A stretch of 57,931 nt of DNA from the NCBI GenBank assembly GCA_029551285.1, contig JAKPFT010000008.1, positions 1 to 57,931 of the forward strand, in the 5' to 3' direction. The translations under genes and the position numbers were made by a program. Every line of letters begins with the position of its first letter. The first letter of the stretch is position 1. The DNA is from a bacterium. GTDB lineage: Bacteria > Ratteibacteria > UBA8468 > B48-G9 > DSTR01. Under the pieces are notes generated by a model. The model worked only from the letters and a program-made list of their open reading frames with translations, did no database searches and was not told the origin of the DNA. Positions 1-57,931 of this stretch are shown piece after piece.

Positions 1-512
1 CGGCCGCGATAAACCGCCCCGTGGGCTTCGGCGGCGTCCTCAACCACCATCAGATGATGTTTCTCTGCCAGAGAGAGGATAGTATCCATTTCTGCTGGTT
101 TTCCCATAAGATGCACCGGCAGAATAGCTCTGGTTCTCGGGCTAATTTTCTCCTCAATTTTTTCCTGATCAATGGCCAGCGTTTCCAACCTGACATCAAC
201 AAAAACAGGAGTGAAACCAGCCTGCAAAACTGCATTCGCTGTTCCCACAAAGGTTAAGGCAGGAAGAATCACTTCATCGCCGCGATTGGCACCGTAGTCA
301 TAAAGTACTGCCAGAGCCAGGGCCACGGCGTCTGTCCCGGAACTCACAGCTACCGATTCCCGGACTCCCACCAGCTGCGCAAAAGATTCTTCAAAAGCCC
401 TAACATAGCGCCCGCTGGAAAGCCGCCCGCTGGCCATCACCTCACTGACAAGACGTTTCGCTTCTTCAGTAATAGTTAAAGTTCCAAACGGATACCGACT
501 ACGATTGGCCAT
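1..512 (-). CDS. DegT/DnrJ/EryC1/StrS-family PLP aminotransferase, C-terminus cut by window edge
   Basis: This is the N-terminal 170 residues of a sugar aminotransferase of the DegT/DnrJ/EryC1 family, which uses PLP to transfer an amino group to a keto sugar nucleotide. I translated it from the ATG at 512 (on the minus strand), which has a GGAG-type ribosome binding site a few bases upstream. Visible family motifs are SSGTDA (about residues 57-62, phosphate/PLP loop) and VEDAAEAHGA (about 157-166), whose Asp contacts the PLP ring nitrogen; the usual Gln of that motif is Glu here. The PLP lysine lies beyond the window. It follows the sugar kinase gene after 17 bases and is the last visible gene of the polysaccharide operon. 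The family is clear, the substrate is not. Confidence 0.9.
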   Translation of the reverse strand, partial: MANRSRYPFGTLTITEEAKRLVSEVMASGRLSSGRYVRAFEESFAQLVGVRESVAVSSGTDAVALALAVLYDYGANRGDEVILPALTFVGTANAVLQAGFTPVFVDVRLETLAIDQEKIEEKISPRTRAILPVHLMGKPAEMDTILSLAEKHHLMVVEDAAEAHGAVYRG

Positions 513-529
513 CTTTGCTCCATTCAATA

Positions 530-1531
530 TCAGCTACCTCTTGTTTCTTCGCGGCTGAAAAAGATAATCCGGCTCCCTGAATCTTCAAATTTAACGGGGA
601 CCTCAAGCAATTCTTTCAGTGCGTTCCTGATTCTTCCGTGTCTTTCCGGTGGAGCCAGAAACAGAATAAAACCTCCTCCTCCGGCCCCCAGAATTTTTCC
701 GCCCCAGGCACCTGCGGCTATTCCCTTTTCATAGATGCCATCAATCCGGCTATTAGAGATTAAAGGCGTAAGGGAACGTTTCAGCTTCCATGATTCGTGG
801 AGAAGCTGTCCAAATTTTTTCAGGGGTTCATTCCCTGTCAGAATTCTGGTGGCCTCAGTCACCATCTCCCGCATGATAGTCAATTCCCTGCTCTTGCTGG
901 AAGCAGTTTTTATCTGTTGGGCTGCTATTTCGGAAGCTGTTCGGGAAAGGCCCGTGAAGAACAGAAGACACCGCGACTGCAGTTCTTCTAATCTGTCTGA
1001 ACCAATTGTTACCGGTTTGACAACAAATTCATTGTTACATTGAAACTCAATCACGTTCAGTCCCCCGAAGGCAGCCGATATCTGGTCCTGGCACCCGACA
1101 TTTTCACGCAGCAGGTCTTGCTCCACATGGATGGCCGCCAGAGCCAGTTCCATCCTGCCGACCATTTTCCCCTGAAAGGCATAAAGACTGTTTAACAGAC
1201 CTACGGTAAAGGCGGAACTTGAACCGATGCCAGCTCTGGCTGGCAGGTCCCCTTCGTGGTGAACTGCCAATCCCTGCTTAATACCCACAAAGCGTAAACA
1301 CTCGCGGACAGATGGATGAAAAATTTCCTCAATAGAATTCACATGCTCTATGCGCGACCAAACAATGGAGTACTTATGGTCAAAGAATGGCGGCAATTCG
1401 CGCAGGAAGATATAGCAGTACTTGTCAATGGTGGTGGAGAGAACCGCTCCCCCGTGCTCCCGGAACCACACCGGATAGTCGGTGCCACCCCCGAAAAACG
1501 AAATCCGATAAGGCGTGCGACTTATCACCAT
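530..1531 (-). CDS. GHMP-family sugar kinase (HddA-like, D-glycero-D-manno-heptose 7-phosphate kinase type)
   Basis: A 333-residue GHMP kinase that should phosphorylate a sugar at the anomeric or a nearby hydroxyl, using ATP in the cytoplasm. It starts with the typical PYRISFFGGGTDYP segment (substrate loop), has the ATP-binding motif ARAGIGSSSA at about residues 99-107, and the third GHMP motif GKILGAGGGGF near residue 280. The length matches heptose-7-phosphate kinases and their sugar-kinase relatives in O-antigen clusters. Its start overlaps the end of the radical SAM gene by 7 bases, so translation is probably coupled. The presence of a split transketolase, an SDR and an aminotransferase in the same operon suggests it acts on the precursor of an unusual sugar. 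I do not see the GmhA/GmhB/HddC partners of the GDP-heptose pathway, so the substrate is open. Confidence 0.88.
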   Translation of the reverse strand: MVISRTPYRISFFGGGTDYPVWFREHGGAVLSTTIDKYCYIFLRELPPFFDHKYSIVWSRIEHVNSIEEIFHPSVRECLRFVGIKQGLAVHHEGDLPARAGIGSSSAFTVGLLNSLYAFQGKMVGRMELALAAIHVEQDLLRENVGCQDQISAAFGGLNVIEFQCNNEFVVKPVTIGSDRLEELQSRCLLFFTGLSRTASEIAAQQIKTASSKSRELTIMREMVTEATRILTGNEPLKKFGQLLHESWKLKRSLTPLISNSRIDGIYEKGIAAGAWGGKILGAGGGGFILFLAPPERHGRIRNALKELLEVPVKFEDSGSRIIFFSREETRGS

Positions 1532-3000
1532 TTTTGAGTCAGTCTTACCTCGTCGACATATTTTCTTTTTATCCGCCGCTTTAACATCTGCTCAACATGT
1601 TGCACCGCTGCTTCCCCGAATTTCTCCTTAACCATATCCTGATAAGCCTTCCTTGAAAAATAGTGTTCAAACGCTCTGTCTCTGAACTCCAGAACTTCAG
1701 AAGCTGTCAGGTGTTTGGTCGGCAACGGTAAAGTTTCATACGCCAGCGGCGAGTATCCCTGCCAGGTGTCAGGCAGCCTGATACCCCGAGCAAGCGCCTC
1801 TTCATAAAGTCTGGAACCAGGCCAGGCCATGGCAGTATAGAAGTTGACATATTCACAATTGAATTCTTCCGCCATCCGGAGGGTTGCTTCCATGCTTTCC
1901 CGGGTATCGTCAGGAAGTCCAAAAATGAAGTTACCGATAATATGAAGCCCGACCTTCCTGGTCAGGTCTACCGCCTCGTAGATTCGGCCTCGTCTGAAGT
2001 CTTTTCTCACGCCCTGCCTGACTTCCTCCTGGCCTGACTCAATGCCGTAACAGACCCACCTGATACCTGCAGCCCTCATAGCCTTCAGCAACCCTTCCGT
2101 CACTGTGTCCACCCGGGCATAAACCCAGATGTTCACGTCACCAGCCCGGGGCGCCAGTTTCTCACACAATTCCATTATCCGCCGCGGACGAAAGGTGAAC
2201 AGGTCATCAGTCACTCTAAGATATTTCACCCGATAAATTTTCACCAGGTGCTCAAAGTCTTCAACTACTCTGTCCACATCCCGCAACCTGATGCCCGGTC
2301 CACCGTAAACTGTGTTGACCACACAATAACTGCAATTGAAGGGGCAGCCCAGACTGGTATAAAGGATACCGTAAGGTCCACGAACCGCGAGGTTAGAAAG
2401 ACACTGCCAGTTGTGAGCCCGGTAACTTTCCATGGGCAATAGGTCCCAGGCAATCATCGGCAGGCTATTCAGGTCAACCAGAGACGCAGGCGGATGATGG
2501 ACTATCCGGTTATCCTGGCGGTACCACAATCCTTCAATTTCACCGACCTGCCTCGCAGCAACATTTTTTCTCAGCACAAGAAGCAATTTCTCCAGGGGAA
2601 GAAAGGCTTCACCCTGGCAGACGAAATCCACTTTCTCTTCTACCAGTGTTCGCTCTGGAAGCGCTGTAGGATGACGTCCTCCAAAAAGAGTGCGAATACC
2701 ACTATCGCTTTCTCTCACCAACTTCAACGTCTTGCTGGCATGAAGCATCCTGATGGTATGGGCGAAAAAGCCCACTAAGAGCGGCTTTTTCTCCAGTATC
2801 CGGGTGGCCGTCTCTTCAGGGGTGAGAAATTCAGCGTCAGCGTCAATGACACTGACAGAGAAACCTTTTGCCCTCAAATATCCAGATAGAAGACCAATGT
2901 CTAACGGTGGAGCAAATCCTGAAAATTCGCTCAAACTTCCAAAGGTCTCCAGTCGACCACCTGGTTTCACCAGGACCAAATCCTGCCAGTCTTCTGTCAT
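1525..3000 (-). CDS. B12-binding radical SAM protein
   Basis: A 491-residue enzyme with an N-terminal cobalamin-binding Rossmann-like domain (about residues 20-150; DIGLLSGYLR and VIDADAE segments) followed by a radical SAM barrel with the 4Fe-4S motif CPFNCSYC (Cys219, Cys223, Cys226). Such enzymes often methylate unreactive carbons or carry out rearrangements. The B12 domain lacks an obvious DxHxxG motif, as is common in this class (base-off, no histidine ligand). It lies 4 bases after the SDR gene and overlaps the kinase gene by 7 bases, in an operon otherwise devoted to sugar-nucleotide and glycan synthesis, so a C-methylation of a sugar or polyprenoid is a reasonable inference. The fold and cofactor are well supported, the reaction is not. 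Confidence 0.9.
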   Translation of the reverse strand: MTEDWQDLVLVKPGGRLETFGSLSEFSGFAPPLDIGLLSGYLRAKGFSVSVIDADAEFLTPEETATRILEKKPLLVGFFAHTIRMLHASKTLKLVRESDSGIRTLFGGRHPTALPERTLVEEKVDFVCQGEAFLPLEKLLLVLRKNVAARQVGEIEGLWYRQDNRIVHHPPASLVDLNSLPMIAWDLLPMESYRAHNWQCLSNLAVRGPYGILYTSLGCPFNCSYCVVNTVYGGPGIRLRDVDRVVEDFEHLVKIYRVKYLRVTDDLFTFRPRRIMELCEKLAPRAGDVNIWVYARVDTVTEGLLKAMRAAGIRWVCYGIESGQEEVRQGVRKDFRRGRIYEAVDLTRKVGLHIIGNFIFGLPDDTRESMEATLRMAEEFNCEYVNFYTAMAWPGSRLYEEALARGIRLPDTWQGYSPLAYETLPLPTKHLTASEVLEFRDRAFEHYFSRKAYQDMVKEKFGEAAVQHVEQMLKRRIKRKYVDEVRLTQKW

Positions 3001-3004
3001 GTTC

Positions 3005-3949
3005 TCACAGGTTGGAAAATTGAGTTCGTCTTACCACCTGGTAACCTTTAATCAACTCCCTGATGCCTTCTGCGAGAGAAATAACTGCTTTAAAGCCCGT
3101 GCGTTCAATTTTCTCGTTGCTAACAATGTAGTTCCGTTTGTCAACGTCCTCACCCACTTCTGCCTCAACAAAATAAAAATTCGGCACCTGTTTCCTTATT
3201 TCCTGACACAATTCCAGTTTGCTCAAATTAGCCTCGCTGAGACCAACGTTATAGACCTGCTCCTTCATCACCGGAAAGTTCCTCAGACAGTGGAGGAACG
3301 CCCTGGCGATGTCCCTGACATGGACATAGTTTCGCTTGAAATGCGCCTGAAAGAGAACGACAAAGCCATCTGTCACCGCCCGGTAAGTAAAGTCGTTTAC
3401 CAGAAGGTCAAGTCTCATCCGCGGACTCACCCCGAAGGCTGTGGCCAGCCGCAGAGAAATACTGTTTCCAGCATCCATGATGGCCTTTTCAGCCTTGACC
3501 TTGAGACGGCCGTAAAGTGATACCGGCCGCAGTGGTGTCTCTTCTGTGCAAAAAATACCCTCCTGACCTATCCCGTATCCGCTGTTGGTGGTGGGGAAAA
3601 TAACCATCTGGTGTTTACTGCGCCACCGGAGAAGCATCCTGATAGCCTCCAGGTTAACCTGTTCAGCCAGTATCGGATTGGCCTGGCAGGCCGGTGCGCC
3701 GGTAAGACAGGCCAGCGGCAAAATCACATCATGTCCGGACACCAGTTTCTTTACCAACTGTTCATCTCTAACATCACCACGAACAATCTTTAACTCCTGA
3801 CGATAACAGCAACTTAGAAGAGAAGTCTGCCCGTACATGAAATTGTCCAGCACCGTAACCTCATAGCCCTCTTCCAGCAGCACTGGTACCAGAACTGAAC
3901 CAACATAGCCGGCGCCCCCGGTCACCAGAATTTTCAATCCCTCAGCCAC
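3005..3949 (-). CDS. NAD-dependent epimerase/dehydratase (extended SDR)
   Basis: A 314-residue extended short-chain dehydrogenase of the NAD-dependent sugar-nucleotide epimerase/dehydratase type. It has the dinucleotide-binding motif GGAGYVGS near residue 10 and the catalytic YGRLK (YxxxK) motif about residue 146, with TNSGYG before it. Family members oxidise, epimerise, dehydrate or reduce the hexose of a nucleotide sugar. Its 5' end overlaps the transketolase C-terminal gene by 16 bases. Together with the transketolase pair it could reduce or epimerise a ketose produced by C2 transfer. Exact activity cannot be read from the sequence. Confidence 0.88.
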   Translation of the reverse strand: MAEGLKILVTGGAGYVGSVLVPVLLEEGYEVTVLDNFMYGQTSLLSCCYRQELKIVRGDVRDEQLVKKLVSGHDVILPLACLTGAPACQANPILAEQVNLEAIRMLLRWRSKHQMVIFPTTNSGYGIGQEGIFCTEETPLRPVSLYGRLKVKAEKAIMDAGNSISLRLATAFGVSPRMRLDLLVNDFTYRAVTDGFVVLFQAHFKRNYVHVRDIARAFLHCLRNFPVMKEQVYNVGLSEANLSKLELCQEIRKQVPNFYFVEAEVGEDVDKRNYIVSNEKIERTGFKAVISLAEGIRELIKGYQVVRRTQFSNL

Positions 3950-4866
3950 TTCCTAATCTCCATTGCCACTATTTCTGGGGTCAGGTGGCAAACTGACCGG
4001 ATATAACCTCTGCCCCCATATTCATAATAGTATTTCTCTGCGAGTCCGATTCTCTTCAAGGGTGTGGAAATTCTTCTGTCAACCAGTACCTCAGCTACCG
4101 AGGAGCCAAAACCACCTGCCAGTAAATGTTCCTCCAGAGTAGCCAGCCAGGCAACTTTGCTGCTGATGTCAACCAGAATCTCCTCATTTATTGGTTTAAT
4201 TCGAAAAATATCTATAACGCCGACATCTATGCTTTTTTTACTTAAAATTCCGGCAATTTTCACAGCTTGATGAACCATGTTGCCGGTGGCCAGCAGGTAG
4301 CCGTCTTTGGCGGAGGAGATTATTCGGTAACCGGCGGCAATATCGAATGCTTTCGTTCTTACCGTTGGCAAGACTTTACGGTCAAGCCGAACATAACACG
4401 GAACTGATAGATTGTAACTCATATCAGCACAGCGCGCCGCGAGAAAGCTGTCTGAAGGATTGTAAATAACGAAGTTTGGCAAGACACGCATTACCGACAG
4501 GTCTTCGGTAGCGTGGTGCGTTGGGCCGGAATCATCATAACTGAAGCCAGCCCCAACGCCAACAATGGTTACTGGCACGTTCATAAGGGAAACATTTACC
4601 TTGAGCGCCTCAAAACAGCGCAGAGTGGCAAATGGCATAATCGCATATGTGTAGACCTTCTTTCCTGAAAGCGCCAGTCCCACTGCCACGGTAACCATGG
4701 CCTCTTCAGCGATACCGATATTAATGAACTGCTGGGCAAGGTCTCTTCTAAACTTATCCAGACTCGGCGCTCCCATGTCTGCCGCCACTACCATTATACG
4801 GCGGTCAGAGAGCGCCAGTTCATAAAGTCTGTCAAAAAACGCGTCGCGCATTGTTTGGGATTTCAT
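3934..4866 (-). CDS. Transketolase-like ThDP enzyme, C-terminal (pyrimidine-binding) subunit
   Basis: A 310-residue protein matching the second half of transketolase: the Pyr domain (NIGIAEEAMV near residue 47, whose Glu activates thiamine diphosphate; GPTHHATED near 115) followed by the transketolase C-terminal domain. It needs the 278-residue subunit encoded just upstream to form an active site. Split transketolases occur in archaea, in many anaerobes and in secondary-metabolite and O-antigen clusters. Here both halves sit inside a polysaccharide operon between a glycosyltransferase and an SDR, so a role in making a branched or chain-extended sugar is as likely as one in the pentose phosphate pathway. 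Confidence 0.92.
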   Translation of the reverse strand: MKSQTMRDAFFDRLYELALSDRRIMVVAADMGAPSLDKFRRDLAQQFINIGIAEEAMVTVAVGLALSGKKVYTYAIMPFATLRCFEALKVNVSLMNVPVTIVGVGAGFSYDDSGPTHHATEDLSVMRVLPNFVIYNPSDSFLAARCADMSYNLSVPCYVRLDRKVLPTVRTKAFDIAAGYRIISSAKDGYLLATGNMVHQAVKIAGILSKKSIDVGVIDIFRIKPINEEILVDISSKVAWLATLEEHLLAGGFGSSVAEVLVDRRISTPLKRIGLAEKYYYEYGGRGYIRSVCHLTPEIVAMEIRKWLRD

Positions 4867-4884
4867 TTTATTCCCGTTCCCCCT

Positions 4885-5721
4885 TTAGATAAGGTTTTTC
4901 TGTTGCTTTTTCAGACGGCATAAAGCGTGCCTGGCCTCCTCTTTTTCTGGCGCAATCCCGTGCCACAGCGGCTGATTTTCCATAAAGTCAACCCCCCTGC
5001 CCTTCACGGTGTTGGCAATTACTGCTAAAGGCCGATTCCTCTGGCGTGAATCCAGGCCAGAGAAGGCGCTTAGAATTTCGGGAAAGGAGTGGCCATTGAT
5101 GCAAACCACATCCCACCCGAATGACGCCCATTTCTTGTGGAGAGGATTCAGACGCATGCAGTTTTCTGTAAAATCAGTCGCGCATAGCCAGTTCCGGTCA
5201 ACAATGGCTACGAGATTGTTGAGCTGATGGTGGCCGGCAAACATAGCCGCTTCCCAGACAGACCCCTCATGACATTCTCCATCTCCGAGTAAAACATAAG
5301 TCAGGTAAAGCTCGCGATTCAACCGTGCCGCCAGAGCCATACCTGCTCCTATGCCCAGTCCGTATCCTAATGACCCGGTTGTAATTTCCACACCAGGAAC
5401 ATCATGTTGCAGATGGACACCAAACTTTCCCCCTGCCTGGCAGAAACTTCTCAGCCAGGACTTAGGGAAGAAGCCGCAGTCAGCCAGGACGGCATAGAGA
5501 ATGGGACTGGCCTGTCCTTTACTCAGAATAAAGCGGTCTCTCCGCGGCCAGGAGGGACTGTGGGCGTCATAGCGCAGCACCCTGCCATGGTAAAGAGCAA
5601 CAAGAAGTTCCACGCACGAAAAGGACGACGTTACATGACCCGTGCCAGCTCTTATGCACATTTCCATAACAAGTTTTCGCATTCTTGCAGCTTTATCCAC
5701 CAGATAGTCAATTTTATCCAT
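4885..5721 (-). CDS. Transketolase-like ThDP enzyme, N-terminal (diphosphate-binding) subunit
   Basis: A 278-residue protein equal to the first third of transketolase. It carries the ThDP/Mg-binding motif GDGECHEGSVWEA (about residues 145-157) with the later Asn of IVDRNW, and early residues GTGHVTSS with the substrate/ThDP histidine. It is followed after 18 bases by the C-terminal subunit and overlaps the preceding glycosyltransferase gene by 8 bases. The pair forms the ThDP enzyme that transfers two-carbon ketol units. The operon context points to sugar-nucleotide chemistry. Confidence 0.92.
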   Translation of the reverse strand: MDKIDYLVDKAARMRKLVMEMCIRAGTGHVTSSFSCVELLVALYHGRVLRYDAHSPSWPRRDRFILSKGQASPILYAVLADCGFFPKSWLRSFCQAGGKFGVHLQHDVPGVEITTGSLGYGLGIGAGMALAARLNRELYLTYVLLGDGECHEGSVWEAAMFAGHHQLNNLVAIVDRNWLCATDFTENCMRLNPLHKKWASFGWDVVCINGHSFPEILSAFSGLDSRQRNRPLAVIANTVKGRGVDFMENQPLWHGIAPEKEEARHALCRLKKQQKNLI

Positions 5722-6985
5722 GTTTCCTCCTATCAGTCACAAGGAGCATCCTTTCGAAAATGGCTTCCCAGAATTTTCTGGCATGATACAGACTTGTGGC
5801 CTTTTTTTTACCTTTAGCCGCCACTTTCATTCTTTCTTCCTCGTGTTTCAAGAAATATCTTGCTTTTTCCACCAGATCACTCTCGTCTTTAAAGCTAATA
5901 TAGTCTACCATAGGTTCAAACCACCTACATGTTTCCGGATTTTCGCTTTCCAGAAGCATCGCCCCGCAAAGGGTGGTTTCAAACACCCGCCCTTTCACCT
6001 GGCAGTATGGCCAGGGATTACTGAAATTCAACACTATTTTTGAACGCATCAACAGTCCGGCATATTCCTGTATAGAGACTGGTTTTTCCCTCTGTCCGCC
6101 TGCCTGGAAAACTGCCAGTCCGGCTTTCTTCAGTGCGGCCAGACCGCGCACCCTGTCAGGACGGCCGGCCAGGGAGCCAGGAAAACTGATGCCAATGGTT
6201 CTGGGCAAACCCGGGTCGTAGAAAATTCGCGGGTCCTGTGGTGTCCACAGCGGCAGAAAACGACGGCCAGACCAGCCAGTCATCTGCCAGGCTGAGGTGG
6301 AATCAATCGGCACATTTAAGTCTACCAGAGGCGCAATCTTTTTCATTATTTGCTGACACCAGGGCTGAGCCGAATCAAACCAGATAGCCACCACGGGAAT
6401 TCCCGCCGCTCTAATTCTTTTCAGCACAGAAGGATAAAGATTGTATCTACTTCCCACCGTCCAGGTGAAGACCATCAAATCAATGCCACCTTTCAGACAA
6501 CGAGCCAGCAGAGCCGTTTCAGGCCGACGGTGAAAAAGATGGTAGTATTCATCATAGTGAAAATGTTCCTGAGTGGCTAAACCTGTGGCATCCAGAGAAC
6601 CAAAAAAATTGTGCGCACTGTTGGTCAATCCCAGAGCTGGATTGCAATCACACCATTTTTCCGTAACGAAAAGCACGTGAAGCCGAGCCGGCTCTGCTCT
6701 TTTCTTAGCATTCCCGGAAACACCCGGGAAAGAAAACACCGATGGGCTCTTTTTTTGCTGGAATAAATCGTAGGCTTGCTGAAACTTCTGACGGAAGGAG
6801 TTCCAGCGGCAAGCAAAACTGCAGATGGTTACCTGAATCTCACCCCGCAGGTACACCACTCGCTCCTGAAGAGACAGGACTTTCTTGACCCCCCTTACCC
6901 CGATCAGCAGCCTGACCCCTCTTCTGGCCCACTGCCATAACTTACCCGTCAGCCTGCTAAGCCACTGTCTTTTCCTCTCCTTCAT
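5714..6985 (-). CDS. CgeB-like family glycosyltransferase
   Basis: I place the start at the ATG at 6985, where it forms an ATGA overlap with the flippase stop and has a GAAAGG ribosome binding site; this gives 423 residues. A longer open frame upstream lies inside the flippase gene. The N-terminal 90 residues are basic and helical. The rest resembles CgeB/DUF3880-type glycosyltransferases: a Rossmann-like N-domain (HVLFVTEKW, VFTWT..) and a C-domain with the pattern VFETTLCGAMLLESENPE about 75 residues from the end, typical of the sugar-nucleotide-binding Glu region of GT4-like enzymes. It likely adds a sugar to a lipid-linked oligosaccharide at the inner membrane face. Acceptor and donor are unknown. 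Confidence 0.82.
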   Translation of the reverse strand: MKERKRQWLSRLTGKLWQWARRGVRLLIGVRGVKKVLSLQERVVYLRGEIQVTICSFACRWNSFRQKFQQAYDLFQQKKSPSVFSFPGVSGNAKKRAEPARLHVLFVTEKWCDCNPALGLTNSAHNFFGSLDATGLATQEHFHYDEYYHLFHRRPETALLARCLKGGIDLMVFTWTVGSRYNLYPSVLKRIRAAGIPVVAIWFDSAQPWCQQIMKKIAPLVDLNVPIDSTSAWQMTGWSGRRFLPLWTPQDPRIFYDPGLPRTIGISFPGSLAGRPDRVRGLAALKKAGLAVFQAGGQREKPVSIQEYAGLLMRSKIVLNFSNPWPYCQVKGRVFETTLCGAMLLESENPETCRWFEPMVDYISFKDESDLVEKARYFLKHEEERMKVAAKGKKKATSLYHARKFWEAIFERMLLVTDRRKHG

Positions 6986-8478
6986 GCCTTTCTCCAGTCC
7001 ACCACCCTGCCTACGGTCGCAAAAACTTCCCGCAGCAATGACCTGTCTTCTTCTGTAAACAGCTTCCTGGCCATCAATCCAAAGAGTCCCGCGCCAATTA
7101 ACAGGTAGAAACAGACTCGTATCACGCTGTATTGATACCACTGCAGCATCACCACCACAAGACCAGCGACCAGGGAAATTGCCAGTATGCCTGAAAACCC
7201 CTTCCAGTCAAAGCGCCACGGGAATAGTCCCTTCCCGATTAACCAGGCGATGAGTATTGCGGTAAGACGACTCAAACTTCTGGCTGTGGCTGCACCAGTG
7301 ACCCCGGTAAGTTTAGTAAGAAAAACGATGAGAACAAGACTGACCAGACACTGCAGTATTTCCATCCTGGCTGTATCCACCGGTCTGCCGGCGACAAAAA
7401 CCGCACCGCCACAGAGCACCTGGTAACCGTGAAGAACCATGCCACCGTTAAGAATAAGAAAAATTGGCAGTCCGCTAAGGTATTTCCCCCGGCCGTAAAT
7501 ATCAAGCAAAAAATATGACAGAGAAAGCATCAAAACCACCGGTGGGATATTCACCAGAGAGACATACCTGCTGGCTTTAAAAAACATTTTCCCCAGGCTT
7601 TCCTGACCGGAACGCGTTAGCTCAATCATCTTTGGAAAAAGCGGCTTCAAGATAGAATTAACATAACTTTCCAGATAATCAGCAAATCGTTTTACCACGT
7701 AGTAGGTCGCCAGCACTTCCGGCCTCAGAAAAACACTGACCAGAAAAGAATCAGCCTGTGTTGCCCCATAACGGACAAATTCATTAACATAAAACGGCCA
7801 GGAAAACCGGAAGAGGCTGCTGAGTCTTTTTCTCTCAGGCGGAACACGAAAGTAGGCTCTGGTCACTGCCACCATCCAGATGCTCAGCAAAGCCTGCCCG
7901 GTGATCAGACCAGCCAGATATCCCTGGATGCCTGAAAGGAAATAAAGGGCCAGCGCATATATTCTTACCACGGTGTAACTCAGAATCTGGGTTAAACTCA
8001 TCTCATTAAACTTCTGCAGAGCACACAGATTATGCTGAGCCGTTTCATACCATTTGTTGCTGATAATACCCCAGGCCATAAGTCTGACGAGAGACGCGTA
8101 ACCATATCCCTTGAAGAATATTCTGGCGACAGGTTCAGCCAGGAAGAAAACAAGGGCAGCCAGAGAAAGGGATGCCGCGGCGATTACTACCCAGGTAATT
8201 TGAAGAAAACTTCTCACTTCTCCATCTTTCCCGGAAGCGACATAGTCCGGGAGAAGTTTCCGGCTCGCCTCATGGAAGCCAAAACTCAAAATAATGGCCG
8301 AAAGGTTAGTTATCACCGTCATCACAGCAAGCGCGGCCATTTCCAGCCTGGTAAAAAGTCGGGTCACCAGAATGAAGTAAAACACGCCAAAAACAACGTT
8401 GACCACCTCGGCCAGCCCCAGCTTGATACTGGCCTGCACCACTTTTACCGACTCTCTGGGACCACCTGTTTCATCCAT
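6982..8478 (-). CDS. Wzx-type polysaccharide flippase (MOP superfamily)
   Basis: A 498-residue integral membrane protein with about 12-14 hydrophobic segments spread over its length, typical of polysaccharide biosynthesis/export flippases (RfbX/Wzx, MOP superfamily). The N-terminus (about residues 1-120) shows the usual pair of helices and a charged LVTRLFTRLEMAA loop seen in this family. It should flip an undecaprenyl-diphosphate-linked glycan from the cytoplasmic to the periplasmic face. It is the second gene of the operon, 7 bases after the regulator gene, and overlaps the glycosyltransferase by 4 bases. No Wzy polymerase is recognisable in the visible part of the operon. Confidence 0.88.
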   Translation of the reverse strand: MDETGGPRESVKVVQASIKLGLAEVVNVVFGVFYFILVTRLFTRLEMAALAVMTVITNLSAIILSFGFHEASRKLLPDYVASGKDGEVRSFLQITWVVIAAASLSLAALVFFLAEPVARIFFKGYGYASLVRLMAWGIISNKWYETAQHNLCALQKFNEMSLTQILSYTVVRIYALALYFLSGIQGYLAGLITGQALLSIWMVAVTRAYFRVPPERKRLSSLFRFSWPFYVNEFVRYGATQADSFLVSVFLRPEVLATYYVVKRFADYLESYVNSILKPLFPKMIELTRSGQESLGKMFFKASRYVSLVNIPPVVLMLSLSYFLLDIYGRGKYLSGLPIFLILNGGMVLHGYQVLCGGAVFVAGRPVDTARMEILQCLVSLVLIVFLTKLTGVTGAATARSLSRLTAILIAWLIGKGLFPWRFDWKGFSGILAISLVAGLVVVMLQWYQYSVIRVCFYLLIGAGLFGLMARKLFTEEDRSLLREVFATVGRVVDWRKA

Positions 8479-8485
8479 GCCGCGG

Positions 8486-8980
8486 CTATTGCTTTCTGGA
8501 AAGTCTCTGCCGACCAGTCGTTTTCCCGAGGAAGAAAGTTATGTGCTGAAGAAGGTTTTCCATTTCTTTAAGTCTTTTACGCAGCAACCGGGTATGACTA
8601 TCAAAGTTATTTCGTGGCAGTTTACTGGCTACCCTGTTGAGGGTTGTTTGTACGAGAGCCAGCCGTTTGCCGATTCCAAATTCCAGTCGGTCCATTATTA
8701 TCTGAAGCGGTTCATCATTAGCCTGGTAAAGACTTCTCACATACCCCTTTCGCCAGACCCGGCGAACCGCATTCCACTCTTCCAGTTTTTTCAGGTTGAT
8801 GCTCACGTTGGCTTTACTGACTCTTAAATCCCGGGCAATGGCCGCCGGCGACAGCGGCTCTGGTGAAAAATAAAGGACCGCGTACATCTGACACACAGTG
8901 CGGTTTAACCCCAGACTTTCCCCAATGGTCCCGGCCAGACCTATTAATTCGTCCCGGAGAGGCTCCAAATTTTTGTTCAT
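8486..8980 (-). CDS. MarR/GbsR-like winged-helix transcriptional regulator
   Basis: A 164-residue regulator with a winged helix-turn-helix at about residues 40-85 (PLSPAAIARDLRVSKANVS and a wing around RRVWRKGYVRSLY), followed by a helical C-terminal region, as in GbsR/MarR proteins. As the first gene of the polysaccharide operon, it most likely controls that operon. The start was fixed by frame: three ATGAACAAA copies lie at 8978-9000, but only the innermost ATG (8980) is in frame; the two upstream ATGs read into a TGA after seven codons. The AT-rich repeats directly upstream may be its own operator. Ligand unknown. Confidence 0.85.
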   Translation of the reverse strand: MNKNLEPLRDELIGLAGTIGESLGLNRTVCQMYAVLYFSPEPLSPAAIARDLRVSKANVSINLKKLEEWNAVRRVWRKGYVRSLYQANDEPLQIIMDRLEFGIGKRLALVQTTLNRVASKLPRNNFDSHTRLLRKRLKEMENLLQHITFFLGKTTGRQRLSRKQ

Positions 8981-9000
8981 TTTTTGTTCATTTTGTTCAT
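8971..9000 (-). repeat. Three copies of TTTTGTTCAT spanning the regulator start codon
   Basis: Three exact copies of the 10-mer TTTTGTTCAT lie at 8971-8980, 8982-8991 and 8991-9000 (plus-strand reading). They sit just downstream of the promoter at 9013-9041, in the 5' untranslated leader, and the first covers the start codon of the regulator gene. Spacing of 11 and 9 bases is near one helical turn, which would put repeated sites on one DNA face. This suggests an autoregulatory operator or a translation-level control site, but it could also come from simple sequence expansion. Confidence 0.6.
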
Positions 9001-9012
9001 AACTATGTAAAC

Positions 9013-9041
9013 ATTCTAACGCAAGATTAGCCCGCTGTCAA
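9013..9041 (-). promoter_or_regulatory. Sigma-70 promoter of the polysaccharide operon
   Basis: Read on the minus strand, TTGACA (9041-9036) and TAGAAT (9018-9013) are separated by exactly 17 bases. This is a perfect -35 and a 5/6 -10 box. The predicted transcript starts near 9006 and has a leader of about 26 bases before the regulator start codon. This is the only good promoter I see for the operon running down to position 1. Confidence 0.75.
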
Positions 9042-9062
9042 GTGACCTACCCAAAAAATTCT

Positions 9063-9091
9063 TTGATGTCAGCATGTTGTTGAGGTAAACT
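9063..9091 (+). promoter_or_regulatory. Possible weak promoter of the plus-strand methyltransferase
   Basis: TTGATG (9063-9068), a 17-base spacer and TAAACT (9086-9091) fit sigma-70 with two mismatches in each box. Transcription would start close to 9098, after the first ATG (9094), which would favour the ATG at 9112 as the real start. Evidence is weak. Confidence 0.3.
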
Positions 9092-9093
9092 TC

Positions 9094-9816
9094 ATGCAAG
9101 CGGGGTGCGACATGCTGATGAAGCAACTTCTCAAAAGTATTCTCAGGCGCTTTCAAAAACCAGTCTACCGACTGGCCCGCGAACTGGTGGATTTTTATGA
9201 GTACTCCGGGTATTATGGGAACATTGACCTTCACACAATGATGACACTGGCGGAGCGCAAAACTCTGGAAAGTATAGTCGCCCGGAAAAAGCCAGAGGTC
9301 GCCGTAGAAATTGGCTCCTGGAAGGGCGCCTCAACCACAATTATCGCCCGCCATTCAGGTGTTGTCTACGCGATAGACCCTTTTACGGGAGCTCCCGATT
9401 CATGGGAGGTACACAGCGCCGCCAGGCACGATGTCCTTAAAGTCTTCCGGAATAATCTTAGAATTATGGGTATCTCCAATGTCATCCCGATTGTTGGAAA
9501 ATCGGCCGACGTCTTCAATGTTTTTGGAAGGTGTGTTGACTTTGTGTTCATTGACGGGGACCATACCCGGCCAGGTATTCTTGCGGACCTGCGGTGGCGG
9601 GAGAAGTTGAGATTTGGCGGAGTGATTTGCGGCCACGATGCCGAAACTTACTATTCCGAGTTACCGGAGGAACTCAGGATGGAGGTCAAGAAAAGTACTG
9701 CAGACTACCTGGTCGACAGAGGTTTGCATCCAGGAGTCATTTACGCCCTGTACACTGTTTTTCACGATGAACATATGATTGAGCCGGGTACAAGTATTTG
9801 GTGGTGCCAGTGTTAA
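9094..9816 (+). CDS. Class I SAM-dependent methyltransferase (Methyltransf_24-like)
   Basis: A 240-residue methyltransferase with the SAM-binding motif I VAVEIGSWKGAST (about residues 68-80), an acidic residue after the second strand (YAIDPFTG), and VDFVFIDGDHTRPG (about 148-162), the pattern of the Methyltransf_24 family (cephalosporin hydroxylase/O-methyltransferase group). It is transcribed divergently from the polysaccharide operon, suggesting modification of a glycan or small metabolite. The ATG at 9094 has GAGG 8 bases upstream; the ATG at 9112 also has a GGGGT element, so the start is uncertain by six codons. Confidence 0.85.
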   Translation: MQAGCDMLMKQLLKSILRRFQKPVYRLARELVDFYEYSGYYGNIDLHTMMTLAERKTLESIVARKKPEVAVEIGSWKGASTTIIARHSGVVYAIDPFTGAPDSWEVHSAARHDVLKVFRNNLRIMGISNVIPIVGKSADVFNVFGRCVDFVFIDGDHTRPGILADLRWREKLRFGGVICGHDAETYYSELPEELRMEVKKSTADYLVDRGLHPGVIYALYTVFHDEHMIEPGTSIWWCQC

Positions 9817-9915
9817 GCGGGGTGAAAGTTTTTGGATAGAGAAATCCTTAACTTTAATTTTAGCCCGGTCTTTGTCGTCAGACTGCTTGAAGTAGCAGGC
9901 TCTGCGTATGAGGAG

Positions 9916-11502
9916 TCAGTTATCCACACCGTCAGGGACAAGAGTCTTCAGAAACTTCCTGGCGTTTTCAAAATGTGGGTCCAGTTTCAGGGTGCGCTGC
10001 AGGGCCCGGACAGCCTCTTCCCGCTGGCCAGCCTGTTCCAGCACGCAGGCCAGCAGAAAATGAGCATCGGGATTTTCCGGTTGCAGTCTGGCCAGTGTTT
10101 CTGCCTCCCGGTAAGCCTTTTTCAATTTTCCGCAGGCTAAATCGTAAGGCACATTCTTCTTCGTCAAAGCAGCCAGAATTTTCACATAGATGTTCGGTAT
10201 CCTTGGTCCCGGAACAGTGTTGAAAAAGTAAGCGAATAACAAGACTGCGCTCCATAATCCCAGGATTGCTTTCCAGTTTGTTTTCAGATGGTCATAAGTC
10301 CAGACGAAAAAGTATCCAGCCGAAACCATCAGACACGCTACGGCCGGCAACCGGTACCGGTCGGTGATAAAGAAAAAAATTACCCAGGCGATATTGGTTA
10401 GCGTATAGGTTAAGAAAAGGAACTTCCGCCGCCAGTCAAAAAAGACCACGACCAGTCCCGCCAGACCCACCGGCACCACCAGACCAAAATGAACAAACGC
10501 CAGACGCAGGCTGGGAATAATCTCCTCTAAAAGGTAGACGTTCAAGTTCTGCGGCCATTCATAACTGGTGAAAAAGAGCATCGCTTTGGTTAACTGCAGT
10601 TTCCAGAAGCGGGCACTCCAGACAGAAAGTAATGGCCCCTGCGGATAACAGAAAAGCCCCAGAGAGTCAGCGCTGTTGCCGATAGCCCAGTTCACCGGAC
10701 CATTAGTACAGATGGGGATAAATCTTCCACTCACCCAGAAATTACGGACTGTCACCGGCAAAATCACAAGAACACAGAAAACGGAAATGACCAGAAAAGT
10801 TTTCAGCCCAGCCTGGTAAGACCGGGAAGGAACCTTCACTTTCTGAGGGAGCAGTTTTTCAGAGTGTGATTCGCCTTTGCTTTTCCCCCGGCCTCCCCGG
10901 AGAGAAATCAATCCCAGAAATAAGAAAGGCAGAAAAAGAGCGATGGTCGGTTTGGCCAGGGCCGCCAGCCCCAGCGTCACTCCTGCTGCCATTTTCGGCC
11001 AGAATTTATGCTTCTCTTGAGCAAGAAGAGCCATCGCAATAAAAACGGTATAAAGTAAAGTAATTATACCGTCACTGAGAACTGTCCCGGAGTAGACAAT
11101 AAACGTCCGGTAGAAGCAGGCCAGTCCGGCGGCTATGAGGCCGGTTCTTTCGTCGGCTATCTGGCAGCCGATGAGAAAGAGAAGAAAACAGACCAGGACA
11201 TCCAGAAGCAACTGTAGCGCTAAGACGGCTACCAGATTTTCTCCAGTCAGGGTCAAAAGCAAAGCCAGAAAATAGGGATAAAATGGGGCCATGTAGAATG
11301 GCTTTCCGTCCACGTACCAGGGGTGCTGCTGGATTTGTTTAGCCCATAAGATGAAGGTTTTCTGGTCGTGTCGGTCCATGAGAAAGGGATTAAAAAAGAC
11401 GGTTTCCGAAAAATGGTAAAGGTACACAAAGCGAATCACGGTTCCGATTATTAAAAGAATGGAAAGAGTGAGCAAAGTAAGCCGGCGTAAATTCCTGTCC
11501 AT
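9916..11502 (-). CDS. GT39/ArnT-like membrane glycosyltransferase with C-terminal TPR
   Basis: A 528-residue multi-pass membrane protein resembling dolichyl-phosphate-mannose-protein mannosyltransferases (GT39/PMT_2). After the first helix it has an acidic pair in the first periplasmic loop region (FLMDRHDQKTF; such Asp residues are catalytic in the family), followed by many hydrophobic segments to about residue 440. The last 75 residues contain a TPR-like repeat (DAHFLLACVLEQAGQREEAV...LDPHF). It would transfer a sugar from an undecaprenyl-phosphate donor on the periplasmic side to a lipid, glycan or protein. The gene ends facing the plus-strand methyltransferase; I see no strong terminator in the 99 bases between them. 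Confidence 0.82.
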   Translation of the reverse strand: MDRNLRRLTLLTLSILLIIGTVIRFVYLYHFSETVFFNPFLMDRHDQKTFILWAKQIQQHPWYVDGKPFYMAPFYPYFLALLLTLTGENLVAVLALQLLLDVLVCFLLFLIGCQIADERTGLIAAGLACFYRTFIVYSGTVLSDGIITLLYTVFIAMALLAQEKHKFWPKMAAGVTLGLAALAKPTIALFLPFLFLGLISLRGGRGKSKGESHSEKLLPQKVKVPSRSYQAGLKTFLVISVFCVLVILPVTVRNFWVSGRFIPICTNGPVNWAIGNSADSLGLFCYPQGPLLSVWSARFWKLQLTKAMLFFTSYEWPQNLNVYLLEEIIPSLRLAFVHFGLVVPVGLAGLVVVFFDWRRKFLFLTYTLTNIAWVIFFFITDRYRLPAVACLMVSAGYFFVWTYDHLKTNWKAILGLWSAVLLFAYFFNTVPGPRIPNIYVKILAALTKKNVPYDLACGKLKKAYREAETLARLQPENPDAHFLLACVLEQAGQREEAVRALQRTLKLDPHFENARKFLKTLVPDGVDN

Positions 11503-11526
11503 CTGCGAGAGTTTACCAGGGCAATT

Positions 11527-12501
11527 TCACCCGTTGTTCTGGCTCTGCGTGAAGTAGGCAATGGTATCCGCCACAATGTCGCGGATTGTTCGCACAGGAG
11601 TAAATCCGGTAAGAGCGGTCAGCCTGGAAATATCGGGTACCCGACGCTGCATATCCTCAAAACCCCGCGGGTAAACTTTCTCCGGGGCAACAAAAACAAT
11701 CTCCGAGGGACTGGCCGTCATTTCCTTCACCAGAGCGGCCAGGTCAGCGATGGTGATTTCTTCCTGAGTGCCAACGTTGAAGACACCACCATAGGCTTTC
11801 TCCTGCTGTCTCAACTTCTCCATAGCCGACAGCGCATCCTCCACATGGAGGAAGCAGCGAGTCTGCCGGCCATCGCCGAACACCGTTAGAGGCTGCCCTG
11901 ACAGCGCCTGCTTTACAAACCGGGGAAGAACCATTCCATAATGAGGGCTCTGCCGCGGCCCCACCGTATTGAACAACCGCACAATGATTACTGGTAAATT
12001 TTTCTCCTCGGCGTAGGCCAGGGATAAAAATTCGTCCAGCGCTTTGGTACAGGCATAGCTCCACCGACGTTTGGTGGTGGTACCAATAACAATGTCCGCA
12101 TCTTCAGTAAACGGAACGTTTTCATTTTTTCCATAAATCTCAGAAGTGGAGGTCAGCAGCAGGCGGCGCTGCCAGCGGCTACATCTCTTTAAGATATTGT
12201 TTGTCCCCTCCATATTGACCAGAATTGACTCAATGGGATTTTCCAGAACTCTCCTGACACCAACGACCGCTGCCAGGTGATAAACAAAATCGCTGCGACG
12301 CACCAGTTCATCCACCAGCGGCTCATTCAAAATCGTATCAATTATCAGTTCTAAACGAGGATGCTTTATGAACCCGGAGATATTATCCAGACTTCCTGTA
12401 GAAAGGTCATCCACTATCCTGACCTGGTGACCTTCTTTGAGAAGTCGCTCCACCAGATGAGAGCCAATAAAACCACATCCGCCGGTCACAAGAATTTTCA
12501 T
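11527..12501 (-). CDS. NAD-dependent sugar-nucleotide epimerase/decarboxylase (GalE/UXS-like extended SDR)
   Basis: A 324-residue extended SDR with GGCGFIGSH at residues 7-15, the TSEIYG catalytic Ser/Thr region, the YACTK (YxxxK) motif near residue 150 and the RLFNTVGPRQ segment. This pattern is typical of UDP-glucuronate decarboxylases and UDP-glucose 4-epimerases. It makes or interconverts a nucleotide sugar in the cytoplasm. The start at 12501 has a GGAGAGG ribosome binding site, and a plausible promoter lies upstream at 12527-12555. The GT39-like gene follows after 24 bases, so the two form a small operon. Confidence 0.87.
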   Translation of the reverse strand: MKILVTGGCGFIGSHLVERLLKEGHQVRIVDDLSTGSLDNISGFIKHPRLELIIDTILNEPLVDELVRRSDFVYHLAAVVGVRRVLENPIESILVNMEGTNNILKRCSRWQRRLLLTSTSEIYGKNENVPFTEDADIVIGTTTKRRWSYACTKALDEFLSLAYAEEKNLPVIIVRLFNTVGPRQSPHYGMVLPRFVKQALSGQPLTVFGDGRQTRCFLHVEDALSAMEKLRQQEKAYGGVFNVGTQEEITIADLAALVKEMTASPSEIVFVAPEKVYPRGFEDMQRRVPDISRLTALTGFTPVRTIRDIVADTIAYFTQSQNNG

Positions 12502-12526
12502 GGTTTTCCTCTCTCCGTTCTAATTA

Positions 12527-12555
12527 ATAGTAAATGACTTTTAAGAGATTGTCCA
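12527..12555 (-). promoter_or_regulatory. Sigma-70 promoter for the epimerase/GT39 operon
   Basis: On the minus strand, TGGACA (12555-12550) and TACTAT (12532-12527) are 17 bases apart (5/6 and 4/6 matches). It lies 26 bases upstream of the epimerase start and is back to back with the plus-strand promoter at 12596. Confidence 0.5.
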
Positions 12556-12595
12556 CCGCAGACACATTTCTGGTCTTTCCACCCCGCCAAAAAAC

Positions 12596-12623
12596 TTGAC
12601 AGAGAAAAACTGGTGCGTAAAAT
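12596..12623 (+). promoter_or_regulatory. Strong sigma-70 promoter for the tiny basic peptide gene
   Basis: TTGACA (12596-12601), a 16-base spacer, and TAAAAT (12618-12623). The -35 is perfect and the -10 is 5/6. The transcript should start near 12630 and reach the AAAGGAGGT ribosome binding site about 20 bases later. Confidence 0.7.
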
Positions 12624-12666
12624 TATTGGAAAGGCTAAGCTTTCTCTTTAACCAAAGGAGGTGCTT

Positions 12667-12750
12667 ATGGCAGTGAAGAAGGCAAAGAAGAAAGCGGCTT
12701 GCGGTGCAAAGAAAAAAGCAACCAAGAAGAAAGCGAAGAAAAAAAAGTAA
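12667..12750 (+). CDS. Tiny lysine/alanine-rich basic peptide (27 aa), histone-H1-tail-like
   Basis: A 27-residue open frame of sequence type MAVKKAKKKAACGA followed by more Lys/Ala/Thr repeats; 17 of 27 residues are lysine, there is one cysteine and no acidic residue. It is preceded by an excellent ribosome binding site (AAAGGAGGT, 6 bases before the ATG) and a strong promoter (12596-12623), and is followed by a long GC hairpin. These signals make it likely to be expressed at a high level. The composition recalls the C-terminal tails of histone H1/Hc1-like nucleoid proteins or short RNA-binding peptides. It sits alone on the plus strand among minus-strand genes. I do not recognise a named family. 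Confidence 0.65.
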   Translation: MAVKKAKKKAACGAKKKATKKKAKKKK

Positions 12751-12785
12751 CTCCAGAAGATAGCTAATAAAAATTGCTTTGACCA

Positions 12786-12820
12786 ACGGGCGCTTCTCTT
12801 GAGTTTTGAGAAACGCCCGT
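12786..12820. terminator. GC-rich hairpin, possible (bidirectional) transcription terminator
   Basis: ACGGGCG(C)TTCTC pairs with GAGAA(A)CGCCCGT around a 9-base loop: 12 pairs with one internal mismatch. No U-tract follows on the plus strand. On the minus strand a CAATTTTTATT stretch comes about 11 bases later, so it could also end transcripts from prs. Its place between the basic peptide gene and prs fits a terminator. Confidence 0.55.
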
Positions 12821-12847
12821 CTGGTATTGCTGGGGAGACAACGAGCT

Positions 12848-12922
12848 ATGAGAAGGAAAAAAAGAAAATTACGCTGGCGCTGCAAGAGAGCCAACCACCG
12901 AAAAAAGCCCACCATGGGTTAG
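12848..12922 (+). CDS. Possible second tiny basic peptide (24 aa)
   Basis: A 24-residue frame starting MRRKKRKLRWRCKRANHRKK, with 15 Arg/Lys/His residues and one Cys. It begins 9 bases after a GGGGAG element and ends 1 base before the stop codon of the convergent prs gene. It has no promoter of its own that I can see and lies behind the hairpin at 12786-12820, so it would need read-through. The composition is similar in kind to very small basic ribosomal proteins, but I cannot match it to one. Could be chance coding in a purine-rich stretch. Confidence 0.35.
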   Translation: MRRKKRKLRWRCKRANHRKKPTMG

Positions 12923-12923
12923 T

Positions 12924-13853
12924 TCAAAGGAAGAGTGAGCTGACTGAAGTTTCCAGGTGAATACATTTAATAGCCTCACCCAGAAGGTTAGCCACGGAGA
13001 GAATTTTCATGCAAGCGGGAAGGTCAGTCTGCGGTATGGTATCGGTGATAATTACTTCTTTTAAGGGACTGGCGCCCAGTACCTTCCTGGCTTGCCCGGA
13101 CAGGACAGCATGAGTGCAACTTCCGTAGACTTCCCTGGCTCCATTGGCCAGTAAAATCTTTGCCGCCTCAGTCATTGTCCCACCGGTTGAAATCAAATCA
13201 TCAATAATAATCGCCTCCGCTCCGTCAACTTCACCGATAACATGCATCACATCCACCTTATCCGGGGCATCCCTTCTTTTATCCACAATGGCCAGGGAAG
13301 CCCCCAGGTGCTTGGCAAAGGCCCGGGCCATTTTCACGCTGCCCACATCCGGAGCCACCACCACCGGCCTGCGGAAATTTCGGCTTCTAAAATAGTTCAC
13401 AATGACCGGCGCCGCAAAAAGATGGTCCACCGGAATGTCAAAAAATCCCTGAATCTGCGGAGCATGCAGGTCCATGGTTAGCAGACGGTCAGCCCCGGCA
13501 GCCACCAGGAGATTGGCCACCAGCTTAGCAGTAATGGGTACACGCGGTTTATCTTTCCGGTCCTGCCGGGCATAACCATAATAAGGCAAAACGGCCGTCA
13601 CCCTTCTGGGTGAAGCGCGACGAAAAGCATCAAGCATAACCAGAAGTTCCATTAGATTTTCGTTAACCGGGGGACAGGTGGACTGAACTACAAAGACATC
13701 CTTTCCCCGCACATTCTCTTTAATCTGCACGCTAATTTCGCCATCGCTGAAGCGGGAAATCTCAATCTGCCCCAGCGTTTTTCCGAGATAAGCAGCTATC
13801 TTTTCTGAAAGCTTTCGGCTGGCACTACCGGAGAAGATCAAGCACTGGTTCAT
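12924..13853 (-). CDS. prs: Ribose-phosphate pyrophosphokinase (PRPP synthetase)
   Basis: A 309-residue class I PRPP synthetase, making phosphoribosyl pyrophosphate from ribose 5-phosphate and ATP for nucleotide, histidine and tryptophan synthesis. Motifs visible are the N-terminal FSGSASRKLSEKIA, RQDRKDKPR (ATP-binding flexible loop, near residue 96), the metal-binding MDLHAPQIQGFF near 127, VVAPDVGSVKMA, and the PRPP loop IIIDDLISTGGT (about 215-226). The length matches the family. It follows the GlmU-like gene after 17 bases, the same order as glmU-prs in many bacteria. Confidence 0.96.
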   Translation of the reverse strand: MNQCLIFSGSASRKLSEKIAAYLGKTLGQIEISRFSDGEISVQIKENVRGKDVFVVQSTCPPVNENLMELLVMLDAFRRASPRRVTAVLPYYGYARQDRKDKPRVPITAKLVANLLVAAGADRLLTMDLHAPQIQGFFDIPVDHLFAAPVIVNYFRSRNFRRPVVVAPDVGSVKMARAFAKHLGASLAIVDKRRDAPDKVDVMHVIGEVDGAEAIIIDDLISTGGTMTEAAKILLANGAREVYGSCTHAVLSGQARKVLGASPLKEVIITDTIPQTDLPACMKILSVANLLGEAIKCIHLETSVSSLFL

Positions 13854-13870
13854 GGTATCCCCCGAAGTCC

Positions 13871-14668
13871 TCAGGATTGTTTCTCAACAACTTCCTGGTT
13901 CAATCTAACTTTTCTCTCTTTCAACCACTGCTCTGCCTTTCGTAAATCGTCCTCGGTATTTATACCCAGCACTTCCTCCGGGCAGGCGGTCTGATAACTT
14001 CCCACGCGATAACCCTTGACAGCCAGAAGCCCAACAACATCGGTAAGATACTGTTCCCCTTTCCGCGGGTCAGGAAGAACTTCTGGCAGGGTCTGGAAAA
14101 GCTCCACGCTCCGGAAGAGATAAACTCCAGCATTGATTTCCTTTATGGCCCTTTGCTCCGGAGTGGCGTTAATTTCTTCCACGATAGCTATCACATCACT
14201 GCCGTTTCTTAGAATTCGGCCGTAACCGGTTGGTTTTTCCATGATGGTGGTCAAGACTGTGGCTACATTTCCCTCTTCCTGATGAAGGTTAATCATCTTC
14301 AGAAGAGTATGCTGACTTAAAAAAGGTACATCCCCGCAGAGAACTAAAATGTTACCTCTGTAACTACCCAGGATTTTTTCCGTACAGGCCACCGCATGAC
14401 CGGTTCCCTTAGGTTCCGGTTGTTCAACATATTCAACCGCAGCATCGTGGATCCAGGAAAAAATCTGCTCCTTCTTAAAACCGACTACAATGATAATCCG
14501 TTCCGGAAACAGGCTCTTTACCGTCGGAAGAAGATAACTGAGGAGAGGTCGGCCCATCAGGTCATGGACCACTTTCTGGTTTTTCCCCCCTAACCGTTTC
14601 CCCCGGCCTGCGGCCAGAATAACCACGGCTAACCTTTTTCCTTTCTCTCCCAATCCGGGCGTTATCAA
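13871..14668 (-). CDS. GlmU-like UDP-GlcNAc pyrophosphorylase, uridyltransferase domain only
   Basis: A 265-residue NTP-transferase that matches the N-terminal half of GlmU: LAAGRGKRLGG (nucleotide-binding loop, residues 18-28), KVVHDLMGRPLL, VLCGDVPFLS, TGYGRILRN and the VEEINATPEQ / EINAGVYLF segments. It should form UDP-GlcNAc from GlcNAc-1-phosphate and UTP. The C-terminal left-handed beta-helix acetyltransferase of standard GlmU (about 450 residues) is absent; the frame closes normally after the pyrophosphorylase domain. A separate enzyme must therefore acetylate glucosamine-1-phosphate. Position next to prs and tRNA-Gln supports orthology to glmU. Confidence 0.88.
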   Translation of the reverse strand: MITPGLGEKGKRLAVVILAAGRGKRLGGKNQKVVHDLMGRPLLSYLLPTVKSLFPERIIIVVGFKKEQIFSWIHDAAVEYVEQPEPKGTGHAVACTEKILGSYRGNILVLCGDVPFLSQHTLLKMINLHQEEGNVATVLTTIMEKPTGYGRILRNGSDVIAIVEEINATPEQRAIKEINAGVYLFRSVELFQTLPEVLPDPRKGEQYLTDVVGLLAVKGYRVGSYQTACPEEVLGINTEDDLRKAEQWLKERKVRLNQEVVEKQS

Positions 14669-14706
14669 GCAGACCTCCCTTCTTAGAATTTTTAATTTTA
14701 TCCCTG

Positions 14707-14777
14707 CTGCCCGGCGAGGATTCGAACCTCGAACCTCGGCTCCAAAGGCCGGTGTGTTACCATTACACCACCGGGCA
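14707..14777 (-). tRNA. tRNA-Gln (anticodon UUG)
   Basis: A 71-base tRNA on the minus strand with acceptor TGCCCGG/CCGGGCA, a GTGT/ACAC D stem with the AATGGTAAC loop, an anticodon loop CTTTGGA giving anticodon TTG, and a T arm CGAGG TTCGAAT CCTCG. The CCA end is not encoded (CAG follows the discriminator G). It sits between spoVG and the glmU-like gene, a neighbourhood where tRNA-Gln is also found in other bacteria. Confidence 0.93.
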
Positions 14778-14779
14778 AG

Positions 14780-14913
14780 TCTTCTTTTCCCGGAATCTCA
14801 GGGTATCCGCCACTCAAAAACAAAAGAGTATTATCCTGCTTGCGTGGTGGATAAGGGCATCAAAAACAGTTACTGCCAGGTCTGCTGAGACTACGCTCAT
14901 CGGGAAAAGAAGA
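14780..14913 (-). ncRNA. Candidate structured RNA closed by a 13-bp perfect inverted repeat
   Basis: TCTTCTTTTCCCG (14780-14792) and CGGGAAAAGAAGA (14901-14913) are perfect reverse complements enclosing 108 bases. Inside, TCTCAG/CTGAGA and an 8-of-9 match ATCCACCAC/GTGGCGGAT (minus strand) allow a nested, largely continuous stem. The element fills the gap between spoVG and tRNA-Gln, in the same direction as both, so it would be cotranscribed. I do not recognise a known RNA family; a processing signal, a small regulatory RNA or a folded operon spacer are possible. The strand is inferred from the flanking genes. Confidence 0.45.
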
Positions 14914-14933
14914 GGCGGCATCTTTGCCCGCAC

Positions 14934-15323
14934 TTATAAGTTCGGCGTGGCTTGACTTTCTTTTTCTCTGGCTTTCTGATAAGAGTCAATAATTATCTTC
15001 TGCATGTATTCCCGAAATTCGGAACTGATGGGATGAGCCAGATCTTTGTGTCGTTCGGCAGCAACAACTTTCTGACTGGCTTCTTCCGGCAAAGAGGTAC
15101 CGCAGGAGCCACAGAAGCGATTTGAAGTTGGATTCTTAAAACCGCACTTAGCGCAAGGCTTCTGTGTCTTCTTGCTGGGCATGGCCACGAACAATCCCTT
15201 CTTGCCTTCAATAATTCTTATGTCTCTCACGACAAAAACACCGTCCAGCGTAATTGAGGCATACGCCCGGAGACGGCTGTTGGGACTGTTAACCAGCGAC
15301 ACTCTTGTCTCGGTAATCTCCAT
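14934..15323 (-). CDS. spoVG: SpoVG-family RNA/DNA-binding regulator with inserted zinc ribbon
   Basis: A 129-residue SpoVG protein. The start at 15323 (MEITETRVSLV) has a near-perfect AGGAGGGGCT ribosome binding site and lies inside the 3' end of ispE (35-base overlap). Residues 1-52 match the conserved SpoVG core (RAYASITLDGVFVVRDIRI, GLFVAMPSKK) and residues 92-117 match the closing helix region (HKDLAHPIS...). Between them, where ordinary SpoVG has a short loop, about 40 residues are inserted with two CxxC pairs (Cys57, Cys60, Cys71, Cys74), a zinc ribbon. SpoVG binds nucleic acids and acts as a post-transcriptional regulator in several bacteria. The ispE-spoVG order is conserved widely. 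Confidence 0.93.
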   Translation of the reverse strand: MEITETRVSLVNSPNSRLRAYASITLDGVFVVRDIRIIEGKKGLFVAMPSKKTQKPCAKCGFKNPTSNRFCGSCGTSLPEEASQKVVAAERHKDLAHPISSEFREYMQKIIIDSYQKAREKESQATPNL

Positions 15324-16200
15324 AGCCCCTCCTGTCAACAAAGTTGTTTAGACCTGGTACCACCTTGACCTGCCAGCCAGGGCGGACAAAGGACGCTGCA
15401 CACTCCTGCGCCGCGGTCTCATCCGGGAAAATGCTAAAAATTGCGCCGCCACTTCCAGAAACAAGGAACTTCTGGCCGAATTTTTCTTCCAGGTAGCCCC
15501 TCATTTTTCTGATTTCCGGATATTCCTTTTCGCTGGCCTCTTGCAGTCGGTTAAAGAGACACCGCCTGGCCCCGGCAACGTCACCTTCGTCCAGTTTCTT
15601 AATAAGAATTCTAATTTTTCTGCGAGCCTCTGTCAAATCACCCTGATGTTTCAACCGGTCATACCAGGCGTAAACACTGGCTGTGGAAACCGGCCTGGCC
15701 GGAAGCAAAATTACGTACCAGAGCTTACACCTGGCAGGAATAGCCTTGATTTTTTCACCTTTTCCCCACACCAGGCAACGCTCTCCCCCAATAAAAGCAG
15801 GCACATCAGCACCCACTCTTTCTGCCAGACGCAGAAGTCGCGTCCGGGAAAAATTAATTCCCAGGAGTTTGTTAAGAACCCTTAGCACACAGGCCGCGTC
15901 ACTGCTACCGCCGCCAAGACCGGCTCCTAAAGGAATACCTTTTTTTACCGTTATTTTCATGGGCGGAAACCCGGCCAAATGCTGCTGCAGAAGTGAAAGG
16001 ACTCTGGTAACAGTGTTGTCCCGGGAGTCAATCCCTGTTTGCGGAAGAAAGGTCACCTTCCAATTTCTGGCGGGAGAAAAATCAATGAGATCAAAGAGGC
16101 CAACCGGGTCTATCAGGGAAACAATATCGTGATAGCCATCACTTCTCAGACCACCAACCTCAAGAAAAAGGTTTACCTTAGCTGGAGTTCTTCTTCGCAT
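15289..16200 (-). CDS. ispE: 4-diphosphocytidyl-2-C-methyl-D-erythritol kinase
   Basis: A 303-residue GHMP kinase of the MEP isoprenoid pathway, phosphorylating CDP-methylerythritol. It has the N-terminal PAKVNLFLEVG (substrate-binding Lys and Asn), the ATP loop PLGAGLGGGSSDAA (about residues 88-101), and a third GHMP motif FLVSGSGGAIF near residue 255. It overlaps grpE upstream by 23 bases and spoVG downstream by 35 bases. Its presence shows use of the MEP pathway, which would supply the undecaprenyl carriers needed by the neighbouring glycosyltransferases. Confidence 0.95.
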   Translation of the reverse strand: MRRRTPAKVNLFLEVGGLRSDGYHDIVSLIDPVGLFDLIDFSPARNWKVTFLPQTGIDSRDNTVTRVLSLLQQHLAGFPPMKITVKKGIPLGAGLGGGSSDAACVLRVLNKLLGINFSRTRLLRLAERVGADVPAFIGGERCLVWGKGEKIKAIPARCKLWYVILLPARPVSTASVYAWYDRLKHQGDLTEARRKIRILIKKLDEGDVAGARRCLFNRLQEASEKEYPEIRKMRGYLEEKFGQKFLVSGSGGAIFSIFPDETAAQECAASFVRPGWQVKVVPGLNNFVDRRGYGDYRDKSVAG

Positions 16201-16819
16201 CCTGACAGGGTTGTTGAGAAGCAGGCTTGACTGCCACCTTCACCAGCGCCGGTCGCAAGATACGATCCTTAAATCGGTAGCCAGCCCGCTCCTCCTCCAC
16301 AATATGCTGCTCAGGCACCTGCTCAGTTTCCACCGTGGCCGTGGCCTCATGAAGACAGGGATTGAAGGGGCGTCCCACAGTTTCTATCTTGGTCACGCCC
16401 AGCGACAACAGCAGCCTGGTCATTTCTTTCTGGAGCATCTGCAAGCCTTCATGAACTGACTGGCAATGTTGCCCTTCCGCCTGTTCTATCTGATTCAGAA
16501 CCCTTTCAAAAATCTCGTCAAAGGGTAAAAGCTGGGCCACAAAAGAGGCCATGGCCTCCTGGTAAATGTTACCCTTCTCTTTCTCCATCCTTTTACGGTA
16601 ATTATCAAACTCCGCAGCCAGCCGGTACAATCTATCTTCTAACTCTTTTTTTTCTTTTTCCAGTTCTGTCAGTTTTTTCTCCAGAGGAAAAGACGCATCC
16701 TCTGCCGTCGCGGTTTCATTTTCCCCGGCCAGTTTTTCCTCCGAAGGGGAGCCACCTGTGCCTTCTTCAGAAGCGACTTTTTCATCAATCTTCTTTTTTC
16801 TGTCCTTTTCCCCAGCCAT
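16178..16819 (-). CDS. grpE: GrpE nucleotide exchange factor
   Basis: A 213-residue GrpE, the nucleotide exchange factor of DnaK. The first 45 residues are charged and disordered, followed by a coiled coil (about 45-115; RLAAEFDNYRKRMEKEK is the classic segment) and the C-terminal beta domain (FNPCLHEATATVE, AGYRFKDRILRPALVKVA). It ends with a short Cys-containing tail. dnaK and dnaJ are not adjacent. I see no CIRCE-type operator upstream. Confidence 0.96.
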   Translation of the reverse strand: MAGEKDRKKKIDEKVASEEGTGGSPSEEKLAGENETATAEDASFPLEKKLTELEKEKKELEDRLYRLAAEFDNYRKRMEKEKGNIYQEAMASFVAQLLPFDEIFERVLNQIEQAEGQHCQSVHEGLQMLQKEMTRLLLSLGVTKIETVGRPFNPCLHEATATVETEQVPEQHIVEEERAGYRFKDRILRPALVKVAVKPASQQPCQDAKKNSS

Positions 16820-16839
16820 CTGGTATCACCTCCCCGTAT

Positions 16840-17391
16840 TTACCTGATAAAACCCATCCGCCAGGGAGGCCAGTAAGTGAAAACTGCCTGGCCAACGATG
16901 TACTTGGCTGGTACAAAACCCCAGTAGCGGCTATCCTTGCTATTGATGCTGTTGTCACCTAAAACATAATAAGCATCAGGCGGCACCTGTGCTTCTGAAC
17001 TCACTCCGATGGTACCTTCACTGTAATAGTAACGGCAACGAACCCGTTCGTCCTCCACGCATTTTCCATTAATGTAAATTCGCCCCCCTCTGATCAGAAC
17101 CCGCTCTCCTGGTAGGGCAATCATCCTTTTAACAAAATCCCGGCTGGGATCTTCCGGATACTTGAAGATAACCACCTCTCCTCTGGCCGGACGCCGGTAC
17201 CGGTAAACTACCTTGTTAGCCAGCAGCCGGTCTCCAACCTTCAATGTGGGCACCATGGAAGTGCTGGGAATCCTAAAATTACCCACCAGAAAAGCCCTGA
17301 TTAAGAGGGCAATGGCTACCGCCCAGAGGAGTGACTTGAACCACTCCAGAACCCCTTCTCTCTTTTGTCTCTTTCTGGCTCCTGAGACCAT
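16840..17391 (-). CDS. lepB: Signal peptidase I
   Basis: A 183-residue type I signal peptidase. One N-terminal transmembrane helix (about residues 18-38) is followed by the catalytic box IPSTSMVPTL with Ser45, the DFVKRMIALPG box with Lys88, and the GDNSINSKDSRYWGFV box near the C-terminus. It removes signal peptides on the outer face of the inner membrane. A promoter with a perfect TATAAT lies just upstream, inside the end of the glycosyltransferase gene. Confidence 0.96.
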   Translation of the reverse strand: MVSGARKRQKREGVLEWFKSLLWAVAIALLIRAFLVGNFRIPSTSMVPTLKVGDRLLANKVVYRYRRPARGEVVIFKYPEDPSRDFVKRMIALPGERVLIRGGRIYINGKCVEDERVRCRYYYSEGTIGVSSEAQVPPDAYYVLGDNSINSKDSRYWGFVPAKYIVGQAVFTYWPPWRMGFIR

Positions 17392-17400
17392 AACACCCCT

Positions 17401-17424
17401 TAGATTTTTTCGCCCAAAAATCTA
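17401..17424. repeat. 9-bp inverted repeat next to the lepB promoter -10 box
   Basis: TAGATTTTT (17401-17409) and AAAAATCTA (17416-17424) are perfect reverse complements around a 6-base loop. The repeat abuts and shares one base with the TATAAT box of the lepB promoter, so it falls on the transcription start. It may be an operator or a leader hairpin. Confidence 0.5.
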
Positions 17425-17452
17425 TTATACCCCGGCTGGTGACTGGCGTAAA
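17424..17452 (-). promoter_or_regulatory. Sigma-70 promoter for lepB-grpE-ispE-spoVG
   Basis: On the minus strand, TTTACG (17452-17447), 17 bases, then TATAAT (17429-17424). The -10 is perfect, the -35 is 4/6. It lies over the last codons of the upstream GT4 gene and 33 bases before the lepB start. Confidence 0.6.
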
Positions 17453-18552
17453 CTCAGACACTGGTGATAGAAAGAAAGATAGGCCTCCACCATTTTCTCC
17501 AGAGAGTAGCGTTCAGCCACGGTCTGAAAAGCCTTATTTCCCAGCCGTCTCCGATAAGCCTCATCCTCAAGCAAAGTCAGCAGCGCCTGCGCCAACTCTG
17601 CACAATTTCCTGGCCTTACCAGAAGGCCGTTAACACCGTGGCGAATAATGGCTGGAACATCACCAACCCTGGTGGCCACGCAGGGTTTACCCAAACTCAT
17701 CGCTTCCAGCAGGCTTACCGGACAACCCTCCCATAGTGAGGGCAAGACAAAAATATCGCAGGCCGCCACTATCCCCAGAGGGTCTTTTTGAAAACCTAAC
17801 AATTTCACCCGGGAATCTATTTTCAGCTCACGCACCCTGGTTTCCAGTTCCTGTCGCAGCGGTCCTTCGCCCACGATGAAAAATTTAACCCTTTCTTTTT
17901 TCTTGAATACCTCGGAGGCAGCCAGAAGCAGATCTGTCTGACCTTTGGCTGGCCTGAGATTACCCACAGTAACCACAGCCAGTTCACCTGCCTGCAACCC
18001 AAGAGCCTCTTCTGGCCAGGGTCGCACCTGGCGAATTTCCACCCCGTTAGGAATAACCTCAATCTTCTCTTCCGGCGCAACCTGTTTTTTCACCAAAATT
18101 TTCTGACCGGCATAACAATTGGAGATGATGGCCTGACACCATCGGACAGTAACTTTATCCAGCCACCAGTGGTACCACCGCCTCCACGGATCAGTGCTGC
18201 GCTGGCTGGAAATTACCACCGGCACCCGGCTGAGACGGCCGCTTAAACGGCCGAAGATATTGCCCCAGAAGATAACCGTATGAAGAATATCAGGTTTTTC
18301 TCGCGAAATGGCCCGGACAAGCCGCCAAAAATCTCCCGGACATCGTTTCAAATTAACAATCATTGTTTCCAGGCCGGCCTGATGAAGCGCCTCACTGAAT
18401 GGACCTTCACCCCGGATCAAGAAAAACTTAACCCGGTAACCTTTTTCCTGAATTCCCTTTCCCAGAAGGAGAAACATCTTTTCGGCACCGCCCATATCTG
18501 CCGCGGAGAGTAAATAACTCACCTTAAAGTTTCCTCTTTTTTCACCGCCCAT
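17425..18552 (-). CDS. GT4 family glycosyltransferase
   Basis: A 375-residue GT-B glycosyltransferase from the ATG at 18552, which overlaps the tsaB stop by 11 bases; a longer frame upstream lies inside tsaB. The N-domain starts VSYLLSAADMGGAEKMF (acceptor-site Gly-rich loop), and the C-domain has VGNLRPAKGQTDLL and PSLWEGCPVSLLEAMSLGKP with the EX7E motif that binds the sugar nucleotide. This is typical of retaining GT4 enzymes in LPS or glycolipid synthesis. Donor and acceptor cannot be told from the sequence. Confidence 0.9.
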   Translation of the reverse strand: MGGEKRGNFKVSYLLSAADMGGAEKMFLLLGKGIQEKGYRVKFFLIRGEGPFSEALHQAGLETMIVNLKRCPGDFWRLVRAISREKPDILHTVIFWGNIFGRLSGRLSRVPVVISSQRSTDPWRRWYHWWLDKVTVRWCQAIISNCYAGQKILVKKQVAPEEKIEVIPNGVEIRQVRPWPEEALGLQAGELAVVTVGNLRPAKGQTDLLLAASEVFKKKERVKFFIVGEGPLRQELETRVRELKIDSRVKLLGFQKDPLGIVAACDIFVLPSLWEGCPVSLLEAMSLGKPCVATRVGDVPAIIRHGVNGLLVRPGNCAELAQALLTLLEDEAYRRRLGNKAFQTVAERYSLEKMVEAYLSFYHQCLSLRQSPAGV

Positions 18553-19180
18553 AGAACGGTTCCAGTGGTGGAGATGGCAATTTCCTTCCCGTCTTATGAA
18601 AGAGTAACCTGGCCGCCTCACCCGCCAGAGGATACCACCGAGGTCTTTCCGCCACCCTCAGGTCTCGGTATTCTTTCACCATTGACTCTGGAATGTCTTC
18701 CAACCCCGGTCCAGTCAGCAGCGTCCCTGGTGGTAAAAATGACAGAATCTCCCTGATGGTCCCTGTTTTGATAGAGGGTGAACGAACCAGGACCGCGGGT
18801 TTTTTTCTGAGATAGTAGTAAAACCTGCCCCGATAAGCGTTAACAAGACAGCAGACAGGACCTGTTTCCTTACGGCAGGCAAACATCAGACTTTCCACAG
18901 AAAAAAAACCGTAAAGTCGCTGCCGCTGACCGCAGACCAGACCTTTTGCGAAACTCAGTCCTACCCTTACCCCGGTCCAGGAACCAGGCCCAAGACAGAT
19001 GGCAATCCGGGAAACAGTAGTAATATCAATATGGTTTCTCTCCAGGAGAGTTTCAAGCTTACCCAGCAGGTTAATGGCTAAGTCTTCAGTTTCCCAGATA
19101 AGTTCATCCCTGACTTCCGAATTCCAGGCCAGCGCCAGGCTGGGGCGTCTGGTGCTGGTTTCTATGACCAGAACAGTCAT
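18542..19180 (-). CDS. tsaB: tRNA threonylcarbamoyladenosine biosynthesis protein TsaB
   Basis: A 212-residue TsaB-like protein from the ATG at 19180, which forms an ATGA overlap with the upstream stop (a longer frame is a shadow of that gene). The start TVLVIETSTRRPSLAL and the segment ICLGPGSWTGVRVGLSFAKGL are characteristic. TsaB pairs with TsaD and TsaE to make t6A37 in ANN-decoding tRNAs. The usual neighbours tsaE and rimI are not here; instead it lies between glycosyltransferase genes. Confidence 0.9.
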   Translation of the reverse strand: MTVLVIETSTRRPSLALAWNSEVRDELIWETEDLAINLLGKLETLLERNHIDITTVSRIAICLGPGSWTGVRVGLSFAKGLVCGQRQRLYGFFSVESLMFACRKETGPVCCLVNAYRGRFYYYLRKKPAVLVRSPSIKTGTIREILSFLPPGTLLTGPGLEDIPESMVKEYRDLRVAERPRWYPLAGEAARLLFHKTGRKLPSPPLEPFYGR

Positions 19181-21282
19181 GGCTGCACCTTCCAGGTGAC
19201 TCCCCTCACCAGAAGAAATGAAAGCCCCGCAATCGCTGTCCCGCCGAGCACGTCCAGTGGAAAATGAGCCCCGACATAACACCGGGAAAGGCCGGCCAGG
19301 CAGCCCACCAGCCACCAGCAGTACCAGTACTTCCGCTGGAACCAGGTGAGGAAAAAAACACCGCTGAAAACTGTCTGGGCGTGTCCGGATGGCCAGGAGC
19401 CACTTCTTAAAACAGGGCCAATAATGGTTACTGGCTTACTGCCATTAAAGTATAGTACCGGTCTGGCTACCTGCAGCCACCCTTTAAGAAAGTGAACTGC
19501 CAGACCACCGATCACGAGCGTCGGCAAAAAAATAGCCAGGTACGACCAGCACCTCTTTCTTTTCTTCACCCAGATAATGAAGGTCACCACCGGCACCAGG
19601 AGGTAACCAGAGCCGAACCATCCAACAGCAACCATACCAATATCAGCCAGCTGGTTTCGCCCGGCCCAGCTGTTAATAGTCAGAAAGGTCTGCTGGTCAA
19701 TCTGCTTTATTCTCTTCCAGAGTGACCGGCCTTCCGGGACGGAATTGAAAACTGCGCTGTTGGTTGCCCCGGTATCAAAGCTGTAACAGCGGACTATGAA
19801 AAATTTCTTCGCCGGTTTACCTCGCACCTGGACGACCAGCGTTTCCTTTTCTTGAAAAGACACAAACCGGTACAGGGAGGAAGGCTCTACAAAAAAGTGG
19901 TCATCAGCGAAGAAAAGACCATTCCGGGTTCGCAGTTTTTCCTTCAGAGAGAAAGATTCCTGCCAGAAATCGTACTGATCCAGAGCCGGGCTGAGGCAAT
20001 AAAGTTCAGCCTTCTGCGGTAAATAGAAAGCCAGCTGGCTGGCCTGATAAAACTTGTGAGTGAAGATAAAAAAGTTGCTTTCCTTTTCCTCCTGCTGTAT
20101 CTTCTGCAACCGCTCCGCCAGGTCCTTCCATCCCACCAGATCGTTGGTCGGGTCAACTTCAGCCGGTATAGGAAATACCTTGAAAAGTGCCTGCGCAGGT
20201 ATCATCGCCGTCATCGCGCCAGCCAGTACCATGCTTGCTATCAGATAACCCTGCGCCAGGCGCCGCTTCCCTGGCTTTTCCAGGACACAAACGACATGTT
20301 CCCCTGCTGGTATTAGAAGAACCAGATAGCCAACCGCCGGCCAGTGGGGTAGCACCTGATTGGACATTGAAGCCCAACCAAACAGCAGCAAAACAGGCCA
20401 GGTGAGACAAAAAACCAACCGGTAACGGTCATCTCCAGCCAGCGCCTTGAGACAAACTCTGACAAAAACTACCAGCAAAAGTATGAAAAGAAGCGGGGAG
20501 AAGGAACCAGCCTGAGCCCCAAGATTCCTTAAAAATACCTTTGTTTGAAAAAAAGCGTGTTCTCCCAGACCGTGGGAGAGTTGAAAACGAAAAGAAATCC
20601 AGAAATGTTCCCAGTTCCAGATGAGTACTGGCAGGAAAAAAATAAGGCTGATGCCTATCGTTAGATATGGTTCCCGGCGCCGAAACCAGAAACGCAGCCC
20701 TGGCAGTGCCAGTAGAAAAGAAAGCAAACACAGGTAAAGTAAAACGGCCGTGTATTTGGTCAGCAGAGCCAGGCCAAGAGTAAGTCCCAGAAGATACCAC
20801 CACCCTGCTCCTTTCTCCGCGTTGCCACCTGACTGGTATATCCTGGCCAGTAGAAAAAAAGCGAGCAACCAGAAAAGTCCTAACAATGTTTCCGGGACAA
20901 TCATCAGACCGCCGATAGCTGAAAAAATCGGCACCAGGTTAAAAATGAGCACGCTCCAGAAACCGGCCTTTTCTCCGAAAAGTTGTCTTCCCAGAAGGTA
21001 AAGCAACCACATCGTCAGCACGCCGGAAACAAGCGCCGGAAGTCTGACCGCGAGACAGGAGTGTCCTGATGACTTTACGCTCAACCAGATTAGCCAGCCT
21101 ACCAGCGGCGGGTGGTCGTAGTAGGACAGAGCCGGATGGGCCGCATACTGATAGTAATGAGCCTCGTCAACCCCCAGTCCCAGCCGCCAGGCCAGGAAAA
21201 TGCGAATAACTGTGGTTATTAGAATTAACCCCAGCACCTTCCCAGGATATTTTCCTGTGTTCAGCGTCCCCTCCATTTCCAT
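19177..21282 (-). CDS. GT39/ArnT-like glycosyltransferase fused to a PAP2 phosphatase domain
   Basis: A protein of about 700 residues. The first 430 residues are a multi-pass GT39/GT83-type glycosyltransferase: VDEAHYYQYA and ALSYYDHPPLVGW near residues 40-65 are the family's acidic motif and DHPP signature. After a soluble stretch (about 430-530) comes a complete PAP2 acid phosphatase domain with all three motifs: K..RP (KGWLQVARP), PSGH (about 634-637) and SRCYVGAHFPLD (catalytic His near 676). The frame is continuous, so this is a true fusion. PAP2 enzymes include undecaprenyl-diphosphate and phosphatidylglycerol-phosphate phosphatases. A TTG start at 21291 is possible; I prefer the ATG at 21282. 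The upstream gene encodes the probable donor synthase. Confidence 0.88.
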   Translation of the reverse strand: MEMEGTLNTGKYPGKVLGLILITTVIRIFLAWRLGLGVDEAHYYQYAAHPALSYYDHPPLVGWLIWLSVKSSGHSCLAVRLPALVSGVLTMWLLYLLGRQLFGEKAGFWSVLIFNLVPIFSAIGGLMIVPETLLGLFWLLAFFLLARIYQSGGNAEKGAGWWYLLGLTLGLALLTKYTAVLLYLCLLSFLLALPGLRFWFRRREPYLTIGISLIFFLPVLIWNWEHFWISFRFQLSHGLGEHAFFQTKVFLRNLGAQAGSFSPLLFILLLVVFVRVCLKALAGDDRYRLVFCLTWPVLLLFGWASMSNQVLPHWPAVGYLVLLIPAGEHVVCVLEKPGKRRLAQGYLIASMVLAGAMTAMIPAQALFKVFPIPAEVDPTNDLVGWKDLAERLQKIQQEEKESNFFIFTHKFYQASQLAFYLPQKAELYCLSPALDQYDFWQESFSLKEKLRTRNGLFFADDHFFVEPSSLYRFVSFQEKETLVVQVRGKPAKKFFIVRCYSFDTGATNSAVFNSVPEGRSLWKRIKQIDQQTFLTINSWAGRNQLADIGMVAVGWFGSGYLLVPVVTFIIWVKKRKRCWSYLAIFLPTLVIGGLAVHFLKGWLQVARPVLYFNGSKPVTIIGPVLRSGSWPSGHAQTVFSGVFFLTWFQRKYWYCWWLVGCLAGLSRCYVGAHFPLDVLGGTAIAGLSFLLVRGVTWKVQP

Positions 21283-21974
21283 CTCAAGCAAATGACCCGC
21301 CAGAGATACCGACAGAGTGTCGTCACTTTGAGTTTTGATTTTCCTGCCCGCCGCTGGTAAAAATAGATGGGCACTTCCACGATGCGGTTACCGCTCCTTC
21401 TTAAATGGAAAAGCAGTTCGGTAACAATAAAAGGGTCATCAGCCTCAAGCAATGGTAACACTGGTCTCAGGGCCTCCTTCCTGAAAAAACGAAATCCTGA
21501 AGTTGGGTCTGTTAACTTCAACCCCAGCCACAGGTTCAGATAAAACCTGGCAGTTCCGGTAACCAGCGTTCGCAGCCAGCCCCGTTCTGCCAGCCCTCCG
21601 CCGGGTAGATAACGCGAACCTATCGCCACGTCAGCATCTTCCAGAGCCGCCACTAACGACGGAATAAAGCGTGGGTGGTGAGAAAAATCTGCGTCCATCT
21701 CACCCACAATATCACTGCCTGACTCCAGAGCCCTCTGAAAACCCTCCCGGCCCGCTAAGCCGCGGCCACGCTTGCCTTTTCTTACCAGAACATTTACCCG
21801 CTCATGGTCCGGGAAAGCCAGCAGCACTTCTCTGGCTGTTTCGTCCGGCGAAGCGTCATCAACAACCAGAATGTTTATTCCTGGCCAGGAAGAAAGAATC
21901 TCGCCAATCAGCGCCACAATCGTTTCTCGTTCATTGTAGGTGGGAACCACAACGGTAACAACTGGCTTACTCAT
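21261..21974 (-). CDS. Polyprenyl-phosphate sugar synthase (DPM1-like GT2)
   Basis: A 237-residue GT2 enzyme from the ATG at 21974, overlapping the GT9 stop by 8 bases. VTVVVPTYNERE, LVVDDASPDET (nucleotide-binding Asp), and MDADFSHHP (metal DxD-like motif) followed by GSRYLPGGG match dolichol/polyprenol-phosphate mannose synthases without a C-terminal membrane domain. It would make Und-P-mannose or -glucose, the donor used by the GT39 enzymes at 19177-21282 and 9916-11502. Overlap with the fusion gene supports a joint function. Confidence 0.9.
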   Translation of the reverse strand: MSKPVVTVVVPTYNERETIVALIGEILSSWPGINILVVDDASPDETAREVLLAFPDHERVNVLVRKGKRGRGLAGREGFQRALESGSDIVGEMDADFSHHPRFIPSLVAALEDADVAIGSRYLPGGGLAERGWLRTLVTGTARFYLNLWLGLKLTDPTSGFRFFRKEALRPVLPLLEADDPFIVTELLFHLRRSGNRIVEVPIYFYQRRAGKSKLKVTTLCRYLWRVICLRWKWRGR

Positions 21975-23073
21975 GGAGTAACCTTCTGACAAGTCTGGCA
22001 ACCGTCGCCGGTTTGATCGCTGCCATGCAGGAGGGATAGTCAGGACACTCCCGTCGATAGCAACAGTAACATTCCAGCGGAGTGATCACCTTTGAAACCA
22101 GACCATAATCCTCAATCTCCGCCGCCGAGGTGGGGCCAAAAAGAGCCACTACTTTCTTCTTCAACCCGGTGGCAGCGTGAAGAGCCAGTGTATCTCCTGT
22201 CACCACCACGTCGGAAAGATTGAGCAGCGCAAAAAAGTCCGTAAGTTTATTATCCCAGCCACCATTAAGAAGTGTTTCTGAATGGCTCAACAGTTGTTTC
22301 ATGGCCGGCTCTTCCTCCCGGCCGCCCAGCAGTAGTAGAACCGCCTCCCCTTCCAGATGCTGAGTCAGTTCCAACCAGTTTGCTTCAGGCCAGCGCTTGG
22401 TGACCCAGGCAGGGCCACTACCCACGTTTAAGCCCACAACCTTCTGGCCTGACAGCCGGTATTTTTCCGCAAAGAGCCGGGCATACTCTAAGGAAACATC
22501 AGGTAAAGGAACAAATATCTGGCCGATCTGCTTCAGACCTATAATATCAGCCATCCACCGTTGATAGCTCAGTTTATTGTGTTTCTTGGCCCGGTCATCA
22601 TGACTCAGCAAGAGCCAGTTTTCCGCAGCAGCACCAGAACAAACTATCTCACCGGAAGGATTATACCAGAAGCCGATACGGGTTCTGGCCTGCGGCAGGC
22701 CCGCCAGAAGCAGACTTTCCCTGGAGAGGTCAAGATTAATCACCACCTCAAATTGAAAAAAAGTCAAGTTAGCCACCGTGTCCGGGGTATCATCTGTCCA
22801 GACTTCATCAAGCCACGGATTGTCTTTCAGCAGTCCCTGACTTTCCCTGGCGGTTAACCAGATGATACGATGTTCCGGAAAACGTTTCCGGAGAGGCTGC
22901 AGAAGGGCCGTTGTCCTTAAAACATCTCCAAGCGCCTCCCGCTTTACTATCAGAAGACGACCGGAACCTGGCTGGTAGTGCGAACAGTTCTGACAGGTTA
23001 AGCCCTGCTCCTTGTGAAAGACACACGGCCTATCAGGGAGGAAAAAGCGACATTTCTGTTTTAGTTGCTTCAT
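21967..23073 (-). CDS. GT9 glycosyltransferase (heptosyltransferase-like) with N-terminal Cys cluster
   Basis: A 368-residue GT9 enzyme from the ATG at 23073, 7 bases after the DUF3108 stop. The core has LLIVKREALGDVLRTTALL, VNLDLSRES, the GSGPAWVTKRWPEANW region and VVTGDTLALHAATGLKKKVVAL, typical of ADP-heptose:LPS heptosyltransferases. The N-terminus adds four cysteines (Cys8, Cys17, Cys28, Cys31) in a pattern that could hold a metal, and more cysteines (CYCCYRREC) occur near the C-terminus, as in other GT9 members. It likely builds LPS core or a related glycan. Confidence 0.88.
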   Translation of the reverse strand: MKQLKQKCRFFLPDRPCVFHKEQGLTCQNCSHYQPGSGRLLIVKREALGDVLRTTALLQPLRKRFPEHRIIWLTARESQGLLKDNPWLDEVWTDDTPDTVANLTFFQFEVVINLDLSRESLLLAGLPQARTRIGFWYNPSGEIVCSGAAAENWLLLSHDDRAKKHNKLSYQRWMADIIGLKQIGQIFVPLPDVSLEYARLFAEKYRLSGQKVVGLNVGSGPAWVTKRWPEANWLELTQHLEGEAVLLLLGGREEEPAMKQLLSHSETLLNGGWDNKLTDFFALLNLSDVVVTGDTLALHAATGLKKKVVALFGPTSAAEIEDYGLVSKVITPLECYCCYRRECPDYPSCMAAIKPATVARLVRRLLHE

Positions 23074-23080
23074 CGGCTTT

Positions 23081-24274
23081 TCACATGGAAGCCAGTAGAG
23101 AAGAAATCGTTTCCTGGTTAAGCACCGCAGTCGCTTCAAGTTTCCTGGTAGAAATCAGTTCCAGTTTGGCGCTGCCCAGAACAATTTTACCGTGCAGATA
23201 TGCCGGGAGACGATTGTCATCGGCTGTCAACCAAAGAACCATTTTCCCCTGGGTAAAAAGCCCTTCATCGGAGGCTACTTCCGGTTCAAGCACCAGGAAT
23301 TCTCTCAATCCCAGCAGAGGAAGCTTACGTTTTATCCGTTCCCTGTAGCGAACCGTCAGGGTCCAGAGTTTGGTAAGAGCAACTGGATATTTTGCTTCTT
23401 CGCCGGCCTTGAAATTATCCATTCTCATCCTGTAGAAAACACCGATGCTGTCGTATACCGGCTGGGTATATTTCACCCGGCCGCCTTTGGTTTCTGTTAG
23501 TTTGCCCTCCTTATACTTCCGGCCTGTCCAGGTAAACAATTTCTCGCCGGTCTCAAATTCTACTTCGGTGATTCGCTCTGTCTTTCCGGCACGGGTATAG
23601 GTATAAAAATAGTATGGCTCAAATGTTTCCGGGTTTACGTAGGCATCAACTCGATTAAAACCGTACCCTAACTTAGCCGGCAAGCCGGTAGGCACAGTAA
23701 TCCCGACCAGATGATAAACCTTTCCGTATCTGTTTCTCTCTTCCTGACAGGCCATCATCGCTTTGCCCAGGGTGGCCAGGTTCCATCTGGCTTCAAAAAA
23801 AAGACATTCACCCCGGAAACCACTTAACGAGAGAACTGGCTGTTGCCTCATTATTTCCGGCGGCCCGGCAGCCTTCAAAGTCTCTTCCAGCGGTGGCTCC
23901 ACCTTTTTAGCCAGGAGAACTCCGTTTTCAGTATTGTCGTTAACCACTGACACCGGGGGCGCTTCCACTTCCGGGGACCGGTTGTTCTCAACCGGTTCTA
24001 ACTTGTTCGCTATTTCCTCGCGACCTGTGGCTGTTGCCGGACCGGGAAGAATGAGAACCCCGGTTTCTGGCTGCTTGATTTCCAGCGAAGAAGGCTCCGG
24101 AAGAGCCGCCTGTTCCTGAACCACAGCCAGCTCGCTTTTTTCAGCAGGAACCGTTTTACCTTCTTCCCCCGGTCCTGGTTCCAGTTTACTTTGCTTTACG
24201 CCACTGCATCCCGAGAGGATAATTATGCCCAGAAGGACAACCCATTCCCTGGCGCTCATTTTGTTTTCCTTCAT
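23081..24274 (-). CDS. DUF3108-domain lipoprotein
   Basis: A 397-residue predicted lipoprotein: a short signal peptide with the lipobox LSGCS (Cys about residue 23), a low-complexity Pro/Glu-rich linker (about 30-150), and a C-terminal DUF3108 domain (from GECLFFEARWNLATLG) made of beta strands. DUF3108 proteins are periplasmic or outer-membrane attached and of unknown function, often near envelope genes. It is the first gene of the run leading to the GT9, DPM1-like and GT39-PAP2 genes. Its promoter probably lies in the palindrome at 24338-24357. Confidence 0.85.
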   Translation of the reverse strand: MKENKMSAREWVVLLGIIILSGCSGVKQSKLEPGPGEEGKTVPAEKSELAVVQEQAALPEPSSLEIKQPETGVLILPGPATATGREEIANKLEPVENNRSPEVEAPPVSVVNDNTENGVLLAKKVEPPLEETLKAAGPPEIMRQQPVLSLSGFRGECLFFEARWNLATLGKAMMACQEERNRYGKVYHLVGITVPTGLPAKLGYGFNRVDAYVNPETFEPYYFYTYTRAGKTERITEVEFETGEKLFTWTGRKYKEGKLTETKGGRVKYTQPVYDSIGVFYRMRMDNFKAGEEAKYPVALTKLWTLTVRYRERIKRKLPLLGLREFLVLEPEVASDEGLFTQGKMVLWLTADDNRLPAYLHGKIVLGSAKLELISTRKLEATAVLNQETISSLLASM

Positions 24275-24337
24275 TTTCCGGACGGAAAGAATACTCCTTC
24301 AGCCTCCCGAAAAATTCCAGTAGTCCCTTACCGGAGT

Positions 24338-24357
24338 TGTGGTATTATTTTACCACA
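24338..24357. promoter_or_regulatory. 20-bp palindrome holding two opposed extended -10 elements
   Basis: TGTGGTATTATTTTACCACA has 7-bp perfect arms (24338-24344 and 24351-24357). On the plus strand it reads TGGTATTAT, on the minus strand TGGTAAAAT; both are extended -10 boxes (TGnTATAAT-like). It sits between the divergent DUF3108 lipoprotein gene and the methyltransferase gene. It may be a shared promoter/operator; the plus-strand transcript would be almost leaderless. No convincing -35 on either side. Confidence 0.45.
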
Positions 24358-24359
24358 TC

Positions 24360-25412
24360 ATGTCCGGACACTCAGCGAACCAAAAAGACAGGGAGTTTTT
24401 CTCCTGCAGCCTGTGCCAGCATCAGTCCGGCCGTTTCTTAATGGAAACCGCTGATTTGACTGGCACCGCTTCCGGCTCCTTTCGTCTTTTTCAATGCCGC
24501 CGGTGTGGTCTTATCAGCCTCTGGCCTCTGCCAGGAACAGGCGAAACCTCCTCTTTCTATCCGCCCTCATACTATGAGGATACCCCTGCCCGCCGCAGCA
24601 AACTATTGCGGCGCGCCAGCCGACTTTCCCGTGGTCTACGCAGGTATATACTTCAGAAAAAGCACGGATATCCACATCGTTTTTATCCCTGGTGGCTGTC
24701 AACTGCTGTCTGTGGCTGGTTCTTACCATCCCCTGACGCAACCATCGTTCCCTGGATAAACGGCGGGAGAATTCTGGATGTGGGCTGCGGACAGGGCGAC
24801 TTCCTGCTGGTCATGAAGTCTCTGGGATGGGAAACATACGGGGTTGAACCAAATCCTGCGGCCGTGGCCACTGCCACGCGGCTGGGGATAAGTGTGCATT
24901 GCGGAGAACTTAACGAAACCATGTTTCCGACCAGATTCTTCCATGTAGTCAGACTCCATCATGTCCTGGAGCACATCCCCAACCCTGTGGCCGTCATGCT
25001 GATAATTAGACGCCTCCTGAGAGATGATGGTTACTTAATGATTACCGTTCCCAACATTAACAGTCCAGGATTTAAAATCTTCCGCCGGTACTGGTGGAAC
25101 CTTGACGTGCCGCGCCATGTATACTTTTATTCACCGGAAACTCTGACCAGGCTGGCTGCCAGCACCGGCTACAGGATTTGTCAGGTTATGCACCATCAAG
25201 ACAGGAGTGGTCTGGTCCGCAGTGTGGGCCTGGTCGTCGCCCGAAGGAACACCAAACTTCAAAAAATTGTCCGCCGGCTGCCGCCCGTCCAGATTTTTGG
25301 CTCTTTTCTCGCCTGGACCGGCCAGGCATTGCACCACGGTGAATGTTTCACCTGCCTTTTGAAACCTTCCTTCCCCCCAGAGGACCGCGGTCCTTCCGAT
25401 CGGAATGGATAA
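24360..25412 (+). CDS. Class I SAM-dependent methyltransferase with N-terminal zinc-ribbon
   Basis: A 350-residue methyltransferase from the ATG at 24360 (a GTG at 24339 is also in frame, inside the palindrome). The first 50 residues have two CxxC pairs (CSLCQH and CRRCGL), followed by a Rossmann SAM domain with ILDVGCGQGDFLLVM, the acidic residue VEPNP, and LHHVLEHIPNP. This layout is common in glycan-cluster methyltransferases (Methyltransf_23 type). It is the only plus-strand gene in the region 13-50 kb apart from the basic peptide area, and its 3' end overlaps the convergent FkbM gene by 65 bases. Confidence 0.88.
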   Translation: MSGHSANQKDREFFSCSLCQHQSGRFLMETADLTGTASGSFRLFQCRRCGLISLWPLPGTGETSSFYPPSYYEDTPARRSKLLRRASRLSRGLRRYILQKKHGYPHRFYPWWLSTAVCGWFLPSPDATIVPWINGGRILDVGCGQGDFLLVMKSLGWETYGVEPNPAAVATATRLGISVHCGELNETMFPTRFFHVVRLHHVLEHIPNPVAVMLIIRRLLRDDGYLMITVPNINSPGFKIFRRYWWNLDVPRHVYFYSPETLTRLAASTGYRICQVMHHQDRSGLVRSVGLVVARRNTKLQKIVRRLPPVQIFGSFLAWTGQALHHGECFTCLLKPSFPPEDRGPSDRNG

Positions 25413-26112
25413 AGAAAAAATTGCCGTTTCCGTCTAAATTCGTCACCGCTTTCAACCCGTCTTTCCAGATGTAACTGAGGTAGCCTAATCCCAGAAAAAA
25501 TTGCCTCACCTTCTCGGTGGTAGCGCCGAACCTCGTCAGATAATCCTGGCAAAGTTCACAAAGAATGACCGGACGGCTTTTCTCAATTATCTTTTGCGCA
25601 CCCTGAAAAACAAGCAGCTCAGCTCCTTCCACATCACACTTAATAAAATCAACCCGCTCCAGACCTCTTTCCTGGCAGAAGTCATCCAGACTGATGACTT
25701 TAACTTCCTGCTGTAGAAATTCCTCCTGCTGGTTGCACTTGAGGTGGGCCAGACTGTAGCCTAAACGTCTGTTTTTCTTGAGAGGAATAGTTAACCGGGC
25801 TTTCCCCGACCGCTTCCCTGCAGCGGCTTTCACCAGAGTAACATTTTTTAACCGGTAAAAAGTGTGTATAGCACGGAGGACACGAAAAAAATAGTCCCCC
25901 GGTTCAAAACTGTAGACGTGGCCTGCGGTGGCCAACTGTGACAGCACCAGTGTGTAACGTCCCTGAGCCGCTCCCACATCAAAACAAATACTTTCTGCCC
26001 CAACAAAATGTTTCAGCGCCAGACACTCCGGTTCCAGTCTTTTCCCCAAATAATTCCTTCTGATGGTTCGCAAGACTGTGCCCCAGCAAGAAAGGTACTG
26101 TTTCCAGTTCAC
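25348..26112 (-). CDS. FkbM-family SAM-dependent methyltransferase
   Basis: A 254-residue FkbM-type O-methyltransferase: CFDVGAAQGRYTLVLSQLA (SAM motif I), YSFEPGDYFF (acidic residue of motif II), VISLDDFCQERGLERVDFIK and CDVEGAELLVFQGA (family signature). FkbM enzymes in polysaccharide clusters methylate sugar hydroxyls. The start overlaps the SDR stop by 4 bases. The 3' end overlaps the convergent methyltransferase gene by 65 bases, so the last 21 residues of each are encoded on opposite strands of the same DNA. Confidence 0.9.
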   Translation of the reverse strand: MNWKQYLSCWGTVLRTIRRNYLGKRLEPECLALKHFVGAESICFDVGAAQGRYTLVLSQLATAGHVYSFEPGDYFFRVLRAIHTFYRLKNVTLVKAAAGKRSGKARLTIPLKKNRRLGYSLAHLKCNQQEEFLQQEVKVISLDDFCQERGLERVDFIKCDVEGAELLVFQGAQKIIEKSRPVILCELCQDYLTRFGATTEKVRQFFLGLGYLSYIWKDGLKAVTNLDGNGNFFFIHSDRKDRGPLGGRKVSKGR

Positions 26113-27017
26113 GATTGCTCACCTTTCCCCAAAGAGATAGTAGCAACAACCTGTTTCAGACCTTTTCTCAGAGACCAGTTTGGTTCCCAGTTGAGAACAG
26201 CTTTCATTCGGGTCGTCTCAGCCACCACCCTTGCCGGTTCCTGACTCTTTCGCCAGCAGAAACGAATCAGGTCGGACCTGCCTATCAAAGAAGCTATTTT
26301 TTTCACGATCGTGCTCACCTTCACCCCGCGGCCTGAACCAAGGTTCACCGCTCCGGCAAACCGGCTCTCCAGAAGACGAACCAGCGCTTCGGCGGCATCT
26401 TCCACATAAAGATAGTCGCGAACGGCATTTCCGCTTAAGCAGGTGAAAACCTTACCGGAAGAGACTGCTCTGATCACAGAAGGCACCAGGGCTTCTTGAG
26501 CCTGACCCGGTCCGTAAAGATAGAATAAACGCGCCCACCCGAAACTGAACCCGGCAGGAAAAACCATTCGCTGAAGAATTTCCCAGGTACTTCTTTTGCA
26601 GATCCCATAAAGGGTGTGAGGTAATAATGGCGTTTCCTCCTCATGGCAGTATCGTGAGGAAAGACCGTACTCAAAACAGGTACCGGCCAGCACGACTCTC
26701 CGACCACCACTCTGCGCAAATTGCCTCACAAGTTGCACGGTCCGGTAAAGCCACGCGACATTCTCCGGCGAAGATTGGTAACTACCCGGCCGGGTACACC
26801 AGGCCAGGTGCAACAGATATTGCGGTCGGACCCTGGCCACCAGTCGTTGTCCAGCAGATCCTTCAAGAAGGTCGGCCCGGTACCAGTTTACCTTTGCCGG
26901 GTACAGGTCAGGCTGGTGCCGCGAGACGGCATGGACGGAGAAACCACGTTCTACCAGTCGCGGCAGCAGATGATATCCAATAAATCCGGAAGCGCCGGTC
27001 ACCAGAACTCTCTTCAT
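26109..27017 (-). CDS. NAD(P)-dependent sugar-nucleotide reductase/epimerase (extended SDR)
   Basis: A 302-residue extended SDR with TGASGFIGYH at residues 7-16, GTCFEYG, and the YGICK catalytic motif near residue 147. It is the last enzyme of the CDP-sugar block and has the size and features of 4-ketoreductases such as CDP-abequose or CDP-tyvelose-pathway synthases. It probably reduces the 4-keto group of a CDP-4-keto-6-deoxy sugar after C-methylation and epimerisation. Its start lies 1 base after the 3,5-epimerase stop. Confidence 0.85.
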   Translation of the reverse strand: MKRVLVTGASGFIGYHLLPRLVERGFSVHAVSRHQPDLYPAKVNWYRADLLEGSAGQRLVARVRPQYLLHLAWCTRPGSYQSSPENVAWLYRTVQLVRQFAQSGGRRVVLAGTCFEYGLSSRYCHEEETPLLPHTLYGICKRSTWEILQRMVFPAGFSFGWARLFYLYGPGQAQEALVPSVIRAVSSGKVFTCLSGNAVRDYLYVEDAAEALVRLLESRFAGAVNLGSGRGVKVSTIVKKIASLIGRSDLIRFCWRKSQEPARVVAETTRMKAVLNWEPNWSLRKGLKQVVATISLGKGEQS

Positions 27018-27018
27018 T

Positions 27019-27558
27019 TCAACTTTTCTCCCGGTGGATAAGTCTGTGTTTCTGGTCCCGTTCAGAGATTACCGTTGGCTCCAGCGGCCAGGAAATTTTC
27101 AGGGCGGGATCGTTCCAGCGAAGTCCTGCGGCTGCTTCAGGACGGTAACATTCAGAAAGGTGGTAAAGAATAGTGGTTGGCTCACTCAACGTTTGATAAC
27201 CGTGGGCGAAACCTTCCGGAATGTAAAGCATCCGGTGGTTCCAGGCGCTCAGTTCTACAGCCCACCATTGCCACCGGGTCGGTGATGTCTCGCGGAGATC
27301 AACCACGACATCAAAAATACTGCCCTGAAGACAGCAAACGAGTTTCTTCTCCCAGAAGGGTGGCCGCTGAAAATGAAGACCGCGCAGCGTGCCCCGCTTT
27401 CGGTTAAAGGAAATTGCTGTCTGGACAACAACCATGTCCAGCCCGTGAGCCTTGAACTCCTCCTGACAGTAAATCCTGGAGAAGAAACCCCGGATATCCG
27501 TTGCCGGAGAAAATTCTATTAACCATACGCCCGAAAGTTTACCCGGTATGAAGTTCAT
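27019..27558 (-). CDS. dTDP-4-dehydrorhamnose 3,5-epimerase family protein (RfbC/RmlC-like)
   Basis: A 179-residue cupin enzyme from the ATG at 27558 (ATGA overlap with the methyltransferase stop). It has FSPATDIRGFFSRIY, KRGTLRGLHFQRPPFWEKKL (catalytic His), VVDLR, and the MLYIPEGFAHGYQTL motif typical of RmlC. No dTDP pathway genes are nearby; RfbF and RfbG in this operon make a CDP-linked 4-keto sugar, so this epimerase probably acts at C3 and/or C5 of that CDP sugar. Confidence 0.9.
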   Translation of the reverse strand: MNFIPGKLSGVWLIEFSPATDIRGFFSRIYCQEEFKAHGLDMVVVQTAISFNRKRGTLRGLHFQRPPFWEKKLVCCLQGSIFDVVVDLRETSPTRWQWWAVELSAWNHRMLYIPEGFAHGYQTLSEPTTILYHLSECYRPEAAAGLRWNDPALKISWPLEPTVISERDQKHRLIHREKS

Positions 27559-28778
27559 AAAACTTCCACTTTTGGAATCGCTACAATGAATTTTCCGCCC
27601 CACTTTCTGAGGTAACTAACCTGTCTCATTATTTCGTCTTTAATATTCCAGGGTAGAATCAAAACATAGTCAGGCTGAGTTTGTTCAATCATCTCAGGTG
27701 GATAAACAGGAATGTGGCTGCCTGGTAGAAAACGTCCCTGCTTTAACGGATTTCGGTCCACCGTATAATCCAGAAAATCACTCCGGATACCGCAGTAGTT
27801 CAAGAGCGTATTCCCTTTGGCCGGAGCACCGTAACCCACTATCTTTTTTCCCTGTCGTTTCAAAGTGATTAATAATTCAAGGAGGTCCCTCTTAAGAACC
27901 TGAACCCGCTTTTCAAATCGGTGAAAAACTTCTGCCTGGTCATACCCGGCTCGCCGCTCTTCCTTTTCCAGTTCTTCCACCCTTAATTTTTTCTTTTTGC
28001 CCCAGCTCTCCGGCAGACCGGCATAAATTCTTAGAGAACCCCCGTGAGTGTTTATCCTTTCCACGTCAAAAACAACCAGGCCGTTTGTTTCCAATAAACG
28101 CCTCGCCACAAAAAAAGAGAAATAACAGAGGTGTTCGTGGTAGATTGTGTCAAACTGATTCTCCTCAATCATCCTCATCAGATGGGGAAACTCCACAGTC
28201 AAAACCCCTTCCGGTTTCAGCAAAACTCGCAGTCCCCGCACAAAATCATGCGGTGCGGGAACATGAGCCAGAACATTGTTGGCCACCACCAGATCCGCCT
28301 GATAACCTCTTTTTACCAGGGTTCGGGCAACCCGGGAGGAAAAGAAAACGCTTTCCGTTGGAATTCCATTCTTCCGAGCCACTCTGGCAATATTGTGAGC
28401 CGGCTCCACACCCAGCACCCTGAAGCCTGCCTCGCGAAAGAATTTTAGGAGACAGCCGTCATTGCTGGCTACTTCCACCACCAGGGAATTTTTTCCCAAA
28501 CGAAATAAGGAAGAAACTTTTTCCGCATAGCCACGGCAGTGTTCCAGCCAGGTCTGCGAGTACGAAGAGCAGTAGGCATACTCACTGAAGGTTTCTTCCG
28601 GGGAAACACTACTTTCCACCTGCACCAGAAAACATTGAGGGCATAAAAACACATCCAGAGAATAGAAGACCTCCTTCTTTCTCAACTCCTCCCTGGTTAG
28701 ATACCTATTTGATAAGGGTTGAGGACCCAGAGAAAGGAATGGTTCTCCGGTTTCCGTCCTGCAGAGCCGGCAAATCAT
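27555..28778 (-). CDS. Sugar C-methyltransferase (zinc-binding, TylCIII/NovU-like)
   Basis: A 407-residue three-part methyltransferase. The N-terminal zinc domain has CRLCRTE and CPQC, the middle SAM domain has VVEVASNDGCLLKFF and the acidic VEPA, and the C-terminal domain has the FPHLMRMIEENQFDTIYHEH signature and VGYGAPAKGNTLLNYCGI. This architecture (Methyltransf_13/11/14) is typical of NDP-4-keto-6-deoxyhexose C3-methyltransferases. It lies between RfbG and the 3,5-epimerase with ATGA overlaps on both sides, so the product is likely a 3-C-methyl CDP sugar. Confidence 0.92.
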   Translation of the reverse strand: MICRLCRTETGEPFLSLGPQPLSNRYLTREELRKKEVFYSLDVFLCPQCFLVQVESSVSPEETFSEYAYCSSYSQTWLEHCRGYAEKVSSLFRLGKNSLVVEVASNDGCLLKFFREAGFRVLGVEPAHNIARVARKNGIPTESVFFSSRVARTLVKRGYQADLVVANNVLAHVPAPHDFVRGLRVLLKPEGVLTVEFPHLMRMIEENQFDTIYHEHLCYFSFFVARRLLETNGLVVFDVERINTHGGSLRIYAGLPESWGKKKKLRVEELEKEERRAGYDQAEVFHRFEKRVQVLKRDLLELLITLKRQGKKIVGYGAPAKGNTLLNYCGIRSDFLDYTVDRNPLKQGRFLPGSHIPVYPPEMIEQTQPDYVLILPWNIKDEIMRQVSYLRKWGGKFIVAIPKVEVL

Positions 28779-29860
28779 AGGTCACCATTTTTCTCTTTTA
28801 CTGTCTGTTCAAACTCCCGTATTTGTGTCAAACTGAAAGAAGTCATAGGTTGCCCTTGATAGTACCTTTGATACCAGGCCACGGTTCGGTCCAGGGCTTC
28901 ATCCAGATTCCATCCGGGCCGCCATCCCAGTCCGGAACGGGCCTTCCTGCAATTTAGCTTCAGGCAGGGGCTCTCCGGCAAGGTGACCGACTCTGCCTGT
29001 TTCCAGCAACACTTTTTCCCCCATCTTCTACCTATCTCCTGAACAATCCATTTTACAGGTTTAACCTCGGAAACAGCAGGACCAAAATTCCAGGATGAGG
29101 CTGCCTTCACTTCACCATGGTAAAGAAGACCGCCCAGCAGCAGATATCCCGAAAGCGCTGAGAGCACGTGCTGCCAGGGGCGTTTAGCCCGGGGGTAGCG
29201 AAGCATCAGAGTCTGGTCTGCTACCAGAGCGCGAATGCAATCAGGGACCAGCCGGTCCTGTCCCCAGTCGCCTCCCCCAATAACATTGCCAGCTCTCACC
29301 GTGGCCATAAAAACCGGAGGCCTTCTTCGCTGAAAAAAACAGTAACGGTAGCTCTCAGCGGCTATTTCGGCACAGGCCTTACTTCCACTGTAAGGGTCAC
29401 GGCCACCCAGAGCATCATCTTCCCGATATCCAGAACCGCCTTTTTTCGGGGAATAGCACTTGTCACTTGTGACCACAACCACCGCCCGGACATCTTCTGC
29501 TTCTCTCGCCGCTTCCAGAACATTTATTGTTCCCAGCACATTAGTAGCATATGTTCCGACCGGGTCAGCGAAAGAACGACGGACCAGAGATTGCGCTGCC
29601 AGGTGAAAGACAATCGCGGGACGGTAACGGCGGAAAACTTTTCTGAGGTGAACAAAGTCGTTAACATCCCCGCGAATGTCAACCATACGTGTGGATAGCC
29701 TACAAATTTCAAAAAAGCTGGGATGGGTTGGTGGCTCCAGTGCATACCCGACTACCCGGGCTGCTAAATGAGTAAGCCAGAGAGATAACCAGCCTCCCTT
29801 GAACCCGGTGTGTCCGGTGACCAGAACTGTCAAACCACGGTAGGTTTTGTCAAACGACAA
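28775..29860 (-). CDS. rfbG: CDP-glucose 4,6-dehydratase
   Basis: A 361-residue dehydratase from the TTG at 29860, which has a GGAGGG ribosome binding site 10 bases upstream; a GTG at 29890 is also possible but overlaps rfbF by 41 bases. TGHTGFKGGWLSLWL (NAD-binding), VVTSDKCYSP, YSGSKACAE (YxxxK), and RAGNVIGGGDWGQDRLVPD are signature motifs of CDP-glucose 4,6-dehydratase. It forms CDP-4-keto-6-deoxyglucose, the intermediate for all branched and dideoxy CDP sugars. Confidence 0.93.
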   Translation of the reverse strand: MSFDKTYRGLTVLVTGHTGFKGGWLSLWLTHLAARVVGYALEPPTHPSFFEICRLSTRMVDIRGDVNDFVHLRKVFRRYRPAIVFHLAAQSLVRRSFADPVGTYATNVLGTINVLEAAREAEDVRAVVVVTSDKCYSPKKGGSGYREDDALGGRDPYSGSKACAEIAAESYRYCFFQRRRPPVFMATVRAGNVIGGGDWGQDRLVPDCIRALVADQTLMLRYPRAKRPWQHVLSALSGYLLLGGLLYHGEVKAASSWNFGPAVSEVKPVKWIVQEIGRRWGKKCCWKQAESVTLPESPCLKLNCRKARSGLGWRPGWNLDEALDRTVAWYQRYYQGQPMTSFSLTQIREFEQTVKEKNGDL

Positions 29861-30644
29861 TTTTCCACACCCTCCACGGAGGATTTTCACTCTGCCACAG
29901 GTTTTCCAGCAATCTCAGGTCACGCCGGGTATCCATGCACTGCCAGAAACCCCTGTGACAGTAAGCACTCAGCTGCCCTTCAGCCGCCAGTCTTTCCAGG
30001 ACACTTCTTTCAAAACTTGATTGGTCTCCCTCAATCATCTCCAGTACGCCCGGTTCAAAAACAGCAAAGCCACCATTGATCCAACCCTCACCTGTCTGAG
30101 GTTTTTCGGAAAACACTTTTACCCGGCTCTCCTCCAGAACAATATCCCCAAATCTGGCCGGAGGTCGAACAGCGGTCACGGTCCCCAGACATTTCTGCTG
30201 CCGGTGAAATTCTAAGACCGCCCTGATGTTGACATCGGATAAACCATCGCCATAGGTCAACATAAATGTGCCTTTTCTCAAAAAAGAGGCCAGTCTTTTT
30301 ACGCGGCCACCGGTCTCCGTTTTCAGACCGGTGTCAACCAGGTGAACAATCCAGTTTTCTTCAGGGGCCTGCTGGTAGGTTGTGGCGCCATCCGCCAGAT
30401 TGATAGTAAAATCCGCATTGAGCTCCCGATAATGAAGGAAATATTCCTTAATCATCTCTCCGCGGTATCCCAGAGCAATGATAAATTCATTGAAGCCATA
30501 GAAGCTGTAAATCTTCATAATATGCCAGAGAATTGGCCGTCCCCCGATCTCGACCAGCGGCTTTGGCTTTACCACCGTCTCCTCACTTAGCCGCGTCCCC
30601 TGGCCGCCAGCCAGAATAACCACCGGTATTCCTTTTTCTGTCAT
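29850..30644 (-). CDS. rfbF: Glucose-1-phosphate cytidylyltransferase
   Basis: A 264-residue nucleotidyltransferase from the ATG at 30644 (SD-like GAGGTGAG just before it; an ATG at 30662 lies inside the upstream gene). VVILAGGQGTRLSEETVVKP and ALGYRGEMIKEYF, LVDTGLKTETGGRVKRL and YGDGLSDVN are typical of RfbF. It makes CDP-glucose from glucose 1-phosphate and CTP. Pairing with rfbG shows a committed CDP-deoxysugar pathway. Confidence 0.94.
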   Translation of the reverse strand: MTEKGIPVVILAGGQGTRLSEETVVKPKPLVEIGGRPILWHIMKIYSFYGFNEFIIALGYRGEMIKEYFLHYRELNADFTINLADGATTYQQAPEENWIVHLVDTGLKTETGGRVKRLASFLRKGTFMLTYGDGLSDVNIRAVLEFHRQQKCLGTVTAVRPPARFGDIVLEESRVKVFSEKPQTGEGWINGGFAVFEPGVLEMIEGDQSSFERSVLERLAAEGQLSAYCHRGFWQCMDTRRDLRLLENLWQSENPPWRVWKIVV

Positions 30645-30651
30645 CTTCTTC

Positions 30652-31404
30652 TCACCTCTCATGCTCGCTAAAATCTGCCTGGAAAACTGCTTTAATCCGC
30701 TTTCTCCACGGGACTCGCCAGAAATCTCCCCGATAGCGAAATCCGGCCTTCTCCGCCATCTTGATCAATGTTTCATGGGAAAAATAGAAAAGATGTTCGG
30801 GTGGCTTCCAGTCTTCCCACTCTACCAGGTATTTCCCGGCGCTTGAAACATCCGGAGTCCCCACAATCAAATAGCCACTATCCTTAAGCAAACTGTGGCA
30901 CTTAACCAGACCAGCGACAGGGTCTGGCCAGTGCTCTATGACGTCAAACATAGTAATGACATCAAAAGTTTCTCCCGGATTATAAGAGCTATCAAGGAAA
31001 TTCGCCGACTCTGCGGCAACGCCAAAGTGGTCTCTCGCGTATTGCACTTCAGATTGAGCCAGGTCAACCCCTCGCGCGTTCATCCCTCTGGCTACAGCCT
31101 CTTGCAAGAAGAAACCACAGCCGCAGCCGATATCAAAGACGCTTATCCAACCTCGTCCCAGAAGTCTTTCAATCCGTCTGAGCTCTCTTCTGGCCTCGCG
31201 CCGTTTAGCAATTTCTTTCCGCGGATACTGCTGAAGATATAACTGCTGGTGTTGCTGGTAGAAACAAAATAACTCGCCCTCTTCTGGTTGCGGGTTAACG
31301 AAGAAAAGATGGCAGCCCCGGCAGGAAACAATCTGGTAGCCGTTTTTTACCAGCCTCGGCTCCTGGTCGTTGTTTCCGCAAAGCGGACACTGGATTAACT
31401 TCAT
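30652..31404 (-). CDS. Class I SAM-dependent methyltransferase with zinc ribbon
   Basis: A 250-residue methyltransferase with an N-terminal zinc ribbon (CPLCGN, CRGCHL), SAM motif VFDIGCGCGFFLQEA about residue 95, the acidic residue VDLAQ, and FDVIEHWPDP. The same domain order is seen in the plus-strand methyltransferase at 24360. It probably modifies a sugar or glycan; target unknown. It overlaps the GT2 stop by 4 bases. Confidence 0.88.
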   Translation of the reverse strand: MKLIQCPLCGNNDQEPRLVKNGYQIVSCRGCHLFFVNPQPEEGELFCFYQQHQQLYLQQYPRKEIAKRREARRELRRIERLLGRGWISVFDIGCGCGFFLQEAVARGMNARGVDLAQSEVQYARDHFGVAAESANFLDSSYNPGETFDVITMFDVIEHWPDPVAGLVKCHSLLKDSGYLIVGTPDVSSAGKYLVEWEDWKPPEHLFYFSHETLIKMAEKAGFRYRGDFWRVPWRKRIKAVFQADFSEHER

Positions 31405-32285
31405 TCTTTACACTTTTTCAACCTGACTGGCCTGCGCACCATGCGGGCAACCTGCCGGTCAGAAAATTTCCAGAAGGGTTTATCCATCATCCTCTTTGCC
31501 AATATTATATCACGGTTTTGGTACACCCAGACGAGCGCTACAAGAAGATAGGGACGACAGCACCACAGAGTATGAGCGATTGACCGAATTATCAGACCAA
31601 GCGCTGTCCAGAAATTGTCGTAACAGGAGAGAAAGAAAATTATTCTGTTTCTGAACCTGAGCAAATTTACGCTCCGACGCGGGTCTCGCCTTATGGTCTC
31701 CTCGCCCCGATGATAGACGACGCTGGCCGGCACGCATAAGCTGCACCAGCCGCGTTTCCAGGCCCGGTAGCCAAGGTCCCGGTCTTCATAATAGTACTGT
31801 CCATAGATCGGATGGAACCCGCCCAGTTCCAAGAATCTTGCCCGGTGATAGGCTGTTTGTCCACCTCCGTACAACAGATAGTAGGGGGGACGCTCCGCCT
31901 TCCTTTTCTCCCCCGGACTTAAAGATAGGGAACTTACAGAAAAAATATTTTCACAGGCAAAATACTCCAGGAGAGGCTGGATGAAATCTGGAGTGACACG
32001 GACATCATTATTCAGCAGAATTACGACCCTGTGAGAACAGCTTTTTACCCCGGCGTTATAGGCGGCGCCGACAAAGTGGTTTGTCTCCAGCCGCAGTAGC
32101 CTGACCCCGGGGAATTTCTCTTTGACAAACTCTTCAGTCCCATCGGTACTTCCGTTATCCACCAGGATAATCTCATCCCCCTTGTTCCGCCCTGTTGCGG
32201 CCTGAACAACCGAAGGAAGATTTTCCTGAAGGAGCCTGCGACCATTATAACTGAGAACTACGATGGAAACAGGTTCATCCTTCAC
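31401..32285 (-). CDS. GT2 family glycosyltransferase (rhamnosyltransferase-like)
   Basis: A 294-residue GT-A enzyme: VSIVVLSYNGRRLL, LVDNGSTDGTEEF (nucleotide Asp), LLNNDVRV (DxD-type NND), and the HPIYGQYYYEDRDLGYRAWKRGW segment with the catalytic ED. A hydrophobic region near residues 220-250 may anchor it to the membrane. Similar proteins add rhamnose or other deoxyhexoses in O-chains, which fits the CDP-deoxysugar genes beside it. Overlaps GT9 stop by 11 bases. Confidence 0.9.
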   Translation of the reverse strand: MKDEPVSIVVLSYNGRRLLQENLPSVVQAATGRNKGDEIILVDNGSTDGTEEFVKEKFPGVRLLRLETNHFVGAAYNAGVKSCSHRVVILLNNDVRVTPDFIQPLLEYFACENIFSVSSLSLSPGEKRKAERPPYYLLYGGGQTAYHRARFLELGGFHPIYGQYYYEDRDLGYRAWKRGWCSLCVPASVVYHRGEETIRRDPRRSVNLLRFRNRIIFFLSCYDNFWTALGLIIRSIAHTLWCCRPYLLVALVWVYQNRDIILAKRMMDKPFWKFSDRQVARMVRRPVRLKKCKE

Positions 32286-33279
32286 TGAGTAACCTCCGGG
32301 CCTGAACCAGTACCTCCTCTGCAGAAATTGACTTCAGACACTCAAGACTGGCGCAAAATTTTCGGTAGCACGGGCTGCATGCCAGCGACCGGCTCAAGAA
32401 CCAGACATTTGGCGGACAATGGCGCCTCGGGTCAGTAGGACCAAAAAGAGCCAGCGTTCTGGTTCCAGAAGCGGCGCCAATGTGAAGAGGAGCACTGTCA
32501 GTAGTGATGAGCAACCGGGCTGTTTCAATCACCTGAACTAACTGGGAAAAGGAAGTCTTACCAGAAAGGTCAATCGCCCTCTCTGACATCAGAGAAAGGA
32601 TATGAACTGCCAGTTCTTTTTGCTCTCCAGAGCCCACGAAAATCACCAGGCACCCGGCCCTGCTTAACCCATCAGCCACAGCGGCAAAACGTTCTGGTGG
32701 CCAGCGTTTACTTGTCCATTCCGGTGATGAACCGGGGTGAATCACCACCCACGGACGGTCAATATCAAGCCCGTTGCGACTGAGAAACTCGGGAAAGCAC
32801 CTCCGACTATTTTCATCCAACCAGAGTTGAAAATCAGTTAAAATCTTTTCTGCACCCAGCCGACGCAGTAAAACTACCTGAGACTGACGTATGTCTCCAG
32901 GTAACCGGGACGGAACAGAAATCTGGTAAATGAACCTGCTCCAAAGACTGTCACTGAATCCCGCCTTTACTTTCGCACGTAAACCCATCATTAAAATCCG
33001 GGTTCGCGTGCTAACCTGGAGATTCACAGCCAGGTCAAAATGCTCTTTGTTTAGCACCCGCCAGTTGCCCTGGTAGCCACTTTCCAACCAGTGAAACCGA
33101 TGGAAAACAGGACAGGGTTCAACAATTTCACAGTACTCTCTCTTTGTGAGAAGATGAATTTCGCTTTCGGGAAAACTGGCCCCCATTGACCGAAAAAATG
33201 GAGAAGTCAGAACCAGGTCCCCGGCTGCACCTGTTTTAATAAGAAGGATTTTCCGGTAAGAAAGTTGTGCTTCGCTCAT
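32275..33279 (-). CDS. GT9 glycosyltransferase (heptosyltransferase-like)
   Basis: A 334-residue GT9 enzyme with ILLIKTGAAGDLVLTSPF, VIHPGSSPEWTSKRWP (nucleotide-binding) and LITTDSAPLHIGAASGTRTLALFGPTDP. C-terminal CSPCYRKFC is a cysteine pattern common in this family. It should transfer a heptose or related sugar in LPS core synthesis. Overlaps GT4 stop by 4 bases. Confidence 0.9.
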   Translation of the reverse strand: MSEAQLSYRKILLIKTGAAGDLVLTSPFFRSMGASFPESEIHLLTKREYCEIVEPCPVFHRFHWLESGYQGNWRVLNKEHFDLAVNLQVSTRTRILMMGLRAKVKAGFSDSLWSRFIYQISVPSRLPGDIRQSQVVLLRRLGAEKILTDFQLWLDENSRRCFPEFLSRNGLDIDRPWVVIHPGSSPEWTSKRWPPERFAAVADGLSRAGCLVIFVGSGEQKELAVHILSLMSERAIDLSGKTSFSQLVQVIETARLLITTDSAPLHIGAASGTRTLALFGPTDPRRHCPPNVWFLSRSLACSPCYRKFCASLECLKSISAEEVLVQARRLLSEG

Positions 33280-34337
33280 ACCAGTTCCCGGTATACGGCC
33301 ACCGTTTCTTCCACCATTCTCTCAGCTGAAAACTTCTGGCGCACCCAGGTGGCTGCCGCCTGGCCCATTTTTTCGCGCAGCCAATCGTTACTCAGCAGCA
33401 ACTTCAACCTTTCCACAAAAGCAGCCGCCCGCGGTTCCACCAGAAAACCTGTCTCTCCATCACGGATAACTTCCCTGACACCACCAAGAGCCGAAGCCAC
33501 TGGCACTACCCGACACCATTGAGCTTCCACCACTACCCGTCCAAATCCTTCCGGCCTGGTGAAACAGCCAGCATAGACATCTATTCTACTGAAAAAATCT
33601 TCCCGCCGCGGATTCAGCAACAGCGAAACCCGGTCTGAGAGACCATGCTCTTCAATCTCTGCTTTCAGCCGGGAAGAAGCCTTCAATCCTGCTGCTGGCA
33701 AGCCCACTCCGATAAGACCCTGGACTGGATGTCCCTCTTTTACCAGTACCTGCATTACCTTCAGGAACAACGAGAAACCCTTGCCTGTTGACCAGCGCGC
33801 CAGAGTACCTACTCGAAGATACCTGCCCGGCCGGGTCCGCTCTATCTTTCCCAGACTGATGCCATTAACTACTATCCGCAGGTGGTCATCAGAGACCTGG
33901 AAGGAACTTCTGGCATATTCTGCCAGGGCCTGGCTGACAGCAATCACCCGTTCTCCCTTTCCCATAATTTGACTGGGCCAGTGGGTATTGTAAAAACTGT
34001 GGAAGGTGGTTACCAGATGTCCGCGATTCTGGTAACGGGTTAAAAAGTACCCTACCCAGGCTGGAACCCGGCTCATGGCGTGAAGAATATCCGGCTGCCA
34101 CTGCCGGCAGAACCGGAGCAGAGAGAAAAAGGAACGGCCGAAGGAAACAGGGTCCTTGCGGTGCAAGGGCGCTTTTTTAATTACGACTCCTTCCTTTCTC
34201 AGCCGGGAAGCCAGCCTTCCCCCGTGGCTCACTACAGAGACCTGGTGGCCATGGTCAACCATACCCTTTGCCAGTTCAAAAGTACACTCCTCCACGCCAC
34301 CCTGCTCCATTTCCGGGACGAGGTAGACGATTTTCAT
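33276..34337 (-). CDS. GT4 family glycosyltransferase
   Basis: A 353-residue GT-B glycosyltransferase: VYLVPEMEQGGVEECTFELA at the start, VGTLARWSTGKGFSLFL, and FTRPEGFGRVVVEAQWCRVVP (GT4 EX7E-like region) near residue 260-280. It acts with the flanking GT9 enzymes in LPS core/O-chain synthesis. The next gene upstream ends 32 bases away. Confidence 0.9.
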   Translation of the reverse strand: MKIVYLVPEMEQGGVEECTFELAKGMVDHGHQVSVVSHGGRLASRLRKEGVVIKKAPLHRKDPVSFGRSFFSLLRFCRQWQPDILHAMSRVPAWVGYFLTRYQNRGHLVTTFHSFYNTHWPSQIMGKGERVIAVSQALAEYARSSFQVSDDHLRIVVNGISLGKIERTRPGRYLRVGTLARWSTGKGFSLFLKVMQVLVKEGHPVQGLIGVGLPAAGLKASSRLKAEIEEHGLSDRVSLLLNPRREDFFSRIDVYAGCFTRPEGFGRVVVEAQWCRVVPVASALGGVREVIRDGETGFLVEPRAAAFVERLKLLLSNDWLREKMGQAAATWVRQKFSAERMVEETVAVYRELV

Positions 34338-34369
34338 CCGGCAGGAAAACCTTTATTGATTCTCCGCGG

Positions 34370-35398
34370 CTATTCAAGGTCAAACAGGTACAATTGTTTG
34401 CCCTCATCCAGAACGAGCCGGCAGGCTTTCATAACCTGTTCAACCTCTACCGTTTTGATGCAGGTAAAATCACGACGGCACCTGACTGGACGCTGACAGG
34501 GGAAACAACTGACCTGGCCGTGAACCACCTGATTTTTCGGCCCGATTGGCCCGTAGCGATAGGGATTTCCTGGTCCATAGATGGCGACTACCGGACAACC
34601 CACCGCCACGGCTAAATGCATCGGGCCGGTATCGTTGGTGACTAACAGGTCACATCTTTCCAGTAAAGCCGCTAATTCCCGAACGCTGGTTGTGCCTGCC
34701 AGATTAACAACTTTCTGCTGGCCGATAGCCAAAGCAAGTTCTGCCGCCAGAGTTTTCTCGGCGGCACCACCAATAATGCCTATTCTGGCTTCGTACTCCT
34801 CAATCAGTTGCCGTCCGGTCTGGGCAAATTTCTCCAGCGGCCAGCGTTTCCCGGGAAAACTGGCACCCGGATTCAGACAGACAAAAACATCAGATTTTTT
34901 TATCTCCAGGGACTTCAGCAACTTTTCCGCAGCCTCCCCTTCGGAGGGATTCACAGGAAAGTGCAGAGTTATTTTCTCGGGAAGGTTGAAGAACGGCTTC
35001 AACAACTGGACCGTCCTTTCGCTTTCATGGGTGAAAATTTTATCCGAGTGAAACTCCGCCCAGAAGAAGGTCATCCGGTAGCGCGCCCTGAGGAGAAACG
35101 GAAGCAGTGAATTTCTGAAGTCAACCACGAGGTCATAGCGAGTTTTTCTGAGGTGGCTTAAGGAATGGAACCATTCCCGGGGCGAGTTTTTCCGCAAGAC
35201 ATAGTAGCGCGAAAACCAGGGATGACCGTGAGCAAATTCTCTGGCAGCCGGTCCAACCACCAGTTCTATCTCAGCCTTTTTAAAGGCATCACGAAGTATT
35301 TTCATGGCCGGAGTCAAAAGAAGGTTATCTCCCAGACAACTGGTGCCAATCAGCAAAATCTTCTTGACTGGCAAACCTGCAATATCTTTTGGGCACAT
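34370..35398 (-). CDS. GT9 glycosyltransferase (heptosyltransferase II, WaaF-like)
   Basis: A GT9 enzyme of about 342 residues starting at MCPKD (35398), a Met inside the end of the ELM1-like gene; a TTG at about 35371 directly before [10 protein letters not shown] is an alternative. Motifs: [57 protein letters not shown]. The full pattern fits lipopolysaccharide heptosyltransferase II. A C-terminal cysteine set CFPCQRPVRCRRDFTC is present. It overlaps the upstream gene by up to 49 bases. Confidence 0.9.
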   Translation of the reverse strand: MCPKDIAGLPVKKILLIGTSCLGDNLLLTPAMKILRDAFKKAEIELVVGPAAREFAHGHPWFSRYYVLRKNSPREWFHSLSHLRKTRYDLVVDFRNSLLPFLLRARYRMTFFWAEFHSDKIFTHESERTVQLLKPFFNLPEKITLHFPVNPSEGEAAEKLLKSLEIKKSDVFVCLNPGASFPGKRWPLEKFAQTGRQLIEEYEARIGIIGGAAEKTLAAELALAIGQQKVVNLAGTTSVRELAALLERCDLLVTNDTGPMHLAVAVGCPVVAIYGPGNPYRYGPIGPKNQVVHGQVSCFPCQRPVRCRRDFTCIKTVEVEQVMKACRLVLDEGKQLYLFDLE

Positions 35399-36438
35399 CT
35401 TTCTGCCTCGTTCAGGGTTTGAAACGTACAACGAAGTGATTCTGTTAGATACAAACCCAACCTTTCCAGTTCAGATTCCGGGATATAATGAGCATAGCCT
35501 TTCTGACACATTTGTTCTATGGTTCTGTCAAAAATCAGCCTTTTCTTTTTTCTTTCTACGCCAACAATGACTACCTTCCGACCACTGCTGACACTTTCGG
35601 AAATCATGTTGATGCTGTCCTCAGTCACCAGCAACAGCTCCGAGCAGGCCAGAATTCCCGGATAATGGCTCTGTCTCACTCCTTTTCCGGGATATTCCTC
35701 ATAAAGAACATTCTCCCACCTGGCCAGTTCCTGTTTGAGATATTGTACAACATCTTCCGGAGTTCGGCGCGAGGTGGTGAAGACAAAACCAACCCGACGC
35801 TCCCGGCTGTATGACTGCAGACCAGCAAGAAACTTCTTCAGCCAGCCAGGACTGAGACGGTAATTCTGGTCGTTGCCCCCCAGAAGCACGCCCACGATTT
35901 CCGAGTACCTAAAAATTCCTATCTGTTGTCCGAAAGTTCTTTTCTCTTCCTCAAGGGTTTTTCTGTCAATGTTGCTGGGCGCTCCAAGAGTTACTACAAT
36001 GTTGTCCCTGCGCACGCGGTGGCGAAGCCAGTCGTGGTAGGGAATGATCGCCAGGTCAAAAAGGGACAGGGGTACCAGCGACGGCGTCATAATCACCACC
36101 GAACAGCAACCCAGACTTCTGGCCAGAATGAGATTCACCGGAGCCAGTGACGACCCTGCTGAAAGAACACAGGCAGGTTTCCCCGTATGCCAGTCAGCAG
36201 GTTTCTTCAGCATACTCATAAGGAGTTTCCTGCCTGCTGCCCACCATTGAAACCAGCAGAATAGCGCCAGCAATTTTGGGGCTACAGGATAGTTTCCTTT
36301 GCGGGCCGGCAGCCTGTAGGTTGGTCCCCGAAAGGAGATGGACAAAACTTCAAGCTCGGCCCCGGGTACAGCCCTGGCCACCCCAAAAGCCTGAACAAAA
36401 TTTGCCCGACTTCCATCATCCAGAACCAGAATTTTCAT
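35350..36438 (-). CDS. ELM1-like (mitochondrial fission ELM1 family) protein
   Basis: A 362-residue protein from the ATG at 36438 (ATGA overlap with the hisF stop). It resembles the bacterial ELM1 family: [21 protein letters not shown] at the N-terminus, [34 protein letters not shown] and [25 protein letters not shown], the last reminiscent of GT-B glycosyltransferases of the GT9/MurG kind. In bacteria these genes are usually in LPS clusters and may be glycosyltransferases; the enzymatic role is not established. Confidence 0.85.
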
Positions 36439-37193
36439 AATCTTACAGGGATACCATGCTGGCAAAGAAATTCCTTCACTTCCCGGACCTGCAACTGTCG
36501 GAAATGTACCATTGAAGCCAGCAAAACCGCTGAGGCCTGTCCCTGAACAATCACCTCATAAAAATGCTTTAAAGCACCCGCGCCGCCAGAAGCAATCACC
36601 GGGATAGCAACTGAGCCGGCCACAGCGCGCGTCAGTTCACAGTCATAGCCGGCACCGGTGCCATCGCGGTCAATGCTGGTTAGAAGTATCTCCCCCGCAC
36701 CCAGCTCCTCCACCTGCCTGCTCCAGACTTTAACTGACAGCCCGGTCGGCTTCCGGCCTGCTTCTATGTAAACCTCCCAGTCTCCCGGCGCTACCTGTTT
36801 GGCGTCAATGGCCACAACGACACACTGACTGCCAAATCGTCTGGCGGCTTCCCGCACCAGTTCTGGATTTTTCACCGCCGCAGTGTTGACGGAAACTTTA
36901 TCCGCACCGGATTTCAGCAATTTTTCAATATCCGCCAGGGTGCTGATACCTCCCCCCACCGTTAACGGAATGAAAACAACCCCGGCTACCTGCTTGACTA
37001 TCTCCGTCATCGTTGCCCTGGCTTCAACAGTAGCACTGATATCCAGAAAAACCAGTTCGTCAGCCCCGTGGTTACTGTAAAAAGCCGCCTGTTTCACGGG
37101 GTCTCCGGCCGGTCTCAGTTTTTCAAAGTGAACTCCTTTCACAACCTGGCCGTTGTGAACATCCAGACAGGGAATAATTCTTTTGACCAGCAT
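36435..37193 (-). CDS. hisF: Imidazole glycerol phosphate synthase cyclase subunit
   Basis: A 252-residue (beta-alpha)8 barrel starting at the ATG at 37193 ([19 protein letters not shown]; Asp11 catalytic). VVAIDAKQ contains the second catalytic Asp, and [16 protein letters not shown] and [13 protein letters not shown] bind substrate phosphates. It closes the imidazole ring using ammonia from HisH. It lies 2 bases after hisH and overlaps an LPS-cluster gene by 4 bases, while no other his genes are nearby. Confidence 0.95.
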
Positions 37194-37195
37194 CG

Positions 37196-37810
37196 CTATC
37201 CCTCTTTTCCTTGCTGAAGAAAAGTACCTAAAAACGCCAGACCGTGGGAGCCGCTTTTTTCTGGATGAAATTGAACGCCGGCGACGTTTCGCCATCTAAT
37301 AAAGGAGGCAAAAGGGCAGCCGTACTCGGTAAGACCAGCCACTATTTCTTTCTCCTCCGGTACAACATAATAGGAGTGGGCAAAATAGAAGAAGGCATTC
37401 TGCGCCACTGCTTGCCGGTAACAACCAGCTTGGGGCTGAAAAGTTACCTGGTTCCAGCCCATGTGAGGGACAAGCAGTCCCGGCTGCCGGAAACGAACCA
37501 CCTGCCCTTTAAGGATACCCAGGCCAGCGCTCTCGCCTTCCTCGCTCCACTCAAAAAGCATCTGTAAGCCCAGACAGATTCCCAGCAGAGGTTTCCCTGC
37601 CGCTACCGTTTCCCGCAGGAGCCTATCCAGACCAAGCCTTTTCAGGTTGTCCATCCCCTGGCTGAACCCTCCCACCCCGGGCAGGATAATTCGGTCTGCC
37701 GCGCGCAATTCTTCCAGCCTGTTGGTGAGCAAAACTTCTTCCCCGAACCTGGCAGTAGCCATTACCACGCTATAAGTATTCCCTATCCCGTAGTCAATCA
37801 CGGCGGTCAT
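37196..37810 (-). CDS. hisH: Imidazole glycerol phosphate synthase glutamine amidotransferase subunit
   Basis: A 204-residue class I glutamine amidotransferase with the catalytic triad: [11 protein letters not shown] (nucleophile Cys about residue 78) and [12 protein letters not shown] (His and Glu). GIGNTYSVV and [14 protein letters not shown] are HisH-type segments. It supplies ammonia to HisF. HisH/HisF paralogs also serve acetamidino-sugar synthesis in some O-antigen clusters, but the partner N-acetyl sugar amidotransferase is not visible. Confidence 0.95.
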
Positions 37811-37870
37811 ATTAATTGTTCCTTACCGGTTGGTCTGCCATGCAGGAATTTCTGTTGCCGCTAAGTTATT

Positions 37871-39223
37871 TCAAAGGTATCTTCCGGTCCAGCATGACAG
37901 ACATAACCTGTCCGGCGGGAGTCCGATGGCCTGAACAAAGTCTTCCAGACTGTTATATTTCAGAGAATCAGCACCTATCAGTCGACAGATCCCTTCAATG
38001 GAATACTTCAAAGCCACCAGTTCATCATAGGAACGTGTGGAAATACCGTAACGACAGGGAGCAATCAGAGGTGGGCAGGCAATTCGCACATGGACGGCTT
38101 TTGCTCCGGCACGCTTAAGCTCCAGAACTTTGTTGCGAATCTGCGTTCCCCGCACGATGGAGTCATCACACAGAACAATCCGCTGTCCTTGTACATTATC
38201 TCTGATGACAGAAAGTTTTATCCGCGCTTCCTTTTCTCTTTCTTCCTGCATCAACGGGGTATAGCTGCGGCTGGCAAACCGGTCAATGAGAAAACTTTCC
38301 TGATAGGGTAATCCTGACTGGTGATGATAGCCTAAGGCACAACCAATCCCCGAGAAAGGAACCGGTGAGACAATATCTGCTTTCAACTTTTCCGCGGCAT
38401 CCCTTTGCGCTAACTTTATCCCGAAATTCTGACGGGCTCTGATTACCGGAATACCATCAATCACCGAATCAACCGAGGCGATATATCCCCACTCAAAAGC
38501 GCAGAAAGCCGGCCGGGGTGCTGGCACCTGTAAGACGGTCTTGAAACCATCCCCATTGAGATAAACTGTTTCGCCAGGTTTGACATCCCGCACCACTTTC
38601 AGTCCCAGGAGGTCAAACGACCTTGACTCAGAAGCGACGGCCACTGTTTTTCCAGAGTGTCCAAGAATAAGCGGTTTAAAGCCATGGCTGTCACGGGCGG
38701 CGTAGATTCCCTGAGAGGTCAGGACTACCAGACTGAAGGAACCCTTAACCTGCTGATAAATACGTTCAAGTCCCCCGGGGATGGTTTTCCCCTGAGCGAG
38801 TAACCGGCCCAGAATCTCAGTATCGGTTTCGCTGCTAAAAGCATGCCCCGAGCGGAACAACTTGCGCCGCAGGCTTTCCCGGTTGGCCACATTCCCGCTG
38901 AAAGCCAGCGCGTAGCTGCCCAGATGCGAATAAAAAACCATGGGTTGTCTTTCCTTCAGACTCACATGGCCAATTCCCCAGTTACCGCTCAGTCCCTGCA
39001 GTTCTTCCCTCGTAAAGCAGTGACGGACAAAACCAGCATGGGTCACCAGGCGGATTCCATCATCCCAGGTAGCCAGACCGCAAAAGCGCTGGCCACGGTG
39101 TTGCAGTTTAAAAATACCGTAGTAAATCTGCTCAGCCACCGGCCCACGACTGGCCCAGAGACCAAAAACTCCGCAGTTGTCAATGGTTCCGGCTGAGTGA
39201 AGAAAACAATTATCGGCCGTCAT
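37871..39223 (-). CDS. purF: Amidophosphoribosyltransferase
   Basis: A 450-residue PurF, first step of purine synthesis (PRPP + Gln to phosphoribosylamine). A short propeptide precedes the nucleophile Cys in DNCGVFGLW (Cys17). The glutaminase domain has GIGHVSLKERQP (His/Arg region), and the phosphoribosyltransferase domain has IVLCDDSIVRGTQIRN (PRPP loop, about residues 357-372). The start has GGAG 6 bases upstream. It is 21 bases after guaA subunit B. Confidence 0.95.
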   Translation of the reverse strand: MTADNCFLHSAGTIDNCGVFGLWASRGPVAEQIYYGIFKLQHRGQRFCGLATWDDGIRLVTHAGFVRHCFTREELQGLSGNWGIGHVSLKERQPMVFYSHLGSYALAFSGNVANRESLRRKLFRSGHAFSSETDTEILGRLLAQGKTIPGGLERIYQQVKGSFSLVVLTSQGIYAARDSHGFKPLILGHSGKTVAVASESRSFDLLGLKVVRDVKPGETVYLNGDGFKTVLQVPAPRPAFCAFEWGYIASVDSVIDGIPVIRARQNFGIKLAQRDAAEKLKADIVSPVPFSGIGCALGYHHQSGLPYQESFLIDRFASRSYTPLMQEEREKEARIKLSVIRDNVQGQRIVLCDDSIVRGTQIRNKVLELKRAGAKAVHVRIACPPLIAPCRYGISTRSYDELVALKYSIEGICRLIGADSLKYNSLEDFVQAIGLPPDRLCLSCWTGRYL

Positions 39224-39244
39224 TTTTTCTCCGTCCCTTTTGCT

Positions 39245-40180
39245 TCAGATATACTCAATGGTGCTGGGCGGTTTGGGCGTAATATCATAGACTACTTTGA
39301 CCAGCCCCGGGATACTTTTCAACAACCGGTCGCGCACTTTCTCCAGCTTCGGCCAGGGAATTTTGCACGGGCTGGCTTTCATGGCGTCTTTAGATTCCAC
39401 CGCTCTCAGCGCAATGATTTCTCCGAGAACTCTCTTTTCACTGACAATACCGGTGGCCCGGTCGTTTAAGAGAACCGGGAAAACCTGAAAAATAGACTCT
39501 CCCGTGATTGTTTCCTCCACAATTGAGGTGGCCAGTCTGATTTTTTCAACTCTTTCTGGCGTAACCTCACCGATAATTCTGGTGGCCAGCCCCGGACCCG
39601 GGAATGGTTTCCGATTATAGACCTTCTGCGGCAAGCCAAGGGCTTTGGCCAGTTTCCTCACATCGTCCTTGAAAAGAGTTTTTAGTGGCTCAAGAATACT
39701 CAATCCGAAAAGGGCCGGGTTAACACCAATCTGCGCCAGAACATTATGCTGGGTTTTGATTCCTTTCTGAGTTTCCACAATGTCAGCCGCGATGGTGCCC
39801 TGAATGAGGAAATCTGCGGAATAACTTCGCACCGCCTGCCCCAGGGTTTTATAAAAGATATCCCGAAAAGCCTTTCGTTTATCTTCCGGGTCCACGATTC
39901 CTTTCAGAGCCTCAAAAAAGTTCTTCTGGACATCCCACACCTGCAAATCTATCTTCTGCTTTTTCAAAGACTCAGCAACCTCACTGGCCTCGTTAGCCCT
40001 CATCAGTCCGTTATCCAGAAACAGCACAATGGCGTTTTCTCCGACGGCCCGCTGCGCCAGACAGGCGGCGACCATACTATCTACCCCTCCCGAAACCGCA
40101 CAAAGAGCCCGTCCGTCTTTGATGGCCTGCTTGAGTTCTTCCGTCTTCTCTTTAATGAACTGGGCTGTGTTCACTGCCAT
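39245..40180 (-). CDS. GMP synthetase ATP-pyrophosphatase subunit (stand-alone GuaA B subunit)
   Basis: A 311-residue protein equal to the C-terminal part of GuaA: the N-type ATP pyrophosphatase P-loop AVSGGVDSMVAACLA, FLDNGLMRANEASEV, a KPFPGPGLATRIIGEVTP segment and the dimerisation end TPKPPSTIEYI. It converts XMP to GMP with ammonia. The class I amidotransferase domain that precedes it in typical bacterial GuaA is missing; the gene starts cleanly at an ATG with GGAGG. The glutaminase subunit must be elsewhere, as in archaea and some bacteria. It is 21 bases upstream of purF. Confidence 0.92.
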   Translation of the reverse strand: MAVNTAQFIKEKTEELKQAIKDGRALCAVSGGVDSMVAACLAQRAVGENAIVLFLDNGLMRANEASEVAESLKKQKIDLQVWDVQKNFFEALKGIVDPEDKRKAFRDIFYKTLGQAVRSYSADFLIQGTIAADIVETQKGIKTQHNVLAQIGVNPALFGLSILEPLKTLFKDDVRKLAKALGLPQKVYNRKPFPGPGLATRIIGEVTPERVEKIRLATSIVEETITGESIFQVFPVLLNDRATGIVSEKRVLGEIIALRAVESKDAMKASPCKIPWPKLEKVRDRLLKSIPGLVKVVYDITPKPPSTIEYI

Positions 40181-40266
40181 ACCGCCTCCTGGTTAGTAAC
40201 TTTTACCCCATACTGCGTCTTTAATCTGGTGGCTATACGCTGGCTGACTATCGTTTTGCGCAGTTT

Positions 40267-41352
40267 TCATTCTATAAAATTTCTCAGCAGATTGTCAATT
40301 GCTACTTCCCTCCCTTTTTCATCTTCAAAAAAGGCCGCAATTCTCAAACACATAAATTTTTCCGGTGGGTCCAGCCGCCACACCTTAACCGCGTCCTTTT
40401 CTGTCATCAGCCAGCAGTCAACCCCCAGCCTTTCCCCCAGCGCAACCAGCTCCACCACATCCTGAGGCTGGTAGCAATAGTGGTCAGGGTAAGCCACGGT
40501 GAAGAGCCGTCGCGGTTGCATTTCCCGAACCAGAGCAAAAAAACTGAATGGCTGGCCAATACCAGCAAAAGCCAGGATATCCTTCCCGAAAAGGAAGTTA
40601 CCCGGGAAGGTCTTGCCCGAACGCTCTGTAATGCCCGCCTCCCGGTAATTCATGGAGAAAACAGGCCTGTGGTAACCCTTCAGCCTTTTTATCAGCGTGT
40701 CCTTTTCTTGCGCCGGAAGTAACCGGGAATTAGTTAGAATGATTACCTCCACCCTTCTTAACCGTATCGGGAGATCCCGCAACAGGCCGGCAGGAAGCAA
40801 GAATCCGTTGTCAAAAGGGTTAAGCGCATCCAGCAAGGCTATCTCCACATCTTTCTTGATATGGTAACTCTGCAGGGCATCATCAATAACCACCGCGTCA
40901 GGTTCAGTCTGACGAGCAACTATCTCCACAAGCCGGTGTTTGCTTTTTCCCTTAACAAAGAGTGTCCCGGGTAGTTTGCGCGCCAGTAAAACCACCTCGT
41001 CACCGAATTGAGACGGGTCCCTCGCCAGCCGGCCAGGCGCTAACAGGGTTGAGCCTCTGGAGCCTATCCCGGAACTGACCACTACCACCCTGGTGAATTT
41101 TCTGAAAAGATTCCTGACAATGATTTCCACCAGGGTTGTCTTGCCTGTCCCACCAGCCGTCAGGTTGCCAACTCCGACCACGAGAAAAGGATACCGTCTG
41201 GGCCGCAGGAAAAGCCGAAGGCAGGTAACTGCCAGCAGGTAAAGCAGAGAAAACGGCAGCAGCATGGCGGAAACGACTGCCCAGCAGACCGACCGCCGCC
41301 TTTGAAGGAAACTCCGGTAAAGGGCGCTAAAAAAGGGCCTGCTGGTCTTCAC
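40267..41352 (-). CDS. lpxK: Tetraacyldisaccharide 4'-kinase (LpxK)
   Basis: A 361-residue membrane-anchored P-loop kinase of lipid A synthesis, phosphorylating the 4' position. A transmembrane helix lies near residues 30-50, followed by GVGNLTAGGTGKTTLVE (Walker A); the family normally has GGTGKTP. VVIDDALQSY and LAFAGIGQPFSFF are typical of LpxK. I take a GTG at 41352 as start; the open frame continues 15 codons upstream, inside the endonuclease Q gene. It is direct evidence of a lipid A outer membrane. Confidence 0.9.
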   Translation of the reverse strand: MKTSRPFFSALYRSFLQRRRSVCWAVVSAMLLPFSLLYLLAVTCLRLFLRPRRYPFLVVGVGNLTAGGTGKTTLVEIIVRNLFRKFTRVVVVSSGIGSRGSTLLAPGRLARDPSQFGDEVVLLARKLPGTLFVKGKSKHRLVEIVARQTEPDAVVIDDALQSYHIKKDVEIALLDALNPFDNGFLLPAGLLRDLPIRLRRVEVIILTNSRLLPAQEKDTLIKRLKGYHRPVFSMNYREAGITERSGKTFPGNFLFGKDILAFAGIGQPFSFFALVREMQPRRLFTVAYPDHYCYQPQDVVELVALGERLGVDCWLMTEKDAVKVWRLDPPEKFMCLRIAAFFEDEKGREVAIDNLLRNFIE

Positions 41353-42556
41353 TTTGAGAAGATTCCAGCAAGATCTGGACCTTGCCAAATTCGCCATCGT
41401 AACCCGGCTGAACGTTGACCTTGCCCTGGCGCATCAGACAGATACCTTCAGCAATCGTTGGCGTCAAATTCCGGTAGAGTTCACTTTCGCTTGTTTCCAG
41501 AAGCACAGTAAATTCTGAACCTAATTTTCGCACTATCTCCTGGTAGAGGTTCTGGACAGCGCTTGATTCAGCCGGTTTACCAAGCACCGAGGAAATAATC
41601 TGGTCCAGGGGGACTACTTTTTTGAAACCAATATACTTTTCCGGTCTCTCACCCTCAGCACGGTCAGCCAGTTGTTTTACCCGATGCAGTACCCCGACCG
41701 TCAGAGGCCGACCGCACTTAGGACAGGTGTAGTCATATTTTCTTGTTTCTTCCGGTGCCAGGCAAACCTGACAGTTCCGGTGCCCATCATAATGGTATTT
41801 ACCCTCCTCCGGAAAGTACTCTATGGTGAAAAGAAAGGAAGAGGTGTCTTTTTCCTTGAAGATTCGTTTCAGTTCGTTCAGATCAAAAGACTGCCGGAAA
41901 ACATTCATTTCCCGGCCAAGCTTCTGCGGGGAGTGAGCGTCAGAATTTGAAACCAGGCAGTAGCGGTCAAGTTGAGAACATAGCCAGTTCATTGCCGGGT
42001 CGCTGCTCAACCCTGTTTCCAAGGCTATTATTTCCCCGGCCATTTTCCCAAAGCACTCCTCTATCCGGTCAAAACCTGAATTGGAACCGAAGAGGGAAAA
42101 ATGGGGCGTCCAGATGTGCGCTGGAATCACCAGACCATATTCGTCAGCCGCCTGCACCAGCCGCACCAGTTCCTCTCCTTCCAGATGGAGAATTGGACGA
42201 CCGTCCACATTAAGGTCTCCGTAGCGCTCTAAAAAGGAATTTATCTTTTCCACATTTTTGAGACTGGAAGCAACGATGATGTTATGGACCTTTTTGGCCC
42301 GACCCTTTCGGTCAAAAATCAAACAGACTTCAGCCGTCAGAACAAAATCTGTCCGTCCATGTCGGTAGATACCGATCCTCTCGGTAGGCTCAAGCTTTTC
42401 CCGCAACTGGTGCAACCAAAGAAAATGCGTAAAATCGCCTGTCCCTAAAAGATTAATCCCTTTCAGTCCGGCCCACTGGTCCAGTTCCGGAATATTCATA
42501 CTCTTGCTGGTCGCCCGGCTGAACTGAGAATGAATGTGAAAATCAGCCAGATACAT
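41327..42556 (-). CDS. Endonuclease Q-family PHP nuclease
   Basis: A 409-residue PHP-domain protein: ADFHIHSQFSRAT (metal-binding HxH, residues 5-12), later GTGDFTH and SNSDAHS (metal ligands), followed by a C-terminal zinc finger CQVC...CPKCG. This pairing is that of endonuclease Q, which nicks DNA at deaminated bases (uracil, hypoxanthine, xanthine); it is common in Thermococcales archaea and scattered in bacteria. The HIT protein and tRNA nucleotidyltransferase genes precede it, with an overlap of 14 bases. Confidence 0.88.
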   Translation of the reverse strand: MYLADFHIHSQFSRATSKSMNIPELDQWAGLKGINLLGTGDFTHFLWLHQLREKLEPTERIGIYRHGRTDFVLTAEVCLIFDRKGRAKKVHNIIVASSLKNVEKINSFLERYGDLNVDGRPILHLEGEELVRLVQAADEYGLVIPAHIWTPHFSLFGSNSGFDRIEECFGKMAGEIIALETGLSSDPAMNWLCSQLDRYCLVSNSDAHSPQKLGREMNVFRQSFDLNELKRIFKEKDTSSFLFTIEYFPEEGKYHYDGHRNCQVCLAPEETRKYDYTCPKCGRPLTVGVLHRVKQLADRAEGERPEKYIGFKKVVPLDQIISSVLGKPAESSAVQNLYQEIVRKLGSEFTVLLETSESELYRNLTPTIAEGICLMRQGKVNVQPGYDGEFGKVQILLESSQSEDQQALF

Positions 42557-43145
42557 GCTTGCGTCCTTTATTTCTTTGGTCCTTTCCGGGGAGACCTGCC
42601 AGTTTGACCCAGTCGTTCGGAAAGGCCTTCCTCAAAGTGTCCCGAAGTTCCAGCAGCGACTGCGGGATAACCTTGGTTCCACCTAAAACTGGCATGAAAT
42701 TGGTATCACCCTCCCAGCGCGGCACCAGATGAATATGGAGATGGTCTTTCACCCCGGCTCCGGCGCACGCGCCCAGGTTGACCCCGACATTAAACCCGTG
42801 GGGCCGAATGGTTGACCGCAGGGCTTTCAGAGAAAGTCTGGTCAGACGAAAAAGTTCAAACGCCTCTGTCTCGGTCAGCGCTTCCAGGTCGGCAACGTGC
42901 CTGACTGGAACAACCATCAGGTGGCCGTTGTTATACGGGAAAGTATTCAAAATGACAAAAGCGGTGTTACTTCTAAAAACTACGTAATCTTCATCTGAAT
43001 TTTTACCTCGCGCCGCCTGACAGAGGAAACAACCCCGCTGCTTTGCTCTCAGAATGTAGCCCATCCGCCACGGCGCCCACAGTATCTGCGGCCGCACCTT
43101 TTCTTTCTCCTGGTTTGACTTTTCCCCGGCCTTCTTCTGGCTCAT
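42543..43145 (-). CDS. HIT-family nucleotide hydrolase/transferase
   Basis: A 200-residue HIT protein with HLHIHLVPRW (the HxHxHxxPR catalytic motif, near residue 135) and NTFPYNNGHLMVVPVRH. N-terminal CFLCQAA with a following HIT domain resembles bacterial AP4A phosphorylase/HIT proteins that process dinucleoside polyphosphates or AMP-derivatives. Overlaps both neighbours (ATGA with cca). Confidence 0.92.
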   Translation of the reverse strand: MSQKKAGEKSNQEKEKVRPQILWAPWRMGYILRAKQRGCFLCQAARGKNSDEDYVVFRSNTAFVILNTFPYNNGHLMVVPVRHVADLEALTETEAFELFRLTRLSLKALRSTIRPHGFNVGVNLGACAGAGVKDHLHIHLVPRWEGDTNFMPVLGGTKVIPQSLLELRDTLRKAFPNDWVKLAGLPGKDQRNKGRKHVSG

Positions 43146-44527
43146 TCTAACCTGCTCTGTACCTGCTGTAAAATTTGCTGGCCTCGTTGCCCTAATTCTT
43201 TCTTCAATTCGCGTTTGGTGTTCTTCAACACACCATCCATGACCTGCTGTTCCAGATAGTCCTTGATACCACCCACCACCCTTCCCGGCCCGATACCCAG
43301 CATCTTCATAATTTCATGACCATCCAGGGCCAGTTTGAAAGAGGAAAGACGACTGCGACGATTAACTTCCTTGACCCGTTTTTCCAGTTCGTTCAAGCGT
43401 GTTAATGCCTTTCTCACTTTCTCAGGATTCTGACTGGTCAGGTCTGCCCGGGCCAGCGTAAACAGGTCTTTCCGTTCTTTACCGACTTCCCTGATAAAGC
43501 GACGCAGACCCTTATCCGTCGGCTCTTCCTTGGCCAGCAGGTGGGGCCAGAGATGGTAGCGAATCAACCTCCCGATATACACAGTTTCTGCAACTCCAAT
43601 TTTCAACCTCTGGCACACATTCCGGGACATCTTCTCGCCCACCAGCTCGTGCCGGTGGAAACTGACCTTGCCTTCTTCCACCTTTAATGTTCTGGGTTTG
43701 CCGATATCGTGCAGCAACATGGCCAGACGCAGGTAGACATTTCGCGTGTGCCGGCTGATATTATCCAGGGTTTTAAGGGTGTGCTCGAAAAGGTCTTTAC
43801 AGGCATGGTCGGTGCCCTTTTCCTTAAGAACAGACACCTCCGGAAGAAGACTGGCTAAAGCGCCGACCTCGTCCAGCAGGTAAAATGCTAATGATGGCTG
43901 GCTGGCCTCTAACATTTTCATCACCTCTTCGGCAATTCGTTCCTGACTCACAATAGCCAGCCTTTCCACGTTTCTTCTCATCGCGTCTCTGGTTAGCGGT
44001 TCAATCGTAAAGTGAAACCTGGCGGCAAAACGAATTCCTCTCAGGATACGCAGCGGGTCGTCATAGAAAGTTTTATCTGGATCTACCGGTGTCCGAATAA
44101 CCTTAGCTTTAATGTCAGCCCGGCCGCCAAAGGGGTCCAGTATCTCTCCGGTTAGCAGATTAAGCGCAATTGCGTTAATCGTAAAATCTCGACGGGAAAG
44201 GTCCTGAGCAATCGTCGCTCTGAAAACTTCTGGTTTTCTGGAATCCGGAGGATAACTTTCTGTACGGCAGGTAGCCAGTTCCAGTTTAACTCCATCCACT
44301 TCAACCATGGCTGTACCGAATCGGCCATAAAATATCGGGGACGGATAACCAAAAACGCGCGATAGTTCTCTGGCAAATTCAAGAGCATCCGTTTCCATAA
44401 CAACGTCCACATCAGTGCTCTTGCGTCTCATCAAACGGTCCCGCAGATAGCCACCCACCAGATAAACGGTGATGCCCCGTTTCATCGCCAGCTCTTTCAC
44501 CGCCTCAATCACTGTTTCGCTTTTCAC
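43142..44527 (-). CDS. tRNA nucleotidyltransferase (CCA- or A-adding) with HD domain
   Basis: A 461-residue class II nucleotidyltransferase from the GTG at 44527, whose GTGA overlaps the TGA of the upstream small gene. YLVGGYLRDRLM and KSTDVDVV form the GGxxRD...DxD active site; RRDFTINAIAL and RILRGIRFAARF are family motifs; MLLHDIGKP is an HD phosphohydrolase centre near residue 280. It repairs or builds the CCA end of tRNAs. Consistently, the tRNA-Gln in this window lacks encoded CCA. Confidence 0.93.
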   Translation of the reverse strand: MKSETVIEAVKELAMKRGITVYLVGGYLRDRLMRRKSTDVDVVMETDALEFARELSRVFGYPSPIFYGRFGTAMVEVDGVKLELATCRTESYPPDSRKPEVFRATIAQDLSRRDFTINAIALNLLTGEILDPFGGRADIKAKVIRTPVDPDKTFYDDPLRILRGIRFAARFHFTIEPLTRDAMRRNVERLAIVSQERIAEEVMKMLEASQPSLAFYLLDEVGALASLLPEVSVLKEKGTDHACKDLFEHTLKTLDNISRHTRNVYLRLAMLLHDIGKPRTLKVEEGKVSFHRHELVGEKMSRNVCQRLKIGVAETVYIGRLIRYHLWPHLLAKEEPTDKGLRRFIREVGKERKDLFTLARADLTSQNPEKVRKALTRLNELEKRVKEVNRRSRLSSFKLALDGHEIMKMLGIGPGRVVGGIKDYLEQQVMDGVLKNTKRELKKELGQRGQQILQQVQSRLE

Positions 44528-44898
44528 GAGTTTTCTTCCCAGGCCAGAACAAATCCGTCCACTTCTTCCCACCTCAAAGAAATATCCCGGGTGAGTCTCT
44601 TCCTTACCAGACGGCTCACAGCCTCAAAACCTACCATCAGAGATGGCTGAACAGCCAGGCTCTTGCCCACCTTCACATAGCCCATATTTCGTCCGGTAAT
44701 AAGAATACCAACCCGGCCTTCCTTAAGTCTCGCCAGCCGCCCGGTAGCGGCTGTTTTACTGAAAGCAGGGCTGTCCGGTTTCCAGACAGTGCAAACGCGG
44801 AATCGGCGCCAGCGTCCAAGTTCGTCTCTAATCTTCAGACTCCGGATGTCACACTGACGCTCCCCGACAAAGATGTCGCCGCTTTTCTTCCATCTCAC
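44524..44898 (-). CDS. Small protein of unknown function (124 aa), translationally coupled
   Basis: A 124-residue protein starting at the GTG at 44898, which overlaps the MFS stop (GTGA), and ending in a TGA that overlaps the GTG of the tRNA nucleotidyltransferase gene (GTGA). Both overlaps are the classic sign of coupled genes, so this is likely real even though a longer frame upstream is only a shadow of the MFS gene. It has a basic N-terminal half (KIRDELGRWRRFRV) and a hydrophobic/Gly stretch (ILITGRNMGYVKVGKSLAVQ). I do not recognise a family. Confidence 0.7.
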   Translation of the reverse strand: MRWKKSGDIFVGERQCDIRSLKIRDELGRWRRFRVCTVWKPDSPAFSKTAATGRLARLKEGRVGILITGRNMGYVKVGKSLAVQPSLMVGFEAVSRLVRKRLTRDISLRWEEVDGFVLAWEENS

Positions 44899-46058
44899 CC
44901 TATCTTTTTCTCCAGTGCACCGGTCTTCCGCTGCTTGACTAAGGCTACGGCTACCAAAAGCGCCATCATTTCTACCACTATCAGCACGGGAGCCAGCCAG
45001 AGACGGGCCCGGGCATAAAGAAAACCAGCCAGCAAACCTGCCACCAGAGCCCCGGCGCCTCCAGCCGTGTTGAGCAGCCCGTAAGCTATTCCCCGGCGTG
45101 ACATGCCAGCCAGCGCGGTTATGGAGGCTCTCATGACTGTTTCCTGCATGCCGATAATACCGCCCCAGAGAGCCACTCCGCAGATCACCAGAAAAGGCGA
45201 GGTGGTAAAACTCAACAGAGGAATAAAAACAATTAAAACAGGCATGCTCAGCAGGACAGTCAACCCCACGCGGTCGTAAGCCGGTCCCGTCATTAGGGCC
45301 GCCACACCATCCACAGCCATAGCCATCACATACAGGAGGGGAATCTGACCTGCTGGAAAAACTGCTTGCTTTTGCACATGATAGGCAATCAGAGGAAAAC
45401 TGACACACCCGGAAAGACACAAAAAGACAAAGAGCAAATAGAGAACAAATTTTCCTGACAGCGGCTCAGCAACAACCGTCTTTTCTGACCGGGGGATGGT
45501 GGGAAGAACGCGACCCAGCACCAGCAAAACCACTAAAAGCAGACTCCCCGGCAACCACAACAGGTTAAAACCGTCCCTGTAAGAATAACCACGGACAAGT
45601 AGCAGGGAAAAACAAAGAGGTCCGACAATGGCCCCTATCTGGTCGAGCGCCTCGTGAAGGCCAAAACCAAAACCTGTCCCCACACTTCTGGCGGCCTGCG
45701 CCAGGAGGACATCACGTCCTGGAGAGCGAATAGCTTTACCCAGCCTCTCTAAAAGAATCAGACCGGCCGCGGCCTGCCAGGAACGACAGAAAGCCATCAG
45801 CGGGATGGCCAGAATCAGGCTGTAGCCCAGAACCGTCAGCGGCCAGTAAGCTCGTTTTCGATCAGCCCAGTATCCAAAGACAATCCTCAAACCGTATCCG
45901 AAAAACTCCCCGGCCCCGCTCACCAGCCCCACGGAAAAGGCACCCGCTCCAAGCAGAGCCAGATAAGGCCCCATAACACTGCGGCCGCCTTCGTAAACGA
46001 TGTCACCGCAGAGGCTCAGAAAACCAAAAAGAAAGACGACACCCAGGGGACTGACCAT
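44895..46058 (-). CDS. MFS permease
   Basis: A 387-residue membrane protein from the ATG at 46058 with about 12 hydrophobic segments. The loop between helices 2 and 3 has FGYWADRKRAYWPLTVLGY, the MFS signature region, and EGGRSVMGPYLALLGAG and LGKAIRSPGRDVLLAQAA resemble the subgroup of MFS permeases of unknown substrate found in many anaerobes. The start is preceded by the LysE-like gene; two GTGA-linked genes follow. Substrate unknown. Confidence 0.88.
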   Translation of the reverse strand: MVSPLGVVFLFGFLSLCGDIVYEGGRSVMGPYLALLGAGAFSVGLVSGAGEFFGYGLRIVFGYWADRKRAYWPLTVLGYSLILAIPLMAFCRSWQAAAGLILLERLGKAIRSPGRDVLLAQAARSVGTGFGFGLHEALDQIGAIVGPLCFSLLLVRGYSYRDGFNLLWLPGSLLLVVLLVLGRVLPTIPRSEKTVVAEPLSGKFVLYLLFVFLCLSGCVSFPLIAYHVQKQAVFPAGQIPLLYVMAMAVDGVAALMTGPAYDRVGLTVLLSMPVLIVFIPLLSFTTSPFLVICGVALWGGIIGMQETVMRASITALAGMSRRGIAYGLLNTAGGAGALVAGLLAGFLYARARLWLAPVLIVVEMMALLVAVALVKQRKTGALEKKIG

Positions 46059-46095
46059 TTTCCGTTTACACTCTTGCTTTTTTCTCCGGAGTATT

Positions 46096-46767
46096 TTACC
46101 ACAGGGCGAACAATGCCGTTTTCCAGAGGAGACCCGCCCCGGTGAGCCCCTTAGCAAAAAACCAGAGGCCCAGAACCACTAGAAAAATCCCGCAGCCGGC
46201 CACTGTTACCCGGAAAAAACGGTTGGGTAAGGATTGAAAACCACGACTTATCAGATAGGCCACCAGGCAGTACCAGAACAAATCAGCCATCAGGTGCCCG
46301 GTCAGGAAAATTCCTACTCCCCGGAAGCCGTAAGGCATAGCCAGGTTGAGATAGGCCAGCCCCAGGCTAACCCACCACAGCGTCCAGTAAGGATTGGCCA
46401 GACTGACCAGCATCCCGGCGGCGACCGTGGAAGTTGCTGAATGGGCCCTGCCCGCGGAAACATCTCGAGATAACACAACCGTTTTGGCCCGCCAGAGCAT
46501 CTGCCCGCCCATGGCTACCAGCAGACTCCCGCCCAGCAACCCTAAGATAGTGCTGGCCAGCCGATTGTTCAACCGTTCGCCCAGCCCGATAACAATCAAT
46601 ACCACCAGGATAACCTCCAGCAGGCCGTGGCCCAGGACAACCAGCGGGCCAGCGATAAAACCATCCCTGACTGACCGTTCCACAGTCACAGCCAGAAGTG
46701 GGCCGGGCATGAGCGCTCCTGAAAGGGCGATGACGAAGGAAGTCAAACCAATTGCTGCCAGGTTCAT
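46096..46767 (-). CDS. LysE-family translocator
   Basis: A 223-residue membrane protein with six hydrophobic segments. ALMPGPLLAVTVERSVRDGF near the N-terminus is the conserved LysE/RhtB motif (PGP), followed by GHGLLEVILVVLIVIG and NPYWTLWWVSLGLAYL. Members export amino acids. The start has a weak AGGA site and no clear promoter in the 77 bases upstream. Confidence 0.88.
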   Translation of the reverse strand: MNLAAIGLTSFVIALSGALMPGPLLAVTVERSVRDGFIAGPLVVLGHGLLEVILVVLIVIGLGERLNNRLASTILGLLGGSLLVAMGGQMLWRAKTVVLSRDVSAGRAHSATSTVAAGMLVSLANPYWTLWWVSLGLAYLNLAMPYGFRGVGIFLTGHLMADLFWYCLVAYLISRGFQSLPNRFFRVTVAGCGIFLVVLGLWFFAKGLTGAGLLWKTALFALW

Positions 46768-46844
46768 ATTATCCTGCCCGGAAAAGAAACAGAGAAGGAT
46801 TGTTTATTGAAATTAGGAAGATGAAGCATCCTCTGCAGAAGAAC

Positions 46845-48662
46845 TCAGACTTTGCCTATCTTCTTATCTATCCAGGCAATTTCTTTTTCCAGAAGTTCTT
46901 CCCGGTAATCCAGATCCGCCAGAGTGAACAGGTGAGTGTGAGCTTCAGCATGATAACCCAACCGGTTATCATTTCTCACCAACTCTCTATCCTGTCTGGT
47001 CGCGGTCAGTTCCTCTTTCAGCAGACCTCGCAACCGCTTTATCAGGACCATCTTTTTCTTCTGATTGTTCTCCCTTTTCCAGGCACGCAGCAGATGATAA
47101 AAGAGAACAATGTTAGCCGTGCTATGGAGGGATAATTCAATATGCCTGGCCAGCCCCAGTTCCAGACGGAGCGAGCTGTTTTCCGGCTGCTGGAGGCAGG
47201 CCGCTTCAAGAACCGCACGCCCTTTCTGCCACTTTTTCAGCAAAAGCCGCAAGGCTTCCGCAACTTCACTGACCGTGAACGGATTTAACCAGCTTTCTAA
47301 GTTATCGTAAACAGCGAGATGGCCTTTCTCGTCCCTGGGCAGGGGCAACCAGGAAGCAATCGGTGCTCCAGCCTTAACCTTCAGAGATAATGGATAAGCT
47401 GTGGCATAATTAATCGGTCCGGAATACAAAAAGGGGATGCTGAACGGATACTCTTTCCAGGCTTCAGAAAAATGTTTCCAGGCTTTCACCACAGCCGGGG
47501 CAGCCTTGCGGCCGAAGCAAAAAGAAGCCACTTTTTTTACCGCCCGGGAAACTTCTGGCTGAGGATGCCGGGACATCAAACCAGCCAGCCGGCTCATCGG
47601 GGAAATATCCCCTCCGAAAATCCAGCAGCCCAGGTAGCCATCCACTCTTAACTTTTTCATCCGCCGGAATTTCTCCCCGAGGTTAAAGCAAAGAGGCAAA
47701 TAGGGTACGGAAACCAGCTCATGGGTGGTTCCAATCTGAATCTTAGCCATAGTTTTCAGCCCTCGCTGTTTGGCTAAACGAAGCTGGCTTCGGAAACGAG
47801 GCGAAGGGCCGATACTGGAAAGGCTGTACTCGTTCACCAGGAAAACCTTTCCTGCCACTTTCTTCCAGCCACCTCTTTCCCAATCAGACATCAAGACCAC
47901 ATCCTCAGGTAAGGCCGCAATCAGTCGTGGCTGAGGGTCAGGTTCAATGATGCTCCATGACCAGGTCCAGACAATTACTTCGGCTTCTGGTGAAACACTT
48001 TTGATGCCACGACGCAGGCAGTTAATAACTTCCGCTGTGACCTCAACCGGATCCCGGCTGGCACACCGCGGACATTGAAAACCTATTTTTTTCCAACCGT
48101 CCTCCAGCCCCGGTGTAAACTTATGCCGGTACTTACAGAAATGAGAATAGCAATGGGTATGCCCTTCACTGGCGTTGATCAAAAAGGCACCACCCAGCCC
48201 GGGAACTCTTTGAAAAAGTGAGGAGCTTCCTTCGACAAGATACTCTTTTACCGGCTCGGTACTGGTACAGAGGGCAAAGTAAGTGCCATCAAATTTTGAG
48301 TGGACATTTTTCACAGAAAAAGGCTGCCCTTTAACTTCAGGGTACTTCTCCCAGACCGGGTCATCTTCGCGGGGACCACGGGGCTCCAGTAGATAGACAA
48401 ACACTTTTATCCCGAAACGGGCCGCCTTTTCTACAATCCTGTTCAAGAGATCTATATTTCTTGACCCGGGATCAGGGAAAAGATTGGTGCGTACCGTGTC
48501 ACGCAACTGGATGTGCACCCAGATCGCATTGAAACCTTCAGCTGATATCTCCTTCAAATACTCGGGCGAATAAGCCTCTAACGACGTCCCCAGTTCGTCC
48601 CCCCAGCAATCAGCCAGAGGTGACCGGATAATCCGCGGGTCAAAAGAAAAATCAGTTTTCAT
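46845..48662 (-). CDS. Putative TIM-barrel glycoside hydrolase (GH20-like region)
   Basis: A 605-residue protein whose first 350 residues look like a TIM barrel of glycosidase type: EGFNAIWVHIQLRD, KAARFGIKVFVYLLEPRG and LINASEGHTHCYS (acidic residue in a GH20/84-like position), then QCPRCASRDPVEVTAEVI with a CxxC and VIVWTWSWSIIEP. The C-terminal 250 residues are helical. No signal peptide, so it is probably cytoplasmic. It lies with creatininase- and creatinase-like genes in one operon, suggesting catabolism of an N-containing glycoside. The exact family is uncertain. Confidence 0.65.
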   Translation of the reverse strand: MKTDFSFDPRIIRSPLADCWGDELGTSLEAYSPEYLKEISAEGFNAIWVHIQLRDTVRTNLFPDPGSRNIDLLNRIVEKAARFGIKVFVYLLEPRGPREDDPVWEKYPEVKGQPFSVKNVHSKFDGTYFALCTSTEPVKEYLVEGSSSLFQRVPGLGGAFLINASEGHTHCYSHFCKYRHKFTPGLEDGWKKIGFQCPRCASRDPVEVTAEVINCLRRGIKSVSPEAEVIVWTWSWSIIEPDPQPRLIAALPEDVVLMSDWERGGWKKVAGKVFLVNEYSLSSIGPSPRFRSQLRLAKQRGLKTMAKIQIGTTHELVSVPYLPLCFNLGEKFRRMKKLRVDGYLGCWIFGGDISPMSRLAGLMSRHPQPEVSRAVKKVASFCFGRKAAPAVVKAWKHFSEAWKEYPFSIPFLYSGPINYATAYPLSLKVKAGAPIASWLPLPRDEKGHLAVYDNLESWLNPFTVSEVAEALRLLLKKWQKGRAVLEAACLQQPENSSLRLELGLARHIELSLHSTANIVLFYHLLRAWKRENNQKKKMVLIKRLRGLLKEELTATRQDRELVRNDNRLGYHAEAHTHLFTLADLDYREELLEKEIAWIDKKIGKV

Positions 48663-48670
48663 TGGTTACC

Positions 48671-49414
48671 TCAAGAACCCCGCAGTAAGTCTCTCATCCT
48701 CTTCAGAATTTTCTCTCTCGCTGCCTGGCCATAGGAAAGGCTGGCCTGCTCAGCCTCACGACAGTACCATTTTCTTTTTACAAGACGCTTCAGGTCCACT
48801 CCTTCCGGGCAGAAGGCCATCATCAGCGAGGTTTCCTGCCGGCCAGCGTGGTCAATCGGAAAAAGGCGCTGTGTCTCTTCGTCCATAAACGGGTGAAACT
48901 GGATCCAGTTGAAGGGGTTGCTGCCGGCCTGGTGCTGCTGGTAGTAGTTAGCCATCCTTTCCTCCCCCCACCAGCCCTCTCCCAGGTCTTTTTCAATCAA
49001 CTGAAAAATGGCTTCCCTGGCAGCCAGTTTCATGGCTAAATCAGTGGGCATGCCGGCCACGAAGTTTTCGCTCTGGTGATGGATGAAAACATGGATGTTG
49101 CGAAATCCCACCCTGAGAAACCCCGTAAAAATTTCTCTGGCTAATGAATGGATGGCCGCCGGATTCACATTAACAGTTCCATTTCTTTCCGGTGGCTCTA
49201 CCGCGTAGCTGGCTGCTCCGTAAACAAAGGGAGGCAGCATCACCAGCGACATTTCCTTCTCCAGGATTTCCACAGCCCTGATGACCAGGAGTGCATCCAC
49301 CCCCACGACACAGTGTTCAGCGTGATACTCCAGCACTCCCACCGGCAAAACCACCGGCCAGTTCTCATCAATGGCTTTCCGAAGCTGGTCCGGAAACATC
49401 AGTTCATACTTCAT
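48671..49414 (-). CDS. Creatininase-family amidohydrolase
   Basis: A 247-residue protein of the creatininase/ArfB family: LPVGVLEYHAEHCVVGVD gives the metal ligands Glu29, His31 and Asp40, and HAGRQETSLM near residue 188 contains the later Glu ligand. The usual GHGGN motif is changed to HHQSEN. Members hydrolyse cyclic amides or related bonds. It lies 8 bases upstream of the glycosidase-like gene and downstream of the M24-type gene. Substrate unknown. Confidence 0.85.
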   Translation of the reverse strand: MKYELMFPDQLRKAIDENWPVVLPVGVLEYHAEHCVVGVDALLVIRAVEILEKEMSLVMLPPFVYGAASYAVEPPERNGTVNVNPAAIHSLAREIFTGFLRVGFRNIHVFIHHQSENFVAGMPTDLAMKLAAREAIFQLIEKDLGEGWWGEERMANYYQQHQAGSNPFNWIQFHPFMDEETQRLFPIDHAGRQETSLMMAFCPEGVDLKRLVKRKWYCREAEQASLSYGQAAREKILKRMRDLLRGS

Positions 49415-49464
49415 GGTTGCACCTTAACATTTTCTCTCACACCAGCGTTTTGCCTGCTCTGTTC

Positions 49465-50625
49465 TTAAAGTTCAAGAATTTTCATCAGTTTATCAGAAAA
49501 TGGCTCCACACCATCTTTCTTTACCACGACCCCATTTTCCCACCTCAGACCGAAACGGTGCCCGTAGAGAAAAGTGTCCACCTGGAAAGTCATGTTTTCT
49601 TCCAGCGGGTAGTTAGAGTGGAGTTCCATCCATGGTCTTTCCACTTCAATCATTCCCAGGCCGTGGCAGGGTCCATAAAGAGCATTTTTCGCCACGCCCA
49701 GTTTCTCAGCATACTCAAAGAACTTTTTGGTGACATCGCTGGCGATAACCCCGGCCTTCATCCACTCCATCGTTTTCCAGTGAAGGTCAAGCCCGGCCTG
49801 AACAAGTTTTCGCATCCCCGTATCCATCTTGCCAAAACAAACCGGTCGGCCCACGCTGGCTGAATACCCGGCGACTCTGGCGCCAATGTTCAGTTGAATG
49901 AGACTGCCTTTACCCAGCACACGATAACCGGGACGACCAATGGCGTGGGTGGAATTTCTCCCGGAGAGAACATACTGAGGATGGGCTTCATATTCGGCGC
50001 CGTGAGCGTAAAGTTCTTTTTCAATAACACCCACCACCTCCAGCTCGGTCATTGAAGGCTTCATCTGCCGGACAGTCGCTGTCAGAGCCTTTTCTGAGAT
50101 GGCAAACGCTTCCTTTAATACTTTCAGTTCCAGCGGACTCTTAATCATGCGCAGGGTGACCAGGCAATCATCTGCCTTGACTATTTCTGCGTCTGGCACC
50201 GCCCTCTTGAGGCTCTCCCAGATAGGCAGAGGAAAAATGGGATAACCGGCCAGTCCCACTCTTTTAACTGATTTCACTCCCAGGGCTGCAAAAACGCTTT
50301 CAAAAGTATCCACCTTGATGGTGGGATACTCGGGTTCAGCGCTTTCACGGTACTCTACCAGTTTAAAGATTTTTTTGATGCGGCTTCTGTCCCGGGCGAA
50401 AGTTTCGCTTTCCGGACCGATCAGGAGAGCCAGTTCGCCCTGAGATGGGACCACTACACCGGCTGATTCAAAAATAGGCCAGTAATCAGAAAGGTAGCGC
50501 ACATTGGCAAAATCGGCTTCATTGGAATGAACCAGAAGAAGGTCCAGGTTTTCACTCCTTACCTTTTCCTGCACCTTTTCCCATCTTCTCCGAAATTCTG
50601 AATCAGGTAATCGTCTGATGCCCAT
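49465..50625 (-). CDS. M24/creatinase-family hydrolase lacking canonical metal ligands
   Basis: A 386-residue pita-bread-fold protein with an N-terminal creatinase/prolidase domain and an M24 C-terminal domain. In metallo-aminopeptidases the metal is bound by Asp, Asp, His, Glu, Glu. Here the first two Asp are replaced (LNIGARVAGYSASV), His stays in GPCHGLGM, the fourth position is FQVDTF and the last is RWENGV. This pattern resembles creatinases, which work without metal. It heads an operon with a creatininase-family gene. Promoter at 50669-50696. Confidence 0.82.
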   Translation of the reverse strand: MGIRRLPDSEFRRRWEKVQEKVRSENLDLLLVHSNEADFANVRYLSDYWPIFESAGVVVPSQGELALLIGPESETFARDRSRIKKIFKLVEYRESAEPEYPTIKVDTFESVFAALGVKSVKRVGLAGYPIFPLPIWESLKRAVPDAEIVKADDCLVTLRMIKSPLELKVLKEAFAISEKALTATVRQMKPSMTELEVVGVIEKELYAHGAEYEAHPQYVLSGRNSTHAIGRPGYRVLGKGSLIQLNIGARVAGYSASVGRPVCFGKMDTGMRKLVQAGLDLHWKTMEWMKAGVIASDVTKKFFEYAEKLGVAKNALYGPCHGLGMIEVERPWMELHSNYPLEENMTFQVDTFLYGHRFGLRWENGVVVKKDGVEPFSDKLMKILEL

Positions 50626-50668
50626 GGTCTCCCCCTGTATTTGCTGCCAGTGGCTTTATTTACGGTAT

Positions 50669-50696
50669 ATTTTACCCGGAAAAAACAGGTTGTCAA
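50669..50696 (-). promoter_or_regulatory. Sigma-70 promoter for the M24/creatininase/glycosidase operon
   Basis: On the minus strand, TTGACA (50696-50691), 16 bases, TAAAAT (50674-50669): a perfect -35 and 5/6 -10. It lies 43 bases before the M24 start codon. Confidence 0.65.
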
Positions 50697-50831
50697 AGTC
50701 TCGTGGGATGTCTAAAATTGCGAGACAATGGCGTCGTGAAAGGATGTGTCTGACTTTTGGGGAAGATTTCCGGAACGCACTTTCCAATCTTCATTCGTTG
50801 GCAACCGCGTCTTATCACGGAATTTTTTCTC

Positions 50832-50846
50832 TGGCATAAAAATTGC
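50832..50846 (+). promoter_or_regulatory. Possible sigma-54 promoter
   Basis: CTGGCATAAAAATTGC fits the -24/-12 consensus (TGGCAC N5 TTGC) with the GG and GC dinucleotides at the right spacing, and only the C-to-T change at the sixth base. It would start transcription near 50858, about 90 bases before the PLC-like gene. Confidence 0.4.
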
Positions 50847-50946
50847 GATAAATATCTCAAAGGGATATCCTATTAGTAAGGCTTTCATTTCATCCGGGGC
50901 AGCAAACATCGCTTAAAGAACATCTGAACAATAACCGGGGGCACCT

Positions 50947-52278
50947 TTGACCGGGATAATGCACAAACTGTTAGGGAAACTGAGCTGGCTATCCCTGAGC
51001 GAAGCTGACCGTGATATCTGGAAGTTAAAGGTGGAAATTCCGGAAGAGGCGCCAGCCTTTCTCCGGAGATATCAGCCGACTTCCGTGGAAGAAAAAATTG
51101 GTTACTACTCCCTTTTTTTAGACTTGATGGGCTGGCGAACCAGGGACTTGATAGCCGCTCCAGAGTTCACCCTTGCCGGTACATATCCTGTCCCTCATGG
51201 CTTACCCACACACCGGTTCACCGGCGCCTGGGCTGAAGAAAATCTCTACGATACCCTTGCCTGGAGAACCATCTTCCGGACCTTCATCCCTCAGTTGCTT
51301 GAAAATTTGGAGCGAGGAGAAAACGAGCGGGCAGCCCAGCTGGCCGGCCTTCTTGCTCATGTGATTCAGGATGCTGCTTCCTTTGGTCACATTCTACCAA
51401 ATCAACTTTTCTACCAGTTATTCCCTGAAGAAACCGGTCCACATTTCAACTACCACCAGATTTTTGATGAACCCAGCCCGGACCTGCAACCAGTTTCCCC
51501 GGTTTTGCTGGGCACCAGCCCGGCCGAATTTATCTTCCGGCTGGCCATGGCAGGTGAACAGAATTACCGACAGGCTTTACGGCTGCTCATTCCGGCTGTG
51601 CAACTCTGTCGTCACGGAGAAATAAGCCGTCTGAACAACTTAGTCCAGCCCCTTTTCCATAATACCGTCTTTCAGGTTGCTTCCCTTTTTCATACTGCCG
51701 CAGCCCTGGCCTCTGGCCGGGTAAGACCAGACGAAAAAACACTTGCCACCTTTGACCTGACGCTGGCGGTGGAACATTACCTCCATCCGGCGCCAAAGTA
51801 CGGCTCTGTTGTTCCTCGTCATCACAGCCTTGTGGCTGGCCAGCGCGTACCTCTGGTGCTCAACTCTTTTAGTGGGCCGGTTACCATTTCCCGGGGGTTT
51901 GGCCTCAGTTCTTTTCACAGTCTGCGATTTCTCTTAGAGCCAGGCGCCTTTGACCTTTTTGAGGGGGAAATCGGTCTTTCCTGTCAGTACACCGAAGAAC
52001 AGGAAGAACAGATGGACCTGGAGTTCTTCATTGGTCTGGACACCGCGTGGAATACCACCGTTACCTCTGACTTAGAGTACGGACCAGCCCTGACTAAAGT
52101 TTTCTCCTGCCGCCTCCGGCCGGGAGAACCGGCCATTACCTTTTCCGTGCCGCTACATCGGGCTCAAACTTTGCTCCTGGCAGTGCTGCCCCATCCCAAA
52201 AAAATTGACGGGAAGGAAGTCTGCTGGTATCCGCACGTCGTTTTAGGTAATCCACGGCTGGTTAAAAGTACCCGCTAA
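50947..52278 (+). CDS. Zinc-dependent phospholipase C-like protein with NPCBM-like domain
   Basis: A 443-residue protein starting at a TTG at 50947 (GGGGG upstream) or an ATG at 50959. An all-helical N-terminal part contains LAGLLAHVIQDAASFGHIL (about residues 137-155), the H...QD...H pattern of zinc-dependent phospholipase C/S1 nuclease-like enzymes. The C-terminal 160 residues resemble an NPCBM carbohydrate-binding module (VTISRGFGLSSFHSLRFLL, FEGEIGL, VVLGNPRLV). No signal peptide is visible. The combination suggests action on a glycolipid or a glycan-bound substrate, but this is inference. Confidence 0.6.
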   Translation: MTGIMHKLLGKLSWLSLSEADRDIWKLKVEIPEEAPAFLRRYQPTSVEEKIGYYSLFLDLMGWRTRDLIAAPEFTLAGTYPVPHGLPTHRFTGAWAEENLYDTLAWRTIFRTFIPQLLENLERGENERAAQLAGLLAHVIQDAASFGHILPNQLFYQLFPEETGPHFNYHQIFDEPSPDLQPVSPVLLGTSPAEFIFRLAMAGEQNYRQALRLLIPAVQLCRHGEISRLNNLVQPLFHNTVFQVASLFHTAAALASGRVRPDEKTLATFDLTLAVEHYLHPAPKYGSVVPRHHSLVAGQRVPLVLNSFSGPVTISRGFGLSSFHSLRFLLEPGAFDLFEGEIGLSCQYTEEQEEQMDLEFFIGLDTAWNTTVTSDLEYGPALTKVFSCRLRPGEPAITFSVPLHRAQTLLLAVLPHPKKIDGKEVCWYPHVVLGNPRLVKSTR

Positions 52279-52291
52279 CAGGGAGAGAAAT

Positions 52292-53083
52292 TTGGGGAAG
52301 GACATTCGTCTTCTGGTGATAGACTTTGACGGCACCGCCCTGGGTGGGTACCAGCCGTACGCCCGTTTCCCTGACCATCTTTCTTCTTTTCTGGATGAGA
52401 TTACTGAACGGGGTTTCCACTGGGCAACCTGTACTACCTGGCATCCTTATACCCAGGAACAGGTCTTCTCGGCCAGCCTTTTAAGAAGCAGACCCATCCG
52501 GGCAATCGGAAGGACCAGCCTTGCCTGCGGGCTTTATGTGCAGAAGTGTCTTTACCTTGACGCCGCCTGGGATGAGGAAATGATTTCCTGTAAGAGCGAG
52601 TTCATGCAGAAATGGTTGACGGCCATCCGCCAGTTTCTTCAAAGTTGCCCTGCCGTCTCCAGCCTTACCGAATACTTTGACTACATCTTTGCCCTTACCT
52701 ACCAGCAGCGTTCGCAGATAGAAGAAGCCCTGAACAGCGAAACACTGATGAAAGAAAAAACCTACTGGCTTTTTTCTTCCACCGAAAAGCAAGTTATTAT
52801 TTTTCCGTGGTATCTCTCCAAAGGACTGGCGGTAAAAAAAGTGGCCAGGACCCTGGGGCTCGCCCCGGAAAATATTCTCGTGGCGGGAGATGGGCTTAAC
52901 GACCTGCCTATGCTGGAGCCGGACGTCAGTCGCCATCAGGTCTGTCCTGATAACGCTGACCCCCAGGTGAAAGAAAGGGTCTGCGCCAATGGCGGAGTTG
53001 TGGCCAGCCTTCCTTATGCGGACGGTGTCATTCAGGCCGTCAGAAAAATGCTCGGGGAAAGTGGTTCCAAAATTCCAACATAA
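52292..53083 (+). CDS. HAD-family (IIB, Cof-type) phosphatase
   Basis: A 263-residue HAD phosphatase starting at a TTG at 52292 with AGGGAGAG upstream. IDFDGTALGG contains the nucleophile Asp11 and Asp13, and LVAGDGLNDLPML near residue 205 is motif IV. The cap between is of type IIB, common in sugar-phosphate phosphatases. It is 13 bases after the PLC-like gene and likely cotranscribed; it may dephosphorylate a sugar released by that enzyme. Confidence 0.87.
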   Translation: MGKDIRLLVIDFDGTALGGYQPYARFPDHLSSFLDEITERGFHWATCTTWHPYTQEQVFSASLLRSRPIRAIGRTSLACGLYVQKCLYLDAAWDEEMISCKSEFMQKWLTAIRQFLQSCPAVSSLTEYFDYIFALTYQQRSQIEEALNSETLMKEKTYWLFSSTEKQVIIFPWYLSKGLAVKKVARTLGLAPENILVAGDGLNDLPMLEPDVSRHQVCPDNADPQVKERVCANGGVVASLPYADGVIQAVRKMLGESGSKIPT

Positions 53084-53215
53084 GATTTCATCCTTATAAT
53101 TCATTGCCATCTCTACGCTTGTAGTTATAACACTACGGTGTGACAGAGGGACCTGCCGCGCTTTTTATCTTTGTTATAGTTGGAGACAGTAGTGTCCAAA
53201 TAAAATTTTATTAAA

Positions 53216-53629
53216 TTAGAACAGTGTCAAGTCATAGTAAGGACCTCGTAACCGTACGACTTTTTTGAGACTTAAGTTCAGCAAATCAATGATATCTGCC
53301 CTTTTGAATAAGCACTCCTTAATTACTCTGGTCAGATACAGCAGAGAGTACTTGTATTTTGTCTGATATTTGATGTAGGCCAGGAGAAGACAGTAAATCA
53401 TTGCCGTCCAGATTGAGTGAGCACCGCATTTACCAGACCCCAATGATACCAGCTCTTCTGCTGCATCTTTAACCAGGTCTCTATATCCCGCAGGCTTTCC
53501 TTCCCGGTTATCCGGGCATAAAAATTCACCAGGAACTTCCTGCCAGGCTGTAAAGTGTTTCGTATATCGGTTGGCCTGTTCCCTGACTACTTCTTGCTCA
53601 AACTCATATCGGGGCAGCATATTTAGCAT
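53216..53629 (-). pseudogene. Internally deleted IS4-family transposase remnant
   Basis: A 137-residue frame whose first 32 residues (LPRYEFEQEVVREQANRYTK, then HFTAWQE) match the N-terminus of DUF4372-type IS4 transposases, and whose last 75 (LGSGKCGAHSIWTAMIYCLL, then KRADIIDLLNLS) match their C-terminus. The DDE core of roughly 300 residues is missing and about 30 unrelated residues join the two parts. The frame survives but the enzyme cannot be active. No clear terminal inverted repeats were found; ACACTAC (53132-53138) and GTAGTGT (53191-53197) form a short inverted repeat outside the left end. Confidence 0.7.
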
Positions 53630-53752
53630 TTGATTGATTGAAAGTCGTGCTAATATTTTTCACACCGCCCTGCTTCACTTGGGTACTTTATCTCTTACGA
53701 ATACTATTGTTCCCTATCAGCAGGCCGGTTCTCCAAAATCTAAATTGCCAAA

Positions 53753-53780
53753 GTTTTAATTGGTCAGGAGTGATTAAAAC
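53753..53780. repeat. AT-rich inverted repeat at the left end of the AT-rich island
   Basis: GTTTTAAT (53753-53760) and ATTAAAAC (53773-53780) are perfect reverse complements around 12 bases. It spans the stop codon of the DUF499 gene. It may work as a weak terminator or mark the island boundary. Confidence 0.4.
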
Positions 53781-56341
53781 GTTGATTCTTCCTCAATTTT
53801 GATGCTTGACTGTTTGAATGCCTCTTTTATTTTATCTTCATAATCTGTTATTTTTATTTCACCGTCCTTTGCTTCAATCTCAACCTTTATATCAATTTGT
53901 CTGAATAATGTTTTAAGATAAAAGATACTGTTGGCAAAATGTGATAGTTCACCTGAAGGGATTTTGATTTTGAGAGAGATTTTTTTATAGGTATTTTCTG
54001 TTTTCCTTGTAATTGTTTCTTTTTCAGTTTCTTTTTCTGGTGAAATACTGCTTTCGTCTTTAACTAATCCCCATACATTGCCTCTTGATATAATTGCCGA
54101 CTTTTTACCGAGTAAACTCTCACAAATCATAACTTTTCTTTCTTCTACAATCCCTTCTCTAAATGTAATCTCCTCTCTGAAATACTTACATACAGGTCCT
54201 CCATCCTTATCAATCTCTCCAAAAGCAAAAAGCCCATTTTTAACACCAGAAACTATTGCGTCAATTAAAACATCTTTATTTATTATTCTAACTTCTCCTG
54301 GTGTCCTCAAAAATGAAAGATATAAAGGCAAAATCTCCACAAAGTCCTTATCTTTAAGGTATTTTTCTTTCAAAATTAAAGGTGAAATTTTTTCAAGTAT
54401 CTCACCTTCGTTATTTAACCTTTGATAAACTTCCTGTTCCAGAGAAATGTCTTTCCCATATGTATATCTTCCAAGGTCTATTTTTCTTAGGTCATTGAAT
54501 TTGGGAACATAGACAATACTATAAAGATTTCTGAAATTTTCAAGCATAAATTCTTCTTTTTCTTTCATTTTCTGGTGGATTTCTTTCTTCTGCTGTTCAT
54601 TCAACTGATCTTCTTCATCTATAATTTTCCAGGCATAATATTCTCTCACCGATTTTTCAAATACGGCTCTTTCGGTTTCTTCAGTACATAAAAAAATCAG
54701 CGTATTTTTATTAACCCTTGGTTGTTGTCCATAATTCTCAATGAATTCCTTGCATTTTACTTCTCCATTTTTACTTAGTACAACAAGTTTTAACTTTTCA
54801 TTATCAGGTACATCCTTTGGATTTTTAGGGTTTAAAAACACATCAAATATCTCTCCTTTAACATTTTCCCTTAAGATTTCTTTTTCTATCTGTTCTACTG
54901 TCTCATCTTCAATTTCCTCCATTTTTCTTATATGTAAACTGTTGAGGTTTGGTTCACTTGTAAAGAAATATTTACCTGAATCGTATTGCAAATATAACGC
55001 CTGGTCTTTTAATTTATTTACACCTTCTGTAATTATACTGGTGGAAGATAAAGATATGTCCGCAACAGAAAGTTTTATTTCCCTCAATGTAGCACCTTTT
55101 TCATGTCCGCCTGAAAAAGAATAGAGGAATATGGTTGTTGCAATTTTTGTCCCTATTAAAGAAGATACATATGCCTTACCAAGAGAAAAGTCCACCTTTG
55201 AAGCAGCAGAGTTTGCAGAGGTAATGTCTGCTGAAACGACACTATTAAATTGTGGGCCTATTTGACTTATAAATTCACTTTTTATATCTGAAATTTTAAG
55301 GTTAAAATCACATAACCTTATAAATGGAATATTGCTATTTTTTAATGAATATACAACTCTTGCAAGCAATCTTAATACACCCCTTGTCCTTTGAAAACGG
55401 GAAAAACTACCCCATCTGTGGTAAAGGACATCTATTACCTCTGGCTGAAATGGATAACTTTTGAAAAATCTTTCCCTGTAGGTAGATTTCTCAAATCCCT
55501 CAGGTAAAATATTCTCTTTATCCGCAAAATTAACAAATTTATCAATGATTTTCTTACTTTCTTTTTCATCTATGTATAAGAAAAGCCGTTTATTTATGAC
55601 AGATGATATTTCCTCGTCGCTTACTGGCTCATAAATTTTTTCCACCCTTCCAAGAACTTTTTGAAGTTTCTGGAATAATTCCTCAGATGATTCATCGTAA
55701 TGTTCAAGACGGCTTGCAGGAAGTGTTACAACCAAAAGACAATTACCAAGAGAGGATACAACCTGTGTTAATTCCTGAAAAAATACAAGATTTAATGCAG
55801 AAAGATTTGAACTGCCTACTTTAAGTGTGGCAGATTTTGTTTGATATATTAAAATTTCGTCAATAAGAATTAAAACAGGTGAGTTTTGAGAAGATAAAAG
55901 ATTGTAGATTTTCTCTTTCCCTGGGCATGCTTTTCCTTTAAGTGTCTTTGTATTTCCCGTTAATTGTTCTTCCATAACTTCCCAAATTGGTTTTTCTTCT
56001 GGTTCAAGGACTGCTCCATCTATCACGACAACCTTTGCTTTAAGTTCTTTCCCTTTATGATATAAAGCAATTAGGGAATGTGTCTTACCACCTCCAAATG
56101 GTGTTTGAAGTTGAATAACAGGGTCTCCACCTTTACCTTTCAGCCGTTTTTCTGCATTTGAAAGAAGATTTTTTAGCCCTTCTGTGAAATATGTCTTTTG
56201 ATAAAAAAGTTCTGCGTCATAATATTCACGCGGTCCTCTTTTCTGATAAACACTCCATAAATCAGCAGCAAAAACATCAGCAGTCAGTACCCCTTCAAGA
56301 ACATCCTTATGTGGAATTGCAATTGAAACAAATGCTTTCAT
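53774..56341 (-). CDS. DUF499 AAA+-like ATPase (anti-phage-associated)
   Basis: An 855-residue ATPase with a Walker A motif QLQTPFGGGKTHSL (residues 77-90) and Walker B SPVLILIDEILIY (Asp161, Glu162), typical of the DUF499 group, which is related in size and layout to BrxC/PglY ATPases of BREX. The remaining 600 residues hold several helical and beta segments with no motif I can name. In many genomes DUF499 genes sit beside DUF1156 methylases and large helicases in defence islands, called Hma (helicase, methylase, ATPase). Base composition and codon use (AAA/ATA/TTA-rich) differ sharply from the genes to the left, so acquisition by transfer is likely. It follows the DUF1156 gene after 12 bases. 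Confidence 0.88.
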   Translation of the reverse strand: MKAFVSIAIPHKDVLEGVLTADVFAADLWSVYQKRGPREYYDAELFYQKTYFTEGLKNLLSNAEKRLKGKGGDPVIQLQTPFGGGKTHSLIALYHKGKELKAKVVVIDGAVLEPEEKPIWEVMEEQLTGNTKTLKGKACPGKEKIYNLLSSQNSPVLILIDEILIYQTKSATLKVGSSNLSALNLVFFQELTQVVSSLGNCLLVVTLPASRLEHYDESSEELFQKLQKVLGRVEKIYEPVSDEEISSVINKRLFLYIDEKESKKIIDKFVNFADKENILPEGFEKSTYRERFFKSYPFQPEVIDVLYHRWGSFSRFQRTRGVLRLLARVVYSLKNSNIPFIRLCDFNLKISDIKSEFISQIGPQFNSVVSADITSANSAASKVDFSLGKAYVSSLIGTKIATTIFLYSFSGGHEKGATLREIKLSVADISLSSTSIITEGVNKLKDQALYLQYDSGKYFFTSEPNLNSLHIRKMEEIEDETVEQIEKEILRENVKGEIFDVFLNPKNPKDVPDNEKLKLVVLSKNGEVKCKEFIENYGQQPRVNKNTLIFLCTEETERAVFEKSVREYYAWKIIDEEDQLNEQQKKEIHQKMKEKEEFMLENFRNLYSIVYVPKFNDLRKIDLGRYTYGKDISLEQEVYQRLNNEGEILEKISPLILKEKYLKDKDFVEILPLYLSFLRTPGEVRIINKDVLIDAIVSGVKNGLFAFGEIDKDGGPVCKYFREEITFREGIVEERKVMICESLLGKKSAIISRGNVWGLVKDESSISPEKETEKETITRKTENTYKKISLKIKIPSGELSHFANSIFYLKTLFRQIDIKVEIEAKDGEIKITDYEDKIKEAFKQSSIKIEEESTF

Positions 56342-56353
56342 TATATCTCCTTT

Positions 56354-57931
56354 TTAAAACAGTTTCTGTTGTTCCTTTTCTTTTTTTTCATCTATTTCTT
56401 TTATTTCCTTTGTTATTCTGCTTTTCCCTGACAAAAAGCCGTCAAGAAGTTTTTTCTCTCTACTTGTTATTGGAAGTGTTTCTGATATTGCCTGTGCTAC
56501 TTTATAAAATGTATCTTTCAAACCAAAACCAGTACTTGAAAGGACTTTTTTCATTCCAAGGTCATCATTTTTTTGCCATAATAATAATGATAGATGAAGG
56601 ACATCTATTAATTCTTTTGAAGAGTAAAGTTCTTCAATATTTCTTTCATCAGGTCCAGCAACTTTTAGAAATTCTTTTTCCTTTAGAATAAATGTTTTAT
56701 TCCAAACTTTTTCAAGGTCAATTCCAACACTTTGAGCGAGTTTTTTTGCATCATCAAAAATTACCTTATTTTCTCTATAAGTCCACCTCCAGAGGATATA
56801 AAATCTTGTTAAAGGCGATATTTCCTCTTCAAATCCATTTTTTAAAATCTGTTTAACAGCAAAATCAGTTACCTCTTTTCTTACAAGGGATAAAAGTTTG
56901 TCGCCTCTTAATTGATTTCCTTGATAATCCATAATTTTTTTATATTTTCCAAATATTTCAATTGCAGAACCAATACCAGAAATAAAAAAGTCAGGTCCTG
57001 AAATTCCTTCATTCCATAATCTTTCAAGTTTTTTATTTAAATGCTCTTTTAATTCCTCTTTAACCTCATTTATCCATCCAATATCTTTTTTCTCAAATTT
57101 TCTACAAACAATATAAATTGATGAAGCCAGTGCTGCTGATTCTTTTGCTCTTAATCTTGTTTTCATTTCTGTATTTATAGGCCAGGAAGCAGTAACCGTA
57201 AGTCCTGAATCAAGTAAACTATTTATAACGGTTTCCCAGCCAGATGTTGTCTTGTAAGCGTACACTATTGTAGCAATACCTTCTGGTCTTAATACCCGAT
57301 ATATTTCCTGAAATGATTTTTTCAGCATTGATACAAAGACACTCTTCGCTTTTTCCCGGGTTCCATTATTTATATACGCAACTATCTCTTTTGATTTTGG
57401 AGTTGATGGAGTTGAAAATAAGTCAGGATATAAATCTCCAATAACCCTTTTAAGCCATACATAAAAGAAATCAGAAAGATAGGAATAAGGAACATTGTCA
57501 TAATAAGGTGGGTCTGTGAAAACTGCCTCAAAGTAATTGTCTGGAAAAGACAAAGAGGTGGCTGAAAGTTGCAGAACTTTAGGAGATAAAGAATCAGTAC
57601 AAATTAGTGATATGTTAGAAAGTACTTTTGTAATCCATCTAATGATGTTATTAAAATAGGTCAGTGAAAAATTTTCAACATAATCCCACAACATGGGTAG
57701 AGCTTGTCTACTAAATATTTCTGCAATCGATTCTGATTGAACAACCCACCTTGCCAATAGGCAGTTTCTATCTAACAATCTACTTATCGCCAAAGCCAAA
57801 TAACTCACTACTGCCTTTGCATATTCTTTCTCATATCCTTCTTCTAACATTTTTTTATGTGCCTGTCTAACTTTTTCTACAAATGTTATTAAAGCAAGTT
57901 TCTGTCTTGAATTAAAAAGGTCTCCCCATTT
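56354..57931 (-). CDS. DUF1156 adenine-specific DNA methylase-like protein, N-terminus cut by window edge
   Basis: The visible 525 residues are the C-terminal two thirds of a DUF1156 methylase. The frame runs on through the window edge: the bases at 57851-57931 translate to KWGDLFNSRQKLALITF, the conserved centre of this family, so the Met at 57850 is not the start. The N6-adenine methylase motif DPPYYDN is at 57496-57516. FAVEF-type later motifs YAYKTTSGWETVINSLL and TASWPINTEMKTRLRAKES are typical. The SAM motif I lies beyond the window. Gene composition is AT-rich like the DUF499 gene. Confidence 0.88.
   Translation of the reverse strand, partial: KWGDLFNSRQKLALITFVEKVRQAHKKMLEEGYEKEYAKAVVSYLALAISRLLDRNCLLARWVVQSESIAEIFSRQALPMLWDYVENFSLTYFNNIIRWITKVLSNISLICTDSLSPKVLQLSATSLSFPDNYFEAVFTDPPYYDNVPYSYLSDFFYVWLKRVIGDLYPDLFSTPSTPKSKEIVAYINNGTREKAKSVFVSMLKKSFQEIYRVLRPEGIATIVYAYKTTSGWETVINSLLDSGLTVTASWPINTEMKTRLRAKESAALASSIYIVCRKFEKKDIGWINEVKEELKEHLNKKLERLWNEGISGPDFFISGIGSAIEIFGKYKKIMDYQGNQLRGDKLLSLVRKEVTDFAVKQILKNGFEEEISPLTRFYILWRWTYRENKVIFDDAKKLAQSVGIDLEKVWNKTFILKEKEFLKVAGPDERNIEELYSSKELIDVLHLSLLLWQKNDDLGMKKVLSSTGFGLKDTFYKVAQAISETLPITSREKKLLDGFLSGKSRITKEIKEIDEKKEKEQQKLF

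Follow-up and report, generated by a model that had tools for sequence, protein, structure and literature searches.

A glycosyltransferase and a phosphatase in one reading frame

Does a reading frame that joins a membrane glycosyltransferase of the GT-C superfamily to a PAP2 phosphatase encode one genuine protein, and if so, what would such a protein do? The question is raised by a minus-strand gene in the window (the whole stretch of DNA analyzed here, 57,931 nucleotides), in which a first-pass annotation had placed a GT39-like glycosyltransferase and a PAP2 phosphatase complete in its catalytic motifs. The start chosen there, 21282, is an in-frame ATG; the frame itself opens three codons earlier, at the TTG at 21291. 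The features of the fusion are as follows:

19177–21291, minus strand: GT-C/PAP2 fusion, 704 a.a. from TTG (701 a.a. from the ATG at 21282)
19744–21291, minus strand: ArnT-like GT-C half, residues 1–516 (Pfam PMT_2; ArnT fold and profile match)
21163–21168, minus strand: D42-E43, conserved acidic pair in the first outer loop, putatively catalytic
19777–20151, minus strand: alpha/beta domain after the GT-C membrane part, residues 381–505 (AlphaFold2 secondary structure)
19180–19743, minus strand: LpxE-like PAP2 half, residues 517–704 (Pfam PAP2; LpxE top by profile and fold)
19459–19485, minus strand: PAP2 motif 1, K603-x6-R610-P611, invariant in aligned homologues
19381–19392, minus strand: PAP2 motif 2, P634-S-G-H637, invariant in aligned homologues
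19252–19287, minus strand: PAP2 motif 3, S669-R670-x3-G674-x-H676-x3-D680, invariant in aligned homologues

Pfam assigned PMT_2 to residues 59–225 (E = 1.2e-34) and PAP2 to residues 586–701 (5.8e-17; 62.1 bits against a cut-off of 27.2), which, with the invariant motifs, bears out the presence of both domains and of every catalytic motif in one frame. An AlphaFold2 model built from 12 aligned homologues (mean pLDDT of 86.6, pTM of 0.80) shows a membrane part that ends at residue 370, followed by an alpha/beta domain (~381–505), a short linker, and then the PAP2 helices. The soluble domain that follows the membrane part of ArnT is periplasmic, and by analogy the alpha/beta domain of the GT-C half is expected to be periplasmic as well.

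Conservation and phylogeny of the fusion

A frameshift or assembly error that had joined two adjacent genes was the explanation that the first-pass annotation held could undo its proposal, in which case relatives would carry separate genes. Separate genes are not the rule: the fusion was found in 12 other genomes (10 copies whole-length, two cut by contig ends) and in each of the three families sampled from one Omnitrophota order at 39–61% identity. Full-length copies occur in the other species sampled from its own genus (61%) and in the two further families (39–50%). In trees of each half that included stand-alone homologues, the fused proteins formed one group with 100% support. Conservation and a single clade for each half indicate an old fusion rather than a frameshift, and these sequence comparisons fit one old fusion event. 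A broken frame in one relative (G003) is the single point in favor of an artefact, but there the frame is interrupted within the PAP2 domain, away from the GT-C/PAP2 junction. Given the 12 other assemblies and the monophyly of each half, we consider such an error exceedingly improbable and regard it as ruled out.

In another relative, G006, we noted a PAP2-only protein (L041:7701-8480) nested inside the fused clade, a position which suggests that this genome lost the GT-C half. The fusion was not seen among the sampled genomes of other phyla, nor in 41 genomes surveyed around G054, the owner of the nearest stand-alone GT-C homologues. A described GT-C/PAP2 fusion was likewise not found in the open-access literature, a scope outside which most subscription papers fall.

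Closest relatives of the two halves

The GT-C half has the multi-helix membrane domain, acidic first outer loop, and soluble C-terminal domain of the GT-C superfamily in its ArnT-like form. ArnT was both its best fold match (9.9e-11) and its sole PDB profile match (0.0028), while protein O-mannosyltransferases and ALG enzymes also appeared in the fold search. The label "GT39-like" was thus loose, given that the nearest characterized GT-C relative is ArnT (GT83) and not the GT39 protein mannosyltransferases; at 26.5 bits against the ArnT family (equivalog) cut-off of 567, however, the half is not classed as ArnT either. D42-E43, which we take to be the catalytic site expected of a GT-C enzyme, is conserved in every alignment row reaching that position.

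The PAP2 half carries the three motifs of its superfamily (KxxxxxxRP, PSGH, and SRxxxxxHxxxD) together with a Pfam match above cut-off, and its best PDB match was the LpxE of Aquifex aeolicus by fold as well as by sequence. In a family-profile search of solved chains, this LpxE ranked first (1.2e-24), followed by YodM (2e-13) and E. coli PgpB (0.0015), and in the fold search it aligned over 168 columns at a TM-score of 0.86 and 2.2 Å. The top NCBIfam match was SepP, an undecaprenyl-diphosphatase, which scored 48 bits where the cut-off is 250, and a comparison with plasmids returned weak, uninformative matches only. The N terminus of LpxE is periplasmic, LpxE-like proteins vary in substrate, the Aquifex enzyme hydrolyses C55-PP and phosphatidylglycerophosphate (PGP) too, and YodM acts on PGP (PMC6581854). 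Since Aquifex LpxE is multifunctional, the match leaves the substrate of the PAP2 half unfixed. A search of the own genome detected the fused PAP2 as the sole one, with no second PAP2 protein found, whereas nearly all relatives have another, different PAP2 protein.

The conserved gene cluster and a third module

Two genes directly precede the fusion:

21261–22001, minus strand: DPM1-like GT2, probable polyprenyl-phosphate-sugar synthase (PDB profile matches)
21967–23139, minus strand: GT9 heptosyltransferase-like gene, Cys-rich at both ends; opens the conserved three-gene cluster

The best PDB match of the GT2 protein was dolichol-phosphate-mannose synthase (4.2e-29), followed by ArnC (7.6e-10), consistent with the DPM1-like donor synthase earlier proposed to lie upstream. 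The fusion gene overlaps the GT2 gene, and its stop overlaps the likely start of tsaB downstream. The order GT9, DPM1-like GT2, fusion recurs in every relative whose contig extends that far, so that the operon, which the first-pass annotation had wished to see checked in relatives, is shared. Both ends of the GT9 gene bear conserved stretches rich in Cys (CRFF...C...CQNC; CYCCYRRECPDYPSC); relatives share them, Zymogenaceae locus L078 has part of them, and they possibly form a metal site. Directly upstream of it lies a DUF3108 protein (23081–24274) with a lipoprotein-like N terminus (ILSGCS).

In three genomes of one genus (G002, G004, and G018), the frame runs on for 1150–1156 codons in all and adds a third module after PAP2. 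This module comprises ~450 residues, in which membrane segments flank a PHP-type domain (LDLHSHTIYSHDG ... PHIW ... GTNWHGW) that holds HxH and further metal-ligand-like residues. Its occurrences are:

L033:346-3798, L034:7282-10752, and L035:1938-5402: three-module frames
L032:205-1530: third module as a separate gene

In G016, of a related genus, the module is a separate gene directly downstream (PHP at 24.9 bits against a Pfam cut-off of 26.4). Being fused in one genus and adjacent in the other, it indicates that the fused gene joined its next neighbor too.

Lipid A genes in the window and around homologues of the fusion

One further gene of the window provides context:

40267–41397, minus strand: LpxK, lipid A 4′-kinase, outside the operon

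Its presence indicates that the organism makes lipid A, and LpxC was detected in all 28 searched genomes of the order, about half of which lack the fusion despite having LpxC. The fused gene lies outside any lpx operon in the window, LpxK being ~19 kb away. The genome itself and most relatives encode a separate BacA. A search of this genome for a GtrA flippase came back empty. Among 60 PAP2 loci compared from other genomes (weak matches to general ABC transporters were left uncounted), stand-alone PAP2 genes stood beside lptF/lptG or in an lpxA-lpxB-msbA-lpxK operon in five of the 17 nearest versus none of the 43 more distant, a split with a probability of ~0.001 when calculated by hand, albeit post hoc and with many of the 43 from bacteria without lipid A. 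In the Zymogenaceae locus, relatives of GT9 (33%), PAP2 (31–35%), and GT2 (40%) lie between lpxB and msbA.

We also considered an association of LpxK with the fusion across the order (LpxK in 12 of 15 genomes with the fusion, a count that includes partial and broken copies, versus seven of 13 without), which was too weak to use. Three genomes with a completeness of at least 90% (G006, G012, and G014) have LpxC with LpxK undetected, a hint that their lipid A lacks the usual 4′-phosphate or that they use another kinase. Of the PGP phosphatases, the search covered PgpA, which was present in only two of the 28 genomes. A literature search returned no lipid A structure for Omnitrophota.

A proposed exchange of phosphate for sugar

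GT-C enzymes of the ArnT kind and LpxE-type phosphatases are active at the outer side of the inner membrane. We propose, at a probability of roughly 55%, that the fusion is a bifunctional inner-membrane enzyme which, on the periplasmic face, swaps a phosphate of lipid A for a sugar. The neighboring GT2 would make a polyprenyl-phosphate-sugar in the cytoplasm, which a flippase would turn outward; the PAP2 half, judging by its LpxE match, would remove a phosphate from exported lipid A; and the ArnT-like half would move the sugar to the freed hydroxyl, releasing Und-P. The 1-phosphate would be a likelier target than the 4′-phosphate, because LpxE is a 1-phosphatase. With the halves joined, removal and capping may be local and coupled. 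As the N terminus of LpxE and the soluble domain of ArnT are both periplasmic, fusion at that point would keep both orientations.

The first-pass annotation had proposed sugar transfer from Und-P-sugar combined with either carrier recycling or phosphate removal from lipid A or a glycolipid. Three observations favor its lipid A branch: the LpxE match, the presence of lipid A genes, and the lpx/lpt surroundings of homologues. As a main role, carrier recycling is less probable, given that the genome has its own BacA and that transfer from Und-P-sugar releases Und-P rather than Und-PP; as a sole role, Und-PP recycling is weakened by the separate BacA. The same two facts weigh on a broader alternative, in which the halves share a membrane patch and not a substrate, the GT-C half decorating LPS core, O-antigen, or another glycolipid while PAP2 hydrolyses Und-PP from polymerization or ligation and so recycles the carrier for GT2. 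The action of Aquifex LpxE on C55-PP (PMC6581854), the SepP match (though far below its cut-off), and a window rich in sugar and glycosyltransferase genes speak for this arrangement, which we nevertheless regard as rather unlikely, since the GT-C step would yield no Und-PP and BacA is present in most relatives too.

Activity of Aquifex LpxE on PGP as well as C55-PP, combined with the absence of PgpA from nearly the whole order (26 of 28 genomes), makes a general phosphatase role possible, in which the PAP2 half would be a housekeeping PGP phosphatase or general lipid phosphatase and its fusion to GT-C incidental. YodM, which also acts on PGP (PMC6581854), and the status of the fused PAP2 as the sole one detected in its genome agree with this, but a second, distinct PAP2 exists in nearly all relatives and about half manage without the fusion, and we judge the role improbable. 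We give equally little weight to a GT-C half that glycosylates a secreted protein or another glycan, with PAP2 taking a phosphate or diphosphate off the acceptor or donor concerned: enzymes of the same fold do include protein O-mannosyltransferases and ALG enzymes, yet the best fold match, ArnT, modifies lipid A, the PAP2 half resembles LpxE, and homologue neighborhoods hold lipid A and LPS transport genes.

The exchange of phosphate for sugar on lipid A is hence the reading we prefer. On this reading, the lipid A of this Omnitrophota order, which is known from metagenomes, should be poor in phosphate and capped with sugar, and the fusion itself argues for coupled dephosphorylation and glycosylation, two jobs which other bacteria give to separate neighboring genes. 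More tentatively, and at less than even odds, the coupled exchange by a single protein may gain a further step in one genus from the third module, a membrane-bound PHP-type hydrolase; if true, such a one-chain machine for lipid A remodeling has not been described before.

Comparison with unfused counterparts and known systems

Neighboring GT-C and PAP2 genes occur in Syntrophaceae, Smithella, and other deltaproteobacterial genomes, where lptF, lptG, msbA, or lpx genes flank them, as well as in some Alphaproteobacteria; these loci were fetched via a PAP2 motif and are illustrative rather than a measure of frequency. An unbiased co-occurrence count of the deltaproteobacterial pairs was dropped, owing to this fetch and to ranking on both halves. 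The nearest PAP2 and nearest GT-C relatives lie mostly in different loci. Two deltaproteobacterial loci beside lptF (L062:6001-10410, also with msbA and lpxK, and L065:2113-6667) each contain a pair of GT-C genes and a pair of PAP2 genes, which would suit an exchange of both lipid A phosphates there. On a Martelella plasmid (NZ_CP054859), found with the whole fusion as the query through a match on the GT-C half, genes for PAP2, a polyprenol monophosphomannose synthase (GT2), GtrA, and GT39 are adjacent. This cassette sets the same roles side by side as the cluster in the window, but it is unfused, includes a GtrA gene, and is uncharacterized.

The individual halves resemble known enzymes that each lack the partner. 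Aquifex aeolicus LpxE (6ebu; PMC6581854), to which the PAP2 half is akin by profile and fold, is a stand-alone protein of 180 a.a. with no GT-C part, in contrast to the 704 a.a. of the fusion. ArnT (GT83; 5ezm, 5f15), the closest fold to the GT-C half, is the lipid A aminoarabinose transferase, which adds its sugar onto a retained phosphate and has no PAP2 part.

In its gene content, the cluster in the window, which combines a probable donor synthase with GT-C and PAP2 in an organism that makes lipid A, corresponds to the RgtE/RgtF/LpxE type. We know of no earlier fused form of the LpxE and RgtF pair, and if our reading is true, this would be the first. In Mesorhizobium loti, rgtE, rgtF, and lpxE lie in one cluster, with rgtF encoding the lipid A alpha-(1,1)-GalA transferase (PMC5644692), and homologues of rgtE, lpxE, and rgtF have successive locus-tag numbers in Oligotropha, whose lipid A carries GalA at both ends (PMC7663294). 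As in the window, where the phosphatase role is a proposed one, a DPM1-like synthase, an ArnT-like GT-C, and a PAP2 lipid A phosphatase are co-encoded in M. loti (PMC5644692), where the set is linked to replacement of the position-1 phosphate of lipid A by galacturonic acid. The likeness is one of gene roles, and the M. loti set consists of separate genes, whereas here the GT-C and PAP2 parts form one fused protein.
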